A stretch of 64,000 nucleotides of DNA from Gemmatimonas groenlandica (GTDB lineage: Bacteria; Gemmatimonadota; Gemmatimonadetes; Gemmatimonadales; Gemmatimonadaceae). Where the stretch lies: assembly GCF_013004105.1 (NCBI RefSeq), contig NZ_CP053085.1:2852001-2916000 (forward strand). Reading direction: 5' to 3'. A model generated the notes under the pieces. It was not told the DNA's origin, did no database searches, and worked only from the letters and a program-made list of their open reading frames with translations. A program made the position numbers and the translations under genes. This document shows, in pieces, positions 1 through 64,000 of this stretch (its first letter is position 1; each line of letters begins with the position of its first letter).

Positions 1-930
1 CTCGGCCTGCGTGGCGACGCGATCTCGTACTACTACAAGAACTACCTCAATCCGAAAACCGACGCGAGCCGCACCTTTTCGCAGGTCACGCCGAAGGTTG
101 GCGCGTCGTGGCGCGTATCCAAGACGCACACGCTGTACGCGAACGTCGGAGGTGGTGTCGAAGCACCGGCCGGCAACGAGACGGATCCCGCCAGCACTTT
201 CGGAACGGACACGGTGACGGCGCTCAATCCGCTCCTCGAGCCGATCCGCTCGTACACCTACGAAGTGGGCACCAAGCAGATTTTCATGGTTGGTGATGGC
301 TCTGGTGTGGTCAGCAGCGTGTCGTATGACGCCGCTGCCTACCTCACGAACGTCCGCAACGAAATCGTGCCCTACCGCGGTGGACGCTTCTACTTCATGG
401 CCGGCCGCGCGCGCCGCACCGGTGCCGAAATCGCCGTGACCGCGCTCGCGAAAGGCGACCTGCGCTTCGAGAATTCGCTCACGCTCTCTCGCAACACGTA
501 CACCGAGTACGTCGTCGACTCCGTGCACTACGGCAAGGCCGGCGCAAAAGCCGACTACAGCGGCAATCGCATCGTCGGGATCCCCGACTGGTTCTACGGC
601 TCCAACGCCACCTGGGCACCGTCCAAGGCGCCCCTCGGTCTCGCCGCGCAGTTCGGCGTGCAAGGCACCGGCGGCTACTGGGCCGATGACGCCAACGCCG
701 TGCGCGTCACGGAGTCGCACATCCTCAGCGCCAGTCTGCGCGCCGATCGCCTCGTGCAGGTCGGTGATGCCACCGTGAAGGGATTCCTCACGGTCGAGAA
801 CCTCGCCGATCGTCGCTTCATCGGCTCGGCGTTCCTGAACCCGGACATCGTGAACGGCAAAGCGCTGGCGTTCGAGCCGGGAATGCCGCGAACGATCATG
901 CTGTCGTTTTCGGTGACTCGCGGGCGGTGA
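1..930 (+). CDS. TonB-dependent receptor, C-terminal part (5' end outside window)
   Basis: The reading frame is open from the first base to the TGA at 928-930, so this is the last ~309 residues of a longer protein. The visible part is made of alternating aromatic/polar beta strands (e.g. residues 'SYTYEVGTK', 'NTYTEYVVDSVHYG', 'VFLTVENLADRRFIGS'-like strands) and ends with a strand finishing in 'SFSVTRGR'. That is typical of the outer-membrane beta barrel of TonB-dependent receptors, where the segment 'VENLADRRF...G' is a family hallmark. Its role would be uptake of a siderophore, cobalamin or glycan across the outer membrane. The substrate cannot be told, because the plug domain and TonB box lie outside the window. 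It converges on the surface-protein operon ending at 1238. Confidence 0.8.
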   Translation, partial: LGLRGDAISYYYKNYLNPKTDASRTFSQVTPKVGASWRVSKTHTLYANVGGGVEAPAGNETDPASTFGTDTVTALNPLLEPIRSYTYEVGTKQIFMVGDGSGVVSSVSYDAAAYLTNVRNEIVPYRGGRFYFMAGRARRTGAEIAVTALAKGDLRFENSLTLSRNTYTEYVVDSVHYGKAGAKADYSGNRIVGIPDWFYGSNATWAPSKAPLGLAAQFGVQGTGGYWADDANAVRVTESHILSASLRADRLVQVGDATVKGFLTVENLADRRFIGSAFLNPDIVNGKALAFEPGMPRTIMLSFSVTRGR

Positions 931-957
931 CTGAATACTGACTGCGCTGAACAGCCC

Positions 958-1209
958 AGTACTGAGTTGTCTGAATTCTGGCGTCAGACTGGGTATAGTG
1001 TTCGGAATTCAGCAACGACAGTCCACAGTGCCGAGCGGGTTTCCTGGATCTGACGATTCACGAGGTCTCCGCTCGGCACTCGCGCAGGGATATCAACACA
1101 TCCCCGCGGTCGCACACGCAGTAAGGAAATTCTCGCAACTGAGCACTGTAGCTGCTCGACTCTGACCACTATACCCAGTCTGACGCCAGAGTTCAGAACA
1201 CAGAGTACT
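958..1209. repeat. 252-bp imperfect palindromic element between convergent genes
   Basis: A 43-bp left arm (958-1000) is matched by its reverse complement at 1167-1209 with only a few mismatches; both arms contain the core 'gtcagactgggtatagtg'. The similarity fades out over about 20 further bases towards the centre. Inside sits a second, perfect 12-bp inverted repeat (1027-1038 with 1069-1080, 'agtgccgagcgg') enclosing a 30-base loop. No ORF with recognisable coding content lies inside. The element occupies nearly the whole space between the stop of the receptor gene and the 3' end of the minus-strand operon. It could be a non-autonomous transposable element (MITE-like), a REP-type palindrome, or a large bidirectional terminator or structured RNA. 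Confidence 0.8.
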
Positions 1210-1237
1210 GATCCGCCCATCCCGCGCCCTTAAGCAG

Positions 1238-3709
1238 TTACTGCTGCTTCCCCACGCAAAGCGCCGCACTCGCCGACCCTACCGCGAACTGCAGAATCGA
1301 CAGCACGTCTCCCGAGTCCAGCGTCCCATTGCAGTTCGCGTCCGCGCGCGGCATCGGGTTTGGCGCGCTGGCGGGCAGCACACCCACCAGCGCCTGTTGC
1401 GCCAGTGATGCATCGAACGCATTCACGAATCCGTCCGCGTTGACATCGCCGCGCAGCACGCTCGCTCCGGTCACGATCGTCGTGGCCCACAGCCCACGAC
1501 CATACGTGCTCGCGTACAGGTTGCCGGTGGCCGCCTGGTACACCAGGTCCAGCACGCGCGCGTTCGGGAATCCCTGATTGGCCGCGCTCCACGACATGCC
1601 GTTGTCGGTCGACTCGTAAATGCCCACGTCGGCTGCAGCGAACAGTCTCGACGTGCCGGGCACCATCACGACCGCGTTGAACGGGATGTCGGGCAGCGAC
1701 CCGCTCAGGTTCGTCCAGTTCGCGCCGAAATCGTCGGAGGCGTACACGTGTCCCGAGCCCGTGCCGGAGTGCGTGATCACGGCGCGCCCGGGTACCGCGG
1801 CATCGGGAGCGATATCGGTAACCGCGCGCAGCGGCAGCGCGCTCGACACCAGCGTGAACGTGGCGCCGGCGTCTTGCGAGAGTTGCACATTGCCGTCGCT
1901 CGTGCCCACCCAGATCACCCGTGGGTCCACCGGTGAAACGGCGAGGCTGGTGATCGTGGCCCCACCGCCTCGTGTGAGATCACCGGTGAGTACGCCCCAC
2001 TGCACGCCCTCGTTCGTCGTGCGCCACAGGCGATAGGTGGCATAGTAGAGCGTGGTCGAGTTGAGCGGGTCGATCACCATCGGCGAAAGGAATGCTTTCC
2101 GGTCGCTGCTGGTGAAGCCGCGCTGTGTCTGCGCGATGCTGGTGCCCAACGGGTTCCGCGTCACGCGCACGATGAAGCCGGTGCCGTAACTGGTGGTCCA
2201 GAACACGTTCGAGTTCGTAGGGCTGAAGGCATTCCATCCGCCATCGCCACTCGGCGCCGACATCGTCCAGAAGCCCGAGCCGAAGCCCCAGACGGAGCTG
2301 TTGTCCTGCAGTCCGCCGGCGATGAAATCGGGGATCGTGGGGTGTACCGCGATGCCCGGATAGAACTGCGTGACCGCGATGTTCGTGTTGCGACTCACCC
2401 AGCTGTTGCCACGATCGTACGACGCGTGCACGCCACCATCGCAGCCGCCCACGATCACATTCGGGTCACTCGGCGCGTACTCGAACGCGTGCCAGTCCAC
2501 GTGCAGGTCGTAGGCAATCACCGAGAACGATTGCCCGCCGTCGCGCGATCGGTACATGCGTGACCCGCCCACGATCACCGTGTTCGCATCCTGCGGATCG
2601 ACCTCGAGCACCAAGTCATACGTGCCCTGCGAACCGAAGTCGAGTCGTGACTGCGCACCATACACACCTTGTGCGGTGAGCACCGTGGGCGTGGCACTAG
2701 CACCGTCCAGACGCACCAGCTTGTCCATGCGCGCGCTCACTACTTCCACCGCCCATACCGAATTCGGCGTGGTGGGCGACACCGCGAGCGAGATGCGCTG
2801 CACGGTGCTGCCGGTGCTGTACACCTGCGTCCATGAGGCGCCGCGATCGGTCGAACGATAGACACCGTTGGTGTTGTTTCCCGCGCCCGCACGCGCCGCC
2901 CACACGATGTTGTCGTTGGCGGGATCGAATTCTACGTCACTCACGAAGCCCGTGAGTACCGTGGTCCATGCCGAGCCGCTGTTGGTGCTGCGATGCAATC
3001 CGTTGTTCGCGGCGTACAGCACCACACTCGTGTTCTGCGTACCGGCCAGACTCGGCGCTACCCGGATGCGATACGCCCGAGTGTTTTGCGTGCCGTTCAC
3101 CGGAGCCAGCACACCGGCGCCGTTGATCTCGGTCCACGTCGTGCCGCCGTCGAACGAGCGCAGCAAGCCACAGCCGTTCGACTGCGTGGGCTCACCCGTG
3201 CCCACGTACACGATGTTCGGATTCACCGGATCGATCGCGATCGTCCCCGTGTTCAGCGAGCACTGATTGTCGGTCAGCGGCGTCCATGTCGCGCCGCCGT
3301 TGTTCGTGCGCCACACGCCACCACTCGCCGAGCCGGCGTACACGATGCTCGGGTTGGTGGGGTGAATGGCGATGGCGCGAATGCGACCGCCGTCGGCATT
3401 CGGCGACGAGCCGTAGAAGCCGCTGGTCTGGAAGCCGAACGGCCCCACCGAGCGCCACGGCGCCACCTGAATGCTCGACGCAGACCCCGCGGTGACACGA
3501 GCCGGCGCGCGGAATGCCGCGGCACGCGCGGCGTACACCGGATTCTGCGTGTACTCGCCAAACGGATACGCCCGCAGCTGCTCCATCCACTCGCGGCGCA
3601 CCTCGAAGCCGGCTTCGCGCTGCTCTTCCACCTGCGCCTGTACCATGGTCGGCGCCACCATCAGCGCCAACACCATCAACGTCCGCGTCGTGTTCAAGAT
3701 CGTGTTCAC
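1238..3709 (-). CDS. Secreted Asp-box (BNR/sortilin-like) beta-propeller protein with C-terminal dockerin
   Basis: 823 residues. A signal peptide is visible (hydrophobic segment ending 'APTMVQAQ'). About ten Asp-box motifs of the S-x-D-x-G-x-x-W type follow, e.g. 'RTNNGGATW', 'RSFDGGTTW', 'RSTDRGASW', 'ESTDNGMSW'. This is the repeat of BNR/VPS10-like propellers found in sialidase-like and xyloglucanase-like proteins. The last ~70 residues (753-823) carry two EF-hand-like calcium loops, 'DVNADGFVNAFD' and 'DANCNGTLDSGD', the signature of a type I dockerin. The protein is likely exported and held to a cohesin-bearing partner. Catalytic function cannot be claimed, since Asp-boxes are structural. 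It is the last gene of a four-gene operon, and its ATG overlaps the stop of the preceding gene (ATGA). Confidence 0.8.
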   Translation of the reverse strand: MNTILNTTRTLMVLALMVAPTMVQAQVEEQREAGFEVRREWMEQLRAYPFGEYTQNPVYAARAAAFRAPARVTAGSASSIQVAPWRSVGPFGFQTSGFYGSSPNADGGRIRAIAIHPTNPSIVYAGSASGGVWRTNNGGATWTPLTDNQCSLNTGTIAIDPVNPNIVYVGTGEPTQSNGCGLLRSFDGGTTWTEINGAGVLAPVNGTQNTRAYRIRVAPSLAGTQNTSVVLYAANNGLHRSTNSGSAWTTVLTGFVSDVEFDPANDNIVWAARAGAGNNTNGVYRSTDRGASWTQVYSTGSTVQRISLAVSPTTPNSVWAVEVVSARMDKLVRLDGASATPTVLTAQGVYGAQSRLDFGSQGTYDLVLEVDPQDANTVIVGGSRMYRSRDGGQSFSVIAYDLHVDWHAFEYAPSDPNVIVGGCDGGVHASYDRGNSWVSRNTNIAVTQFYPGIAVHPTIPDFIAGGLQDNSSVWGFGSGFWTMSAPSGDGGWNAFSPTNSNVFWTTSYGTGFIVRVTRNPLGTSIAQTQRGFTSSDRKAFLSPMVIDPLNSTTLYYATYRLWRTTNEGVQWGVLTGDLTRGGGATITSLAVSPVDPRVIWVGTSDGNVQLSQDAGATFTLVSSALPLRAVTDIAPDAAVPGRAVITHSGTGSGHVYASDDFGANWTNLSGSLPDIPFNAVVMVPGTSRLFAAADVGIYESTDNGMSWSAANQGFPNARVLDLVYQAATGNLYASTYGRGLWATTIVTGASVLRGDVNADGFVNAFDASLAQQALVGVLPASAPNPMPRADANCNGTLDSGDVLSILQFAVGSASAALCVGKQQ

Positions 3710-4233
3710 TTGAGCACCGCCGTTGGCAGTACAGTGAGGCGCTCGCGTACATCGGTGGCATCGGATAGGTGCAGCTCACTGAGTTGCAGCGACAACGTGG
3801 CGGCCGCTTGCTCACTGCGCGCCACGAAGCGCACGCGCGCGAATACGTCGCTGGTAAAACCCGTGGCATGCGCAGCGGCGATCATCACCCGCCCACGCCC
3901 CGCGTTCACCGCACGCAACGCCCCGTCACTGGGGCTCGCATCGGTGAGATAGCGCAACTGAGTGGTGTCGTACGCTACCGCCGCCGTCATGCTCACCGCT
4001 TTCGCTTGAGCGCTCGACGATGCGCCCATGCCATCGAGTCCGCTCACGCGTACGTCCACCGTGATCACACTGTCGCCCGCCATCGCCGGCGTGATCACCA
4101 ACTGCGCGGTAGCCTGCGTACTCGGCAGCGGGTTCACCGCACCGTCACCGAGTGTGTCCCGGCATGCCGACGCCGCAAGCGCGAAACTCAGCACCGCTGC
4201 CACGCGCCATCCTGCTGTCATGTTGCGCCTCAT
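3706..4233 (-). CDS. Small lipoprotein with cohesin-like domain
   Basis: 175 residues. The N-terminus has a basic start, a hydrophobic stretch and a lipobox-like 'AASAC', so export and lipidation are likely. The rest (about residues 40-170) alternates short beta strands with the cohesin-like pattern: 'VITVDVRVSG' near the start, a Y-D-x-x-x-L-R-Y segment ('YDTTQLRYL') in the middle and a hydrophobic 'VFARVRFVAR' strand. This resembles cohesin/CBM-type nine-stranded sandwiches that bind dockerins. The ATG overlaps the stop codon of the upstream gene by four bases and its own stop overlaps the next ATG, so all three are probably translationally coupled. A partner role for the dockerin protein encoded immediately downstream is inference. 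Confidence 0.6.
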   Translation of the reverse strand: MRRNMTAGWRVAAVLSFALAASACRDTLGDGAVNPLPSTQATAQLVITPAMAGDSVITVDVRVSGLDGMGASSSAQAKAVSMTAAVAYDTTQLRYLTDASPSDGALRAVNAGRGRVMIAAAHATGFTSDVFARVRFVARSEQAAATLSLQLSELHLSDATDVRERLTVLPTAVLK

Positions 4234-6185
4234 TTGATCACCACCGGGTATTGCAGGGCCGTTGCGTTGCCGAGCAGCGAAACTTGCGCGAGGTCGAGCA
4301 GCTCGACGTGTCGCAGTACGAACTGACTGGAGCCGACCAGCGTGGGAATGAAATCGAAACGACCAAGTGTGATCACTCCCGTCATACCCGCCGCACTGGC
4401 AATCGATATGCGCGTGGTGCCGGAGGCGTTGTCGGTCACGATCACCGGCCCACCCACCGTGCCTGGCACGGTGCCAGTGAGTCGCAGCATGGCCGGTGTA
4501 CCCAACTCAGTGGGCCACGTGAACACGAACTGTGCAGCGCCCACCGTGGCCCCGCGCGTGTCGAGTGACAGCGTGACCGAGAAGGGCGTGTTCCGCACGT
4601 AGTCGAAGCGTGTCACGTCGGCACGCAACACCGGGCCGGTGGTGCGCGTCACAGTCACGAACACGGAGTCGAGCGCGCCGCCGTTCACCGCGGTTTGCGC
4701 CACGATCCACGCCTGTCCACCGAGTCGTGCCGTGATCCGTCCGTCGGCGGCGACGGTGGCAATGGACGGTGACCGACTCGCATACGTAACCGGCGCCGTA
4801 ATCACCGCGCCCTCGCTGCTGAGTATCACCGGCGCGAGCTGCAGCGTCCCGTTCACATCGAGCTCATTCACCTTCTCGCTGGCGAGTCCGTAGCGCAGCG
4901 TGATCGACGCGGCCACGTTGAACGTGACGGGCAGCGTCACCGTAGGCGCATTCCCCGACGTGATCGCCACCGTGGCCAGATAAGTATTGGTGTTCAGCGC
5001 CGCGGGATTCGCGCGTAGCGCGAGTCGGGCAGGATTCGTGAGGAGTGTGGCGGACAGCCATCCGCTGGCGCCGACGTAGGTCACGCTCGTGTTGAGATTC
5101 GTGACCGCGGTGCAACTGCCATTGGTGTCGGTGATCGTGAGTGTGTCGACTACCGCGGTGCGCAGCGCGAAGCCCGCCAGCGTGCGCGACGTGGCCGACA
5201 GCGCCAGCAACGGCGAGCGCGTGGCGTCGCACGGTGTGACCGAGATGGGCAGCGACGGTAGTCCTGACACCGAGAAAAGCAGCGATCGCACGCCACCCGC
5301 TCCGGTCACGCCGAAGTTGCTGAACGTGACCACACCATTGGTGGCTTGTGCCGTGGCGCCGGTGAGCGTGCCACCTCCCGATGCAATCGTGGCCGTCACG
5401 GTGAGGGCGCTGTTCGTGGCCAGGTTCCCGCCGTTGTCGAGCACATCGAGAACGGGCTGCGTAATGAACGGCGAGTTGAGTCCGCCGCCCGCCGGCGCTA
5501 GTCGGAACGCCAGCGATGCCGCCGGGCCGGCATTCACGCTGAAGGTGGCCGTGTTCACCGCCGTGAGACCGGTGGCCGAGAAGGCCAGCGAGCGCGGGCC
5601 GGCCAGTCCGGACAACGTGAGTTGCGAGAAGGTCGCAATGCCCTGCACCGACGTGACCGTGGTCGTGCCACCGATCGTGCCCACGCCGCTCGCGAAGCTC
5701 ACACTCACGGGGATGCTGGCCGTCCTCACCAGATTGTCGAGCGCGTCGCGCACCTCCACGACCGGTGCGGCCGTGAACGACATGCCCGAAGCCACGTCAC
5801 CCGGTTGAGTGCGCACGAACAGCTTGGCCGGCGCACCGGCGGTCACGGTCACCGCGATCGTGCCGGTGGTGCCCAACAACGCCGCACTGATGGTGGTCTG
5901 TCCTACCGTCGTGGCCGTCACGATGCCCTCCGGCGAGACCACCGCCACGGTGGGCGTGCTCGAGCTCCACACCACGGAGGGCGACGTCACCAGTTGCCCG
6001 CGCTTGTCGGTCACGACCGCCGAGAGCTGCAGCGTGGAGCCGGCCGCCACAGTGGCCGAACCACCGTTGGCCGACACCGTCACCTTGGGCGCGACGTCCG
6101 GCATGACGGGATCGCCAGGACCAGCGCACGCCGTCGCCAACAACAGCATGGCCACCCGCCCAGCCGCCCTCGCCATCGAGCTCAT
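4230..6185 (-). CDS. Lipoprotein with BIG2-type Ig-like domains and C-terminal cohesin-like domain
   Basis: 651 residues when started at the ATG at 6185, which overlaps the TGA of the upstream gene (ATGA). A longer in-frame start exists but would add 28 residues without signal-peptide character. The start is followed by a hydrophobic segment and the lipobox 'LLATAC'. Residues ~40-130 are a BIG2 domain ('VVWSSSTPTVAVVSPEGIV', 'TATTVGQTTISA'). Two or three further Ig-like filler domains follow, another BIG2-like unit lies at ~430-510 ('SRSPSIATVAADGRITARLGG'), and the last ~135 residues are a cohesin-like sandwich ('NTPFSVTLSLDTRG', 'AAQFVFTWP'). Likely a surface scaffold on the outer membrane. 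Together with the downstream dockerin protein it makes a candidate cohesin-dockerin assembly. Confidence 0.7.
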   Translation of the reverse strand: MSSMARAAGRVAMLLLATACAGPGDPVMPDVAPKVTVSANGGSATVAAGSTLQLSAVVTDKRGQLVTSPSVVWSSSTPTVAVVSPEGIVTATTVGQTTISAALLGTTGTIAVTVTAGAPAKLFVRTQPGDVASGMSFTAAPVVEVRDALDNLVRTASIPVSVSFASGVGTIGGTTTVTSVQGIATFSQLTLSGLAGPRSLAFSATGLTAVNTATFSVNAGPAASLAFRLAPAGGGLNSPFITQPVLDVLDNGGNLATNSALTVTATIASGGGTLTGATAQATNGVVTFSNFGVTGAGGVRSLLFSVSGLPSLPISVTPCDATRSPLLALSATSRTLAGFALRTAVVDTLTITDTNGSCTAVTNLNTSVTYVGASGWLSATLLTNPARLALRANPAALNTNTYLATVAITSGNAPTVTLPVTFNVAASITLRYGLASEKVNELDVNGTLQLAPVILSSEGAVITAPVTYASRSPSIATVAADGRITARLGGQAWIVAQTAVNGGALDSVFVTVTRTTGPVLRADVTRFDYVRNTPFSVTLSLDTRGATVGAAQFVFTWPTELGTPAMLRLTGTVPGTVGGPVIVTDNASGTTRISIASAAGMTGVITLGRFDFIPTLVGSSQFVLRHVELLDLAQVSLLGNATALQYPVVIK

Positions 6186-6604
6186 CGCGGCTCCTGAATG
6201 GTGACCATCACCGGCGCACTGCTGCCCCGCCCGTTCGACACCGTAAGCGCATACCGCCCCGGGCTCCACAGCATCGGCGCCGCCCCCCCGCCACTCGGCA
6301 CCCGATCCGGCAGCGACAGCGCGATCACCGTGCCGCCACGACTTGATACGACGGCAGTAAGGATGACGGATCCAACCGTCACCGTATTCGCGGTCGCGTC
6401 GAACCCGGTGCCGCGAATCGTGACGTCATTCGGCTGTCCCGCACGCACCACAATCGGTTCGGGAGAGACCTCGAGCACAGCAGGCGGTGCCGAGTCCCCC
6501 GGCGCCGCGCGACGGCAGGCCACACCAAGCGACAGCATCAATACCGGCACGATCCAACGCGTACGACGGCAAAGCGAGAAACGGCCAGGGGCGGGACGAA
6601 TCAT
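6182..6604 (-). CDS. Lipoprotein with a single IPT/TIG domain
   Basis: 140 residues. A basic, hydrophobic N-terminus ends in a lipobox-like 'LSLGVAC'. The remainder is one IPT/TIG Ig-like domain ('VLEVSPEPIVVRAGQPNDVTIRGTGF', quoted here only as its key parts 'P-x-x-V-x-x-G' and 'VTIRGTGF'; C-terminal strands 'GRYALTVSNGRGSS'). A GAGGT ribosome-binding site lies just upstream of the ATG at 6604. It is the first gene of the four-gene surface operon and its TGA overlaps the next ATG. It probably serves as a small surface adhesin or anchoring subunit. The domain family has no single biochemical role, so function is unknown. Confidence 0.65.
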   Translation of the reverse strand: MIRPAPGRFSLCRRTRWIVPVLMLSLGVACRRAAPGDSAPPAVLEVSPEPIVVRAGQPNDVTIRGTGFDATANTVTVGSVILTAVVSSRGGTVIALSLPDRVPSGGGAAPMLWSPGRYALTVSNGRGSSAPVMVTIQEPR

Positions 6605-6719
6605 GGCACCTCAAGTGAAGACACGGCCATGTGGCCGAGTGCTGCCAAAGGTTAGCGCCCGGTACGCGCCGAACGCCACCGGAGGCGCGTTTCCAATTCC
6701 AAGTAGTCGCTGTTGCCTT

Positions 6720-6857
6720 TGCTGTTCTTCGCGCTCCTTCGCGGCTCTTCGCGTCCTTCGCGTGAACCGTCGGACTTTCCGACCACTCCGGCTCGCCGAA
6801 AGCACCCTAGGTTCACGCGAAGCTCGCGAAGAACGCGAAGTCACGCGAAGAACAGCA
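6720..6857. repeat. Palindromic 'ttcgcg' repeat, left of hicBA
   Basis: Two arms rich in the unit 'cttcgcg' face each other. The outermost 14 bases match perfectly (6720-6733 with 6844-6857, 'tgctgttcttcgcg'), and further matching units lie inside (about 6734-6768 and 6809-6843). The loop centre is ~6775-6805. The element lies between the start of the TIG lipoprotein operon and hicB. A second, related palindrome lies at 7401-7560 on the other side of the hicBA genes. Confidence 0.8.
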
Positions 6858-6918
6858 GATACCGATTTGCGTCGAGAGAGGAGACGGGCAAGATTTCTGT
6901 GTCGACAACGGAGAAGAC

Positions 6919-7128
6919 ATGGGCACATACACCGCCGTCATTGAACGGGACCAATCCACCGGCCTCTATGTTGGCTACGTCCCCGGCTGGGCAGGCGCAC
7001 ACTCGCAGGGGGAGAGCCTCGACGAGCTTCGCGCTAACCTGTACGAGGTCATGCTGATGCTGCTCGAGGACGGCGAACCCGCGCTCAGCACCGAATTCGT
7101 AGGCACGCAGACTCTCGAAGTCGCGTAG
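6919..7128 (+). CDS. hicB: HicB-family antitoxin
   Basis: 69 residues with the HicB partial RNase-H-like fold: an N-terminal 'YTAVIERDQSTGLYVGYVP' strand pair, the conserved 'G-x-x-S-x-G-E-S-L-D-E' turn and the following helix 'LRANLYEVMLMLLED'. The C-terminal tail is short and no separate DNA-binding domain is visible, as in many short HicB proteins. The ATG at 6919 has a GGAG site seven bases upstream. Known family role: it binds and blocks the HicA mRNA interferase and represses its own promoter. hicA follows at once, giving the hicB-hicA order. Confidence 0.85.
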   Translation: MGTYTAVIERDQSTGLYVGYVPGWAGAHSQGESLDELRANLYEVMLMLLEDGEPALSTEFVGTQTLEVA

Positions 7129-7151
7129 CCAGAGTGGGACGCATTCCGCCA

Positions 7152-7358
7152 ATGCGCCCACGCGAGGTGATCGCCGTCCTCACCGCTCTGGGCTTTGTCG
7201 AGGTCCGGCAACAGGGATCTCACAAGCAGTTCCGGCATGCCGATGGGCGTGGCACAACCGTGCCTGATCACGGAGGGCGCGACATCTCGCCTGTGCTCAT
7301 TCGGCAAATCGCGAAAGATGTTGGCCTCTCGGCCGACGAACTCCTCGCTTTGCGCTAG
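7152..7358 (+). CDS. hicA: HicA-family mRNA interferase toxin
   Basis: 68 residues from the ATG at 7152; an in-frame GTG at 7134 would add six residues and cannot be excluded. The dsRBD-like HicA fold shows as 'REVIAVLTALGFVEVRQQGSH' (helix, then strand, then the catalytic His in G-S-H), 'KQFRHADGR' and 'TVPDHGGRDISPVLIRQIAKD' (lowly variable C-terminal helix). Known role: ribosome-independent cleavage of mRNA when not neutralised by HicB. The conserved His is present, so the toxin is probably functional. It ends 40 bases before the second palindrome. Confidence 0.85.
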   Translation: MRPREVIAVLTALGFVEVRQQGSHKQFRHADGRGTTVPDHGGRDISPVLIRQIAKDVGLSADELLALR

Positions 7359-7400
7359 ACCTGTCCGCCCGACCCGCTCGGCGACGTGAAACCGGCCGTT

Positions 7401-7560
7401 GCAGTTCTCCGCGTCCTTCGCGAACTCCGCGCCCTTCGCGTCGAGCCGTTGCTGTTCACGAACGGTCGGTACGAACCGAAAACAGCCTGACGCGAAGAGC
7501 GCGAAGGCCGCGAAGGACGCGAAGAACTGCGAAGAACTACGAAGAACTGCGAAGAACTCT
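7401..7560. repeat. Palindromic 'ttcgcg' repeat plus 10-bp tandem repeats, right of hicBA
   Basis: The left arm 7401-7442 and right arm 7489-7530 are reverse complements at most positions and share the 'cgcgtccttcgcg' core with the palindrome at 6720-6857. Four tandem copies of a 10-bp unit 'gaagaactgc' (with single-base variants) run from 7521 to 7560 and abut the 3' end of the MFS gene. The element separates the convergent hicA and MFS genes and may act as a terminator, but its main interest is the paired arrangement around hicBA. Confidence 0.8.
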
Positions 7561-7562
7561 GG

Positions 7563-8840
7563 TTACACCCGTCGCCAGAAATCCGAGTACCTGAGCGCGT
7601 ACAGCGACGCCAGCATCAGCACCACGGCCGACGCGGCGATAGCATGCGGGGCCGTGACCACGCGAGCGAGGGCGCCGATGGCGAAGGAGCCGACCGCCTG
7701 GGACAGTCCGACGAAGACGAGACTGTAGAAGGCCATGAGGCGTCCGCGGTATTTCTCTTCGACCAGCAGCTGCAGCACGCCGTTGGAGAGGGCATTGAAC
7801 GTGATCATGGCCACCCCCGTCGCGAAGAGCACCACGTACGCCATCGTGAGCGTGGTGGTATAGGCGAAGCCCAGCAGCAACGTGGGGAAGGCCAGCCCCG
7901 CCGTCATCAGCACGCGCCCCTTGTCGGCCGCGTGCGAGATCGGCCCGGCCACCAGCAGGGCGCCCAGCAGACCACCCACACCCACCGTGGCCAGGAGGGT
8001 TCCATACCCGCCGGCGCCGAGCCCGAGCTGGTCGCGGGCAATCACCGGCATGATCGTGAGGAACGGGCCGCCCAGTACCGCGCCCACCGTGACCAGCGCC
8101 AGCAGATCGCGCACCGGCCCCGGCTTGGCCAGATGCCGCAGCCCCTCGGCCGCCCCTGTGGTACTGCGATCGATCAGCTCGTGAACACCCGTCACCGTAA
8201 GACGTACAGCGTTCGCAATCGCCTGCTCAGGCAGCTTGATTCGCAGCAGCCCCCACAGCACCGCCACGAAGCTCAAGGCGTTGAGGCCGAAGCACCAGGC
8301 AATGCCGAATCGGGCGATCACCAGACCGCCGATGGCCGGGCCGATCACACGGGCCAGGTTGAATCCGCTGGAATTGAGGGCGATCGCCGGCTGCAGGTCT
8401 TCGCGACCCACCAGCTGGATGATCATGCTCTGCCGGGCGGGAATCTCCACCGCGCTGCACAGCCCCTGCACAAAAGCCAGCACCAGCAGGATCGGCACCG
8501 ACACATGGCCGGTGATCGTGACCAGCCACAGCACCGCCGCCTGGGCCAGCAAGATGCTCTGCGTCACTCGCACGATACGCAGCTTGTCGCCATGATCCAC
8601 GAACGCGCCGGCGTGCATGGAAAAGAGCACGATCGGGATAGCGCCGACCGACGCAACGAGCCCGACCACGAAGGCGCTGTCGGAGAGCTGAAGGGAGAGC
8701 CAGCCCACGGCCATCGTCTGCATCCACGAGCCGACGAGCGACATCGTCTGGCCGACCCAGAAGATGCGGAAGTTTCGGTGGCGCGTGAGGACGCGGAAGG
8801 GGTTGCTGGAGCGTCGCGAGGTGGCTGTGTGGTTCGGCAA
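7563..8840 (-). CDS. MFS transporter of the MFS_3/EntS type
   Basis: 425 residues with about 12 hydrophobic segments. The first, 'NFRIFWVGQTMSLVGSWMQTMA', and the 'ALNSSGFNLARVIGPAIGGLVIARFG' region are characteristic of the MFS_3 (enterobactin-exporter-like) subfamily; only the key parts 'GSWMQ' and 'RVIGPAIGG' need be noted. The central loop carries the usual charged stretch (~200-235). Inner-membrane proton-driven efflux is the family role and the substrate is unknown. The 3' end abuts the tandem repeats of the hicBA-flanking palindrome. The gene stands alone. Confidence 0.85.
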   Translation of the reverse strand: MPNHTATSRRSSNPFRVLTRHRNFRIFWVGQTMSLVGSWMQTMAVGWLSLQLSDSAFVVGLVASVGAIPIVLFSMHAGAFVDHGDKLRIVRVTQSILLAQAAVLWLVTITGHVSVPILLVLAFVQGLCSAVEIPARQSMIIQLVGREDLQPAIALNSSGFNLARVIGPAIGGLVIARFGIAWCFGLNALSFVAVLWGLLRIKLPEQAIANAVRLTVTGVHELIDRSTTGAAEGLRHLAKPGPVRDLLALVTVGAVLGGPFLTIMPVIARDQLGLGAGGYGTLLATVGVGGLLGALLVAGPISHAADKGRVLMTAGLAFPTLLLGFAYTTTLTMAYVVLFATGVAMITFNALSNGVLQLLVEEKYRGRLMAFYSLVFVGLSQAVGSFAIGALARVVTAPHAIAASAVVLMLASLYALRYSDFWRRV

Positions 8841-8887
8841 TCGCGAATAGTACCCTTGTCCGCTAGTCCAACCGCGGCTCGGACGCG

Positions 8888-8940
8888 AGGCAATAAAACG
8901 AAGGTACGCCGCCCCCGAGACTCCGGGGGCGGCGCACCTT
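8888..8940 (-). terminator. Rho-independent terminator of the lipoprotein gene
   Basis: An 11-bp perfect GC stem (8907-8917 with 8924-8934, 'cgccgcccccg') with a 6-base loop is extended by five more pairs outside one mismatch. On the minus strand it is followed by a T-rich tract (8890-8900 read in reverse). It lies ~30 bases downstream of the stop of the minus-strand gene ending at 8972. Confidence 0.85.
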
Positions 8941-8971
8941 CACTTTGAGCAGACTGCGGCGCCGAGAACTA

Positions 8972-10168
8972 CTACTTATGCGGCTGATCGATATGTGCCT
9001 GCAGGTTGCCGGTCTTCACCTGTGCGTTGACGACATCCAGCACCACGTTGCCCGACGGGTCGGTGATCTTCAAGCTGACCCGATCTTCGCGGCCGGGTTC
9101 ACCGCGATCGAAGAAGGTGAATCTCAACTTCGAACCGGGCTGGTTGTTGAGCGTACCCGTCGCATTGCCCGTGAAGACATCGATGTCGGCCACGGGAGGA
9201 CGCGGATCGGCGACCTTCTGGCAGACAATGTCGCTGAGCGAGTTCTTATCGAGGTGCCAGTTCTCACCGTTGTTCCAGTTGATCTGGATGTTGTTCGAGA
9301 GCTTGTTGTCGCAGTGAATCGTGAGCGACACCTTCAGGTTGCGATAGAGATCCGACGGAATGGTGACGCCGCCGGTCATGCGGCCGGTGCCGACGGAAGT
9401 AATCAGGATCTGCTCGAAGGCGATGAAATGGTCGTTGAAGTCCGAGTCAACGGTCGCATCAGGCGAATCCTCGACGCCAAACAGATACTTGAGGCCGTTG
9501 GCGGACTTGAACATCGCCCACATGTTCTTGCCCTCACCACTGCACCACTGGCCAGTCCCCGTCGTAGCACAAGCGCCAGACGACGATGGGTCGGAGATGG
9601 CTGCGCCAGGCGAGATGTACAATCCCCACTCCGAGGCAACCGTGATGTTTGCAACGGTTCCGGCATTCACGTCTGCGAACGGCGTGAACACTTTTCCGGC
9701 GCCCGCGCCAGTGTAGTAGCCAATTGTATTCTCGGGGGCGCCACCGGTACCCGCACCGCGGAGACCGCCCTGGAACGAGACCTTGTACGTACCGGCCGGT
9801 AGCGTAAAGTTCGCAGACTGCGCGCCTAGGTTCGTCCCGAGGAATGTGCCTCCGCTGAAGCCACCACTGTAGAGGCTCGTACCGGGTCGCTCATACGCGC
9901 AGTTCGGACCGAAGTCGCCAATCGCGAAAAACCCGATGTTGCACTTCTCTCCGTCGATCGACGGCTGAAGATCCCAAAATTCCGGTCCGACGTTGTCCTG
10001 GGTAAAGCTAAAGAACGCTCCGGTCGACGTCGGCGAAATGTTGTAACTCGGAGTTCCGCGAATAGTCGACGAAGGCTCCTGGATCGCCGTTGGCGAGTCG
10101 GCGCAGGCGGCGGCCGCGAGCACGGATGCGACGCTGGCGCAGCGTACCACGAAGGATCGTGAAGTCAT
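8972..10168 (-). CDS. Secreted lipoprotein related to the PEP-CTERM protein at 62 kb
   Basis: 398 residues. The N-terminus has a hydrophobic segment and a lipobox-like 'LAAAAC'. About residues 50-250 share a pattern with the PEP-CTERM protein at 62159-62938: an 'F-W-D...D-G-x-x-C-N-I-G' segment near the start and an acidic 'EDSPDATVDSDFND' segment near the end, of the kind seen in DUF4114-like extracellular domains. Residues ~255-398 form a second part ending in 'VRVSLKITDPSG'-like strands, possibly another sandwich. There is no PEP-CTERM tail, so this relative is lipid-anchored rather than sorted. The gene stands alone with its own terminator and an AT-richer 5' region. Function unknown. Confidence 0.65.
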   Translation of the reverse strand: MTSRSFVVRCASVASVLAAAACADSPTAIQEPSSTIRGTPSYNISPTSTGAFFSFTQDNVGPEFWDLQPSIDGEKCNIGFFAIGDFGPNCAYERPGTSLYSGGFSGGTFLGTNLGAQSANFTLPAGTYKVSFQGGLRGAGTGGAPENTIGYYTGAGAGKVFTPFADVNAGTVANITVASEWGLYISPGAAISDPSSSGACATTGTGQWCSGEGKNMWAMFKSANGLKYLFGVEDSPDATVDSDFNDHFIAFEQILITSVGTGRMTGGVTIPSDLYRNLKVSLTIHCDNKLSNNIQINWNNGENWHLDKNSLSDIVCQKVADPRPPVADIDVFTGNATGTLNNQPGSKLRFTFFDRGEPGREDRVSLKITDPSGNVVLDVVNAQVKTGNLQAHIDQPHK

Positions 10169-10454
10169 TTTAATGGTCCCTAAAGGGTTTTTGAGGAAAC
10201 TCTAACTTGTTGGCAGCATGTAGCGTTCCCGCCATGCCAGGTCATGCAACTTCAAACAGATCAATATGATACGCATACTTTAGCACTAAAGAATTGTAAT
10301 TTGTCTGCTGTGAAGCAACACTTTTGATGCGCCGTCGCAACATGTTGCACAGTTTCATGTCGAGAATCACCAAAGCTTTTGGATTTCTGGGATCGTGCGG
10401 CCGTTTTCATGCGTAAAGGAAGTGTGGCGATTTCCCAAGCTCGGAGAGCGGACG
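10169..10454. other. Divergent intergenic region, no gene
   Basis: This stretch separates the divergent lipoprotein and VWA genes and is clearly less GC-rich than its neighbours, especially 10255-10345 ('gatcaatatgatacgcatac', 'aagaattgtaatttgtc'). It must hold both promoters, but I could not assign convincing -35/-10 or -24/-12 pairs. Confidence 0.6.
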
Positions 10455-11729
10455 ATGCGGTTCCACACGTACACCAAGTTCAATCCACAGCTGGCTGACG
10501 CCGTGGATCTGCAGTCCCTTCTCGACCAGCTCGCCGATTTCCTCCTTCAGTCCGGTTTTGCTGGTGGGGAGCAGGGGCATTGGGGAGCCGATCAGGGCGA
10601 AGGTGACCGGTCGATGGACTCGCTCAAGGATGCGATTTTGCGGTCCCTCATCGAGAGCGGACAGATCACGCCCGAGATGCTCTCTGCGCTCCGCGGCGAG
10701 GGGGACGAGGTGTCAGAGGAGAAGCTGGCCGAGCTGTTGGACGGGCTCGTGCAGCGCCTCATTCAGGACGGCTTCCTGAGCACCGACCAGGCCGGATCCG
10801 TGCCCGCCGGGCATCAGCCGGTGACCGGTAAGGGTTCAATCGCCCAGGCGGCTGCCAAGGACGTCCAGTTCAATCTCACCGACAAAGGCACCGACTTCCT
10901 AGGCTTCAAGACGCTGCGGCACCTGATGGGTTCCTTCGGCAAGTCCAGCATCGGCAGTCACGACACCCCGCAGCTGAGCACAGGCGTGGAGTCGGACGCG
11001 TGGAGCAAGCCGTACGAGTTCGGCGATGCGCTCAACCTCGACGTGCCGGCCACGCTCGCCAACGCGCTGGCCCGGAACGGCAATCTCGACGTGCCCATCG
11101 ATCTCGACTACGGCGACCTCATGGTGCGGCAGTCGGAGTATCGCTCGAGCTGTGCCACGGTGCTGATGCTCGACTGTTCTCACTCGATGATCTTGTACGG
11201 GGAGGATCGCTTTACGCCGGCCAAGAAGGTGGCGTTGGCGCTCACGCACCTGATCAAGACGCAGTTCCCCGGCGACACGATCCGAGTGATTCTCTTTCAC
11301 GACTCGGCCGAGGAGATCCCGATCGCGACACTGGCCAAGTGTCAGGTGGGGCCGTACCACACCAACACGGCCGAGGGGCTCAAGCTCGCACGGCGCATCC
11401 TGATGTCGCAGAAGAAGGACATGCGACAGATCATCATGATCACCGACGGCAAGCCGAGCGCGCTGACAATGCCCGACGGCCAGATCTACAAGAACTCGAT
11501 GGGGCTCGACGGCTATGTGATCGCCGAGACCCTGCGTGAAGTCGCGGCCTGTCGGAAGAGCGGCATCATGATCAACACGTTCATGTTGGCTCGGGATCGG
11601 GCGCTCGTGGAGTTCGTCAAGCGGATGAGCGAGATCAGCCGTGGCAAGGCGTACTTCACGAACACGATGAGTCTGGGGCAGTTCGTACTGATGGACTTTC
11701 TGCGTAAGAAAACAAAGCGGGTCAGCTGA
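10455..11729 (+). CDS. von Willebrand factor A domain protein (CoxE/ChlD-like)
   Basis: 424 residues from the ATG at 10455, chosen because GGAG lies eight bases upstream and the 20-residue longer version lacks a site. The N-terminal half (~1-210) is polar and helical with no clear family match. The C-terminal ~200 residues are a VWA domain with the full MIDAS motif: 'DCSHS' (D-x-S-x-S), 'TNTAEGL' (Thr) and 'MITDGKPS' (Asp). Known relatives work as metal-binding adaptors for MoxR-type AAA+ ATPases or chelatases. Here no AAA+ partner is adjacent. There is no signal peptide, so it is probably cytoplasmic. Confidence 0.8.
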
Positions 11730-11744
11730 AGTAGCTGACCCGCT
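11716..11744. terminator. Terminator hairpin between convergent VWA and EPS genes
   Basis: A perfect 12-bp stem (11716-11727 with 11733-11744, 'agcgggtcagct') with a 5-base loop overlaps the stop codon of the VWA gene. Read on the minus strand it is followed by 'ttgtttt', so it works best as the Rho-independent terminator of the EPS operon ending at 11748. It may also end the VWA transcript. Confidence 0.85.
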
Positions 11745-11747
11745 CGA

Positions 11748-12572
11748 TCACTGCGATCCGATGCGGAAGACCATAACGGGGATAGTCTTGAGCATTATTC
11801 GCATGTCCTCACCGAGCGACTGACGCTTCATGTACTGGATGTCGAAGTAGACTTTCTTTCGAACATCGTCCAAGCAGGAATCGTACGGGTTCGAAACCTG
11901 CGCGAGACCGGTGATGCCGGGCTTGACGCGCTGACGAACTGGATACTCGTCGATCTGTTCGCGAAGACGCACGAAGATTGACGGACGTTCTGGGCGCGGG
12001 CCTACAATGTTCATGTCGCCGCGAATCACGTTCAGCAGCTGGGGCAATTCATCAATACGCGTCTTGCGCATGAACTTGCCGATCGGCGTCACACGGTCGT
12101 CGTCCTTCTTGGCCCACACTGCCTGCCCGTTGATCTCGGCATCCACGCGCATCGAGCGGAACTTGAAGATCGTGAACGGGCTTCCGCCAAGGTCTTCACG
12201 ACGACGCTCATGCAACGCACGCGTGCGATTCCAGCGACGATCGATGCCCACACGAATCTGCGTATAAAGCACCGGCCCCCGTGACGTCAGGCGGATCATT
12301 ATCACGGTGAGTAGCATGATCGGCGAGGCGACAATCAACATCAGCACCGCTATCGCGCAATTGAAGATGCGCGAAGCGGTCTCCGAGCGCGGCCGCGGCT
12401 CGAAGTCGTCCTGCGGTCCCGTTGACGCGAGCGCCGGCCAGTCGGAGTCATCAGACGGTCCCGTGCTCGCGCGCGCTACCGATTCCGCTGGAGTCAAGCG
12501 CGATCGCCGAGGCGTTGTCGCACGTGAGCCAGTCGAAAAAGGGATAATCGAAGCGTGCAAATCCATGTCCAT
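11748..12572 (-). CDS. Undecaprenyl-phosphate sugar-1-phosphate transferase (initiating enzyme of EPS synthesis)
   Basis: 274 residues if started at the ATG at 12572, ten bases after the stop of the upstream gene; a longer frame would overlap that gene. After a polar, low-complexity N-terminus (~65 residues) there is one membrane helix ('IFNCAIAVLMLIVASPIMLL'). The bacterial sugar transferase core follows: 'FTIFKFRSMR', 'RKTRIDELPQLLNVIRGDM', 'VGPRPERP' and 'VKPGITGLAQV'. Known role: transfer of a sugar-1-phosphate to the lipid carrier at the inner membrane, the first step of repeat-unit assembly. It lacks the extra N-terminal membrane segments of WbaP/WcaJ, so it is of the short, monotopic kind. 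Third gene of the BY-kinase operon. Confidence 0.9.
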   Translation of the reverse strand: MDMDLHASIIPFSTGSRATTPRRSRLTPAESVARASTGPSDDSDWPALASTGPQDDFEPRPRSETASRIFNCAIAVLMLIVASPIMLLTVIMIRLTSRGPVLYTQIRVGIDRRWNRTRALHERRREDLGGSPFTIFKFRSMRVDAEINGQAVWAKKDDDRVTPIGKFMRKTRIDELPQLLNVIRGDMNIVGPRPERPSIFVRLREQIDEYPVRQRVKPGITGLAQVSNPYDSCLDDVRKKVYFDIQYMKRQSLGEDMRIMLKTIPVMVFRIGSQ

Positions 12573-12582
12573 CGGGGAGTGC

Positions 12583-13425
12583 CTATTGGTCCTGACGGTT
12601 GTAATACCACTGCAAAAACTGGAGGCCAGCAAAGAACAGAGAAGAGACCACGAGCATACTCTGAATCACGATCTGCCAATTGATCTTCTTCTTGATCGGA
12701 ATCTTGACCTCGTCTCCTGACTGCACATCGAGTTGCTCTAGCGTGCGTCCATCCTTCACGGCCTTTCTTGAATCTTTTACGGACAGAAGCTTGGCCGTCC
12801 CTCTACTTACTTCAAGCTCGTTCAAGTTTGCCTGGTCAGCGGGACCGCCGGCGACCATTACGAGATCGCTAATCGGCCGATCGGGAGATGCGTAATAGAA
12901 TCCCGGCGTCCGCACGGCTCCAAGGATGGCAACGCGTGTTAAGACGCTGGTCCTGACCGACACGTTACGCAAATACCTCGCCACGTGAGCGGTCATTCGC
13001 TCGTCCAGCTCGGAACGGAGTACACCGACGAGCGAGGCGTCCGGCAAATTGGCGACGGACACTTTGAGGCTGTCCCGAACGGAAGCCGTATCGGAACGTA
13101 CGGAGTCCTGCCGAAGGGTGATGACAAAGCGATCCCCAACTCGGAAGTCACCTTGCTGCAGGCGCATACGAATCGCCGACAGCTCAGCCGTAGCCCGGGA
13201 CTTGGCAGAACCTGAGAGACCACCCGAGCTCGACTTTTGCTCCAAAGTCGCGACACGTTCGGCAAGCGCCGCTCGTGTCGCCCGCTGCGGCCCGCCTAAC
13301 GGTGCGTCCTGCGCTCCACTTGGAGCTGCCGAAGCCACGACAATTGTGAAGAGTACGCCACGAACCGCGGCGCGGGTGCAACACAGCATGCGCATTCCCG
13401 TGAGAATTGTCACGAAGTGAGTCAT
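12583..13425 (-). CDS. SLBB-domain polysaccharide export protein
   Basis: 280 residues. A signal-like hydrophobic segment (~18-38, ending 'APSGAQ') is followed by a helical stretch. A Poly_export-like segment ('FRVGDRFVITLRQD') comes next, then one SLBB unit ('VAILGAVRTPGFYYASPDRPISDLVMVAGG', key part 'GAVRTPGFY'). A hydrophobic helix near the C-terminus ('IVIQSMLVVSSLFFAGLQF') is followed by a short basic tail. This resembles Wza/GumB-type exporters, but the single SLBB and terminal membrane helix are shorter than in classical Wza. It lies between the co-polymerase and the sugar transferase, with only two bases separating it from the upstream stop. An outer-membrane or periplasm-spanning export role is likely. 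Confidence 0.75.
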   Translation of the reverse strand: MTHFVTILTGMRMLCCTRAAVRGVLFTIVVASAAPSGAQDAPLGGPQRATRAALAERVATLEQKSSSGGLSGSAKSRATAELSAIRMRLQQGDFRVGDRFVITLRQDSVRSDTASVRDSLKVSVANLPDASLVGVLRSELDERMTAHVARYLRNVSVRTSVLTRVAILGAVRTPGFYYASPDRPISDLVMVAGGPADQANLNELEVSRGTAKLLSVKDSRKAVKDGRTLEQLDVQSGDEVKIPIKKKINWQIVIQSMLVVSSLFFAGLQFLQWYYNRQDQ

Positions 13426-13427
13426 GG

Positions 13428-15884
13428 TTAGCTGATCTTGGCGGGAAGGGGCTTGTCCGATCGAGCCGACCCGTCGGAAATGCGCGCAACCGGCTCCTCG
13501 TCCTGCGCCGCGTAGTCCTGATAGTACGAGTAGTACTCGTACACGCCGGTCAACTTGATGCCGTTCAGCACGGCTCCCATTACCCTAACAGGCAGCGTGT
13601 CCACGGTGGCCATCTTGGCCGCAGCCATTTTCCGGTCAGTTGTGCCCGCGCGGAGCACGAGCGCGAGGTTGCCGGTAGCCGTGGCAAGCGCATAGGCATC
13701 GAAACCGGCGCCCAGCGGCGGGGAGTCGACGATCACCACGTCGTACTCGGCCGACATCTGGTTGATCAGCTGCTGAAGTCTCGGAGTGGCCAATAGTTCC
13801 GGAGCGCGCTTCCGGCGGGCACCAGCAGGCATCACGGTCAAGTTCGGATGCGCCGTTGCCGGATGGAGCACTTCAGCAATCAACGCCGTCCCATCTAGAT
13901 ACTCGACGAGGCCGGGTCTCGACTGTGTACCGAACGTCTTCGCCAGCTCGCCGCGGCGGATATCGCCATCAATCAGCAACGTGCGCGCACCGGCCTCAGC
14001 AAACGACAGCGCCAGATTCGACGAGATCAGCGACTTTCCGTCATTCGGTCCCGGGCTGGTGATTGTCATGGCGAGCGGGCGCGACGGATCGGCAGCATAG
14101 CGCACATTCATACGAATGGTGCGGAACGCCTCGACCACCTGAGACGCCTCGTCAGCGGACTTTCGCTTGCCCTTGGTGTTGATCACCGGGACGACGCCCA
14201 AGATGAACAGTCCAAGATCGTCGGTGGCCTGCTCGGGATATCGGAAGCGCTTGTCAACTTGATCGAGGACGATCGCCAACAGTACACCGAGTGCTAGCGC
14301 CGCACCGATTGCTCCAAGAATAATGACCGGTGCCGTGTTACGCGTTGGCTTGAGGGGCGCCACCGCCGGGTCGAGCACGCTTACATCAGGGATAGTGGCG
14401 GCCTCGGCCAACTTGGCTTCGGCAGCTTTGATGTTGAGGCTTCGGTAAAGCTCTTCGCTTTGCGCGACTTGACGTTTGAGGCGCTGCTCTTCAATGGTTC
14501 GCGTCGGAATCTTGCGTAAGTCCTTGCTGCTCTGATCGATCGTGCTCACCAAGGTCTGCTCGCGCAGCTTGAGCTGCGTGAGATACGATTCGAGCACGGA
14601 CGGAATTGAGCTGCGCAGCGATGCCAGCGCCGCTATTTCATTCTGCACTCGGGGAAGTTCGTCGGTGTAGCTTTCGCGTAGCTTTCGTAGCGAAAGCTCG
14701 CGGTCGGCAAAGTCAGCCAGTACTCGGCGCAAATTCTCGGCAGCAGGATCCGTGTTCACACTCGGGATCGACAACACCGCTTCACGCGTGATCACTCCGC
14801 CAGCCTGCCGGCCCTTCGCCAAAATTCCCTCGAGGGCCTGCCGATCGCGCTTATAGCTGTCGGCCAGGATCTGGTCGCGGAAATAATTCTCGAACACCGG
14901 ACTGTTCGTCATCTCGATGCCGGGGGTGATCGACTGGCGTTCGTTGGGCTCGGTAACAGTGCGAACGCGGAAGCTCTCGAGGGCATTTTCGGCGTTCGAG
15001 AGATTCTCCGCGGCGTACTGCGTTTGACCTTCTAGAATTGCCGCCACTGAAGTGATGTTCTTCTTCTTCAACGCTGTCGCCACAACCACAAACTGTTCAA
15101 CCCAGGCGTTCAGCGTCGCCGCGGTTCGCTGTGCGTTCTCACCGGTCAGATTTAGGAAGAGGAACGAGCTTCCATCCTGAAGGCTGAGGCGAAGCTTTTT
15201 GATGAGGGCGATCGACGCTTCACGCGGCGTCTGCACATCGAACTCAATATCCTTGCGACCGGCAAGTGTCCGCGCTGCCGGCTGCCAAAGGAAGCCCACT
15301 ACACGACCGACGGAGTCGCCGACGGCGCCCTTCTCAACCTCCGGACCGAGCTTGATCGCGAGAGAATACGTCGTACCCGTAACGGTCAGCACGTACGTGC
15401 CTGGCTTTAAGCGCTGCTGATCCGGCGCCACGCGGAAGGCGCGGAACATCGTACTATCGGACACGCGCTTGGGTGTCACGAACAGCGCCAGATCGTTAAC
15501 CACCGGGTCCGCGATTGCGAAGGACCTGAGCAGGTCCTGCCAACCGGAGGCCTTCAACAGCTCTTCCGCCTGAATAGGACCGCGCGAATTGGCGCCATCC
15601 TGATTCGTACCTGTGCCTTGCTCGAGAAGGATCGTCGCTTTGACCTCGTACTCGGGCTCGATGAACTTGGTCGCCGCGTACCCACCGGCACCGCCGAGTA
15701 CGCCGAAAAGCAGGATCAACCACTTGAAGCGGTTGACGGCCCCCACATACCGCGCCAGGCTGGGCCCCTTGGGCTCAGGGGTAGCATCCTGCCCACCACC
15801 CCAATCCGCGGGTGGTGCGCCATCCTGAAAATTGTCGAGCGCGTTTTCGCGCGTCGTTACGGGCTGGATCTGCTGACCGGACAT
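13428..15884 (-). CDS. Wzz-type co-polymerase fused to BY-kinase (tyrosine autokinase)
   Basis: 818 residues. The N-terminal Wzz domain has two membrane helices: ~50-70 ('FKWLILLFGVLGGAGGY') and ~520-545 ('TAPVIILGAIGAALALGVLLA'). Between them is a long coiled coil with the 'P...P-T-R' type stalk. The C-terminal ~220 residues are the BY-kinase, with a Walker A-like 'SPGPNDGKSLISSNLA', a Walker A' 'LLIDGDIRRG', a Walker B 'DVVIVDSPP' and a tyrosine-rich tail ('YEYYSYYQDY') for autophosphorylation. Known role: control of polymer length and export at the inner membrane. It is the first gene of the three-gene EPS operon and diverges from the response regulator. It has the fused form usual outside Firmicutes. 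Confidence 0.93.
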   Translation of the reverse strand: MSGQQIQPVTTRENALDNFQDGAPPADWGGGQDATPEPKGPSLARYVGAVNRFKWLILLFGVLGGAGGYAATKFIEPEYEVKATILLEQGTGTNQDGANSRGPIQAEELLKASGWQDLLRSFAIADPVVNDLALFVTPKRVSDSTMFRAFRVAPDQQRLKPGTYVLTVTGTTYSLAIKLGPEVEKGAVGDSVGRVVGFLWQPAARTLAGRKDIEFDVQTPREASIALIKKLRLSLQDGSSFLFLNLTGENAQRTAATLNAWVEQFVVVATALKKKNITSVAAILEGQTQYAAENLSNAENALESFRVRTVTEPNERQSITPGIEMTNSPVFENYFRDQILADSYKRDRQALEGILAKGRQAGGVITREAVLSIPSVNTDPAAENLRRVLADFADRELSLRKLRESYTDELPRVQNEIAALASLRSSIPSVLESYLTQLKLREQTLVSTIDQSSKDLRKIPTRTIEEQRLKRQVAQSEELYRSLNIKAAEAKLAEAATIPDVSVLDPAVAPLKPTRNTAPVIILGAIGAALALGVLLAIVLDQVDKRFRYPEQATDDLGLFILGVVPVINTKGKRKSADEASQVVEAFRTIRMNVRYAADPSRPLAMTITSPGPNDGKSLISSNLALSFAEAGARTLLIDGDIRRGELAKTFGTQSRPGLVEYLDGTALIAEVLHPATAHPNLTVMPAGARRKRAPELLATPRLQQLINQMSAEYDVVIVDSPPLGAGFDAYALATATGNLALVLRAGTTDRKMAAAKMATVDTLPVRVMGAVLNGIKLTGVYEYYSYYQDYAAQDEEPVARISDGSARSDKPLPAKIS

Positions 15885-16323
15885 TGAGAATACGGGCTGA
15901 AGACTGACAAATGTCTGGCTACTGACGGCTTATGAATCTCTCGCGCAACACTGTGCGCCGAAACCACATGAAGTAACGATGCGCGCCTGCCACATGAGTT
16001 GTGACCTTTTTGTTGCTGTGGCGGTCGTGACACGATGACTGTCGAGACCAGTCTACGAAATTAGCTTGACTGTCGAGATTCTTCACCATATTTCGACCAT
16101 CCTGTGCGATGAACCGTCGCGGTGTAGCTTCCTTTTTCGGAAAACCGTTGCCCGGAAGCCTCGGTTTGTCGGAGTGACGCATCACCTTTAGTGCACCGGC
16201 GGTGACAGTCGACACTCAGCCTCGTCTGCCTGCTCGACGGCCTGATTGCCAGCTACGAAACGCCCGCGCCCGATCGACCTACTCTGTACCGTCTGTTCGC
16301 CCCACCGCACGCCGCCATACGCA
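15885..16323. other. Divergent promoter region of EPS operon and regulator, no gene
   Basis: About 440 bases between the BY-kinase and the response regulator, with no plausible ORF. Two direct copies of 'gactgtcgaga' occur at 16040-16050 and 16070-16080, which could be a regulator site. A GG/GC pair suggestive of sigma-54 on the minus strand near 15950 has an 11- rather than 10-base spacing, so I do not call it a promoter. Confidence 0.5.
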
Positions 16324-17805
16324 ATGACTGATCCATTTCTCTCCGATAGCAGTTCGGCAACCGTTCCTGATAAAGGAACGGGGCTCCGCATCCTCGTGGT
16401 TGACGATGATCGGACGCTCCGTGAAGGCTGCGCGTCGGTGCTTCAGATGGACGGCCACGCGGTCACGTCCACCGGACGCGGTGAAGAAGCGATTGACATG
16501 GTGAAGCGGCGTAAGTTCGACTTGGTGTTGGTGGACCTCTACATGACCCCGATATCGGGTATGGAGGTCCTTAAAGCCGCCGTGGAAGCGCATAAGGACG
16601 TGATCGTGGTGGTGATGACGGGCAACCCAAGCGTGGCGAGCAGCATCGAAGCGCTGCGGGCCGGTGCCTGGGACTACCTCCCGAAGCCGTTCTCGGCCTC
16701 GCACCTGCAGGTGTTGATCGGCCGAGCAGCACATGCCGCCGCCAGCACCAAGGACACCAAGGAGATCAAGCCGAGTCTGGTGACCCAGAACGGCGCAGGC
16801 GAGCCGATGGCTCTGCTTGGTGTGTCCGCCTCCTTTAAAAAGGCCGTGGAGCTGGCGCAGAAGGTCGCTGCCACCGACGCGTCGGTGATGATCAGCGGCG
16901 AGAGCGGTACCGGTAAGGAAATGATCGCGCAGTTCATTCACCGACATAGCCGCCGCACGGCGCGCAAGCTGGTGCCGCTCAACTGTGCGGCCCTGCCCGA
17001 CAACCTGCTGGAATCGGAAATGTTCGGCTATCGCAAAGGCGCTTTTACGGGCGCTGATCGCGATAAGGCCGGCCTTCTGGAAGTGGCCAACGGGGGCACG
17101 CTCTTTCTGGACGAGCTCACCGAGATGACCATGCCACTCCAAGCCAAACTGCTGCGCGTGCTACAAGACGGCGTGGTTCGCCGCCTGGGCAGCGAAACGC
17201 AAGACGCCGTAGTGGACGTGCGCTTCATCTCGGCCACCAACCGCGACCCGCAAGAAGCGGTACAGCAGGGGCTGCTGCGTGAAGATCTGTTCTATCGGCT
17301 GCGCGTCGTACCCATCAAGCTGCCGCCGCTGCGTAAGCGACTGGAAGACATTCCGCTGCTGGCCGAGTTCTTCCTGAAGCGCTCGTGGGAACGTCACCGT
17401 GCCAGCGGGCCGCCTCCGGCGCTCACGGCCGACACCATCACCTTCCTGCAGTCCCGTCCGTGGCGCGGTAACGTACGCGAGCTGCAGAATGTGATCGAGC
17501 ATGTGGCCGTGATCGCTGAGGCTGGGCGCCCGATCGACCCGGGCGACATTCCCGTGTACGACGAGGCACCCGTCGCTGGCGTCGAATCCGGACTGCCGGC
17601 AGCGATCATGAACGAGGCGTTCCATACCGCCAAGGACAACCTGATCGCGCACTTCGAGAAGGAGTACTTGTCGCGATTGACCACACGGGCCGGCGGGAAC
17701 ATGTCGAAGGCGGCTCGATTGGCGGGCATCGACCGAACCACTCTCTACCGCCTCATGGAGAAGCACGGCTTCCGGCGGGATGTGCTATCGGGGGCCGCGG
17801 ATTGA
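16324..17805 (+). CDS. NtrC-family sigma-54-dependent response regulator
   Basis: 493 residues from the ATG at 16324 ('MTDPFLSD'). A longer frame would add 26 residues unlike a receiver domain. Receiver domain ~20-140 with acidic pocket 'VVDDD' and phosphoacceptor Asp71. AAA+ domain ~160-395 with Walker A 'GESGTGKE' (192-199), the sigma-54 loop 'GAFTGA' (239-244), Walker B 'FLDE' (~261-264) and arginine finger region 'FYRLRVVPI'. A Fis-type HTH forms the end ('MSKAARLAGIDRTTLYRLM'). Known role: phosphorylation-dependent opening of sigma-54 promoters. It is divergent from the EPS operon and overlaps the kinase gene by one base (TGATG), so the pair is one unit. Confidence 0.93.
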   Translation: MTDPFLSDSSSATVPDKGTGLRILVVDDDRTLREGCASVLQMDGHAVTSTGRGEEAIDMVKRRKFDLVLVDLYMTPISGMEVLKAAVEAHKDVIVVVMTGNPSVASSIEALRAGAWDYLPKPFSASHLQVLIGRAAHAAASTKDTKEIKPSLVTQNGAGEPMALLGVSASFKKAVELAQKVAATDASVMISGESGTGKEMIAQFIHRHSRRTARKLVPLNCAALPDNLLESEMFGYRKGAFTGADRDKAGLLEVANGGTLFLDELTEMTMPLQAKLLRVLQDGVVRRLGSETQDAVVDVRFISATNRDPQEAVQQGLLREDLFYRLRVVPIKLPPLRKRLEDIPLLAEFFLKRSWERHRASGPPPALTADTITFLQSRPWRGNVRELQNVIEHVAVIAEAGRPIDPGDIPVYDEAPVAGVESGLPAAIMNEAFHTAKDNLIAHFEKEYLSRLTTRAGGNMSKAARLAGIDRTTLYRLMEKHGFRRDVLSGAAD

Positions 17806-18656
17806 TGCAAGCCAAAGCGAAGCCGATGCCGGCGGTCGCTCCTGAGAACGACACACGGCCCGATGTAAGTCCGGAGTCCATCGCGGCACTCGTGGCGCAG
17901 GGTGCCGCTGCGCTGGCCGATCACGATCCTGACGTTGAACAGGACGCCGCCGATCGCGCCGACCTCCAGCGCTCAGACCCATCCAGTGCGCTCGACCTGT
18001 TGATTGGCGTAACGCACGACATGCGCTCGCCTCTCAGCTCTATGATGGTAATCGTCGAGCAGCTTCGAAGCGGGAGCTCAGGACCGCTGACACCTACCCA
18101 AGAACGACAGCTGAGTCTCCTTTACGGAGCCACATTTGGTCTCGTTGCGATGACCAATGACGCGCTGGAATTTGCACGAGGGGGCGCTGCTCGTGGAAAC
18201 AACACCGCCGTCTTCTCGATTGCGGAGTTGCTTCGCTCGGTAGTCCGACTCGTCCAGCCTATAGCCGAGGAAAGAGGGCTCGTTCTTCGAATAGCCGGTC
18301 CGGAGGCGGACACTCGACACGGACGCGCCGACATCATGTATCGTGTGCTGCTCAATCTCGTGACGAACGCGCTAAAAAATACAGACAACGGAACTGTCAC
18401 TATTTCAGCAGAAGCCACCGATATGCAGAAAGTGACGTTTCATGTAGATGACACAGGTAGAGGAATCCCTTCTGAAGTCGCTTCGAGGCGCGCGTTCGAC
18501 AGCTACAGCAGCTGCCTCGCTGATGGCGGCGGAGCGACTCACGGATTGGGGCTCTTGATCTGCGATCGCTTATTAGGTGAGATCGGCAGCTCCCTGAAGC
18601 TCGAGAAACGGAGAACTGGTGGAACACGAGCTACTTTCGAAGTCCGACTAGCGTGA
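17805..18656 (+). CDS. Small soluble sensor histidine kinase, partner of the NtrC-type regulator
   Basis: 283 residues from the ATG at 17805, overlapping the regulator's TGA (TGATG). A polar N-terminus of ~60 residues is followed by HisKA ('THDMRSPLSS', phospho-His at about residue 71). The HATPase domain shows its N box 'NLVTNALKNT', G1 box 'DDTGRGIP' and G2 'HGLGLLIC'. No membrane helix, PAS or GAF domain is present, so the signal must reach it through partner proteins or its short N-terminus. The second half of the gene uses more A/T-ending codons than the regulator. Confidence 0.88.
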   Translation: MQAKAKPMPAVAPENDTRPDVSPESIAALVAQGAAALADHDPDVEQDAADRADLQRSDPSSALDLLIGVTHDMRSPLSSMMVIVEQLRSGSSGPLTPTQERQLSLLYGATFGLVAMTNDALEFARGGAARGNNTAVFSIAELLRSVVRLVQPIAEERGLVLRIAGPEADTRHGRADIMYRVLLNLVTNALKNTDNGTVTISAEATDMQKVTFHVDDTGRGIPSEVASRRAFDSYSSCLADGGGATHGLGLLICDRLLGEIGSSLKLEKRRTGGTRATFEVRLA

Positions 18657-18688
18657 GTCAACGCTCGAATGAAATGCACCTGACGCCA

Positions 18689-20098
18689 TCAAAATTGGTT
18701 GTACACAAATTGCGCTTGCCTGCCCGATGTCATCATTACCATCGCTACAACGCTCAGTGCAAAGAGCAATGCCAACCGGCGCGTCGCTGGACCTGTTGCT
18801 AGCGTTTTCGCTAGCTCTTGAGAGCTTGGACCGAAGTATGACGTCGCTCCGGCAGCGAGCATGAGGGCCACTGAAGGCATCAATGAGAGTTCACGCGTCC
18901 ACGCACCCAGATCGAACGATCTCGCGCCGAATGGAATGAGACTTTGAATACCGTCGAAGGCGAAGCGCACGCTAGGAGCGCGGAATACTATGAATGCCGT
19001 ATTCAAGAAGATCAGTGTAGCAACGAGAGCCACGCCGGATGGCAGCTTCAACTTACGCTTCTTGGAATACTGGTTCACAATCAATGCTATGCCATGCAGC
19101 GCGCCGAACAGGACATAGGTCCAGGACGGCCCGTGCCACAACCCGGCGATCAGCATCGATAAAAAGGTGGCAATGAACGACTTTGACAACGTCGCCTTCC
19201 CCATCGAACGAATGATCGGCGTGAAAAGATATGTGTTGATGAAGGACGTGAGCGTCATGTGCCATCGCTGCCAAAACTCCGCGATCGATCTGGACCTAAA
19301 CGGTACGTTAAAGTTGAGCGGCAACTGAATGCCAAGCAGCAGGCCCGCTCCTATAGCCATATCCGAATAACCACTAAAGTCAAAGTAGAGTTGAAGCGAG
19401 TATGCGGTGCTCGCAAGCCATGCGTCTGCGGTGCTCCACGTGGTGGAAGTGCCGAAGCCCGCATTCGAAACCACCGCGAGGCTGTCCGCCAGAATGACCT
19501 TCTTGGCGAGTCCAAGCACTAGGAGAGCCAGGCCTTCCGCAGTACGCTCCGGCTGCCAGGTCTCCCCGGTCAATTGAGGCAGCATCGTTCGAGCTCGAGC
19601 AATCGGCCCAAGAAGAAGCGACGGGAAGAATGCAACGAACGAGAAATTTTCTCGAAGTGTACGAATGTTCACGAGGCGCTCATAGCAATCGATCAGCATC
19701 ATTATCTGCTGAACCGTAAAGAAGCTCAATCCAAGCGGGAAGTGCGCAACTTTGATTGCCGGAAGGTGCAGCCCAACGCGCGATGCTGAGTCAGCGATGA
19801 AGCCAGTGTACTTGAATAGCACCAAGACACTGACGTTTACTACGATTCCCACCACAAGAAATCGCTTTCGTCGCCCATCGATTGAACTTCTGATCGCTGC
19901 AGCGATCGCAGCATTGAACAGAATCGAAAGCACGAGGAGAGGCACGAACGCTGGCTCATCCCATGCATAGAAGCACACCGAAGATACCGCGAGAAACCAC
20001 TGAGCCGCGATTGAGTGACCCTTGGCCCGCAGACCTCGGTACACAAGTACAACGAGCGGCAAAAAGGCGAGTAGGAAAGCGAGAGAGTTCAGCGGCAC
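18689..20098 (-). CDS. MBOAT-family O-acyltransferase (AlgI-like)
   Basis: 469 residues with about ten membrane helices. The AlgI/DltB hallmarks are present: 'FFTVQQIMMLIDCY' early, 'FDFSGYSDMAIG' in the middle and 'GLWHGPSWTYVLFGALHG', which holds the catalytic histidines. Known role: moves acyl groups across the inner membrane to a polysaccharide or wall polymer, usually with an SGNH partner. The SGNH gene lies just upstream, six bases away, and an acyl carrier protein precedes that. Last gene of the acyl operon. Confidence 0.92.
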   Translation of the reverse strand: MPLNSLAFLLAFLPLVVLVYRGLRAKGHSIAAQWFLAVSSVCFYAWDEPAFVPLLVLSILFNAAIAAAIRSSIDGRRKRFLVVGIVVNVSVLVLFKYTGFIADSASRVGLHLPAIKVAHFPLGLSFFTVQQIMMLIDCYERLVNIRTLRENFSFVAFFPSLLLGPIARARTMLPQLTGETWQPERTAEGLALLVLGLAKKVILADSLAVVSNAGFGTSTTWSTADAWLASTAYSLQLYFDFSGYSDMAIGAGLLLGIQLPLNFNVPFRSRSIAEFWQRWHMTLTSFINTYLFTPIIRSMGKATLSKSFIATFLSMLIAGLWHGPSWTYVLFGALHGIALIVNQYSKKRKLKLPSGVALVATLIFLNTAFIVFRAPSVRFAFDGIQSLIPFGARSFDLGAWTRELSLMPSVALMLAAGATSYFGPSSQELAKTLATGPATRRLALLFALSVVAMVMMTSGRQAQFVYNQF

Positions 20099-20104
20099 TT
20101 TTCT

Positions 20105-21298
20105 TCAGCGAATTTCGGGAGGAACAGAGGCTCCGTCCGAATTGGACGAATCTATGGAGCTGACGATCTCACTAGCGAGTCCTCCAGCAAGCACGCCGCT
20201 TCCCCACTCGTTATGGTGCGCAAAGTCTTCGAAGGGGTTCTCGCGAAGCTGTCGTACCCGGCTATTCCAGTCGAAAAGGATGGCCGATTTCTCTCTGGCA
20301 ATGCGGGCCGTTGAGATTGCCGCTAGGCTATCGAACTCAATTGGAACCCTTCCAGTAGCCCGCGGATAAAAGCGTAGCCAGGCGACGAGCATATCGCGGC
20401 TCTCTCCTCTTGAGCCACCGAAGACATTGGCGTGCGTAACCACGAAGGGAGTAGCACGGGCCGCGCTGATGGCGTCGAGGGCCGCGCTCATATCGCGTTC
20501 GTACGCGGCAAGTCGCTCCCGTGGCGCTTCGCGAAACTCACTCTCGGGTACCTGGCTCCCGCGTGAACGAGCACGATCTATCGATCGCGCGGCAAAAAGA
20601 ACAGAGGCCGGCAGCGACTGCTTGATTGTCTCGCGAATTCGATCGATCGCTCGCGGATATACATACCATGAAAGCGGTGGTTGCTGATTGCGACCAACCG
20701 ATGAGTCAGGTTTCGCCGGCGCGGGCGCCGCTTGCTCGAGATACTGAGCGGGCGACGGATACAACACAATCATATCTGGCGAGAATCGGCCAAGCCTCAG
20801 CGACACATCCTGCACTACTGTAGGCAGAGACATCCCAAGAAGAGCGGCGTTGATGACTTCGAATCGCCCGACGCCTACACATTTGCATCGACCATCGAGG
20901 CGCATTTTCTCAAGAGAATCCTGGAGTTGCCGTGGGTACTCTTTCCCCGCAGGCTCATAAAGTCCGAACGTCTCTGACGCTCCGATAGTCGCCACGCGGA
21001 ACGTACCCCGGGCCTTCGCCAGTTCGAAGTCAGGGCCTCGCATTCCGTGATTATTCAGTACCCACTTTCGATAGCTTGCGTGGGGCCTTCCGTGCATGCC
21101 ATCGACGTCCCGAATGGTGAGCTGCCCCTGCGAATGAAACGGCGAAAATACGGGGGTGCCGAACCTGATTCGGTCATCGAGTCGCACCCCCAGTTCGAAG
21201 CAAATCATCCATAGCATGCCAATCAGCGCTACGGAGAGGACACGACGAGTGTCGCCCCCCGGCGCGACGTGGCCTAACGCACCAAGCTCTATCGCCAT
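20105..21298 (-). CDS. SGNH/GDSL-like protein, AlgJ-type acyl-transfer partner
   Basis: 397 residues. There is one N-terminal membrane helix (~20-40), so the domain faces the periplasm. Block I of the SGNH fold appears as 'VATIGASETFG' (nucleophile Ser in G-A-S-E). A C-terminal 'EDFAHHNEWGSG' supplies the D/H pair in the expected place. Its place between ACP and MBOAT matches the AlgJ/AlgX or WssH/I type gene order. Role: acyl transfer to, or trimming from, the polysaccharide in the periplasm (inference from context). Confidence 0.7.
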   Translation of the reverse strand: MAIELGALGHVAPGGDTRRVLSVALIGMLWMICFELGVRLDDRIRFGTPVFSPFHSQGQLTIRDVDGMHGRPHASYRKWVLNNHGMRGPDFELAKARGTFRVATIGASETFGLYEPAGKEYPRQLQDSLEKMRLDGRCKCVGVGRFEVINAALLGMSLPTVVQDVSLRLGRFSPDMIVLYPSPAQYLEQAAPAPAKPDSSVGRNQQPPLSWYVYPRAIDRIRETIKQSLPASVLFAARSIDRARSRGSQVPESEFREAPRERLAAYERDMSAALDAISAARATPFVVTHANVFGGSRGESRDMLVAWLRFYPRATGRVPIEFDSLAAISTARIAREKSAILFDWNSRVRQLRENPFEDFAHHNEWGSGVLAGGLASEIVSSIDSSNSDGASVPPEIR

Positions 21299-21308
21299 CA
21301 GTCGAGGC

Positions 21309-21554
21309 TCATGCGAGCTTTCCCTGCTTCTGCAAAATCAGGTCGATCATGTCGCCGATGTTCTTCAGTTCTTGCAACTCTCCAAGGGCGAAGCGAACAC
21401 CAAACTCATCCTCGACCGCCGCGACGATGTTGATATGCGCCAAGGAGTCCCACCCCTCTACTGTCTCACCAGTCGACGCCCTCGAGATGCTGACAGAATC
21501 GTTATCGAGAACGTCGCGAAAAATAGTTTGCAACTGCTGCAGAATTTCAGCCAT
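21309..21554 (-). CDS. Acyl carrier protein
   Basis: 81 residues. It has the typical four-helix ACP pattern with the phosphopantetheine serine in 'EGWDSLAHIN'. The ATG at 21554 overlaps the TGA of the FkbH gene (TGATG), so the two are probably translated in step. In FkbH clusters such an ACP receives a glyceryl- or other hydroxyacyl group from the FkbH protein. The fatty-acid ACP is normally encoded elsewhere with fab genes, so this is likely a dedicated one. Confidence 0.9.
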   Translation of the reverse strand: MAEILQQLQTIFRDVLDNDSVSISRASTGETVEGWDSLAHINIVAAVEDEFGVRFALGELQELKNIGDMIDLILQKQGKLA

Positions 21555-23332
21555 CACGCGCTCCGTTCGATTTGTATGTGCTTGTTTCGGGGGGTGTAGC
21601 CAGCGACCTCAAGGTACCAATTCGTCGCTCCGTCCGTCCGCTCCTCTTCGACCTTTCGAAACCCGAGGCGACTGTAGTGGTCTGCGACCATCGCGTTCTT
21701 TGCGGTCGGTATATACAACCCATGAATAGCAGAAGCCCCGGCGACCGCGCAACGCTCAACCAACACGTCCAGCATAGCCGCTTCGAGCTCGCGCTTCAGT
21801 ACGCGGCAACTCATCAACCATAATTCAACGTGGGCGACGCCGTCGAGTACGCGCGCCTGTACGACAGTCACGAGGCCATTGTCGCCGAATTTATCTGCGA
21901 GTCGTCCGTAGATCGCTACCTGCGTTGAGTCTGCGGCAATCTCAAGAACCTCAGAATGCGATAGTCGCCGCGTAGTCAGGTTGAACTGATTTGTCTTGTT
22001 GACTAACTGAGCGATGCGCTCCAAGTACGGCGCCTTAAATCCGCCGATGTCCGCCGACATTTCCAGCGAGGATAGATACTCGCCATAGTTCTGGTATGCG
22101 GCCCCAGCGAGCACTCGCTCAGTATTCGCTTGATACTGACTCGAACGAACCAGATCCTCGCCCGAAACTGCGGTGGTCTCGAAGAACCTATAGCTTTCGA
22201 CTACGGCTGCGAACTGCGATACATCGCTTCCAACTTCAGGGACGCCGACCGTCGGCAACTGGGCTGCTACCAACGCCCGTTCCGCCGGGTTGTCGTCGAC
22301 GAACACAAGACTGTCAACGCCGATGTTGAGTTCCTCGGCGATTGAGCGGATGTTCTCATCCTTTGGAAGCCAGTTAGCGCGAATGGCGGCAAAGTGCTCA
22401 GGTCGGAGAACTGAGTCCGGGTGACGCAGCCCTTCCATCGCGATATCATGATTGTTCTTCGAGCAGACCGCGAGCAAAATCCCTCTGCTTCTAAGCCGAA
22501 GGCAATACTCGTGAAACTCGACGAACGCCTCCGCGTCTGCGGATTCGCGACCGAGGCGAATCTTGTCCACTCCATCGTCGCCGATTACTCCGCCCCAAAG
22601 CGTGTTGTCCAAGTCGAGTACGAGACACTTTTTGGAACCAAACAGCGCACTCGTGATCGATGCGCCCACCGATCTCGCAATCTCGAGATGCGCAGCCGGA
22701 GTATGTGCCAACTTGTACGAAAACCATCGAGGCAGATCACGCCATTGTTCGACACCAAGCTGCGAAGCGAGCGAGGACAGGTCGTTCAGGCGAAGTCTGG
22801 ACCGGCTTGCTGCTGCTTCGGCAAAGCGGCAGTTGAGCGCGTTGACAAACCTTACGGCGCCAGCCGGATGGGAGGCGTCGAGATTTCCAAGTATTCGGTA
22901 GAGGGGCGGGTCAAAAGTGTTCTGGATGATTTCGCAACCGATCGTTTGTTCGATTGAATCCCAAATCGCTACATATCTCTGATACTCTGCCTCAAGTCGC
23001 TGTTGAAAGCGCTCTTCCGAGGCTCCGTAGTCATCGTCGAGTCGGATATTCCTAACGGTGGTGTAGACGACGACTAGCTGCGGTCGGAACGCAGCTAAGG
23101 TTGATGGCGAGAGCACGGCTTCTTCGAAGTAGGCGCCGTACTCGGATTGGTAAAACGTCGGTCGAATACCATTGGACAGCAGCTCAATCTCGAGAAAGTC
23201 CACAAACTCATCAGTTGTGGATCCTCCAAGAACTGCGATGCGAAATTCCCGCAGATTTGGAAGCTCACGAAGCTGCCGGCGTAACTTCTTGCCGTTACGC
23301 AGAATTGCCTTTGAAGATGCTCCGAGGTCCAT
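21554..23332 (-). CDS. FkbH-like protein (HAD-IIIC phosphatase plus GNAT-like domain)
   Basis: 592 residues if started at the ATG at 23332. The only upstream in-frame start is a TTG at 23449 that overlaps the VOC gene, and long FkbH proteins start near this point with a basic 'ILRxxKKLRRQL'. Residues ~25-210 form an SGNH-like N-terminal domain ('IAVLGGSTTDEF'). At ~230-380 is the HAD core with 'LDLDNTLWGGVIGDDG' and 'LAVCSKNN'. The C-terminal ~150 residues resemble an acetyltransferase fold ('FGDNGLVTVVQARV', 'IPTAKNAMVADHYSRLGF'). Known role: loading of a glyceryl-type unit from 1,3-bisphosphoglycerate onto an ACP, which here follows directly. The start codon is uncertain. Confidence 0.85.
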   Translation of the reverse strand: MDLGASSKAILRNGKKLRRQLRELPNLREFRIAVLGGSTTDEFVDFLEIELLSNGIRPTFYQSEYGAYFEEAVLSPSTLAAFRPQLVVVYTTVRNIRLDDDYGASEERFQQRLEAEYQRYVAIWDSIEQTIGCEIIQNTFDPPLYRILGNLDASHPAGAVRFVNALNCRFAEAAASRSRLRLNDLSSLASQLGVEQWRDLPRWFSYKLAHTPAAHLEIARSVGASITSALFGSKKCLVLDLDNTLWGGVIGDDGVDKIRLGRESADAEAFVEFHEYCLRLRSRGILLAVCSKNNHDIAMEGLRHPDSVLRPEHFAAIRANWLPKDENIRSIAEELNIGVDSLVFVDDNPAERALVAAQLPTVGVPEVGSDVSQFAAVVESYRFFETTAVSGEDLVRSSQYQANTERVLAGAAYQNYGEYLSSLEMSADIGGFKAPYLERIAQLVNKTNQFNLTTRRLSHSEVLEIAADSTQVAIYGRLADKFGDNGLVTVVQARVLDGVAHVELWLMSCRVLKRELEAAMLDVLVERCAVAGASAIHGLYIPTAKNAMVADHYSRLGFRKVEEERTDGATNWYLEVAGYTPRNKHIQIERSA

Positions 23333-23414
23333 GTTTAGCAGGCGAGTGCAGGTGAAAGTCGACTCGGCATTCAGCAAATGCGCGGTCGCAGCTAGCGAAT
23401 TCGAGCCTCTCGCA

Positions 23415-23840
23415 TCAATACGGATCTGATTGCGCGCGTGGCTCCACAAATTCTAGAAGCCTTCCCGAACGATGCACAACGAATGCTATTCGACGGCGAA
23501 AGGCGGCGGCGTGTACTGGCGCGCAGACCACGGTGCCTCCCCCGTCTACTTGGCGGGAGAGCACTTCCTCCAAGGACCCATCGTCTTCATCGAGTTCAAA
23601 ACAGACATGGTCGAGGCCGCCGCCTCGGGCAAGTCTGGACGACAGCGGCGATGATCCCACATCTTCGAGTGGCGACACCGTTTCCCAGATGAGTCCGACC
23701 GGATCCACGAAGAACTGCACTATCACGCGTTGTACCGGGTCTGGCACGGGGTGTCCCAGAGCGGTCATGCCTTCTCTTGCGAAGCGATCGGATGCGACCT
23801 TAGTCGACTTCGTAACCCACCCAACGTGATGAAGACGCAC
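23415..23840 (-). CDS. VOC-fold (glyoxalase/epimerase-like) protein
   Basis: 141 residues with two VOC half-modules: 'LHHVGWVTKS' at the start with metal-type His, and 'GGGLDHVCFELDE' with the second His, ending in a conserved 'GRLLEFVEP' (Glu). This looks like methylmalonyl-CoA epimerase or glyoxalase I relatives. The GTG start at 23840 has a strong GGAGGG site. It is the first gene of the acyl operon. A role in preparing or modifying the acyl unit is inference, as the VOC fold covers many reactions. Confidence 0.75.
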   Translation of the reverse strand: MRLHHVGWVTKSTKVASDRFAREGMTALGHPVPDPVQRVIVQFFVDPVGLIWETVSPLEDVGSSPLSSRLARGGGLDHVCFELDEDDGSLEEVLSRQVDGGGTVVCAPVHAAAFRRRIAFVVHRSGRLLEFVEPRAQSDPY

Positions 23841-24095
23841 TTACCCTCCGGGCTGCAACATGAAAGTCGACGCTTGAGAAGATGTGTAACCTATTGCCAC
23901 TTATGTTCTTAAGGTAGCTCTGACGGGGATCCCTTTCGATTTTCTCCTCTCCACGTCTTGAGTCGCTGTCGCCCTGAACGTTCTCACCTAGGAAGACCAC
24001 GCCAAACAGCGCGCTGCGCGTGTGCCGAGGCGCGTGTTAGTTTCAACGCGTCAGTTCCACCTGCGTCCTACTACCTCCTAGGGAGTCCATCGTCG

Positions 24096-25472
24096 ATGAG
24101 CACGTCTAATCCGCCCAAAGACCCGTCTGGCGCATCCGACCTTCAGATGCTCGATCAGCGAAGCGGTATAAGCTATTCGGCGCGGATTCAGACGGAGGGT
24201 CCCGAGGGCGACTCATACATTCGCGCTGTCGACCTTCGGCAAATAAAGCAGGAGGCGTCGGAGTTCGGAATGCTCAGCTACGACCCCGCATTCATGAACA
24301 CGGCGTCGTGCCGCAGCGCTATCACGTTCATCGACGGTGACAAGGGCATTCTTCGTTATCGTGGTTATCCCATCGAGCAGCTCGCGGAGAACGCAACGTT
24401 CCTGGAAGTTGCATACCTGCTTCGACACGGCGAACTGCCGAACCAGGGGCAGTACGATACGTGGGTACACGACATCACGTTCCACACGTACGTGCACGAG
24501 AACATCCGGAAGTTCCTAGAAGGGTTCCGGTACGACGCGCACCCGATGTCGATGATGTGTAGCGCCACGGCAGCTCTTTCGAGCTTCTATCCGCAGGCGC
24601 GCGACATCCACGATCCACAGCAGCGCTACATCTCGATGATTCGCCTCATGGCGAAGCTGCCCACGATCGCGGCCTTTGCGTACCGCCATGTGAAGGGTTT
24701 GCCGTTCATCTATCCGGACAACGATCTCGGCTACACCGAGAACTTCCTGTCGATGATCGCGCGCATGTCCGAGCCCAAGTACGAGGCCAACCCGGTATTC
24801 GTGAAGGCGCTCGAAGTGCTGTTCATTCTCCACGCCGACCACGAGCAGAACTGCAGCACCAGTGCGGTGCGCGCCATCGGTTCGTCGGGCGTGGACCCGT
24901 TCTCGGCCGTCGCCGGCGGTATCGCGGCGCTGTTCGGTCCGTTGCATGGCGGTGCGAACGAAGCCGTGCTGCGCATGATCAGCGACATCGGCGATAAGAA
25001 GAATATTCCGGCTTTCATCGAGTCGGTGAAGAGCGGCAAGGGCGAGCATCGCCTCATGGGCTTCGGTCACCGCGTGTACAAGAGCTACGATCCGCGCGCC
25101 CGCATCGTGAAGAAGCTGGCCGACGAAGTGTTCGCTCAGGTCGGCATGGACAAGGACCTGGAAATCGCACTTGAGCTCGAGCGCATCGCGCTAAGCGACG
25201 ACTACTTCATTGCGCGCAAGCTCTATCCGAACGTCGACTTCTACACGGGGCTTATCTATCGCTCCATGGCGTTCCCGACGGACTTCTTCACCGTTCTGTT
25301 TGCCGTCGCCCGCGTGTCGGGTTGGATGGCGCAATGGGAAGAGATGATACTGGACAAGGAGCAGAAGATTGCGCGTCCTCGTCAAATTTACGTTGGTGCC
25401 GGCGAGCGACAGTACACGGACCAGCTCAGCGATAAGTTCCCGCGCGCGCGGAAGGATAGCATTCGGAAGTAA
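24096..25472 (+). CDS. gltA: Citrate synthase
   Basis: 458 residues from the ATG at 24096, preceded by GGGAG; the longer frame would add 46 unlikely residues. Family motifs are clear: 'LRYRGYPIEQL', 'HADHEQNCSTS', 'GPLHGGANEAV' with the catalytic His, 'FGHRVYKSYDPRA' and 'PNVDFYTGL' with the catalytic Asp. Reaction: oxaloacetate plus acetyl-CoA to citrate in the TCA cycle, in the cytoplasm. It is a stand-alone housekeeping gene lodged between the acyl operon and glycosyltransferases, and its GC content is visibly higher than either. It is followed by a hairpin at 25558. Confidence 0.95.
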   Translation: MSTSNPPKDPSGASDLQMLDQRSGISYSARIQTEGPEGDSYIRAVDLRQIKQEASEFGMLSYDPAFMNTASCRSAITFIDGDKGILRYRGYPIEQLAENATFLEVAYLLRHGELPNQGQYDTWVHDITFHTYVHENIRKFLEGFRYDAHPMSMMCSATAALSSFYPQARDIHDPQQRYISMIRLMAKLPTIAAFAYRHVKGLPFIYPDNDLGYTENFLSMIARMSEPKYEANPVFVKALEVLFILHADHEQNCSTSAVRAIGSSGVDPFSAVAGGIAALFGPLHGGANEAVLRMISDIGDKKNIPAFIESVKSGKGEHRLMGFGHRVYKSYDPRARIVKKLADEVFAQVGMDKDLEIALELERIALSDDYFIARKLYPNVDFYTGLIYRSMAFPTDFFTVLFAVARVSGWMAQWEEMILDKEQKIARPRQIYVGAGERQYTDQLSDKFPRARKDSIRK

Positions 25473-25557
25473 CCGCGTTGAGCCGCGCGCGCATCGCCGC
25501 GCGGCGCTCCCCGCGCGACAAGAGGTCTTCCTCTCTAGGTTTTCTTAGGGGGTCGTC

Positions 25558-25587
25558 GGCTTCGCCGGTACTCGCACCGGCGAAGCC
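25558..25587. terminator. Hairpin after citrate synthase
   Basis: A perfect 12-bp stem ('ggcttcgccggt' with its complement) encloses a 6-base loop, 85 bases after the citrate synthase stop. No T-run follows on the plus strand, so it may be a Rho-assisted end or an RNA-stabilising structure rather than a classical terminator. Confidence 0.6.
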
Positions 25588-26282
25588 AGAGCGAGCATTA
25601 TCTGACTCGAAGGCCCGTGTTTTGAGCACTTCCAAAGACAAGAGCCCCTTCGCGTGAGCGGAATGCTAGACACCACTCAGCGCGTGAACGGCGATGCAGC
25701 GCACCGCAGAAGTGGGCGAAGCCGTTGCGATCTAGTTCACCGGCCTGCTGTCGAGCCCTTTGGCTACCCGCCCTGCGGCGTCGCCGTTTGTCACGGAACG
25801 GCTCGCGTCGTACAGTATACAGTGTCGCGGCATGTTCGAGATGTTCGAGATATACGCGATCAGCAGTCCCCTGACCGTGCAGCCGGAAGTGCAAGTGGCT
25901 GCGCTCTTTGCTTGAGTTGCGCCAACGCCACCGGGCCTCAGGATCACTCGATCGACGGCCCTGCGACTGCTGCTGCAGTTCCGTCGAAACGTGCGTGCGG
26001 CAGCGGCGGACAGAATGAGAATATGCGTTGGAATTGTGACGAGTGGAACTCTCATTAAGTTCAAGTTTCGGCACACCGAATCGCGAGCACCGACGTTCCT
26101 ATCCACGCTACGATCGGGCATCACCCCATTTTCTATAAACTGTGACTGCAGCGACATCGTGCGACGTCGGATAGCTCAATCTAGTATGGTCGTGGAATGG
26201 TTCAGCTACGCTGGCCCTCATCCGTCGGTTCCATCTACGGCGACTCTGGGCACTCGCCACATCCTCATCCGCTAGGCAACGT
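25588..26282. other. Intergenic stretch, no recognisable gene
   Basis: About 700 bases with only short overlapping frames of no family character on both strands. It presumably contains the promoter of the GT2 gene. I see no repeat or RNA signature. Confidence 0.5.
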
Positions 26283-27203
26283 ATGAACCCGCGTGTCTCC
26301 ATTATCGTCCCGATCAAGAATAAAGTCACGTTCCTCTCGCGTGCACTCACGTCAGTGAGTTTAGCCTGTGCAGAGCACGGCGCCGCTGAGATTGTCTTGA
26401 TTGAGAATGGATCGACGGACGGCAGCAGGGAGTTGGCGCAATCGTTCGAGGGAACGGCGAGTGTCCTTTACTCAAGCGCCTCGACCATCTCGGCTGTTCG
26501 GAATGCTGGAGCGCGTCACGCTCAGGGCGACCTGCTAGTTTTTCTTGATTCGGACATCGTTGTTCCGACGAACTACTTGGCGATGGTAGAAGTCGTTATC
26601 GGAAGCACGCCAGCTGATGCCGTCGGTTATCCCGTCCGTCCACCTGATGACGGGACCTGGGTGGAGTGGCAGTGGTACCTGCTCAATGTCGCCGAGCGCT
26701 CGGGCGTCACGCACTTCATAAACTCTGGCAGCATCGCCGTGACCCGCCAGGCTTTCGAGAGAATAAGCGGCTTTCCAGAGGATTTCGAGACTGGTGAGGA
26801 CTATGAGTTTTGCAGACGACTTGTGTCAACCGGTTATCAAATCCATCGGGACGAGCGACTATCCGTTGTTCACTTGGATAACCCCAAGACTATCGCAGCG
26901 TTCTTTAGAAAGGAGGTGTGGTACGGCCTTGGCATGCTAAAGGCGAGCGGGGAGAAGGCCATGAATAGACCGACCCTCATGACTCTAGCTCACATCCTTC
27001 TTCTACTGATATGCATCGCGAGCGCACTAGTGAATCGGTTCTTGCTAACTTTCATTTTGCTCAATGCTGTTCCAGTGGCGACACTCGTATATCGGCTGCG
27101 AATCGGCGGGCGCGTTGGAAATGGGCTTCAGCAACTTCTCCTTCTACATGTATTCTACTGCGCGCGGATTGTCGGACTGGTGCGCGGGCTTCGCCGTCGT
27201 TGA
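26283..27203 (+). CDS. Glycosyltransferase family 2 with C-terminal membrane helices
   Basis: 306 residues. The GT-A fold starts with 'VSIIVPIKNKVTFL', has nucleotide-binding 'ENGSTDGS', the metal motif 'FLDSDIVV' and an acceptor-side 'ETGEDYEFCRRL' (E-D). Two hydrophobic segments follow at ~235-290, so it is anchored in the inner membrane. Role: addition of a sugar to the lipid-linked EPS repeat unit; donor unknown. It is the only GT2 among six glycosyltransferases in the locus and faces the opposite way to its GT4 neighbours. Confidence 0.88.
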   Translation: MNPRVSIIVPIKNKVTFLSRALTSVSLACAEHGAAEIVLIENGSTDGSRELAQSFEGTASVLYSSASTISAVRNAGARHAQGDLLVFLDSDIVVPTNYLAMVEVVIGSTPADAVGYPVRPPDDGTWVEWQWYLLNVAERSGVTHFINSGSIAVTRQAFERISGFPEDFETGEDYEFCRRLVSTGYQIHRDERLSVVHLDNPKTIAAFFRKEVWYGLGMLKASGEKAMNRPTLMTLAHILLLLICIASALVNRFLLTFILLNAVPVATLVYRLRIGGRVGNGLQQLLLLHVFYCARIVGLVRGLRRR

Positions 27204-27258
27204 GCTATGACCGCTTGAGAGTTGAATACTTAGCGTCCAACGCGAACTAGGAAGAGCT

Positions 27259-28368
27259 TTAGCGCGAGGCTTGCTCTGGTCGGAGAGTCTTTAGGTAGAT
27301 CTCGCTCAATAGGCGAACCCTATTCTCGAGCGAAAACGTGCGAAGTAATTCGATTGCTTCGCGCATTTCGATAGACTCTCGCTCACCTGTCAGTTCAGCT
27401 GAGATGGCCGCCGCGATGTCTCGCTCCTGAGTACCGCTCGCCAAGGTGCCGATTCCGCTGTGCTCATTCATAATCCTTGGGACATCTCCCACCGGCGTTG
27501 CGACTACTCGACAGCGCGCGGCGACTGCCTCAAGCAGAATATTGGGCATTCCTTCGCTAAGGCTAGGCAATACCACGGCCCGAGCGCGCATCAGGATCGT
27601 GCGAACGTCCGTTGACGTGCCCATAAACTGGACATGCTCCTTCAGACCCATTTCGTCTATCCAGCCGGCGAGCGAGCGGGATTCCGGACCGTCACCATAG
27701 ATCCGCAAATTGCTGCGGCCTTCCGGTGGCAGCTGCGACATCGCCTTCAAGAGGCCGTAAATGTTCTTCTCCGGGCTTAGCCGGCCGATGAACACAAGAC
27801 CCTCCCGATCGTCACTCCTTGACTCGACCGAAACGGTATCTAAAACGGCATTTGGAACATGCTGCACATCGTTCTTACGCGCGAAGATGTTCCTTTGCGC
27901 CTCTGCCACCACAACAACCTGATCAGCCGAGTGCATCGCGACAATGGCCAACCTGTCGAGCAGTCGAACTCGCCATGACTCGTAGGTTAGGCCGTGAAAG
28001 AACGCGATCCATCTAACTTTCCTTCGAAAGAGCCACCGAACGCCGAACGCTAGCAGAGCAGCTCGACTTCCGTGCGTCTGCATGATCTGGCAATCATTCG
28101 CTGACATCAGGTTCGAGAGTTCACTAATCGCGTTGAATATTCCCCGGTACCCGTCGGTGACGCTCCCTGTTCTGACGGCCGCATCGTGGAGTTCATTCGT
28201 GGTGTCTGGATCCCGCAAAGTTGCGCGAACGCCTCGAATGTAAATACAGCGTACGCCCGCAGCAGCGAACGATTTGAGCAACGCCTTCTGCTGCCGCAGT
28301 GGCCCGCTGTTACCGGACGCATCTAAGACAAGGGCGAGCGAATGTGGGATGGTCTCAGGAGTCTTCAC
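27259..28368 (-). CDS. Glycosyltransferase family 4
   Basis: 369 residues with a GT-B fold. The C-terminal domain shows 'VFIGRLSPEKNIYGLL' and the E-x7-E donor-binding motif 'EGMPNILLEAVAARC', followed by 'VVATPVGDVPRI'. It is a retaining transferase acting at the cytoplasmic face on the repeat unit; the sugar cannot be predicted. Convergent with the GT2 gene, 55 bases away. Confidence 0.88.
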   Translation of the reverse strand: MKTPETIPHSLALVLDASGNSGPLRQQKALLKSFAAAGVRCIYIRGVRATLRDPDTTNELHDAAVRTGSVTDGYRGIFNAISELSNLMSANDCQIMQTHGSRAALLAFGVRWLFRRKVRWIAFFHGLTYESWRVRLLDRLAIVAMHSADQVVVVAEAQRNIFARKNDVQHVPNAVLDTVSVESRSDDREGLVFIGRLSPEKNIYGLLKAMSQLPPEGRSNLRIYGDGPESRSLAGWIDEMGLKEHVQFMGTSTDVRTILMRARAVVLPSLSEGMPNILLEAVAARCRVVATPVGDVPRIMNEHSGIGTLASGTQERDIAAAISAELTGERESIEMREAIELLRTFSLENRVRLLSEIYLKTLRPEQASR

Positions 28369-28738
28369 AAGCCTCTCTCTAGCAGCTGATTTCCTCGTAC
28401 GAAATCACTCAAAACGTGTAGCTGTCTCCTCGAACGCACAACTCTGGAAAGGCTATATCTGACTCACCCGTAGTCTTCCTACGCAGGCAAGTGAACGGCG
28501 ATGGTACCTCGATCTTCTGTGTCTCCGCAAGCAAAAGGAGCAAAGGAGTATAGCGGTTGATTTCCGCCGAGCCGATCATTCGAACTAGTCGGCGTACGAG
28601 AAGATCGAATACGTTGCATCGCCATTCTCGAACGTCCCTTTGCCAGGACTCAATATCGAAGCAGCTAGTCGGCGCCTCACGGCACTTGCCGAATCTTGGG
28701 TACTGAGGATTCACCTGAATGCCGCCTCTACCGCAAGA
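28369..28738. other. Gap between two GT4 genes, no gene
   Basis: 370 bases without a plausible ORF or clear repeat. The downstream GT4 is likely transcribed from here or by read-through. Confidence 0.5.
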
Positions 28739-29833
28739 CTACCGGGACTTAGACAGCGTCTCGTTGAAAAGCAGCTCGTATGCTTCCGACATCAGATCTA
28801 CTCCAAATTTAGTGCGCACCCTTGTCACGAGCGCTACGCCCGCGGATCGATTCTCATCTTCCGGTCGAGAAAGCGCTCGGTCGATAGCGATCGATAGTTC
28901 AACTGGATTGTTTGGTGGTACGAGCGTTCCCAATCCATCAAGCGCTTCAGGAATTCCGCCAACCCTAGTCGCCACGCACGGAACTCCAGCGGACATCGCC
29001 TCCAGTAGTGCCATCGGCATTGCCTCGCTGTGGGATGGCATCACAAAAAGATCCGCAGTCCGCAGAAGAGACATTGGCTCGGGTATCGACCCGAGGAGCG
29101 AAACCCGATCGGCTAATCCAAACTTCTGTATCTCCCGAAGCAGATCATCGGTGTGCTCCGTCCTCCGGCCGGCAATAGAAAGATGCCAATCTCTATTCTT
29201 ACAACGCGCCATGGCGTTGATAAGAACTAGGTGGCCCTTCACGGGAAGATGGTTGCCAACGGCGACGACCGATTTTCCTTTAGCTACTAATGCAGCGTAA
29301 GCGTCGGCTGCTCCATCTGAGAGAGTTTGACTTTGCGGTACACCGTTATATATGACGCGAATCTCTCGTGGTTGGAAAGGCACTTGCCGCTGCAACTCAT
29401 CTCGGAGCGCCTCTGACACGGCGACTACGTTATCCGCTGCCAGCATTGCGTACGAAAGTGCGAGTCGACGCTTCCACCCAACTAGCTCGCCGCCACCACC
29501 GTGCAGCGTGATAACTAGAGGAGATACTGCGGGGACGTTTGCTAGAGCAGCCAGCAGTCCCATGCCGAACATGTGTGCATGAACGAGGTCGGGAGCAAAG
29601 TTCTTCATAGACCGGCGGAGCAGTCGTGAGCCGGCTAGAACGTGCCCCGGGCGAAAATGAACCGGAATGAATTCGATATCCGAAGCCATCGCGGAACTCT
29701 GGAGCCACGATGCTCCGGGCGGGCCCACTACCGCGACCTCCGCGCCTCGCGAACGCAGGCCGCGAGCGAGAAGCATCAACATTCTTTCCGCACCGCCAAG
29801 TGCGCTGGACTCGGACAAGAGTGCTACTCGCAT
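28739..29833 (-). CDS. Glycosyltransferase family 4
   Basis: 364 residues from the ATG at 29833 ('MRVALLSESSALGGAERM', the normal GT4 beginning with a glycine-rich loop); the longer frame adds 45 basic residues without homology. Motifs: 'VVAVGNHLPVKGH' and 'SEAMPMALLEAMSAGVP' with the E-x7-E pair. Probably a retaining sugar transferase of the EPS pathway. Confidence 0.88.
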   Translation of the reverse strand: MRVALLSESSALGGAERMLMLLARGLRSRGAEVAVVGPPGASWLQSSAMASDIEFIPVHFRPGHVLAGSRLLRRSMKNFAPDLVHAHMFGMGLLAALANVPAVSPLVITLHGGGGELVGWKRRLALSYAMLAADNVVAVSEALRDELQRQVPFQPREIRVIYNGVPQSQTLSDGAADAYAALVAKGKSVVAVGNHLPVKGHLVLINAMARCKNRDWHLSIAGRRTEHTDDLLREIQKFGLADRVSLLGSIPEPMSLLRTADLFVMPSHSEAMPMALLEAMSAGVPCVATRVGGIPEALDGLGTLVPPNNPVELSIAIDRALSRPEDENRSAGVALVTRVRTKFGVDLMSEAYELLFNETLSKSR

Positions 29834-30485
29834 GTTGCTCCATCTGCGAAACGGTGATGGCAGGAAGCCTGTGCGCGTACCGATCCTCTCAAGACTTTGC
29901 CGTCGGGCACCAACGCTTGATTCACTTCTCGAGAACCTCTCACCGAAGTCGCTCCGCAGAGAAACCACGTGAGAGCGGAGGACTCGCGCAGCGATGCCAG
30001 TCTGACGACAAAGGCGAGAGGGCTCGATGGAAGCGTAACACGATCAAAACAGTACTTGAGGAGATTGGCTGGACGCCGAGTGTAAGCAACCGGTAACGCC
30101 TTAGCATGTCGGATTCAACACCTGCGCGGCGGGCGAAGTCGTCGATTGGCCCAGAAGTGGTTCTCAAAGAAGTGTGATTTGAGATTCGAGTGCCCGAACC
30201 CCAAATCGCATCTGCAAACTGACGCTCTACAGGGGAACCTTTGATTGAACGCCGAGACGAGCGCGTCACGCTCACCAGTAGACTGATACCTTAGGACCGA
30301 GATTCGCCATTTCCGATACCTGAAGACGTCTGGGCGCGAGACGCTCGATAAGGGAGGAGTGACCGCGGCGACGTCACCACGAGGTACTAAACTAAATCGC
30401 TTGGCTGCGCCCCCAAAGTGCACTCGAAGTACCAGTCCCAACGCGAACTACGCCCCTATCGGCTTCTCGGAAAACTACTCGGCGT
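29834..30485. other. Gap upstream of the flippase 3' end, no recognisable gene
   Basis: About 650 bases between the GT4 start and the flippase stop. Short frames exist on both strands, but none has family motifs, a start site or coding-like codon use. It may hold a promoter for the GT4 gene or the decayed remains of another gene. Confidence 0.45.
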
Positions 30486-31937
30486 TCATGTCTCACCACG
30501 AGGGCGCAGGGAGGATGGGACGATTGCGCGCATCAGCTGCGCAATCACGGGCGACCGCAACTGCCAAAAGGCCAATACGGTGAGGAGTGCTCCAACACCC
30601 GCACTCGCAACCGTGCGCTGAGCCAACGAGAGAGCGTGCGGAAGGTGCAACATAGAGTAGTGGAATCCGAGTGCCACCATGGTGCTCACTAGAATCGCCC
30701 GCAGAATCGGAATCACAAAGTCAAGTGACCGGAGCCCAATCGAGACGTGCAGTATGCGGAGCGCCGGCAGAAAGATGATTGGCATCGAAGCCAGTGATCC
30801 CCATGCCATTCCGCTAATACCGAAAAAGTGTGAGAGAACAATCTGTGAGGGAATCGTGAACGCGATAAGGGCGATGCGAATTCGTAGCGAATTCAAGGTA
30901 TTGCCAGTCACGGATAGCGCTTGAGGGAGCACTGCTGTGACAGAGTTTGCGAAGTAGAAGGGAGCCAAAATCCACACTAACCCGATCGCCGGCCTCCACT
31001 TTTCTCCCAACGCCGGGATGATAACCGTATCGCCAGAGACGCAAATCACAGCTAACGGAATTGCAACGACGATCGCAATTCCCTCCGCTAGCGTGACGAG
31101 CACCCTCCTTAGCTCTGTGTGGTCGTCTCGCTTCGACGCAAGAATTGAAGTTCCGATAGGAATGATCATCGCGGCCAATTTCTCTGATGGAAGCGCGGCG
31201 AGTGTCTTTGCAAGCGCGAGAAGCCCGGCCGCACTCGTACCCAGAACGCGAGTAGCGATCATCTGATCCGCATTGCTGTTCAGCATCCAGATCGAAGACT
31301 CGATAAAGAGCCGCTTTCCCGTCTTACGCTGCTCAGTGCTGAGGCTTGAACCGGCCCGCTGCAATCGGCCGGTCAATCGCACGGACATCGCCGAAGCGAG
31401 AAGTGCACCTATAAGTGGACCGATGATAAGAGCCGATGGCCCATCCCAACTGTACGCAATGGCCACGGATGCGCCGGACGCGGCTATCGCGCGCGTGGCA
31501 TCGATGATGCCTACTTCGCGCAGCTTTAGATCACGCTGGAGCACCGCGTATGGGACAGCACGGAACGCTTCGATTGGAATACCGAGGCTGGCGATCATCA
31601 GCACTGCCGCGCTTCCCTGTACACCTAGCAGCCAGGCTATAACGGGCGATGAGAGAAGCACGCAGACGAACACGAGGATGGATCGCCGCACCACTAACTG
31701 GTGGGCGGCTGCAGCGAGGCCGTCGTCGAGCGAATCAGCGACGACGAGCTGCGGCATACCTTGAGTCGCAATTGCTGCACTCCACCCCGACACGATGAGG
31801 GCGAAGCCAGCTTCTCCATAGTCAGCGGGCCCGAGACGCCTCAGCACCAGAAGCGTCGAGATCCAAGAGACGGCCTGCACGAAGAGCCTAAGCGCACCGA
31901 AGCCGGCGATCCGACTCGACAGTGATCTATTGGTCAC
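30486..31937 (-). CDS. Polysaccharide flippase (Wzx/MATE-like)
   Basis: 483 residues with about 12-14 hydrophobic helices and few charged loops. The first helix pair ('GFGALRLFVQAVSWISTLLVLRRLGPADYGEAGF', key part 'LRRLGPADYG') is the signature start of the polysaccharide-biosynthesis flippase family. Role: moving the lipid-linked repeat unit to the periplasmic face. It fits the Wzx/Wzy route suggested by the co-polymerase at 13428. The gene is transcribed towards the GT4 genes. Confidence 0.85.
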   Translation of the reverse strand: MTNRSLSSRIAGFGALRLFVQAVSWISTLLVLRRLGPADYGEAGFALIVSGWSAAIATQGMPQLVVADSLDDGLAAAAHQLVVRRSILVFVCVLLSSPVIAWLLGVQGSAAVLMIASLGIPIEAFRAVPYAVLQRDLKLREVGIIDATRAIAASGASVAIAYSWDGPSALIIGPLIGALLASAMSVRLTGRLQRAGSSLSTEQRKTGKRLFIESSIWMLNSNADQMIATRVLGTSAAGLLALAKTLAALPSEKLAAMIIPIGTSILASKRDDHTELRRVLVTLAEGIAIVVAIPLAVICVSGDTVIIPALGEKWRPAIGLVWILAPFYFANSVTAVLPQALSVTGNTLNSLRIRIALIAFTIPSQIVLSHFFGISGMAWGSLASMPIIFLPALRILHVSIGLRSLDFVIPILRAILVSTMVALGFHYSMLHLPHALSLAQRTVASAGVGALLTVLAFWQLRSPVIAQLMRAIVPSSLRPRGET

Positions 31938-32800
31938 TGTTCTTCCGCCGAAACGCCGCGCTGAACGAATGAGATGTCAAAGACTCGGGATAAACCAAGT
32001 GTGCTTACCGATTCGCTATCGCGGTTCGCGATGCAGTCGAAGTGGCGACCCATTCGAGATCGGGGGCCGCATGCCAAGACAGTTGGAATAAGTGTTCTCG
32101 TAGACTCTCCCGTCAAGCGCATGACCCGAATGCGAGGCGTTCTGAATCGCGCCGCGCGTTTAGCAGGCAGGTTGCGCGGATCACACCCAAAGGCTCGCTG
32201 GTGTGAAGTGAGCAGAACCACGCCCAAACTGCCGCCGGCAGAGCATCGCTAGGCGGTTTCAGAAAGCTCTACCTAGAGCTGAGCCAGCGGACCCATTCAA
32301 GGATCGTGACTTCAAGCTCCCCCTCGGCCTTGCCACGGTCCGTACAGACGGATCGCTTCGCGTTCGAACTATCACATGGCAGCTTCGCCGTGCGCCCATA
32401 CGAGGGACTTCTTCGAAACGGCGAATTGAGGGCCTAGCACAATCCGCCGCCGCGCAGCCCCCGTACATCCTACGTTGTGGTCCGAGGGCCGGCTGGACGG
32501 CGATATGTCCTTCGAGCTTCTGGTCGTGCGAGGCCGGCTCCAACGCGTCGGCCACTGGGCCGCTCCGCATCGTGATGCGCGCCTGCTGACGACGGGGCGC
32601 AAGGCGACATGAGCAAGGCCGCGTCGCGTTGCGACGAAGGTAAAGCGCTCCGGCTGCCGATTCGGATACTCGGAATGGCATTGCCGCTGGCCCAATTCCT
32701 GCGCGCGTTTGGCGGTGGTATCGGTGCTTGTCGCTCGGTGCGCAAGTACACCCAAAGTCCCGCAGTTGATGAACAGGCAAATTCCCGCAGTCGCCGGGAA

Positions 32801-33649
32801 TCAGACTGAGCGGGTGGTCTCCGCTCGCGCGCCCTCCCTGGTGGGGCTGAGCAGGGCGCCGAGTTCGCGGAGCCGGTAGCTCTGGCCGTCGATGTGGACG
32901 ACCGCGACGTGGTGCAGCAGGCAGTCGAGGATCGCGGTCGTCAGGATCTCATCACCGGCAAAGATCTCCGGCCAGTCGCGCATATGTTTGTTCGACGTGA
33001 GCAGCATGGAGCCGCGTTCGTAGCGCGTCGAGACGAGTCGGAAGAAGAGATTCGCCTCGATGCGGTCGAGCGGACGGAAGCCGATTTCGTCGATGATCAG
33101 TAAGCCGCAGTTGAAGTAGCGCCGCGCCCGCAAGCGGGCGGGCGGGGTCGCGGCGTCGGCTTTCAGGACGTGCATCAGATCATCGAGGACGAAGTGCGCG
33201 ACACTGAATCCGTTCTTGATCGCCGTGACGCCAAGGGCCGTCGCCAAGTGACGTTTCCCAACACCCGGCGGCCCGAGAAACAGGACATTGGTCTTCTCGC
33301 GCAGATAGGAGCACGTCGCCAGCGTCTCGATCTGGCGACGATCCGCCTTCGGCTGAAAGCCCCAATCAAACGCTTCCAGCGTCTTGCCCGGTGGTAAGCC
33401 CGAGAGCTTGAGCATCGTCGTGATCCGACGCTCGTCTTTCCGCTCGAGCTGACTCGTCAGCAGGAGATCGAGGAAGGCGAGTGGACTCAAATCGTCGCGC
33501 GCCGCCTGCTCGACGAGCTCCGGCAGCACCAGGGCGGGATGCTCAAGCCCCAGCGTGGTGAGCTTGGCCACCACGGGATCGAGTGTGGTCTGTCCGCTGG
33601 CGGCGGACATCGTCGGGCGCGGCGTGGCGCGCTTGGCGAGCGTGCTCAT
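32801..33649 (-). CDS. istB: IstB-like transposition helper ATPase (IS21 element 1), altered Walker A
   Basis: 282 residues. IstB/DnaC-type AAA+ ATPase with Walker A 'GPPGVGKRHLA', Walker B 'LLIIDEIGF' and the sensor segment 'LLTSNKHMRDW'. The ATG at 33649 overlaps the istA stop (TAATG). Where IstB proteins have G-K-T/S, this one has G-K-R. The residue that coordinates magnesium is therefore missing and ATPase activity is doubtful, in line with its crippled istA. It differs clearly from the istB at 36829, so the two IS21 elements belong to different subgroups. Confidence 0.85.
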   Translation of the reverse strand: MSTLAKRATPRPTMSAASGQTTLDPVVAKLTTLGLEHPALVLPELVEQAARDDLSPLAFLDLLLTSQLERKDERRITTMLKLSGLPPGKTLEAFDWGFQPKADRRQIETLATCSYLREKTNVLFLGPPGVGKRHLATALGVTAIKNGFSVAHFVLDDLMHVLKADAATPPARLRARRYFNCGLLIIDEIGFRPLDRIEANLFFRLVSTRYERGSMLLTSNKHMRDWPEIFAGDEILTTAILDCLLHHVAVVHIDGQSYRLRELGALLSPTREGARAETTRSV

Positions 33650-34266
33650 TATGGCTCTCCCGCGAGGGCGTCGAGGAGGTGCACGTACTGCGCCATCGGG
33701 CGAGCGACGGTCGACGGCGCCGGGAAGCGCTCTAGGACGGTCGCGGCCAGCTGCTGCTGCGCGCGACGCCCGAGCGGCGTCGGCGCGAGCACCTCGCTCG
33801 TGCTCGCGCCGCCGTAATGCGCCTCGTCGATCACGAGGCGCGCCGCGGTGCGGCGCGCATGGCGCGCGACCTCGCGGCCGTCGCCCCACACGACCACGTG
33901 CTGCGCGGTGCCGCGCACGTCGACGGTGCGACCGACCCAGGTGAACGGCACCGTGTAGCGACGTCCCTCGAAGCTCACGAGGTAGTCGCGACTCACGCGC
34001 CGCGCTACCACGCAATCAAAGAGCTCATGGAGCGTCGGCACGGGCTGCAGCAGGCGCTGCTCGTGCGCGAAGGCCTCCGCGATCAGCGAACCCGTGATCG
34101 GACAGCGCCGCGTCGCATGCCACTCGGCACTGCGCTCGTCCAGCGCGGCCTGCAGCGTGGGCAGGTCGGGCCAGTCGTGCACAAAGAGATCGGCGACATC
34201 GACGCGGGCGGTGCGCACCGCCCGCTCCGTCTTGCCCTTATCGCTGCCGGTCGCGCGCCGACACGG
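33649..34266 (-). pseudogene. istA transposase, C-terminal fragment (IS21 element 1)
   Basis: The frame can be read from the junction with the IS3 element at 34266 ('RRATGSDKGKTERAV', the segment that follows the last catalytic region of IstA) through the Mu-transposase-like C-terminal barrel ('RRVSRDYLVSFEGRRYTVPF') to the TAA at 33649. The catalytic core and HTH are missing. It cannot be functional. Confidence 0.8.
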
Positions 34267-34339
34267 ATTGGAGTGACCCCCAGCGGCTCAACAGATGGCG
34301 GGCGCGGTTTGACCTTCGAGGCAGCCCCTCGGAGGATCT

Positions 34340-34696
34340 ATGGCCAAGACGTACCGACGGTTCAGTACCGAGTTCAAGCTCGGGGTCGTGGAGGCGTACC
34401 TCGCGGGTGAGGGCAGCCTCAAAGGCCTCGCCACCAAGGCCGGCGTCGATCACTCGCTGGTGCACTACTGGCTGAAGAAGTATCACGCCGGCGAGCTCTC
34501 GCTCGATCTGCTGCGCGAGGAAGAGTCGGTCGAAACGGCGCAGCACATCGCCGCGCTCGAGCGGAAGGTGGGTCAGCTCACCATGGAGATCGACCTGCTA
34601 AAAAGGGGGCTCATCGCCGCCCCCGCGACGAGCAGCGGGCGGTCGTTGATCATCTCCGGGCCGACGGCCTCAGCGCCCGACGAGGATGTCGCATGA
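34340..34696 (+). CDS. IS3-family transposase OrfA
   Basis: 118 residues. HTH_Tnp_1-type DNA-binding domain at the N-terminus ('FSTEFKLGVVEAYLAGEGSL', 'GVDHSLVHYWLKKY') and a leucine-zipper-like helix near 75-92 ('ALERKVGQLTMEIDLLKRG') for OrfA/OrfAB pairing. A run of A (around 34601-34604) followed by a G-run near the end is the kind of site where IS3 elements shift by -1 to make the fusion transposase. It appears intact. Confidence 0.88.
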   Translation: MAKTYRRFSTEFKLGVVEAYLAGEGSLKGLATKAGVDHSLVHYWLKKYHAGELSLDLLREEESVETAQHIAALERKVGQLTMEIDLLKRGLIAAPATSSGRSLIISGPTASAPDEDVA

Positions 34697-35519
34697 TCGG
34701 GCTGCCGCGGAGCACCTACTACCGGCGGCCACGCGAAGGAGACGAGTCCGCGAGCAAGGCCGATGCCGACCTCCGAGCCGCCATCGCGCAGGTGCAGCGC
34801 GACTTCCCAGGGTACGGGTACCGGCGCATCACCCGCGAGCTGCGCGCCGGGCCACACCGCGCGAATCACAAGCGCGTGCAGCGCGTCACGCAAGCGATGC
34901 TCCGCCCCCGTCGGCTCGCCGTCGACCATGGGTCGTCGCGGAGCCGGACTCGGTATCCGGTTCGTGGTATCCCAATCTCCGGGCAGAGATCATCCCGACG
35001 GGCCCAAATCAACTCTGGGTATCCGACATCACCTACGTGCGGCTCGAGCGGGCCTTCGTCTTTCTCGCGGTCGTACTGGATGTGTTCTCGCGCAAGGTAA
35101 TCGGCTATGCGATTGGCCCGACACTCGACGCGCGCCTCCCCCTTGCCGCCCTGGACGCCGCGATCGAAAGTCGGCAGCCACCGCCAGGCTGCGTGCACCA
35201 CTCTGACCGCGGCTCGCAATATTCGTCCGGGCGCTACCGAGAGCGGCTCGCCGAGGCAGGGCTCTTGGGCTCGATGTCACGGGCGGGTAATCCGTACGAC
35301 AACGCGCACGTCGAGAGCTTCATGAAGACGCTCAAGCACGAATAGATCTATCCGCGCGGCTACCGCACCATGGCCGACGTCATTGCGCACCTTCCGCACT
35401 TCCTGGAGAGCACCTACAACAACAAGCGGCAGCACTCTGCCTTGAACTATCGGTCACCGAATGCCTTCGAGGCCGTTCACGCGCTCATCCTTTCATCCGG
35501 TCAAATCTCAGCCCCCTGA
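34693..35519 (+). pseudogene. IS3-family transposase OrfB, frameshifted and with an internal amber codon
   Basis: The HTH_21 part starts in one frame ('MIGLPRSTYYRR', 'FPGYGYRRITREL'). The integrase core continues in another ('PNQLWVSDITYVRL' with the first Asp, 'VHHSDRGSQY' with the second Asp, 'YDNAHVESF' with the Glu). The frame change lies around 34898-34925. A TAG at 35343-35345 replaces what is normally a Glu codon after 'MKTLKHE', and the rest ('YPRGYRTMADV', 'YNNKRQHSALNY') reads on to the TGA at 35517. The element is therefore not autonomous. Confidence 0.85.
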
Positions 35520-35800
35520 TTGTCCAACCAAGAGGGGTCACTCCAATCGGTGCGGGAATTTGGGTGTACGTCTACACTCGGTGCAGCGAACCTCCGCAGT
35601 TCGCCGCGCAGGCCCGCTGCTTTCATGATCCGAGCGACGCTGCACTCTGGATCGTCTCCCTGCCTCGCAGTATGTCATCACCAGTATGAAATTGCGCAGA
35701 GTCACCAAGATGAATTGCGCACTTGGGAGCTTTCCTGCGAGGCCCTCCGCCAGCCTCGTGTCGACGCGACCTTGGTCTCTTCCCTTGGGGGAGGAGACTG

Positions 35801-36832
35801 GTGTACAGCAGGGATACCCTCGTGTTGCTACAGCACTTGTTGGATCAGGGGCTCGGGAAGCGGGCCATCGCCACGCAGTTAGGAGTGAGCTCGCGGACGG
35901 TCCATCACTGGATCGCGACTGGGCAGCTGACGCGGGTGGTCGAGACGCCGGTGATCCGGACGACCGCACCGCGTCCGCAGCGACTGGATCCGTTTAAGCC
36001 GCTCATTCACGAGCGACTGGGGTCGTATCCGGCCCTGTCCGCAGAGCGACTGTTCGCCGAGTGTCGGGCCGCCGGGTACGTCGGCGGCGTGACACGCCTC
36101 CGCGATTATGTAGCCCGCGTCCGGCCGCGTGCGGAGCCGGAGCCGATCATTCGCTTTGAGACGGCGCCCGGATGGCAGGGGCAGTTCGATTTCGCCGAAG
36201 TGAAGTTGCCGTGGGGCAAGCGCTACGCGGTGCTCGTCGTCCTTGGCTACTCGCGCAAGTTGTACGTGGAGTTCGTGCCGCGGCAGACGGCGCTGACGGT
36301 GATGCAGAGTTTGGAGCGCGCGTTCGCGGACTTCGGTGGCGTGCCGTCGGAGATGCTGTTCGATCAGCTCAAGGCCGTCATCGTCGAGGATCAGCGTCCG
36401 GGTGGCGGGAAGCTGCTCGAAAATGCAGAGTTCGGGCGCTTCGCCGCGCACTGGGGTTTTCGCATTCGCGCATGCCGCCCGTATCGCGCACAGACCAAAG
36501 GCAAAGTCGAGCGACCGGTCGGCTACCTCCGCACCAGCTTTCTCTACGGCCGGGAGTTTCTCGGCGATGCGGACCTCGCCGATCAGTGCACGCGCTGGCT
36601 CGCGGAGGTCGCCAATGTGCGGATCCACGGGACGACCGGTGAGTCGCCGGCCGCCCGCTTCCTTCGCGACGAGCAGGCCACCCTCCAGCCGCTCGCCGCG
36701 CGACCGTATCGGTCGATGGTCTTGGTCGCCCCGCAGGTCGAGCCCGCGCCGACCCGTCGGGTGCCGCACGTCGCCGTCGAGCGACGGGCCCTCGCCCACT
36801 ATGGCGCGTTGCTCGCCGAGGAGGCCTCATGA
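35801..36832 (+). CDS. istA: IS21 transposase IstA
   Basis: 343 residues from the GTG at 35801, chosen because a GGAGG site lies just upstream and the sequence from here ('VYSRDTLVLLQHLLDQGLGKRAIA') is the usual IstA start. HTH ~15-45 ('LGVSSRTVHHWI'). The DDE core includes 'WQGQFDFAEVKLPWG' (first Asp), 'EMLFDQLKAVI' (second Asp) and 'RAQTKGKVERPVGYL' (Glu). The length is that of the shorter IS21 subgroup. The stop overlaps istB (ATGA). Likely active. Confidence 0.92.
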   Translation: MYSRDTLVLLQHLLDQGLGKRAIATQLGVSSRTVHHWIATGQLTRVVETPVIRTTAPRPQRLDPFKPLIHERLGSYPALSAERLFAECRAAGYVGGVTRLRDYVARVRPRAEPEPIIRFETAPGWQGQFDFAEVKLPWGKRYAVLVVLGYSRKLYVEFVPRQTALTVMQSLERAFADFGGVPSEMLFDQLKAVIVEDQRPGGGKLLENAEFGRFAAHWGFRIRACRPYRAQTKGKVERPVGYLRTSFLYGREFLGDADLADQCTRWLAEVANVRIHGTTGESPAARFLRDEQATLQPLAARPYRSMVLVAPQVEPAPTRRVPHVAVERRALAHYGALLAEEAS

Positions 36833-37659
36833 GCGGCGGCACGCTGCGCGACCGACTTCGCACCCAGCTGGCCGACTGCAAGATGCCCGGCGCCCTGGAA
36901 GCGGTGGATGACATCCTGCGCCGCATTGATGCCGGCGAGTTGAGCGCCGGTCCCGCGATGGAAGCGCTGCTCGGCAGTCACATTGCGCTCCGCAATCAGC
37001 GCCGCCTCCAGACGGCGATGCGCTGTGCGCGATTGCCGACGGTGAAGACGCTCGACGATTTCGACTTCACGTTTCAGCCGTCGGTGAAACGCGATCAGCT
37101 CGAGAGTCTCCACACGCTGCAGTTCCTCGAGCGCAAAGAAAATGTCGTGTTTCTCGGGCCGCCCGGTGTCGGGAAGACGCACTTGGCGATCAGTCTGGCG
37201 GTGATCGCGGCGGAGCGCGGACGACGCGTCTACTATGCGACGCTGGCGGACTTAATCACGTGGCTCGAAGACGCGCAGCAGGCCGGCCATCTCACGCGAC
37301 GGCTGCGCACCCTTGTGTCGCCGAGCCTCATGGTCGTCGACGAAATCGGCTACCTGCCGATCTCGCGCACGGGCGCCCAGTTGTTCTTCCAGCTCATGAG
37401 TCGACGCTACGAACACGCGTCAACCGTGCTCACCAGCAACAAATCCTTCGAGGAGTGGGGCGACGTCTTCGGGGACGAGGTCATGGCCGCCGCGCTCATT
37501 GATCGCCTAGTCCACCACTGCCACATCGTCAACATCCGCGGCAACAGCTACCGCATGCGCGAACATCGCGCGCTCGCCTCACGCTTGGCCACGCCGGCCT
37601 CGCCGGAACCCTCCGGCGCCCCGGTTCGTGGTCGCGCCCCCCGACGCCAGGAGGGCTGA
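36829..37659 (+). CDS. istB: IS21 helper ATPase IstB
   Basis: 276 residues. AAA+ ATPase with intact Walker A 'GPPGVGKTHLA', Walker B 'LMVVDEIGY' and 'VLTSNKSFEEWGD'. The ATG overlaps the istA stop, the normal coupling in IS21. Known role: ATP-dependent target selection and activation of IstA. The tail has an extra basic stretch rich in Ala/Pro/Arg. Confidence 0.93.
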   Translation: MSGGTLRDRLRTQLADCKMPGALEAVDDILRRIDAGELSAGPAMEALLGSHIALRNQRRLQTAMRCARLPTVKTLDDFDFTFQPSVKRDQLESLHTLQFLERKENVVFLGPPGVGKTHLAISLAVIAAERGRRVYYATLADLITWLEDAQQAGHLTRRLRTLVSPSLMVVDEIGYLPISRTGAQLFFQLMSRRYEHASTVLTSNKSFEEWGDVFGDEVMAAALIDRLVHHCHIVNIRGNSYRMREHRALASRLATPASPEPSGAPVRGRAPRRQEG

Positions 37660-38725
37660 CCCTACCGGGCTCATCCCCCGCCCACAGTGCGCAATTCTTG
37701 TTGGTGAAAGTGCGCAATTCTCGTTGGTGTTGACACAGTAGCTGCCTCACTTTACGAACGCCATATACGCGTCGATGTGGCGCGACTCCGCGCGCTGAAT
37801 TTGAACGCGTGGGACATCGACTCGCCGCTATCGCGCTGGGAGGCGCGGCCGGTACAACCGGCGTTTACAACTCGTGCGTCATCCGGACGGTGCTATGGCC
37901 AACGCGCGGCACGTCGGCTCGACCCAGCGCAGCCTCCCACCCATTTCTATGAACTTGCAGATCGACGGCTGAGGCGGTTCGGCTCCCGAGTGGAGCGTAC
38001 CGCCGCTGCGGCAACAGCACTCGGATGCAGTCGCTCGTCATTGGCCCTCTCTAGCGCGCGCTATTCGTGCTCGGGCGCGGCCGGGCGACCCGCACCACCG
38101 CGCTGCTCAGATGCGTCTTGTAGAGCCTTGGGCAGCAACCGACGCAGCGAGGCGCTCGTGCAGCCAAATGTCGGCGCGATAGCCGAAATGGCTGCTAACT
38201 TGGACGGATTCCGTGGCATCGGCACCGATTCTAGTCGGAGAGCCTGTTCACGAACCTCAGATTTGAATCGGTTCGCTCGGGATGCTTTCATAGCTCCAAG
38301 TACTAACCAAGTTGAGCCCTTTGTACTCGCGGGGCGAATCAACCTCGCCTTTGACGCAGATCAGAGTGCAGCATTACACCACGCATTGTCCGCGCGATTC
38401 TGCCAGTCGCCTCGTTGTCTCGACTCCTGCGAATGCTTGGGGCGATTCGATCGGCGTCGCCGCGCGCTATGCGCTGGTGGACTGCTTCGGCAGGTGGTAT
38501 ACTCAAAAGCTTGCAGAAGCGTAACTTTATCAGCGCCACAGAGTAGGCTCCGTGCGCCGTGGCTCCGGCAGCGCAATGCCGAAATAGCTAGGGTCGTGAG
38601 AGGGCTGCTTTAAGCGAATTGGGCTTATGGCGCCAAGGCGTCGAACTGTTTAGTCGCCGACCGGTTGTCTGGACTATGTGCGCTGGGCAGCGTGTCGGCC
38701 GGCCCGGCAGCCTCGCGTTCCGTTG

Positions 38726-39922
38726 ATGACGGAGAGTATGAGAACGATCCAAACTCGATCGCTTAAGCGACAGAGACTCCGCGTGCTTTATGTAGAGGCC
38801 GCACTAGGATATGGCGGCTCTGGAAAGAGTCTGGTGGAATTGGTCCGGTCGATACCCGACATAGACGCCCGCATTCTCGCGGGATTTCCGATCGCGGATT
38901 TTGTCACCGAGGCCGATTCTGTCGAGGTTGAGGTGAATCCCGCACTAGTTCGGTTGCGAGATGCATCGGCCGGTCGGCTTATTTCCTACGTCGATCTCTT
39001 GTGCTATACGGCGCGATGGATTCGAGCCATCAAGCGTTCAGCGCGTCGGCATCGCGCCGACATCGTGCACGCAAACAACGGCATAGCTTTAAACTTGGCT
39101 GCCATTATCGCGTGCCGGAGTCTTGGCGTCCCATTAGTCGTGCACCAGCGTGGATGGGAAGAGCGGACTCAACGCTTTTCGCTTGCACGGACGCTCCTCG
39201 GCAGAGCCCGCGTGATCGCGATATCAGAGGCAATCGCAGATGATCTGTCCACTCTTGGAATCGCCCATGAAAGCGTGTCTCAGATCTACGACGTTGTCAT
39301 TCCTCCGTTGAAACCGTTCGAGGATTCGCCCAGAGCACCCGGCCCTTGGAGGGTCGCAATGCATGGAGTACTCAATCGCTGGAAAGGCCACGATACATTC
39401 CTCTCAGCAGCAGCTTTACTAAACGCGCGGCGTCCTGGCGAGTTTCTTTTTCGTATCGCGGGCATGCCCCTTAGCGGCGACGACGAGTATGGGCGATTTC
39501 TTCACTCAAGGGCACGAGAGCTTAATGTCGAACAGATCGTGCACTTTGATGGATTCGTACGCGACATATATGAGTGGCTCAGCAGCGTTGACATAAGCGT
39601 GCATGCGTCGACGCACGCTGAACCTTTAGGGCGAGTAATAGTGGAGGCACAGCTCGCTGGCAGGCCAGTTATCGCAGCGCGCGGGGGTGGGGCCAACGAA
39701 CTTGTGGAGTCCGGCGTCACAGGACTGATGTTTGAGCCTGGCTCCGCGACGGAGCTGGCAAACGCAATCGAACGGCTCGCCTCAGACGCTCACTTGCGGA
39801 AGCAATTGGCTGCAAGCGCGGAAGAACTGACGAGGAGCCGCTTCGACCAGGTTCGCCTCGCTGCAAGTGTGCGCCGAGTTTATGACGAGATCATTCCGTC
39901 CCGAGATACGCTAGCCGACTAA
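38726..39922 (+). CDS. Glycosyltransferase family 4
   Basis: 398 residues from the ATG at 38726; another ATG at 38738 with a closer GGAG is possible. N-terminal domain with a glycine-rich loop ('YVEAALGYGGSGKSL'). C-terminal GT4 motifs: 'LNRWKGHDTFL', 'HAEPLGRVIVEAQLAG' (E-x7-E) and 'PVIAARGGGANELV'. EPS repeat-unit transferase, sugar unknown. Its 3' end overlaps the 3' end of the opposite gene by 12 bases. Confidence 0.87.
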   Translation: MTESMRTIQTRSLKRQRLRVLYVEAALGYGGSGKSLVELVRSIPDIDARILAGFPIADFVTEADSVEVEVNPALVRLRDASAGRLISYVDLLCYTARWIRAIKRSARRHRADIVHANNGIALNLAAIIACRSLGVPLVVHQRGWEERTQRFSLARTLLGRARVIAISEAIADDLSTLGIAHESVSQIYDVVIPPLKPFEDSPRAPGPWRVAMHGVLNRWKGHDTFLSAAALLNARRPGEFLFRIAGMPLSGDDEYGRFLHSRARELNVEQIVHFDGFVRDIYEWLSSVDISVHASTHAEPLGRVIVEAQLAGRPVIAARGGGANELVESGVTGLMFEPGSATELANAIERLASDAHLRKQLAASAEELTRSRFDQVRLAASVRRVYDEIIPSRDTLAD

Positions 39923-41158
39923 TCGGCGCACACGTCGAGAAAGCGTGCCGCCAACCCACCTAGCGTACATGGCAAGAGTGTCGCCACTGACATCACGCAT
40001 CCAGCCTAGTTGCTGTGACGGAATTCGCATTAACTGCTCGTACGCCGCTTCGAAGCCGGACACGTACTTTCCGATGACGAACTTTTCGTTGACGACCGAT
40101 TGCAGAGCCGTACCGAGCTGCATGCGCAAGCTTGCGTTGTCGACGAGTCTGAGAAGCGCAGCATAGAGCCGAGCTTGGTCCTCGATTGGGACTATCAACC
40201 CCGTTCTCTCGCTCGTAATTATCTCAGACATCCCAGTAGTGGCAGTTGCGATAACCGGCCGACCCGCTGCGCCCGCCTCGATTACGGTTAGACCGAATCC
40301 TTCCACTCGAGACGGAGAAACAGCTATGTCCGTTGCATCGCGAAATATCACGCCAGCTGGCGAGTCCACGAATCCTAGAGTATGAACAATGTCGACGAGG
40401 CCAAGTTCGCGCACAACATTTTCGATCTCTCGTCGGTCAGGACCGTCACCAATAAGTAGCACGCGAATGTTTGGACGAACCTGCCGAAGGTCGGCTACGG
40501 CTCGCAGGAGAATGTCGTGTCCTTTTCGTCGGATCAGCGAACCCACCTGCGTTATAACTATGTCCTCGGCGCGGATCCCGAGCTGGGACCGCAGTCCGCT
40601 CTGGTCCCACCCCTGCCATGCTCCAAGGTCTATACCGCAGTGTATCGTCGAGATCGAGGACTTTCGTAGTCCATCCGCTAGCAGATCGTCGGTGCAGCCG
40701 CGCGTCACACCTGCAACGAGTGTCGCCAGGTGAACACCGAGGGTGAATCGCTCCCGCGCGCTATACGGAGCAAGCAGGTGGCAGAGCAGCGGGACGCGAA
40801 GGCTTCGTGACACTGGCACGAGCCACTGGTTTGGCGCAGCACTGTTCGCATGAAGTACTCGGATTCCGTGCGCGCGCACAATTTTGCGACCTTCGCGAAC
40901 TAGAGAAGCGAATCGCGCAAACTCGTATCGGGGTGGCTCCCAGTCATACAGTACGGTGAAGCGACTCTGATATACCGTGACGTCAAGCTTGCGAGCCTCG
41001 TCTGCCACCATCTCGCCGTTGCACCACAATACGGGAAGGAAGCGATTGCGGTCGATGTGGGTGAGGAGATCAAGCAAAGTGCGCTCGCTACCTCGAATCC
41101 AGTTCTCGCCGTAGTGTGCGAACAGGATCGGCGCGGGCCCAGCTGAGTGCATACTCAT
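39911..41158 (-). CDS. Glycosyltransferase family 4
   Basis: 415 residues. GT-B fold with an N-terminal 'ENWIRGSERTLLDLL' loop. C-terminal 'QVGSLIRRKGHDILLRA' and 'EGFGLTVIEAGAAGRP' carry the donor site. It resembles the transferase at 41818 in the N-terminal loop ('RGSERTL' versus 'RGSERCL'), so the two may be old duplicates. Convergent overlap of 12 bases with the previous gene. Confidence 0.88.
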   Translation of the reverse strand: MSMHSAGPAPILFAHYGENWIRGSERTLLDLLTHIDRNRFLPVLWCNGEMVADEARKLDVTVYQSRFTVLYDWEPPRYEFARFASLVREGRKIVRAHGIRVLHANSAAPNQWLVPVSRSLRVPLLCHLLAPYSARERFTLGVHLATLVAGVTRGCTDDLLADGLRKSSISTIHCGIDLGAWQGWDQSGLRSQLGIRAEDIVITQVGSLIRRKGHDILLRAVADLRQVRPNIRVLLIGDGPDRREIENVVRELGLVDIVHTLGFVDSPAGVIFRDATDIAVSPSRVEGFGLTVIEAGAAGRPVIATATTGMSEIITSERTGLIVPIEDQARLYAALLRLVDNASLRMQLGTALQSVVNEKFVIGKYVSGFEAAYEQLMRIPSQQLGWMRDVSGDTLAMYARWVGGTLSRRVRRLVG

Positions 41159-41817
41159 GTTTTGCTATCGATGGAGAGTCGAGTTTTACAAGATCTGCCT
41201 GAGCGACGCAGCATCAGAACGAACGATTCCCACAATCTCTCCTAAACGCTCCAAGGCGCAGATCCCTCGGCAGGTCATTGCTACCGAAACTTCGCCCATC
41301 GCCAGAACTAGCCTTCGGCTGAATGTCTTCGCTGTGTCGGCGAGCTGTCTAATTCCGAAAGACTAAGTTCGGAGGGCGCACGGATCTTTGAAAGCACGCA
41401 CCGATCGCTTGAGACTAGCCAATCCCTTTAACCCCATCGTTGCGCTGTGCTAGGGCAGAGAGGCCGAGAACGCTTACGCCACAATCGCCGAGGCTGTCAC
41501 CGCACTCGCTAGAGCGCTAGAGGCGCTGCGTCCTCGCAGGAAAGCATCCTTAAGAAAGAGACGAGTCGGGTAAATGAAACGGTTGCAGGTTATCAAAATA
41601 AGGTGAATCGGGTGGTCGCGCCGACGAATCGCCGCCGCGACACATCTGAGTCAGTCGGTTCGTTCCCAGCTCACGCGGATCGCGACCGCTGTTCCTCCGC
41701 ACGCCTACGCGTGATGTGCCACTGCACTTTCCGCGTCGAGAGACCGCCCCTCTGCTCGGTCAACTCATTCGTCTGCCCACGCGCTCGCCAATCTCTGGGC
41801 AAAGGTCATCTCTTCCG
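41159..41817. other. Gap between two GT4 genes, no recognisable gene
   Basis: About 660 bases. Short frames only, with no family motifs on either strand. It has the look of decayed sequence and presumably contains the promoter of the 39911-41158 gene. Confidence 0.5.
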
Positions 41818-42969
41818 CTACCGAAAGCTAGGCGAAGACGTCATAGGACGTACCCTTCGGATTAACGAAGCAACTGCCGTCACAATACCTTGCTGATAAG
41901 ACTCAAGCGAGAAGAGGTGCTCTACCCGACGCCTACCGGCGTCACCCAGCTTATCTCTCAATGCCGAATCCTTGACGAGGCGATCGAGATGTGCTTCGAG
42001 GCCTGCTGCATCATCGGGGGCAAATAGCAGTGCAGTTACGTCCCGTTCGACGACCTCACGCAACCCAGTGCTGTCAGTTACAACAGAGGGGAGGCCACAC
42101 GCGGCACCTTCGATAACCGAGATGCCGAGGCCCTCTTCAACCGAGGCGAGTACATGAATATCGATAACGTCTTGGAAGAACGGGAGAGTGTCATCCACGA
42201 ATCCCGTCACAGTGACCCTCTGTCCAAGACCTCGAGCAGCCACTGCCGAGCAGAGCGGAGCCGTCATCGGTCCGCTCCCGACAAACACTAAGTGAACGCG
42301 TGAATCCCGGGACGCCAGCCGCTGAAACGCGTCGAGCAGCACGAGCGGTCGCTTATGTGGGACCAAAGCGCCGACTTGCCCAATGACAACATCATGACGA
42401 GCGATTCCGTACGCCTGCCGAAGTGCTTCATCTTTGGCTACCGACGGCCGGAAGCGATCGGTGTCGACACCATTGTACACCACAACTCCATCCACTCCGG
42501 CGAGCTGTTGGCTTATCGAACGTGTGTAGTCTGAAGGAAAAACAGCAGCGTCAACCCAAGGATACAGCCAGCTATAGAGGTAACGGCGGTTCGCGGGATG
42601 GTGGAGGTGGCACACCAATGGTATTCGATGCTTCCGCGCCAAAGGTACGGCCAGCTGACACGGCCTTCCTCCATTCGAGTAGATCGCTGCCGGCTGGAAC
42701 GAGTTCACCATTCTTGACAGCGAGCGCCATGCTCGAGCGAACGCGACAAAAGGCAATGAGATATACCGACCGTCCAACATGAACTCTGGAAACTCGAAAG
42801 GTACGATCTCTTGGACCCATGGAGAAATCTCGACATCGACGCAGTCGTCGTTCCTCAGTAGTACGACGGAATAGCCTGCTTTCCGGAGCGCTTTAGCACT
42901 CTCTATCAAGCAGCGCTCTGAGCCACGCAGGGTACTCCCACCCCAATGCAGAAGCATGACGGTTGTCAC
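41818..42969 (-). CDS. Glycosyltransferase family 4
   Basis: 383 residues. Starts 'MTTVMLLHWGGSTLRGSERCLIE'-like (key part 'GSTLRGSERCL'). Then 'GQVGALVPHKRPLVLLDAF' and the donor motif 'EGLGISVIEGAACGLP'. Cytoplasmic-face transferase of the EPS pathway. Related to the gene at 39911 by the shared N-terminal loop. Confidence 0.88.
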   Translation of the reverse strand: MTTVMLLHWGGSTLRGSERCLIESAKALRKAGYSVVLLRNDDCVDVEISPWVQEIVPFEFPEFMLDGRYISLPFVAFARAWRSLSRMVNSFQPAAIYSNGGRPCQLAVPLARKHRIPLVCHLHHPANRRYLYSWLYPWVDAAVFPSDYTRSISQQLAGVDGVVVYNGVDTDRFRPSVAKDEALRQAYGIARHDVVIGQVGALVPHKRPLVLLDAFQRLASRDSRVHLVFVGSGPMTAPLCSAVAARGLGQRVTVTGFVDDTLPFFQDVIDIHVLASVEEGLGISVIEGAACGLPSVVTDSTGLREVVERDVTALLFAPDDAAGLEAHLDRLVKDSALRDKLGDAGRRRVEHLFSLESYQQGIVTAVASLIRRVRPMTSSPSFR

Positions 42970-43489
42970 GATGGAAGCACCGTCAACATGACATCACCAG
43001 CAGTGCGAACAGCGAAGCTTGTCTCCCGGCAGTGAAAGGCCCAGTTCAAAATGCAGCCCGCCGGTGGCTCAAGGAGAGACCGAAAGCAAATTGAGGCCGT
43101 TGGCTCGACACGCCATGTCACGATGTTAGCGTCTCCCTAGATGAAGTCACGAACTCTATTCACGTTCGGATGATCCGGCGCGAAGATAGTGGCAGGTCGT
43201 GTACCACGGATGCAGAAGAGTCGTACAAGCTCAATGAATTTGACAGGCTACATTGGATCTCGTAAGACTTCTCGGGAAGCGATCGCTACCGGTCGTGCAT
43301 GCAGCTTTCTCTGCGAAGCTGTGCCGACCAGGACGCAAGCCCTGGCACGCCCCGTCAACATCTGACGGGCGAAGCTTTGCTTTCGGAGCTTCGGCCCCGC
43401 GCCCTTGAGAACGAGCTGTCTCAGGTCCTCTGGACCTGCTGTCAAGTAGCTGCCTGCTCAATCTCGATGGAGTTGAACTACGCCAGCGT

Positions 43490-44140
43490 GGATGCCCTCA
43501 GATTCGGGAGTAGCTGCGCTCGATCGGGTCAACTTCGCCCGCGCGCGCGGCGTACGCCTGCCGCGCGACCCGCTCCGGCCTAAGCGACTGGGAGAAACTC
43601 TCCATGGCCACGTTGAACCACACGTTGGCGGACCGCCTCTTGGAGCAGATAGTGCCAGTGCGTCGAGCACCCGGTGAAACTGCTCGGCGCATAGCGCCCT
43701 ACCCGGGTCATGCGCTAGCTCACTGGGAGCTTCGCTAGGGCACTACATAGCCGTCAGCAGTGCGTCGGCCACCAGCTGCACGGTCAGAGTCTCCAACATC
43801 GACATGTCGACCGCGCGCCGCGAATAGCTCTCGAGCACAACGGCGACATACATCCACCCCTCGGTCGTCCACAGATACGTAAACTCTGCGACCCACTCTT
43901 GGTCGGACGCCATGACCGTAACGTCACGATCCATCAGATTGGGGGCGATCGAGTGAGGCGATCGCGCGCGCGTGATCCGCGGACCACGCGCGTCGACGCG
44001 GACACGCTTACAGTCTCTGCGCTCGCTCCACGCGCTCGAAGTAGCACATTGAGACTTCGAAGTCGTCCGCGCTGACGTCGCGGCAGAGGAGGCAAGCGCC
44101 GTAGATCCGATAGATCAGGAGAGAACGACAACTCATCGCG
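43490..44140 (-). pseudogene. Decayed IS3-family orfB
   Basis: Minus-strand fragments in several frames match the IS3 integrase core in order. An upstream piece around 44140-43935 ends in 'IAPNLMDRDVTV'. Next comes 'QEWVAEFTYLWTTEGWMYVAVVLE' with 'YSRRAVDMSM' (43934-43743; first catalytic Asp replaced by Glu). Then 'VAMESFSQSLRPERVARQAY' (43692-43498, the region with the catalytic Glu). The middle Asp segment is missing between the last two pieces. It is a different subgroup from the IS3 copies at 32-38 kb. Surrounding bases (42970-43489 and 44141-44643) contain no supportable gene. Confidence 0.65.
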
Positions 44141-44643
44141 AGAGTCAGAACGGCGTCATCCGTCCATCGGGCGCTCTGGGGTTGCCTTCCCTATAGGTGG
44201 GAATCCGCTCAATGACAGACAGCGCACACAACAGAGCATCTCCACAGGCCCGGTCCATCGATGCTTCGGCTCAATGACAAACGCTCATCGACGCCTTGGT
44301 ACAGCAGTCGGCGGCCTTCGTTAGGTTGATGCGCTCGATCCGTGACATCGCCACCCTGTAGCGGCGCCGTCTCAGCTCGACCTGATTCAACTTGGCACTC
44401 TGGCGACTAGTCGCCGACGCAGCCGCATCGCTCGTCGCCATCTGAATCGATGTCTGGAGCAGGGTGACGCGAATCGAGCGATCGCGCTCCGCCTGCTCCA
44501 TCGAGATGCCCTTCAACGCTACCAGCCGGCCGGCTGCTTGCTCAAACCCTTCGCTGAACTAGCGGCCATGGCTACCTCCCACTCCGTCGCATCCCGGAGA
44601 AAAGTGAGTACGGAATGCGGGCAAGCTCACTCACGCGTTCGCT

Positions 44644-46593
44644 CTACCGAGCGGAACGCCAGAAGAAGTAGCGGTAGGACGTTGTGTACTGCTGATTAAA
44701 CTGCTTCTGCCCGTAGAGAAACTGCCCGCGAACTCCACCATTGAACAGCGAGTCCGCGCGTTGACGAAACACGACGTCACCTGTTTGCGCGTAGATCCAA
44801 GCGTAGCTGTTGACAACCAGATTATTGAGCTCTGGATAGGAATCAGGATCCGTTGAGTTAGGCGGGCAGCCTGGCGCGTACTCCACCGCCTGGCTGGCTA
44901 CCTTCCACCGGCTCCACATGTAGTCAGCGGACTTCCTTACCTTCGCAAGAATCGCGGGATTTGGACTATGGTGGATATAGGCCTGAATTAGCGATTCGTT
45001 GAGCATGCCATCCATGTATGTCAGACCGGCACTTAGAGGTGCGCAGATGATTGGGTATCTCCACGCGCCGTCGGCTGCCTGAAGGCCTAGAACAGTTGAG
45101 ACAAACGTGGAGATCTCCGCCGCCGTCGCAATTGCTTCGTTTCCGCGGGCCTGCAGACGCCAACTCCAAAGTTGCGCGGCAAGCGTTCGGGCTAAGATTC
45201 TAGAGTCGATATCCGGATGGCCAACGATACGAGCGTTATCACGAAAGTAGCGAAGCACTTCGGCGACACGTCCGACGGCGAATCGTGACATTTCATCCCC
45301 CGTCAACTGATAGTGCAGCGCGACGCCATCGATCTGCGACCAGTGAGGAGAGGTTCCGTACGCATTCGGCTCAAGATACCCCTTCCGATACGCGAGCACT
45401 TGGCGCGTCCCTCGAGTCCAATATTCAGGGTTACCCGTTCGAACCCACTGCGCGTAGTACACTTGCGCGCGATCATAGTAGTTCTGTTCCCATTGGTCGG
45501 AGTAAGTCGCCCAATGAAGATCAGCGAATGTCCGAAAGTCTGCGTCATACTTTGACGCAAACGATGAGATTGCGCTCGTACTTTCAACGGATCGCGTCGC
45601 GCCGACCAAGTCAGTCTGAACTAGATAGTTCGGATCAGTCGGCAGGATCACTGCATCAGGCATCCCCGGATTATTTACCTGTGGAGGCAGGTCGCCCAAA
45701 GTGCGGCTCGATCCCAGAACTATCTCTGCTGCAACGGGTATACCCGAGGCCAGCGCGTATGGAAACTGCAGCAAAATAGAAGTGAGCGATCCATCTGGAT
45801 GGCGCCCCTGCAATGCCGCGACAAAAATCCGCTGCTCGACTCCACCAACAAACACGCGAACAGCGCTAACGTCAGTGTCCCGTAAAGCGCCGGCCACCAA
45901 TGGCACTCCGCTCGACACGAGTGCGCTTCCAGAACCAACGGAGATCCGCGTCAGCGCCGCCACAATCCGATTCCCGCCTACTGGCGGAGGAGGCACGACC
46001 GTTGCCGACACTGTTACGCTGATCTCGCCCGATGCGCCCAGCTCACTCGAGACGCGAATCTTTGCTTCGCCCGAGGCCAGCGCTGTAATCAGTCCACTCG
46101 TCGTAACAGTAGCGACCGATGAACTCAGCGAGCTGTAAGATAAAGTGCTTCCCGTGTCCAGTGGAATTATACGCGCGGTGTCGCCCCTCGTCAGCGCGAA
46201 TGTCGAGGCCGCAAAGCGAAGTGCCGCAGGTCCGGTTCCTACAATAACGAGGAAGGAGTCGACGGCGGCTGGCGTACGCGCAATGACGTAAACAGCACCA
46301 TTTGCCAGGCCAGTCACGACCGCGTACTGTCCGCCGTTTGCCTGAGGTACGATCGATGCAATCGCTGGATTCGACGAGCGCCACGATGGCTGCACGGTGC
46401 TACGTGACTTGCTCTTCAGCGACGGGGAAACCCAAAGTGTCCTTTGTTCTCCAATTGCTATCGCAGCCTGCTGACGAACCATTGCCGACGCGTCGATGTT
46501 GACAGCTTCGGCTTGCGCACTCGCTGGCTCGTTGACAGTCGCTCCATCGGCACATGCACATAGCAGGACGACAGCCGTTAGCTCTAGGATCAT
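44644..46593 (-). CDS. Large lipoprotein: BIG2-like domains plus an alpha/alpha-barrel-like region
   Basis: 649 residues from the ATG at 46593, which gives a proper lipoprotein signal ('MILELTAVVLLCACADG'); the longer frame has 21 non-signal residues. Residues ~40-210 hold two BIG2-like Ig domains ('WRSSNPAIASIVPQ', 'YSSLSSSVATVTTSGLI'). A beta-rich linker (~215-320) follows. The rest (~330-649) is helical with repeated aromatic pairs ('YYDRAQVYYAQWVRTGNPEYW', 'SPHWSQIDGVALHYQLTG', 'YMDGMLNESLIQAYIHH'), reminiscent of the (alpha/alpha) toroids of polysaccharide lyases and hydrolases. Placed inside the EPS locus it may trim or release polymer, but no catalytic residues can be named. Confidence 0.6.
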   Translation of the reverse strand: MILELTAVVLLCACADGATVNEPASAQAEAVNIDASAMVRQQAAIAIGEQRTLWVSPSLKSKSRSTVQPSWRSSNPAIASIVPQANGGQYAVVTGLANGAVYVIARTPAAVDSFLVIVGTGPAALRFAASTFALTRGDTARIIPLDTGSTLSYSSLSSSVATVTTSGLITALASGEAKIRVSSELGASGEISVTVSATVVPPPPVGGNRIVAALTRISVGSGSALVSSGVPLVAGALRDTDVSAVRVFVGGVEQRIFVAALQGRHPDGSLTSILLQFPYALASGIPVAAEIVLGSSRTLGDLPPQVNNPGMPDAVILPTDPNYLVQTDLVGATRSVESTSAISSFASKYDADFRTFADLHWATYSDQWEQNYYDRAQVYYAQWVRTGNPEYWTRGTRQVLAYRKGYLEPNAYGTSPHWSQIDGVALHYQLTGDEMSRFAVGRVAEVLRYFRDNARIVGHPDIDSRILARTLAAQLWSWRLQARGNEAIATAAEISTFVSTVLGLQAADGAWRYPIICAPLSAGLTYMDGMLNESLIQAYIHHSPNPAILAKVRKSADYMWSRWKVASQAVEYAPGCPPNSTDPDSYPELNNLVVNSYAWIYAQTGDVVFRQRADSLFNGGVRGQFLYGQKQFNQQYTTSYRYFFWRSAR

Positions 46594-47290
46594 CCGGTTG
46601 AAACTCCAAAAACGTACCACTTGCCCTCCAGGGCGACTGAGCGGCTCGACTAGCATGGCGACGAGAATCCTTGGTCGCGTTAGCCTCGTAGCTTTGCGTC
46701 ACCGGCTTTCGCCGGTTTTGCCTTTGCAGGCTCGTTGGGCAGATTTCCACCAGCGGAATTCTGAACCGACCAGAACCACAGGATTGACGGATACCACAGA
46801 GGAAGGCAACGAGGCAATCCAATGGTGTGACGGAGATTACGATCGCTGTAACTGTTGCCCCTATTTGCCGATTCGCCGGTCGCCCGCAGCAACTCACCTA
46901 GGCTTCAGCACTAGTAAACCGTCCCCCTAAACATCCCGGGCTCCGACTCAGTGTGTCCGCCGTTCTATGCATTTCGGAGGATCCATAGGGTCCAATGACT
47001 CTAAGCCTCCAAAAGTCGAGGCGCCACGGTGAAGCCGGCCATAGACAGTTCGCCTTTTTTGAGCACACTTGCCCACTCGAATGAGCTTCGGACACATGTC
47101 GTACGGACGGCCCAAGCCGAATGAGTCCATTGTCGGGTCGGTCGGCCGAAGATCTTGATCCGCCTGTCTCGATGTAGCCCGGTCGGCAGGACCTAGAGTC
47201 CAGCTAACTTTCGCCGGCAGCGCGCCCTTCGCCAATCGTCTCAGATTCTTGAAAGTGGCGAAGGAGGCAAAGTACCGCGTTCGATTAAAG
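46594..47290. other. Gap before the ISL3 element, no gene
   Basis: Around 700 bases with no plausible ORF. The lipoprotein promoter should lie in the first 100-200 bases. The last bases are the left target flank of the ISL3 element. Confidence 0.5.
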
Positions 47291-48648
47291 GGGTCTTCCG
47301 GGAATTTAGGGATGGCGGCGTGACATCGGGCGCGCCGCTCGGCATCGTAAACGGCACGGAGGTGAGCCATGACCGAGCCGGTATCGGATGCCCTGCTGAA
47401 GCTGCTGGGCGAGTGGGAAGGGTTTGACGTCGAGCGGGTCGAGACGGAGGCAGAGGGCGATGACGTGTTCGGGGCGCCCGCGCCGCGCTTGGTGTTGATG
47501 TTGCGCGCGAAGGCCGGTGCCCCGAAGCGATGCAGCCAGTGTGGCGCGATCGTCGAGAAGATTCACGACGTGAGTGAGCGCCGCGTGCGCGACCTGCCGC
47601 TCGGCGAGTGGGACACGTGGCTCGTGTTTCCGCGGGCGCGCCTGCAGTGCCCGCGCTGTGGGCCGACCGTCGAGGCGGTGCCCTGGCTCGATCGCTATCA
47701 GCGCATGACGACCCGGCTCGCGGAGAAGATCGCGCGGCTCGCGCAGGTGCTGCCGATCAAACAGGTTGCGGCGTGGTTCGGCGTGGGCTGGGACACGGTC
47801 AAGCAGATCGATCAGCGCGCGCTCGCGCAGCGCCTTGGCGCGGCCGAGGACCACCTCGATGGGCTGCGACGGATCGCGATTGATGAATTCGCCATTTGCC
47901 GGGGGCACCAGTACGCGACCGTCGTGTTGGATGTGGACCGCAAGCGCGTAGTGTGGATCGCGCGCGGGCGCGATCAAGAAGCGCTGCGCGGCTTTCTGAC
48001 GGCGCTGGGGCCGACGCGGTGCGCCGCCGTGGACGCCGTGGCCGTCGACATGTGGAAGCCGTATGCGGCGGAGCTGCGCGTGCATTATCCGCAGGCCGCG
48101 CTGGTGTACGATCTCTTTCACATCGTCGCCAAGTACGCGCTGGACGTGATCGATCGCGTGCGCGTCGATGAGACGAATCGGCTCGCCGCCGCCGCTGGGC
48201 AGGGGAAGGTGCGCGAGGCGCGGCGTGTCATCAAAGGCGCCCGCTGGCTACTGCTGCGAAACAAGGCGAATCTCAAGACGCGTGGCGAGCGCGTACGCCT
48301 GCGCGACCTGCTCCGCGCCAATCGCGCGCTCTTTATCGTGTACGTGCTCAAGGACGATCTCAAACGTCTCTGGCAGTATCGATCGCCCGTCGCCGCCCTC
48401 CGGTTCTGGAAGGCCTGGCGACGTCGCGCGCTCCGCAGCAGGATTCCGGCGCTCCGAAAGTTTACCGCGATGCTGGAGCGCCATCTCGACGGCATCCTCA
48501 GTCACTGCCGCTATCCAATCAACTCCGGTGTCCTCGAGGGCTGCAACAATAAGATCAAAGCCCTCAAGCGCGTCGCCTACGGTATCGCGACGATGCCTAC
48601 TTCTTCCTCAAGATTCGCGCGGCGTTTCCCGGAATTCCCGGATGACCC
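47291..48648 (+). mobile_element. ISL3-family insertion sequence
   Basis: Terminal inverted repeats start 'gggtc': the left end from 47291 ('gggtcttccgggaatt') matches the right end read inward from 48648 ('gggtcatccgggaatt'). Flanking 8-mers are 'gattaaag' (47283-47290) and 'gattagaa' (48649-48656), a target duplication that is only partly conserved. Length 1358 bp and a single transposase gene, normal for the family. Confidence 0.85.
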
Positions 48649-48679
48649 GATTAGAATTGCGCACAAGTGCCCAATTTGA
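47369..48679 (+). pseudogene. ISL3-family transposase with a frameshift near its C-terminus
   Basis: 436 residues as read. The N-terminal zinc-finger pair is intact ('CSQCG...', 'CPRCG'), followed by the helical linker ('VLPIKQVAAWFGVGWDTVKQID') and the catalytic core with 'IAIDEFAICRGHQYATVVLD' (first Asp), 'VDAVAVDMWKPY' (second Asp) and 'NSGVLEGCNNKIKALKRVAYG' (Glu). Right after that point (about 48581-48585) one base appears to be missing. In the other frame the normal ending 'YRDDAYFFLKIRAAFPGIPG' is read and stops at 48643-48645 inside the IS. The present frame instead runs out of the element to 48679. Activity is doubtful. Confidence 0.85.
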
Positions 48680-48856
48680 CGTGCATTCGATACGGAAACG
48701 TCACGAACGCGCTGCCCGCGTCCCTTCTGCTGGCTTATTCAGTCTGCCTAGTTGAATGAATAGCTCGCGAGGCGGCAGGGTTCATTGCAACAACGTGCAT
48801 CGAACGCCAGATTCTCTCGTACCGCACGTTACTTCGAACGCACAGCCCCAGGTTGA

Positions 48857-49696
48857 GTGACAATACCAGATCTCGCATTCGTTCGTCCACATCCGGTGAC
48901 CGATCTTGTGCGAGTTGGCCGAGCTTTCGATGGTGGCTACGTCCTACCGGCACGTGCTGTTCTCAGGTGCACGCACCTGATAGGCATGGGAATAAGCGAC
49001 GATTGGAGCTTTGAGGAGGACGTGCTAAGCCAAAATCCTTTGGTGCAGTTGGTCGGACTTGACGGAACCGTGTCAGCCGGTCGATTTGGCGTTGGCGCTC
49101 TTAGCAAATTGACCCTTGCGCTCAAGAGCTTGCTTCAGGGAAGGATCAGCCAGTTCGAACGTGCGCTGTTAGAGGCTAAGTGGTCAGCCATTACGGCGAT
49201 CAAGTTCTTGCGGTTCTTCGCGAGGGGAAATCGTGAGTTCATTCAGAAGATGGTTCGTGCAGAAGCTTCTCCCGACGGGATAACATGGAAAGAAGCGTTA
49301 GCCCGTCTGCATTCCGTTGGGAACAGCACGAAGTCAATTCTCGTCAAAATGGACATCGAGGGTGGAGAGTACGCGATCCTTCCCGAGCTGCTCAAAGAAT
49401 CCGACGAAGTTTCTTTACTCATCGTGGAGTTTCATGATTGCGGAGCTAGGTGGACCGATTTTCAGGCCATCATTGCCGAAATCTGTAGGTGTTTCACCGT
49501 CGTACATGTTCATGGCAATAACTACATTCCGCTAATACCGAGCACTAACGTACCAGAGGTGCTAGAGATTTCTTTTCTGAGGAGCTCACTTTTGACGAAG
49601 TCGGATGAGCTCGCTACTCAGCCCGTCAAGTATCCGCTCACTGAGCTTGACCAGCCAAACGATCCGGCGAGGCCGGACTACTCATTAGCGTTTTAG
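48857..49696 (+). CDS. FkbM-like SAM-dependent methyltransferase
   Basis: 279 residues from a GTG at 48857. The FkbM-type segment 'SILVKMDIEGGEYAILPEL' (acidic loop after the SAM site) and the later 'LLIVEFHDCG' are clear. The N-terminal SAM loop is less typical ('THLIGMGISDDWSFEEDV'). Such proteins O-methylate sugars or appear as accessory genes in EPS loci, which fits here. It stands alone between the ISL3 element and the ligase. The substrate is unknown and the divergent N-terminus leaves some doubt about the reaction. Confidence 0.7.
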   Translation: MTIPDLAFVRPHPVTDLVRVGRAFDGGYVLPARAVLRCTHLIGMGISDDWSFEEDVLSQNPLVQLVGLDGTVSAGRFGVGALSKLTLALKSLLQGRISQFERALLEAKWSAITAIKFLRFFARGNREFIQKMVRAEASPDGITWKEALARLHSVGNSTKSILVKMDIEGGEYAILPELLKESDEVSLLIVEFHDCGARWTDFQAIIAEICRCFTVVHVHGNNYIPLIPSTNVPEVLEISFLRSSLLTKSDELATQPVKYPLTELDQPNDPARPDYSLAF

Positions 49697-50198
49697 TCAG
49701 CTATGTCGCCGCTTCGCGTGACATGTGCTGTGGCGCGAGATCTTGACCATGCGACTTCCCAACTAAGTACGAATGCCGAGTCGTTGGGCACGAACTTGAT
49801 AAAGTTCGCTTGCGGCTCTCCGCTCGATATCCTAAGGAGCGGTGCGACTTGCTCGGTTGCTTGAGCGGATGCAGTGAGCCGATTAAGACGCTTGCAGGCG
49901 GTGATCGGCGAACATTGTTCTACTCGTTTTGGCCACTCGAACGTGATTGAAATTGCGACGCTGGAATGATGTGTTGTGGCGAATTGTTCCTAGTTGAAGA
50001 AACTCCGCAAGCCGCTATACGCGTCGCTCTCGACGCAATTCGACTGCGGGCTACGGTTAACGCTTCAGGCATCGGATCCGCCGTCCGCGTTGTCGCACTG
50101 TCGCACTGCGATCCATCATTGGTGCTCGGACGCGAACCTGAGTGGACCGATTGTAAGCGCAAATGGTCGAACTGCGACTCTGCATATGCCGAACGGCC
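49697..50198. other. Gap between methyltransferase and ligase, no gene
   Basis: 500 bases between convergent genes, with short frames without family features. No clear terminator hairpin was found. Confidence 0.5.
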
Positions 50199-51506
50199 TT
50201 ACACCAGGCGAGTTGCTCCCGTCGGGCCGCTGATGACCGACGTCCGGGTAGGGCGAGTACGAAGCAACTGCTCCGTCATCGCCGCTATGCCGAACATTCC
50301 CCACAGTATATAGCTGTACCCATGAGAGAGAAACACGATGGCGGATAAGTACGCAGCGAGCGACGCCAAGAGCTCTGGCCGATGCACCGTCGTTCGCCAA
50401 CTCCAGAACGCCGCGGCATTGCGTGCACTTCTGCCAATGAGTGCCAGCAGCAGAATACCGCCAGGCATTCCGAGCTCGGCGAAGATCTGCACGTATGTAT
50501 TGTGGGCGGTGTGCCACGCACCGCGCGTACCTTGGTCGCGGAAGTCTTCACCTATCTGCACTTCAAAGGTGCCGGCACCTAAGCCAACGAGCGGGTTCGC
50601 GAGCGCAAAGACTACTCCTCGTTTCCACAAGTACAGCCGTCCGGAATTGCTAGTGGTATTGTAGTCCTCATCCAAAGAAAACAACGTTACCGCTCTTTCC
50701 TTGGTCACCGTTGGCAGGAGCGGCCAAGTCAAAGGCGCAAGGATGATGATTGCGCCCAGAATCATCAATATCTTCCTTGGGCGGTACGAGAAAGAAAAGA
50801 CCGACAGGCCTACAACCAAACCAATCAGTCCACCACGCGAGCCGGTCTTCATTAGCACAGCGAACAAGACCGCGGCCGATACTGCAGAGATCAATCTGGA
50901 TAGCTTTGGCCCTCTCGTCGATGCACCGAGTGCAAAGGGAATCATGATTACGAAAAGAGCGCCAAGGTCGTTCGGGTCGTAAGTGCCGAGCGATGTAAGA
51001 CGGCTGCCTTCGACAACTGCCCCCTGCGAAACCAGAGCGATGGCGGTTAAGGCTGCGACCCATGTCGCCAGCATGAGGACTCGGTCGAAGTTCCTCAGGC
51101 TGGGCGCGTTCAGAGACAATAGCGCGACCAAACTTAGCGACCACGGCAACGTCATCATTGTTGAGACGGACTGCCCTTTCCAGATCGAGAATGGCACTGA
51201 GAGACAGATGCAGACGCCCATCGCAACCGCCAACTGAAAGGTCACGTTAGTCCGAATCGACTTCCAAGCCACCGCTCCTGTTCCAAACAAATGAAATAGC
51301 AGGAGGAGCACAGTGACGGTGAATACCGGCTTCAGCTGCCTAATCGGGCCTAGCACCTCGCCCGCTCGAATCATGATAAATGAGAGTGCCAACACGGATG
51401 CGATCCACGAGCCGCGCCAGTATCCACGAAGCGCTGGCGCAGCGCGCTGCGCGCTGCGGCCGCGAGAACGCAATTGCGCGGCATTCGCGTGAACGGCAAT
51501 ACTCAC
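50199..51506 (-). CDS. O-antigen ligase / Wzy-like polymerase
   Basis: 435 residues from a GTG at ~51506 that overlaps the epimerase stop (GTGA). About 10-12 membrane helices and one large periplasmic loop (~270-330) holding the family's 'NSGRLYLWKRGVVFALANPLVGLGAG' and 'AHNTYVQIFAELG', i.e. Wzy_C with the H-N-x-x-x-x motif; key parts are 'GRLYLWK' and 'HNTYVQIFAELG'. Role: polymerisation of repeat units or their transfer to a carrier, at the periplasmic side of the inner membrane. Exosortase loci commonly carry such a gene. It is last in the exosortase-EpsI-epimerase-ligase operon. Confidence 0.88.
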   Translation of the reverse strand: MSIAVHANAAQLRSRGRSAQRAAPALRGYWRGSWIASVLALSFIMIRAGEVLGPIRQLKPVFTVTVLLLLFHLFGTGAVAWKSIRTNVTFQLAVAMGVCICLSVPFSIWKGQSVSTMMTLPWSLSLVALLSLNAPSLRNFDRVLMLATWVAALTAIALVSQGAVVEGSRLTSLGTYDPNDLGALFVIMIPFALGASTRGPKLSRLISAVSAAVLFAVLMKTGSRGGLIGLVVGLSVFSFSYRPRKILMILGAIIILAPLTWPLLPTVTKERAVTLFSLDEDYNTTSNSGRLYLWKRGVVFALANPLVGLGAGTFEVQIGEDFRDQGTRGAWHTAHNTYVQIFAELGMPGGILLLALIGRSARNAAAFWSWRTTVHRPELLASLAAYLSAIVFLSHGYSYILWGMFGIAAMTEQLLRTRPTRTSVISGPTGATRLV

Positions 51507-52576
51507 GGAAAGATCTCCACCGACTGCTCGATACTTTCTGGCGGAATGAGCCGCTTGTAAGGCACCGACTTGCCAGTCGTCATATACCACGAGACGGTCT
51601 GCCTGAGTGCGTCGCGCAGAATGACTCCTGGCACGAATCCCGAAGAAATGGCTTTTGCGGCACTGAACTGCGTTTTATCCACTGCCATCTTTCGAATTCG
51701 CGCCCTGCTCACCGACAGCGTGCGTCCAGTTAGTGCAGCGAGCCCCTCAATTGGTAATGCCAAGGCTAGAGCGAGTCCGAGGGGCAAATGTATGATTGGG
51801 ATGCGGCGGCCGAGAGCAGAAGCGAGCTCTCTGGCAATCTCGCCGCTTGTCATATCGGGGGTCTCGACCCAGTTGAACTCGTCGACACCGGCCCCGTGTC
51901 GCGCCCACGCCCACAGAGCGAAGGACACCAGGTTGTCGACGTAAGATAAGCTCTTGACGTTAGCGCCCTCGCCGACCTGAAGATACAAACCAGCGTCGAT
52001 CTGTCGTATGAGCGAAAACATGTTCGCAAAGTTCTCTGGTCCGAACGTGACCGTCGGCCTTATGATGAGTGCATCCAGACCCCCGGCCGCAGCCGCCCCG
52101 CGCAGTAATCTTTCGGCGGCGAGCTTGCTCGCTCCATAAGGACCGATTGGATTAGGCTCATGGGTTTCATTTCGAGAATGATTCGCCTCTCCATAGACCG
52201 CGGCCGATGAGAAGAAACAGATCCGTCGAATCGTCCTAGCCGACATAGCTTCGATGAGCAGCGAAGTCGAACCTTCGTTTACGTCAAAGTACGTATCTCG
52301 CGCTATGCCGCTATCGTGATGCGCAGCTGCCAAATGCAACACTTCCGAGCAACCGTCGATTGCTGAAGCAATCGCGAGCGGGTTGCGTACGTCCCCTCGC
52401 ACGAAGCGTTCTGGCTTCAAGAATGATGCAGGCGTGTGCAGATCTAGAATGACGTAGCGCCGTCCGGACTCTTGAAGGCGCCGGCAGAGGTGCGTTCCAA
52501 TGAATCCTGAGCCACCCGTAACAAGAACACATCCGAGAGGAGTGGAACTAAGAAGGTCGATCTGTCCTTCGCTCAC
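51503..52576 (-). CDS. NAD-dependent sugar epimerase/dehydratase (extended SDR)
   Basis: 357 residues. Rossmann start 'VLVTGGSGFIGTHLCRRL'; the SDR catalytic set includes Ser in 'CFFSSAAVYGE' and 'YGASKLAAE' (Y-x-x-x-K). The GTG start at 52576 overlaps the stop of EpsI (GTGA), so translation is coupled. Role: conversion of a nucleotide sugar (C4 epimerase or related). Later residues resemble sterol-dehydrogenase-like members ('FNWVETPDMTSGEIARELASALG'), so the precise substrate is open. Confidence 0.87.
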   Translation of the reverse strand: MSEGQIDLLSSTPLGCVLVTGGSGFIGTHLCRRLQESGRRYVILDLHTPASFLKPERFVRGDVRNPLAIASAIDGCSEVLHLAAAHHDSGIARDTYFDVNEGSTSLLIEAMSARTIRRICFFSSAAVYGEANHSRNETHEPNPIGPYGASKLAAERLLRGAAAAGGLDALIIRPTVTFGPENFANMFSLIRQIDAGLYLQVGEGANVKSLSYVDNLVSFALWAWARHGAGVDEFNWVETPDMTSGEIARELASALGRRIPIIHLPLGLALALALPIEGLAALTGRTLSVSRARIRKMAVDKTQFSAAKAISSGFVPGVILRDALRQTVSWYMTTGKSVPYKRLIPPESIEQSVEIFP

Positions 52577-53244
52577 AGCGACGTCTCGAATGGGCTGGCG
52601 GGCATGGCTTTACGAACGTCGGCGACGAGCGCCGGCACCAGCGACTTGCTCATTGCGTCTGCCTTCGCGATGGCTGCTTTCAGCTCCGCGTCGCTCCGCC
52701 CGGCAATGGGCAGCACAATGCGTACGAGCGCCTCTTCGGTGCGACCATACACCGCGGCGTCGCGCATGAGGTTCCACTTTACTTTGTACTCGCTCGACTC
52801 GACCCGACCGCGGCCTTGATACCAGTAGTAGACGAGCGCTCGCACGCCCTTGTTCGCGAGTACAACGCGGTTGACTGAGGCCCCAGGCGCGGATGTTCCG
52901 ATTGGAAGTCGCGCCGTTTCCATGATCTCCCATCCGGCACCGGGTAGACAGTTCTTGGGCGAGTGAATTGATTTGCCCTGCACCTGGCGATCGTAGTATC
53001 CGACGTACACGCTGAAGGCTGCCGCGGAATCCGGTCCGAAGGACCGCATCACGTAGTCAGTCATTCCCGCGACCTTTCGCTCCTCGTCTGGAACGACCAG
53101 ATCAGTGGAACCGAGCCCCAGATAAGATGCCGTGATGGCTGCCATTGGCGTTCGTGGCTCGACCGCGTGCTGTTGACGCATCCCAGAGATCAGCAGTACG
53201 CCGGCTCCGAGGACTGCCACGGGAATCAAATTGATGAAACGCAT
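52573..53244 (-). CDS. EpsI-family protein (exosortase-associated)
   Basis: 223 residues. One N-terminal membrane helix ('IPVAVLGAGVLLISG') and a periplasmic domain with EpsI (DUF3485) features: 'VYVGYYDRQVQGKSIHSPKNCLPGAGWEI' (key part 'HSPKNCLPGAGW') and 'ALVYYWYQGRGR'. Known association: encoded next to, or fused with, exosortases in EPS loci; biochemical role still unclear. The ATG overlaps the exosortase stop by one base and its own stop overlaps the epimerase GTG. Confidence 0.92.
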   Translation of the reverse strand: MRFINLIPVAVLGAGVLLISGMRQQHAVEPRTPMAAITASYLGLGSTDLVVPDEERKVAGMTDYVMRSFGPDSAAAFSVYVGYYDRQVQGKSIHSPKNCLPGAGWEIMETARLPIGTSAPGASVNRVVLANKGVRALVYYWYQGRGRVESSEYKVKWNLMRDAAVYGRTEEALVRIVLPIAGRSDAELKAAIAKADAMSKSLVPALVADVRKAMPASPFETSL

Positions 53245-54155
53245 CAGGCTTCACTCCTTGAACCGCGAAGGACTTTACTCTCGACGGAACCGAGCATCCA
53301 GGCGACAAATGCAGTGATAACGAAGGCAGCGCCAAACATCACCATGCCCTCACTCGTGTGCATAAAGCCCTCCCCCATTTCTGGGCTGACAAACAGCACC
53401 AAGAATCCGGTCAGGAAAATGCGAAATCCGTTGATGGCGATGGCAATTGGAATTGCGACCAAGATTAACAGAAGTCGGGTTGGCCATTTCTGCAGGAACA
53501 TCGCACCGAGCAACACGCCGAGACTGAGCAGCGCCGTCAGGGAGCGAAGCCCACTGCACGCCTCCGCCACGAAGAGCTCCTGGCCCGGAATGCGAATCAC
53601 GTTGCCGTTCATCATCACCGGGATATCGCGCCACTTCAACAAGCCCGCGCCGATCTTCGACGCCATAAACTGCAGCGGCAACGCCACCGTGTTCAGAATA
53701 ACTTCCGGAATCGGGATCGACAGCGCCGTCAGCGTGAACGGCAGCCACCAATGCAGCAGCTGACGAAACCCGCCGTACCACACCGTCAGCCCGGCAAGCG
53801 CCATCAACATCGAGCCGCGCATCACGAACAACTCGGCGGCGAGATCTGCGGCATAGCGGAACAGCACCGCGAAGATCAGAATCGCCGCGCCGAGCACGCG
53901 TTGCGGCTTCGAGCCTTCCACGATGCCGCTCTTCCAGGCGAAGTACAGCGACAACGGCGCCAACAGCAGGCCGTGACCCGAGTTGGGGTCGTTCCACCAC
54001 GCGTCGAACATGAGCGTGGCCGGCTTCGCGAAGAGCAGCACGAACATCACCGCCGTGAGCGCATACGATGCGAGCTCCACGGGGGCGCGTTCCTTCAACG
54101 ACGCGAGAACATCGCGAGGCATGAAGGCTGGGGATGTCGGGGCAGGAATAGTCAC
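53244..54155 (-). CDS. xrt: Exosortase (membrane cysteine transpeptidase for PEP-CTERM proteins)
   Basis: 303 residues with about eight membrane helices. Catalytic signatures: Cys200 in 'AEACSGLRSLTALL', Arg245 in 'NGFRIFLTG' and His266 in 'FMHTSEG'. Known family role: cleavage and sorting of proteins with a PEP-CTERM tail at the inner membrane, typically in EPS-producing diderms. First gene of a four-gene operon with EpsI, epimerase and ligase, all with overlapping start/stop codons. One target candidate in the window is the protein at 62159. Confidence 0.95.
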   Translation of the reverse strand: MTIPAPTSPAFMPRDVLASLKERAPVELASYALTAVMFVLLFAKPATLMFDAWWNDPNSGHGLLLAPLSLYFAWKSGIVEGSKPQRVLGAAILIFAVLFRYAADLAAELFVMRGSMLMALAGLTVWYGGFRQLLHWWLPFTLTALSIPIPEVILNTVALPLQFMASKIGAGLLKWRDIPVMMNGNVIRIPGQELFVAEACSGLRSLTALLSLGVLLGAMFLQKWPTRLLLILVAIPIAIAINGFRIFLTGFLVLFVSPEMGEGFMHTSEGMVMFGAAFVITAFVAWMLGSVESKVLRGSRSEA

Positions 54156-54250
54156 GGTCGATTCAAGATGAGAGGCAATTCAGGGACGCGCGGGAGGCAC
54201 CGACTGTCACACGCGCGGCACGACGACCGGATTTCATGCCGACCGCGAGC

Positions 54251-57200
54251 CTAGCCTGCCACCAACGTCGATGTCCACCGCGCGCCATCCGCCACCCGCC
54301 CAGCCCGCTCGGCGTACTCGTCGAGCTGATCCGGCAGCAGTTTCCCTACCCCGAAGTATGTCGATTCGGGCCGCCAGAAGTACCACCCGCTCACGCTCGC
54401 CCCAGGCATCATAGCGTAGCTCTCGGTTAGCACGATTCCCGCCCGCTCTTCGGCCTCTGCTACTGCGAAGAGCGTGCCTTTCTCGCGGTGATCCGGGCAG
54501 GCCGGATAGCCAGGCGCCGGGCGGATGCCCTGGTACTTCTCATGGATGAGACCGGCGTTGCCTAGCGCCTCATTGGGAGCGTAGCCCCAAAACTCCCGCC
54601 GCACCCGCTCGTGCAACCGCTCCGCAAAGGCCTCGGCGAGACGGTCGGCCAACGCCTTGGCCATGATCGAGCTGTAGTCGTCGTGATCGGCCTCGAACTC
54701 CGCCACCAGGCTCTCCAACCCGTGGCCGGTGGTCACCGCGAAGGCTCCCATATAGTCGGGCACGCCACTTTCCTTCGGCGCCACGAAATCGGAGAGGCAG
54801 AAGTTCGGCCGCCCGTCGCCCTTCTTGTCGAGCTGTTGCCGAAGCATATGTAGCGTTACCGCAACACTGGCCCGATCTTCGCCACTGTAGAGCTCGATGT
54901 CGTCACCAACCGCGTTCGCCGGCCAGAATCCGAAGCTCGCCCGCGCCTCCAGCCGCTTCTCGCGAACGATCCGGTCCAGCATCGACCGCGCATCGGCGTA
55001 CAGCGACCGCGCCGTTTCGCCCACGATGGGATCGGTGAGAATCGCGGGATAGTGCCCGGCCAGCTCCCACGTCTGGAAGAACGGCGTCCAGTCGATGAAC
55101 GGGACCAGGTCTTCGAGCGGGTACTCCAGCAGCGTGCGCGGACCCGTAAACGTGGGCACCGGCACCGGCACCGTGAGATCGATCTTCGCCCGGTTCGCTC
55201 GCGCAGCCGCAATGCTCACCAACCGTTCAGCCCCGCCACGCGCGGCACGGGCCACGCGCAGCTCCTCGTATTCCTTGCGAATACCCGCCGCGTAGTCGGC
55301 CCTCCGCTCGTCGCTCAGCAACGCGCTCGTTACACCCACGGCGCGCGATGCATCGAGCACGTGCACCACGGGCCCCGAATACGACGGCTCGATTTTCAGC
55401 GCCGTGTGCGCCTTGCTGGTAGTAGCACCACCGATCAACAGCGGCAGCGTGAAACCCTGACGCTCCATCTCGCTGGCCACGAACGTCATCTCTTCCAGCG
55501 ACGGCGTGATGAGTCCAGACAAGCCGATGACGTCGGCGTTCACTTCGCGCGCCTTATCCAGAATGGCGGCACACGATTGCATCACGCCCATGTCGACCAC
55601 TTCGTAGCCGTTACACTGCAGCACGACGCCCACGATGTTCTTGCCGATGTCATGCACATCGCCCTTCACCGTGGCCATCAGCACACGACCGGCCGGCTTG
55701 CTGTCGACGGTCTTGAGCGCTTCGATGAACGGGATGAGGTGCGCCACGGCCTTCTTCATCACGCGCGCACTCTTCACCACCTGAGGCAGGAACAGCTTGC
55801 CGGCGCCGAAGAGATCACCCACCACGTTCATGCCGCGCATGAGCGGGCCTTCGATCACCTCGATGGGGTGCGACGAGGCGAGACGCGCTTCTTCGGTGTC
55901 TTCCACCACGAAGGCGTCGATGCCACGCACCAGCGCATGCGCGATGCGCTCCTCGATAGGGAGTGCGCGCCACGCCAGATCTTCCGTTTGCTTGGCCCGT
56001 CCCTTGGCCTGATCGGCCACTTCGAGAAGTCGCTCGGTGGAATCCGCTCTACGCGCGAGCACCACGTCTTCCACGCGCTCTCGCAGATCGAGCGGAATGT
56101 CTTCGTACGGAATGAGCTGACCGGCATTCACGATGCCCATATCCATGCCCGCACGAATGGCGTGGTAGAGGAACACCGCGTGCATCGCTTCGCGCAGCGG
56201 ATTGTTGCCGCGGAACGAGAACGACATGTTGCTCACGCCGCCGGAGATCTTGGCGAGCGGCAACGTACGCTTGATTTCGCTGGTGGCCTCGAAATAATCG
56301 ATGGCGTAGCGGGCGTGCTCTTCGATGCCGGTGCCGATGGCGAAGATGTTCGGATCGAAGATGATGTCCTGCGGCGGGAAGCCTACCTGCTCGGTGAGCA
56401 TCTTGTAGGCCCGCGTACAGATCTCGACTTTGCGCGCGGCGGTGTCGGCCTGCCCCTGCTCGTCGAACGCCATCACGATCACGGCGGCACCGTAGCGGCG
56501 CACGAGGCGCGCCTGCCGCAGAAACTCCGTTTCGCCTTCCTTCAGCGAGATGGAGTTCACGATGCCCTTACCCTGCAGGCACTTGAGGCCGGCCTCGATC
56601 ACGCTCCACTTGCTGGAGTCCACCATGACCGGCACGCGCGAGATGTCGGGCTCCGACGCCACCAGATTGAGGAAGGTGACCATCGCCTTTTCGGCGTCGA
56701 GTAGTCCCTCGTCCATGTTGATGTCGATGATCTGGGCGCCGCTGTCCACCTGCTGGCGCGCTACGACCAGCGCATCGCTGTAATTCCCTTCGAGAATGAG
56801 CTTGGCGAACTTGGCCGAGCCGGTCACGTTGGTGCGCTCGCCCACGTTCACGAAGTTCGTGTCGGGGCCAACGTTCATTGGCTCGAGCCCCGAGAGGCGC
56901 AGCAGCGGCGCCACCTCGGGGATACGGCGCGGGGCGACCCCCTCCACCGCCTTGGCGATGGCGGCGATATGCTCCGGCGTGGTACCACAGCAGCCGCCGA
57001 CGATGTTCAGCAGACCGCTGCGGGCCCACTCGCCGATCTGCTCGGCCATGATCTCCGGCGACTCGTCGTAACCGCCGAAGGCGTTGGGGAGACCGGCATT
57101 GGGGTGGGCGCTCACGTGCGTGTCGGCGATGCGCGAAAGCTCCGACACGTAGGCGCGGAGCTGGGCGGCGCCGAGCGCGCAGTTGAGGCCGATGGAGATG

Positions 57201-57949
57201 GGCTTGATGTGGGACATGGAGGTCCAGAAGGCCTCCGTGGTCTGTCCCGATAGAGTGCGGCCGCTGGCGTCGGTAATGGTGCCCGAAATCATGACCGGTA
57301 CGCGCATGCCCGACTGCTCGAAGTACGACTCGATCGCGAACAGCGCCGCCTTGGCGTTCAGCGTATCGAAGATCGTCTCGACCATCAGGATATCGGCGCC
57401 ACCGTCGAGCAGCCCCTTGGCGGCCTCTGTGTAGGAGGCCACCAACTGGTCGAAGGTGACATTGCGGGCGCCCGGATTCTCGACCTCGGGGGAGAGTGAG
57501 GCGGTGCGGTTGGTGGGGCCAAGCACGCCAGCCACGAACCGGGGCTTGGCCGGGTTGGCGACCTCAAACTCGTCGGCCAGGCCGCGGGCCATGCGGGCCG
57601 CGGCCGCATTGATCTCATACGCCAGCGACTCCATGCCGTAGTCGGCCATGGATATCGTGTTGGCGTTGAAGGTGTTCGTCTCGAGGATGTCGGCCCCGGA
57701 CTCGAGGTACTGCCGCTGGATAGCGCCGACGATCTGCGGTTGCGTCAGGGCCAGCAGGTCGTTGTTGCCCTTGAGATCGCTCGGCCAGTCGGCGAATCGC
57801 GTGCCCCGGTAGTCGGCTTCGGTCAGCCGATAGGTCTGGAGCATGGTCCCCATGGCGCCGTCCAGCAGCAGGATGCGGCGGGCGAGGAGTTCAGGGAGCA
57901 GCGCGAGACGGGAGGCGCGATTGAGTACGCCGGAAGCTGGCTTTGACAT
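54251..57949 (-). CDS. metH: Cobalamin-dependent methionine synthase
   Basis: 1232 residues, full length with all modules. Homocysteine domain ~20-330 ('[10 protein letters not shown]', zinc site '[10 protein letters not shown]'); folate domain ~355-610 ('[14 protein letters not shown]'); cap ~650-740; cobalamin domain ~745-880 with '[16 protein letters not shown]' (D-x-H-x-x-G); reactivation domain ~900-1232 ('[18 protein letters not shown]', '[12 protein letters not shown]'). Reaction: methyl transfer from methyl-THF to homocysteine via B12. Divergent from the HMT/MTHFR fusion with only ~15 bases between the start codons. No typical ribosome site precedes the ATG. Confidence 0.97.
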
Positions 57950-57964
57950 ATCTTGAATTTATCT

Positions 57965-59878
57965 ATGATGAGCGCCACAGAGCACCCGACAAACACGCCT
58001 GACACCGCGAATGGTGCCACGGATGCGCGCCCGCGCGCCGCACTGCTTGCCCGCCTCCTGGACCCCGAACAGGTCATCATGTTCGACGGGGCCATGGGAA
58101 CGATGCTGTACGCGCGCGGCGTGTTCATCAATCAGTGCTACGACGAACTTGTGCTGCGCAGCCCTGATTTGGTGCGCGAGATCCATGCGGCGTACGTGAA
58201 AGCCGGCGCCGAGGTGCTCGAAACGAACACGTTTGGCGCGAACCGTGCGAAACTCACCCAGTACGGGCTCGAGGGGCAGGTCACGGCTATCAACACCAAA
58301 GCGGCCCAGCTCGCGCGCGAAGCGGCGGGCGACCACCGCTTGGTGTCGGGTGCGGTAGGACCTCTCGGTGTGCGATTGGAGCCCTACGGCCCCACCAGCA
58401 AAGACGAGGCGCGCGGCCTGTTCCGCGAGCAGATGCTCGCGTTGAAAGCCGGTGGCGCCGACTGCTTCCTACTGGAAACGTTCACCGATCTCGAGGAGCT
58501 GGAGCAGGCGATTTTGGCCGCTCGTGAGGTCGACGCCGGCATGCCCGTGATCGCGCAGGCGACGGTTGGCCCGGATTTGCGCACTTCGTTCGGTGCGAGC
58601 CCGGAAGACATCGCCCGCGTGCTCGACCGGTGGGGCGTGGACGTGATCGGCCTGAACTGCTCGGTGGGGCCGCAGACGATTCTCGAAGCGATCGAGCGGA
58701 TGGCTGCCGTGACCACGCGCAAGCTGTCGGCGCAGCCCAATGCTGGAATGCCGCGTGATGTGGGTGGTCGCTCCATGTACATGGCGAGCCCGGAGTACAT
58801 GGCGACCTATGCCCGCCACCTGATTCAGGCGGGCGCGAAGATCGTGGGTGGCTGCTGCGGTACCACGCCCGATCACATCAAGGCGATGGTGGAAGGTGTA
58901 CGGCCGTTGGCGCCGCGGACGCGCGTGATTGTTGCGCACGACGGAACCGGCGCGGTGCGCGATGAACCGGTCGGGCGCGCGCAGGTACCGCTTGATCAGC
59001 GCTCTCGGTTTGGTGCGAAGATCGCGAATGGGCAGTTCGTGACGTCGGTGGAGATCGTACCGCCCCGCGGTGTCGACACGGTGAAGCTGGAGCTGGACGC
59101 CGCTGCGCTGCACAAGGCGGGTGTGGATGCCATCAACGTGCCCGATGGTCCGCGCGCACAGAGCCGCATGGGCGCGATCGCCACGAGCCTGATCATCGAG
59201 CGTCACGGCATCGAGGCGGTTACTCACTACTGCTGTCGTGATCGCAATCTCTTAGGCATGCTTAGCGACTTGCTGGGCGCGTCGGCGCTGGGCCTTCGTA
59301 ACATGCTGCTGATCACAGGCGATCCGCCAAAAATGGGTCCGTATCCCGATGCCACGGCCGTATTCGACATCGACGCGATCGGTTTGACCAATCTCGTGAG
59401 CAAGCTGAATCGCGGTCTCGACCCGGGAAACAACCCGATTGGTGAGCCCACTCGGTTTGTGGTGGGCGTGGGTGTGAATCCGGCGGCGATCGATCCGGCG
59501 CACGAGTTGAAGCGGTTCCACTGGAAGGTGGAGGCTGGCGCCGAGTATGCAATTACGCAGCCCGTTTTCGATCCGGCGCAGTTGGAGTATTTCCTGACGA
59601 GCATAGACGACGTGCGGATTCCAATTGTAGCGGGCATCTGGCCGCTGGTGTCGGCTCGCAACGCGGAGTTTCTGGCGAACGAAGTGCCGGGCGTGACGGT
59701 GCCTAAGGAGGTGCTCGACCGTATGCGCAAAGCGAACGACAAGAGCAAGGAACACGCGCTGGCAGAGGGGATCGCGATCGCGCGGGAGTCGTTGGAACGT
59801 GTGCGAGGATCGGTGCAGGGTGTGCAGGTTAGCGCGCCGTTCGGGCGGATCGAGCTGGCGCTTGAAGTGTTCGGATAA
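57965..59878 (+). CDS. Bifunctional homocysteine S-methyltransferase / methylene-THF reductase
   Basis: 637 residues from the ATG at 57965 (another ATG follows at 57968, and a TTG at 57953 is possible). N-terminal ~25-320: homocysteine methyltransferase domain with '[11 protein letters not shown]' and zinc site '[11 protein letters not shown]'. C-terminal ~345-630: FAD-dependent MTHFR TIM barrel ('FVTSVEIVPPRGVDTVK', 'NLLGMLSDLLGASALGLRNMLLITGDPP'; key part 'LLITGDPP'). It makes the methyl-THF that MetH uses and carries its own methyltransferase domain, matching the YitJ-type fusion. It forms a one-carbon pair with the divergent metH. See the findings on the short shared start region. Confidence 0.93.
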   Translation: MMSATEHPTNTPDTANGATDARPRAALLARLLDPEQVIMFDGAMGTMLYARGVFINQCYDELVLRSPDLVREIHAAYVKAGAEVLETNTFGANRAKLTQYGLEGQVTAINTKAAQLAREAAGDHRLVSGAVGPLGVRLEPYGPTSKDEARGLFREQMLALKAGGADCFLLETFTDLEELEQAILAAREVDAGMPVIAQATVGPDLRTSFGASPEDIARVLDRWGVDVIGLNCSVGPQTILEAIERMAAVTTRKLSAQPNAGMPRDVGGRSMYMASPEYMATYARHLIQAGAKIVGGCCGTTPDHIKAMVEGVRPLAPRTRVIVAHDGTGAVRDEPVGRAQVPLDQRSRFGAKIANGQFVTSVEIVPPRGVDTVKLELDAAALHKAGVDAINVPDGPRAQSRMGAIATSLIIERHGIEAVTHYCCRDRNLLGMLSDLLGASALGLRNMLLITGDPPKMGPYPDATAVFDIDAIGLTNLVSKLNRGLDPGNNPIGEPTRFVVGVGVNPAAIDPAHELKRFHWKVEAGAEYAITQPVFDPAQLEYFLTSIDDVRIPIVAGIWPLVSARNAEFLANEVPGVTVPKEVLDRMRKANDKSKEHALAEGIAIARESLERVRGSVQGVQVSAPFGRIELALEVFG

Positions 59879-59911
59879 CGGATCGGCCGTACTCTCTTAA
59901 TCCTACGAACG

Positions 59912-61792
59912 ATGTGTGGCATAAACGGCACGATCCGCTTTCGCGGCACCGTGGATCGCGAGCTTCTCGGGCGCCAGCGTGACACGATGGAACACCGTGG
60001 GCCTGACTCGAGTGGGATTTGGTTCTCGAACGACGGGCGCGTAGGCTTCGGACACCGGAGACTGGCGATCATCGATCTGTCGCCGGGCGGCCACCAGCCC
60101 ATGATCGACGGCGAGACGGGCACGGTCATCACCTTCAACGGTGAGATCTACAACTACGTCGAGCTCCGCGATCGACTGCGCGCGAAGGGCCATGTGTTCC
60201 GTACGCACTCGGATACAGAAGTCATCCTCGCGGCGTACCGGGAATGGGGTACCGACTGCGTTGCGCAACTCGGAGGAATGTTCGCGTTCGCCTTGTACGA
60301 CGAATCCAAACAGCGCGTGATGCTGGCGCGTGACCGCGCAGGCGAGAAGCCGCTTTTCTATCGCGTGAACGACGAGCAGTTCACGTTTGCCAGTGAGGCC
60401 AAGGCGCTGTTGGCTGATCCGACGTGCCCGCGTCGAGTACGCGCGCAGTCCCTCAACGAGTATCTCGCCTACGGGTACGTCACGGGCGAGAACACGATGT
60501 TCGCCGATATCCGTCGCGTGGCACCGGCTGGGCGGGTCGTCATCAACCTCGCGACCGGCGCGATCGCACACGACAGCTACTGGACTCTGCCTCAGACGGC
60601 GCTGTCAGCATCGTCGGCGGATCCGGAGGCGCTCGTTGAGGAACTCCACGAGCTGCTTAAGGCGTCGGTGCGTCGCCAGCTAATGGCCGACGTCCCCATC
60701 GGCGTGTTGCTCAGTGGCGGCGTAGACTCGAGCATCGTCACCGCTATCGCGGCCGAAGTTAGCGGAAGTCGCATCCGTACATTCACGGCACGTTTTCCCG
60801 GGCACGGCGGGTTCGACGAGGGGCCATATGCCCGCATGGTCGCGGATCATCTCGGCACTGAGCACATCGAGCTAGAGGCCAAAGCCGCTGATGCTTCGCT
60901 ACTGCAATCGCTGGTTGCACAGTTCGATGATCCGATTTCTGATTCGTCGATGATTCCAACCTTTCTGGTGTCACAGGAGATTCGGAAGCACGCGACCGTA
61001 GCGATAGGAGGTGATGGTGGTGATGAACTGTTCGGGGGCTATCACAGATACCCGGTGCAGATACAGGCCGAACAGCTACGGGCACGCGTCCCTCGTGGAA
61101 TTAGGCAAATTGCGGCGTATTCGGCAGAGATGATTCTGCCAGTTGGCACCCCTGGGCGGGGGTTTGCGAAATCTCTCGCCGGTACGTCGGGTGATGGGCT
61201 CGCGAATGCAGGGCGGATCTTTCGCGCGGACGAGCGCCTGCAGCTTACCGATGCGCTGCGCTCTCTGGATCCCAACGACATACTTGCACCGGAGATACTC
61301 CGCTCGCACGCGTTCGAAGACCGAGAGTCCGCACTCCAGCGAGCGACAGCACTCGACTTCAGCAGCTACATGGTTGACGACGTGCTGGTGAAGGTCGACC
61401 GAGCAAGCATGATGTCCTCTCTTGAAGTGCGGGCCCCACTTCTTGATGTCGACGTCATCGAATTTGCCTTTTCAAGAGTCCCCGACTCGCTGAAAGCCGA
61501 CCGCATGAATCGCAAGCTGATCCTGCGAAGACTCGGCCAACGGCTGCTACCGAAGCGACTCGACCTCACTCGCAAGCAAGGGTTCTCGATTCCAATCGAC
61601 GCATGGATGAAGCACGAGTGGCGCGACCAACTCGATGGCGCGCAGGCGCAGGCGCAGGGCCTGATTTCTCCGAAGGCCTTCGAGACGTACCGAGGTCGTC
61701 TCGACGCTGGCCTTCCAATTGGGGAGCGATTGTACTCGCTCCTGTTCATTCAGCTCTGGAGCGAGCGGTTCGCGGTGACCGACGTGATTTAG
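59912..61792 (+). CDS. asnB: Asparagine synthase (glutamine-hydrolysing)
   Basis: 626 residues. The class II glutaminase domain begins with the nucleophile Cys2 ('MCGINGTIRF') and has 'HRGPDSSGIW' and 'FNGEIYN'. The synthetase domain has the PP-loop 'GVLLSGGVDSSIVTA' and, further on, 'GDGGDELFGGYHRY' and 'VKVDRASMMSSLEVRAPLLD'. This long form (over 600 residues) is the type often found next to EPS and exosortase loci, where it may amidate a sugar acid, so biosynthesis of asparagine is likely but not certain. 33 bases after the preceding gene, probably co-transcribed. Confidence 0.92.
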   Translation: MCGINGTIRFRGTVDRELLGRQRDTMEHRGPDSSGIWFSNDGRVGFGHRRLAIIDLSPGGHQPMIDGETGTVITFNGEIYNYVELRDRLRAKGHVFRTHSDTEVILAAYREWGTDCVAQLGGMFAFALYDESKQRVMLARDRAGEKPLFYRVNDEQFTFASEAKALLADPTCPRRVRAQSLNEYLAYGYVTGENTMFADIRRVAPAGRVVINLATGAIAHDSYWTLPQTALSASSADPEALVEELHELLKASVRRQLMADVPIGVLLSGGVDSSIVTAIAAEVSGSRIRTFTARFPGHGGFDEGPYARMVADHLGTEHIELEAKAADASLLQSLVAQFDDPISDSSMIPTFLVSQEIRKHATVAIGGDGGDELFGGYHRYPVQIQAEQLRARVPRGIRQIAAYSAEMILPVGTPGRGFAKSLAGTSGDGLANAGRIFRADERLQLTDALRSLDPNDILAPEILRSHAFEDRESALQRATALDFSSYMVDDVLVKVDRASMMSSLEVRAPLLDVDVIEFAFSRVPDSLKADRMNRKLILRRLGQRLLPKRLDLTRKQGFSIPIDAWMKHEWRDQLDGAQAQAQGLISPKAFETYRGRLDAGLPIGERLYSLLFIQLWSERFAVTDVI

Positions 61793-62094
61793 CCTATGGT
61801 CCAGGCGCACGATCCGAGGCCCGGATCTCCCTGATTGCGGTCCCGCATTGGAGCTCGACGCCCCGCTTTCCGGAACCGGGCAGCAGTACAAGATCCCCCA
61901 ATTGCCAATTGTAGATGCTGGAGGTCTCAGCGTCGGGCGTCCATACCCCCGCACGTAAGCATCAGTTCCTGTAGGATTCACGCAACACCTTTCCCCGCGC
62001 CCCCAAGACACGTTGTTGCCGGAAATGAGGCTAAGTGATACTCCAGCAACAGGTTAGAAAACGTTCATGTGCGAGTTATCCTCACCGTCGTCTC

Positions 62095-62110
62095 TGGTAC
62101 AGGCCGTGCT
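62095..62110 (+). promoter_or_regulatory. Candidate sigma-54 (-24/-12) promoter of the PEP-CTERM gene
   Basis: TGGTAC at 62095-62100 and TGCT at 62107-62110 put the invariant GG (62096-62097) and GC (62108-62109) exactly ten bases apart, as in TGGCAC-N5-TTGCW. Transcription would start near 62121, about 38 bases before the ATG. One mismatch lies in each half. A GAFTGA-type activator is encoded at 16324. Confidence 0.5.
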
Positions 62111-62158
62111 GTTACCAGACCCGAGTGGGCAATCATCGTACTCTTTCGGAGAATAGAC

Positions 62159-62938
62159 ATGGGTATCTCAAAGCTCGTCCTCGCTGCCGCTGTTGTGGCA
62201 ATGCCGATGACGGCACAGGCGCAGTACTTCAGCAACGCATCCGTTCCGACCTCCGACGCGACTCCCTTCTGGGACGTGGTTTCTGACGACGACGGTCGCG
62301 GCTGCAACATTGGTTACGTGCTCACCGGTGCGGCGACTTCCGCCTCGTGCAAGAACTGGCAGGTCGCCGCGGGCTACACGGCTCCGTACAACAACACGAC
62401 CGTCGCCAACGCGTGGTTTGCGCATGCCAACGGCAACGTCAACGCGTCTGTCGGCTTCGCTTTCTACACGGGCGGCAATGCGCAGCTGACGTATTTTGGT
62501 GGAATTGCCGGATCCAACCCGCTTCGCCCTCTCGTTATCCGCGATCTCCAGACCTACGCGATCCTGTACACGTTCAGCTCGGTGAACACCAGCTACACGT
62601 TTACGGGCCCGGGCTTCTTCGACATCGGTATCGCGACCTACACGCCGTCGTCCCCGACTCCGAACTTCTTCTCGTACAGCGCAGGGTCTCCGAACCAGTT
62701 TGCGGTTTTTGGAAATGGCGCGAAGGGCGCTACGTCGGCTGACTGTGGCGCGTCGGGATGCTGGGTCGGCGCCGAAGACAAGGTGAGCCCGTCCGATTTC
62801 GATTACAACGACGGATTCCTCCGTATCACTGGAGCGTCTGCCTCTACTGTCGTGCCGGAGCCGTCAACTTACGTCCTGATGGCGAGCGGCCTCGTGGGCC
62901 TCGCGGCCGTCGCCCGTCGCCGCAAGAACAACGCGTAA
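62159..62938 (+). CDS. Secreted PEP-CTERM protein
   Basis: 259 residues from the ATG at 62159, with GGAG eight bases upstream; the longer frame is not signal-like. Signal peptide ends near 'MTAQAQ'. The body has an 'F-W-D...D-G-R-G-C-N-I-G' segment and an acidic 'AEDKVSPSDFDYND' near the end, both shared in pattern with the lipoprotein at 8972. The C-terminus is a classic sorting tail: 'VPEPSTYVLMASGLVGLAAV' followed by 'ARRRKNN'. Target of the exosortase at 53244. Preceded by a sigma-54-like site and followed by a strong terminator, so it is a single-gene unit. Confidence 0.92.
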   Translation: MGISKLVLAAAVVAMPMTAQAQYFSNASVPTSDATPFWDVVSDDDGRGCNIGYVLTGAATSASCKNWQVAAGYTAPYNNTTVANAWFAHANGNVNASVGFAFYTGGNAQLTYFGGIAGSNPLRPLVIRDLQTYAILYTFSSVNTSYTFTGPGFFDIGIATYTPSSPTPNFFSYSAGSPNQFAVFGNGAKGATSADCGASGCWVGAEDKVSPSDFDYNDGFLRITGASASTVVPEPSTYVLMASGLVGLAAVARRRKNNA

Positions 62939-62966
62939 TGCGCAGTCTCTGAAAGTGAAGGTAGAG

Positions 62967-63002
62967 AAGGCCTCCGACTCGAGTCGGGGGCCTTTTCTGT
63001 TT
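62967..63002 (+). terminator. Rho-independent terminator of the PEP-CTERM gene
   Basis: A 13-pair stem (62967-62979 with 62982-62994, one G-T pair) with a 2-base centre is followed by 'ttctgttt'. It lies 29 bases after the stop codon. Confidence 0.9.
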
Positions 63003-63648
63003 CTACAGCTTGGATTGCTGGGGCGACGGCAGTCGGAGTTAGTCAATTGCTTGAGTGCTTTGTCTCTCGATTGAGCATCCGTTCGTCGAGGCGGGAACAG
63101 GGGACAGATCCCGACCGAGCGCATCGTGATACGGGCAGACGGGTGAGGGCGTAGGACACTGTCCAGGTGCTGCAAGAGCGGACCGTAGCCATGTACATGC
63201 CGTGCGTATTGGCGTGGACTTTCCTCGTCGCGCACGGCATGATGGCGAGCTTGAGACGCGAAGCCAACTGCGCGGATAAGACCGAGGCCGCGAGCGTCTT
63301 TGCGACGCGGAGCCGCGAGTTCGGCGCCGCAGGCCGCTCTCTTTGACTTCATTAGACGAGAGCGGATGTGATCGTTCCCGCTTGGGCTAACGCAGTCGAC
63401 TTGAGTACGAAGCGGCCCTCCCCGCGGCCACGTACCCGGAGTCTAGGCAATCGGCGCTGGCAGACATTATTGCTCTGCCTCTGGCCTAATAGAGCTAGCG
63501 AAGATCGTCGCAGTGACTGACAGGTCGCGTGGCTGGCAAGGCCAGACGAAAGCGCCAGGGACCTCGGCCCATGGGTTGGGGCCCCACGAATCTTCGATTA
63601 GCAGGCGCTTCACACGGCGCGCCACCGCTCACCTTGCATTTCCCGCCC
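63003..63648. other. Gap, no recognisable gene
   Basis: About 650 bases. A minus-strand frame at 62864-63352 and others exist, but they overlap the PEP-CTERM gene or its terminator and have no family motifs. I see no repeat or RNA signature. Confidence 0.5.
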
Positions 63649-64000
63649 CTACTCCACCCGCACCACCGCCACCCGCAATCCCGCCGGCGCCGCGGTCGCG
63701 CCACCCTCGCCGCGCAGCTCAATCAACTGCCCGCCAGCCTGCGCGCCGTCAAAGCTGAAGTAGCTGCTGCTGAACGCCCGCAGCTGCTGCACGGGCAGCG
63801 TGAACGACCCGAAGCTCATCGACCGCGCTCTTAGAGGAGCGGCCGAGAACGCGCCCGGGTACGTGCCGGCCAGGCCGCTCCATACGTCGGCCACGTTCCA
63901 GCTCGGGAAGGTGAGCTGCTTGCGGGCCGGCGTGAAGCCAGCCACGTCGTCCACCGCGTTGGCCAGCGCCCAATCGGCCAGCAGCTCGCCAGCCGGACGG
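63649..64000 (-). CDS. C-terminal part of an unidentified secreted protein (start outside window)
   Basis: The frame is open to the window edge at 64000, so at least 116 residues belong to a longer protein that starts outside. It begins with 'ELLADWALANAVDDVAGF', a helix like that near the end of the catalytic domain of some secreted metallopeptidases. A beta-rich end follows ('MSFGSFTLPVQQLRAFSS', 'AGLRVAVVRVE'). The match is weak and the metal site is not in view, so no function is assigned. Confidence 0.4.
   Translation of the reverse strand, partial: RPAGELLADWALANAVDDVAGFTPARKQLTFPSWNVADVWSGLAGTYPGAFSAAPLRARSMSFGSFTLPVQQLRAFSSSYFSFDGAQAGGQLIELRGEGGATAAPAGLRVAVVRVE

Follow-up and report, generated by a model that had tools for sequence, protein, structure and literature searches.

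A nest of four insertion sequences in Gemmatimonas groenlandica and the placement of related IS3-family elements at IS21 ends

Architecture of the nest

The window, i.e. the whole stretch of DNA analysed here, is 64,000 nucleotides long and corresponds to positions 2852001-2916000 of the single-contig 5.18-Mb genome of Gemmatimonas groenlandica. A nest of four insertion sequences lies in the window, with a polysaccharide-transport gene (30486-31937) to one side and a glycosyltransferase gene (38678-39922) to the other: an old IS3-family element (old IS3), two IS21-family elements (IS21-1 and IS21-2) and a second IS3-family element (IS3-2). Features are listed below in window coordinates.

32254-32738, minus strand: old IS3 fragment 3, rest of OrfB, decayed (reference residues 215-387)
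32734-32738: target duplication CTCGG of IS21-1, left copy, exact
32739-35576, minus strand: IS21-1 (IS21 family), istA truncated, carries IS3-2; ends TGCGCAAGTACACCC / TGTAGACGTACACCC; 79% identical to the complete relative L032
32801-33652, minus strand: istB of IS21-1 (Pfam IstB_IS21, E 1.6e-71)
33649-34268, minus strand: istA remnant of IS21-1, C-terminal part only (Mu-transpos_C_2, E 1e-18); homology to IstA of L032 up to the IS3-2 border
34269-35545, plus strand: IS3-2 (IS3 family), defective, 1277 bp; inverted repeats TGGAGTGACCCC/GGGGTCACTCCA; Pfam HTH_Tnp_1 and rve
35546-35576, minus strand: outermost terminal repeat of IS21-1, 31 bp, directly abutting IS3-2; TGTAGACGTACACCCAAATTCCCGCACCGAT; matches the end of L032
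35577-35581: target duplication CTCGG of IS21-1, right copy, exact
35582-35672, minus strand: old IS3 fragment 2, 91 bp between the IS21 sites (reference residues 185-214)
35668-35672: target duplication CAGTA of IS21-2, left copy, exact
35673-37735, plus strand: IS21-2 (IS21 family), complete, 2063 bp; ends TGTCATCACC/TGTCAACACC; second genomic copy
35723-36832, plus strand: istA of IS21-2 (open reading frame limits, true start perhaps slightly downstream; Pfam rve, E 6.4e-15)
36829-37659, plus strand: istB of IS21-2 (Pfam IstB_IS21, E 2.9e-85)
37736-37740: target duplication CAGTA of IS21-2, right copy, exact
37741-38291, minus strand: old IS3 fragment 1, OrfA and N-terminal part of OrfB, decayed (reference residues 1-184, with frameshifts and stops)

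The initial annotation described an old IS3 struck by two IS21 elements, with a second IS3 inside IS21-1, and the splice alignment bears this architecture out. We used the complete ISAli4-type IS3 OrfAB from an Azospirillum plasmid as reference and aligned it by a frameshift-tolerant dynamic programme. With 32739-35576 and 35673-37735 removed, the three minus-strand pieces form one collinear, decayed IS3 OrfAB that scored 306, versus 172 for the unspliced sequence and 168 for a wrong fragment order. The spliced sequence also aligned better than the separate pieces, which scored 168, 66 and 94 alone. Fragment 2 codes for exactly the roughly 30 residues that separate fragments 1 and 3; the score was 251 when it was inverted and 244 on average when it was shuffled. 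Full shuffling of the sequence (24 shuffles) gave a mean of 49 and a maximum of 93. Both junctions were crossed with no notable gap, at residues 184/185 for the IS21-2 site and 214/215 for the IS21-1 site. Spliced old IS3 thus shows the collinear OrfA/OrfB homology of the IS3 family. Its start codon is at 38291-38289, and its OrfA has a relative in the same genus (L019). The duplications CTCGG and CAGTA are exact at the positions claimed for them, and the distance between the IS21 sites in the ancestral IS3, put at about 90 bases, is 91 bp.

Both IS21 elements carry the marks of their family, namely istA (rve, Mu-transpos_C_2; a remnant in IS21-1) followed by istB (IstB_IS21), TG...CA termini, tandem terminal motifs and duplications in the family range of 4 to 8 bp. 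The second copy of IS21-2 in the same genome (G000:C1:1597469-1599531) is 96% identical, ends at the same points and has a 5-bp duplication of its own, ACGTT; therefore the borders of IS21-2 are certain.

The relative history that had been proposed stands in part. Old IS3 was indeed struck later by both IS21 elements. Its decay before these hits is plausible: IS21-2 is close to a sister copy with open reading frames, whereas the IS3 is full of stops and frameshifts. The arrival of IS3-2 as the last step is not implied by the nesting. Since IS21-1 could have come as a composite, already loaded with IS3-2, nesting does not give the relative age of IS3-2 and of the IS21-1 insertion here. A DNA search of 30 genomes, searched as the genus, found no unoccupied site, since among them the flank of the nest is matched in the source genome alone. 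Taken as such, the nest is an ordinary find that had been described correctly. The part worth following is the placement rule of its inner element.

Position of IS3-2 and the deletion in IS21-1

We found no further copy of IS21-1 in the source genome and therefore took the intact form from its relative L032, a complete element of 2337 bp in the same genus with a 436-residue IstA. IS21-1 matches L032 from its left end to 34268 and then only over the last 26-31 bp or so. Relative to L032 it is short of about 796 bp, including the N-terminal part of istA. IS3-2 is located exactly on this deletion junction, 31 bp inside the IS21-1 terminus. IS21-1 had been read as interrupted by IS3-2, which is right, but the loss within istA had been overlooked, as had the fact that the position of IS3-2 is part of a recurring pattern.

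IS3-2 has the OrfA helix-turn-helix (HTH_Tnp_1, 4e-9) and OrfB rve/DDE (rve, 3.8e-23) domains of the IS3 family. The NCBIfam model transpos_IS3 gave 2.9e-43 for the broken element, under the model cut-off, and 1.6e-91 for a relative (P0002). The first 74 residues of its OrfB reading frame match a relative in another frame, and there is an early stop at 35343-35345; a frameshift near 34925 is probable in OrfB (34924-35345), and related copies read through. Of the TG-started inverted repeats and the 3- to 5-bp target duplication expected in the family, IS3-2 has the repeats; GAT stands at its left border and ATC at its right, so there is no direct duplication, and its relatives show one of 3 bp. 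An intact-size relative (L070) has an OrfA 97% identical to that of IS3-2, and relatives bearing an inner IS3 of the same type occur in Gemmatimonas and Gemmatimonadaceae. We also considered longer ends for IS3-2, with a 19-bp inverted repeat (CACGGATTGGAGTGACCCC / GGGGTCACTCCAATCGGTG) and a CGG duplication, and rejected them, given that the relatives share only TGGAGTGA(A/C)CCCC and have their 3-bp duplications right at TGGAG. Elsewhere in the genome (G000:C1:35306-35434) there is a short, 81%-identical left-end remnant of an element of the IS3-2 type.

Placement of the IS3-2 group at IS21 ends

The close relatives of IS3-2 all adjoin IS21-type ends, and we therefore collected the group more widely. 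It consists of IS3-family elements of about 1275 bp with inverted repeats TGGAGTGA(A/C)CCCC. Terminal patterns were searched in 395 genomes of the phylum and proteins in genomes of Pseudomonadota and in plasmids; annotated plasmid loci were added. An end was counted only if an open reading frame of the group lay beside the inverted repeat. This excluded four loci of one genome (G196, L112-L115) in which an IS3-type inverted repeat comes after an IS21-type end of 31 bp and no IS3 reading frames are recognisable; they are remnants or non-autonomous elements.

The 61 ends that were unique by their 50-bp flank come from Gemmatimonadota and from Alpha-, Beta- and Gammaproteobacteria. An IS21-type TGT terminus was found at exactly 31 bp in 29 of them and at 30-33 bp in 34. 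Among ends unique by their 31-bp flank, TGT stood exactly 31 bp outside the inverted repeat in 21/52, versus a mean of 0.83 for each other distance. The binomial p value of this peak is about 2e-24 (n=52), uncorrected for relatedness or shared ancestry; because it ignores shared ancestry, the nine end-sequence classes spanned by the ends with 31-bp spacing are a more cautious measure of independence. A control of six ends from another IS3 group, a small set, had no peak at 31. One end-sequence class accounts for 19 of the 34 ends at 30-33 bp, which may share ancestry through the spread of cassettes. A distant relative (L177; OrfA about 40%, repeats TGGAGTGCGCCCC), which played no part in forming the hypothesis and is out-of-sample, also has an IS21-type end (TGTCAATCGG...) exactly 31 bp outside its inverted repeat, on one side.

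One could suppose that the inner IS3 landed in IS21-1 at random and that its position means nothing, considering that IS elements nest often and that IS3-2 is defective and has no duplication. We give this next to no credence, as the same spacing recurs far over expectation, although the distance spectrum refutes chance for the group and not for the window copy alone.

Members of the group occur in two modes. In the first, simple insertions have the 3-bp duplication of IS3. On a Gemmobacter plasmid (L169), a group IS3 with the duplication AAC lies in the right end, 31 bp from the terminus, of an IS21 that has intact istA/istB, its L1 at position 448 and an outer duplication of 8 bp, GGGGAGGA. 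On a Hydrogenophaga plasmid (L153), two members with the duplications GAT and GCC lie in or beside an ISPpn1-like IS21, at 41 and 7 bp from the termini, respectively. A further member has the duplication AAC (L075), and another, with the duplication CAG, lies outside any IS21 in an ABC-transporter region (L176). In the second mode, cassettes, IS21 ends of 31 or 32 bp flank the IS3 on both sides, and the IS3 itself shows no duplication.

The cassettes bear on two other readings. The first is that the 31-bp spacing reflects common descent, a few chance IS3 insertions in IS21 ends having been spread by IS21 transposition. It would fit the symmetric cassettes with outer duplications of 5 to 7 bp typical of IS21 (ACCACGG in L167, TGGAAGG in L144, GTGAG in L143) and the conservation of the IS3 plus 31-bp ends as a unit of about 1338 bp in several Rhizobiaceae plasmids. 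However, the same spacing is found with nine distinct end-sequence classes, including TGTAGACGTACACCC of the window and TGTCAACACCAA, and in the distant relative L177, and the clean 3-bp duplications within istAB-bearing IS21 elements mark separate insertions. We consider common descent alone unlikely. Far less probable still is the second reading, that the IS21-like 31 bp are the true outer ends of an IS3-like element with 43-bp ends. Many cassettes have two similar ends that co-vary within a copy (L167, L182, L183, L185), as would be expected of such an element. It is largely refuted by the 3-bp duplications directly at TGGAG in L153 (twice), L169, L075 and L176; insertions 7, 20 and 41 bp from IS21 termini likewise mark TGGAG as the IS3 end, and in the window copy only one side has an IS21 end.

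Placement within the group is thus non-random, as seen from its position, its recurrence over many IS21 end types, the 3-bp duplications and the two-sided cassettes. The reading that we favour, and hold to be quite probable from the sequence comparisons, is that the group of IS3-2 preferentially inserts into IS21 ends, the usual site being 31 bp from the TG terminus, in the spacer that follows the outermost terminal repeat. The distance spectrum, the end classes and L177 suggest that the group behaves as target-specific IS elements do, with many independent copies found non-randomly at one defined site. About half of the group ends have no intact IS21 terminus at 30-33 bp and some members, such as L176, lie in unrelated DNA; the preference, though strong, is therefore not absolute, or it is in part a matter of ascertainment.

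Under the favoured reading, the simplest account would be that the IS3 transposase itself picks the spacer behind the outermost IS21 terminal repeat. A cassette may then result if IS3 copies enter both ends of one IS21 and these direct repeats recombine, with loss of istAB. In L169 the first 30 bp or so of both IS21 ends are alike, so a double hit followed by recombination would yield a cassette with the outer duplication kept. Through a secondary event of this kind, at a similar site (left CACGGAT, right CACCGAT), IS3-2 may have deleted part of the istA of IS21-1.

In the proteobacterial cases the last bases of the IS21 repeat are TGACCC, similar to part of the IS3 inverted repeat (TGGAGTGAACCCC), so that recognition of end-like sequences is possible there. 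Such recognition has been described for IS911. In the Gemmatimonadota cases its last bases are CCGCA or GCACA; thus recognition would be looser, or the end bound by IstA is what is seen. The 31-bp spacing over nine classes, with repeats ending in such different motifs as GACCC, CCGCA and GCACA, leads to a more speculative and somewhat doubtful proposal, that what the transposase recognises in an IS21 end is its position, or the end complex with bound IstA, and not its sequence. If this were true, one IS would be parasitising the transposition complex of another, with double hits and recombination deleting istAB.

Two other arrangements were seen. On a Roseomonas mucosa plasmid (L163, 3001-5703), a group OrfA is directly followed by an intact istA-istB, the IS21 apparently lying within the IS3 (reverse nesting). 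On a Sphingobium fuliginis plasmid (L179, 2921-4168), a distant relative of IS3-2 with the duplication ATC lies just upstream of a tniA/tniB-type operon, among repeated GATCGGTGGA motifs; the end of a Tn402-like element is possibly a target too.

Comparison with known elements

IS4321 and IS5075 (IS110/IS1111 families) target Tn21-type terminal inverted repeats and use an RNA-guided DEDD recombinase. Like the IS3-2 group they insert in the ends of another mobile element, whereas the IS3-2 group has a DDE IS3 transposase and IS21 ends as target. Both are named in PMC11187229 and in other papers. According to the passage of PMC1525189 that cites the original work, the transposases of IS1397 and ISKpn1 set the choice of target, palindromic units (REP). 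These share with the IS3-2 group the IS3 family and specificity for a small repeated DNA structure, but their target is chromosomal REP/BIME DNA and not the end of another IS. The ISAjo2 group of the IS1202 family targets pdif and dif sites, 5 bp from the XerC site (PMC10132070). It has likewise a fixed spacing from a protein-binding site, although the IS family and target are different.

We found no earlier report of IS3 elements targeting IS21 ends in the open-access papers searched. Nests of IS elements are usually taken as chance, but here the inner insertion obeys a rule across phyla. With the ends of another IS, the rule would extend the short list of target classes known for IS3 elements. 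It would also provide a simple route by which an IS21 loses its transposition genes and becomes an IS3-carrying end cassette, and it makes transposon-on-transposon targeting testable with two small elements.

A parallel in placement from a second IS3 group, already known, is IS1353 in IS1326. On R100 (Tn21/In2), IS1353 starts 28 bp from the IS1326 terminus, and like the IS3-2 group it is an IS3-family element about 28 bp inside an IS21-family terminus. It differs from IS3-2 in its IS3 group, its fused reading frame of about 514 residues and its inverted repeat TGGGGGTGCGGAC. We found no report in the open-access literature searched that treats this position as target specificity, and ISKpn38, a relative of IS1353 that we checked, is not in an IS21 end. 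On the Hydrogenophaga plasmid (L153, 8654-11880), an IS1353-like element is flanked by two different IS21 ends of about 29 bp. One of the IS21 ends beside it also carries an element of the IS3-2 group, 7 bp from the tip.
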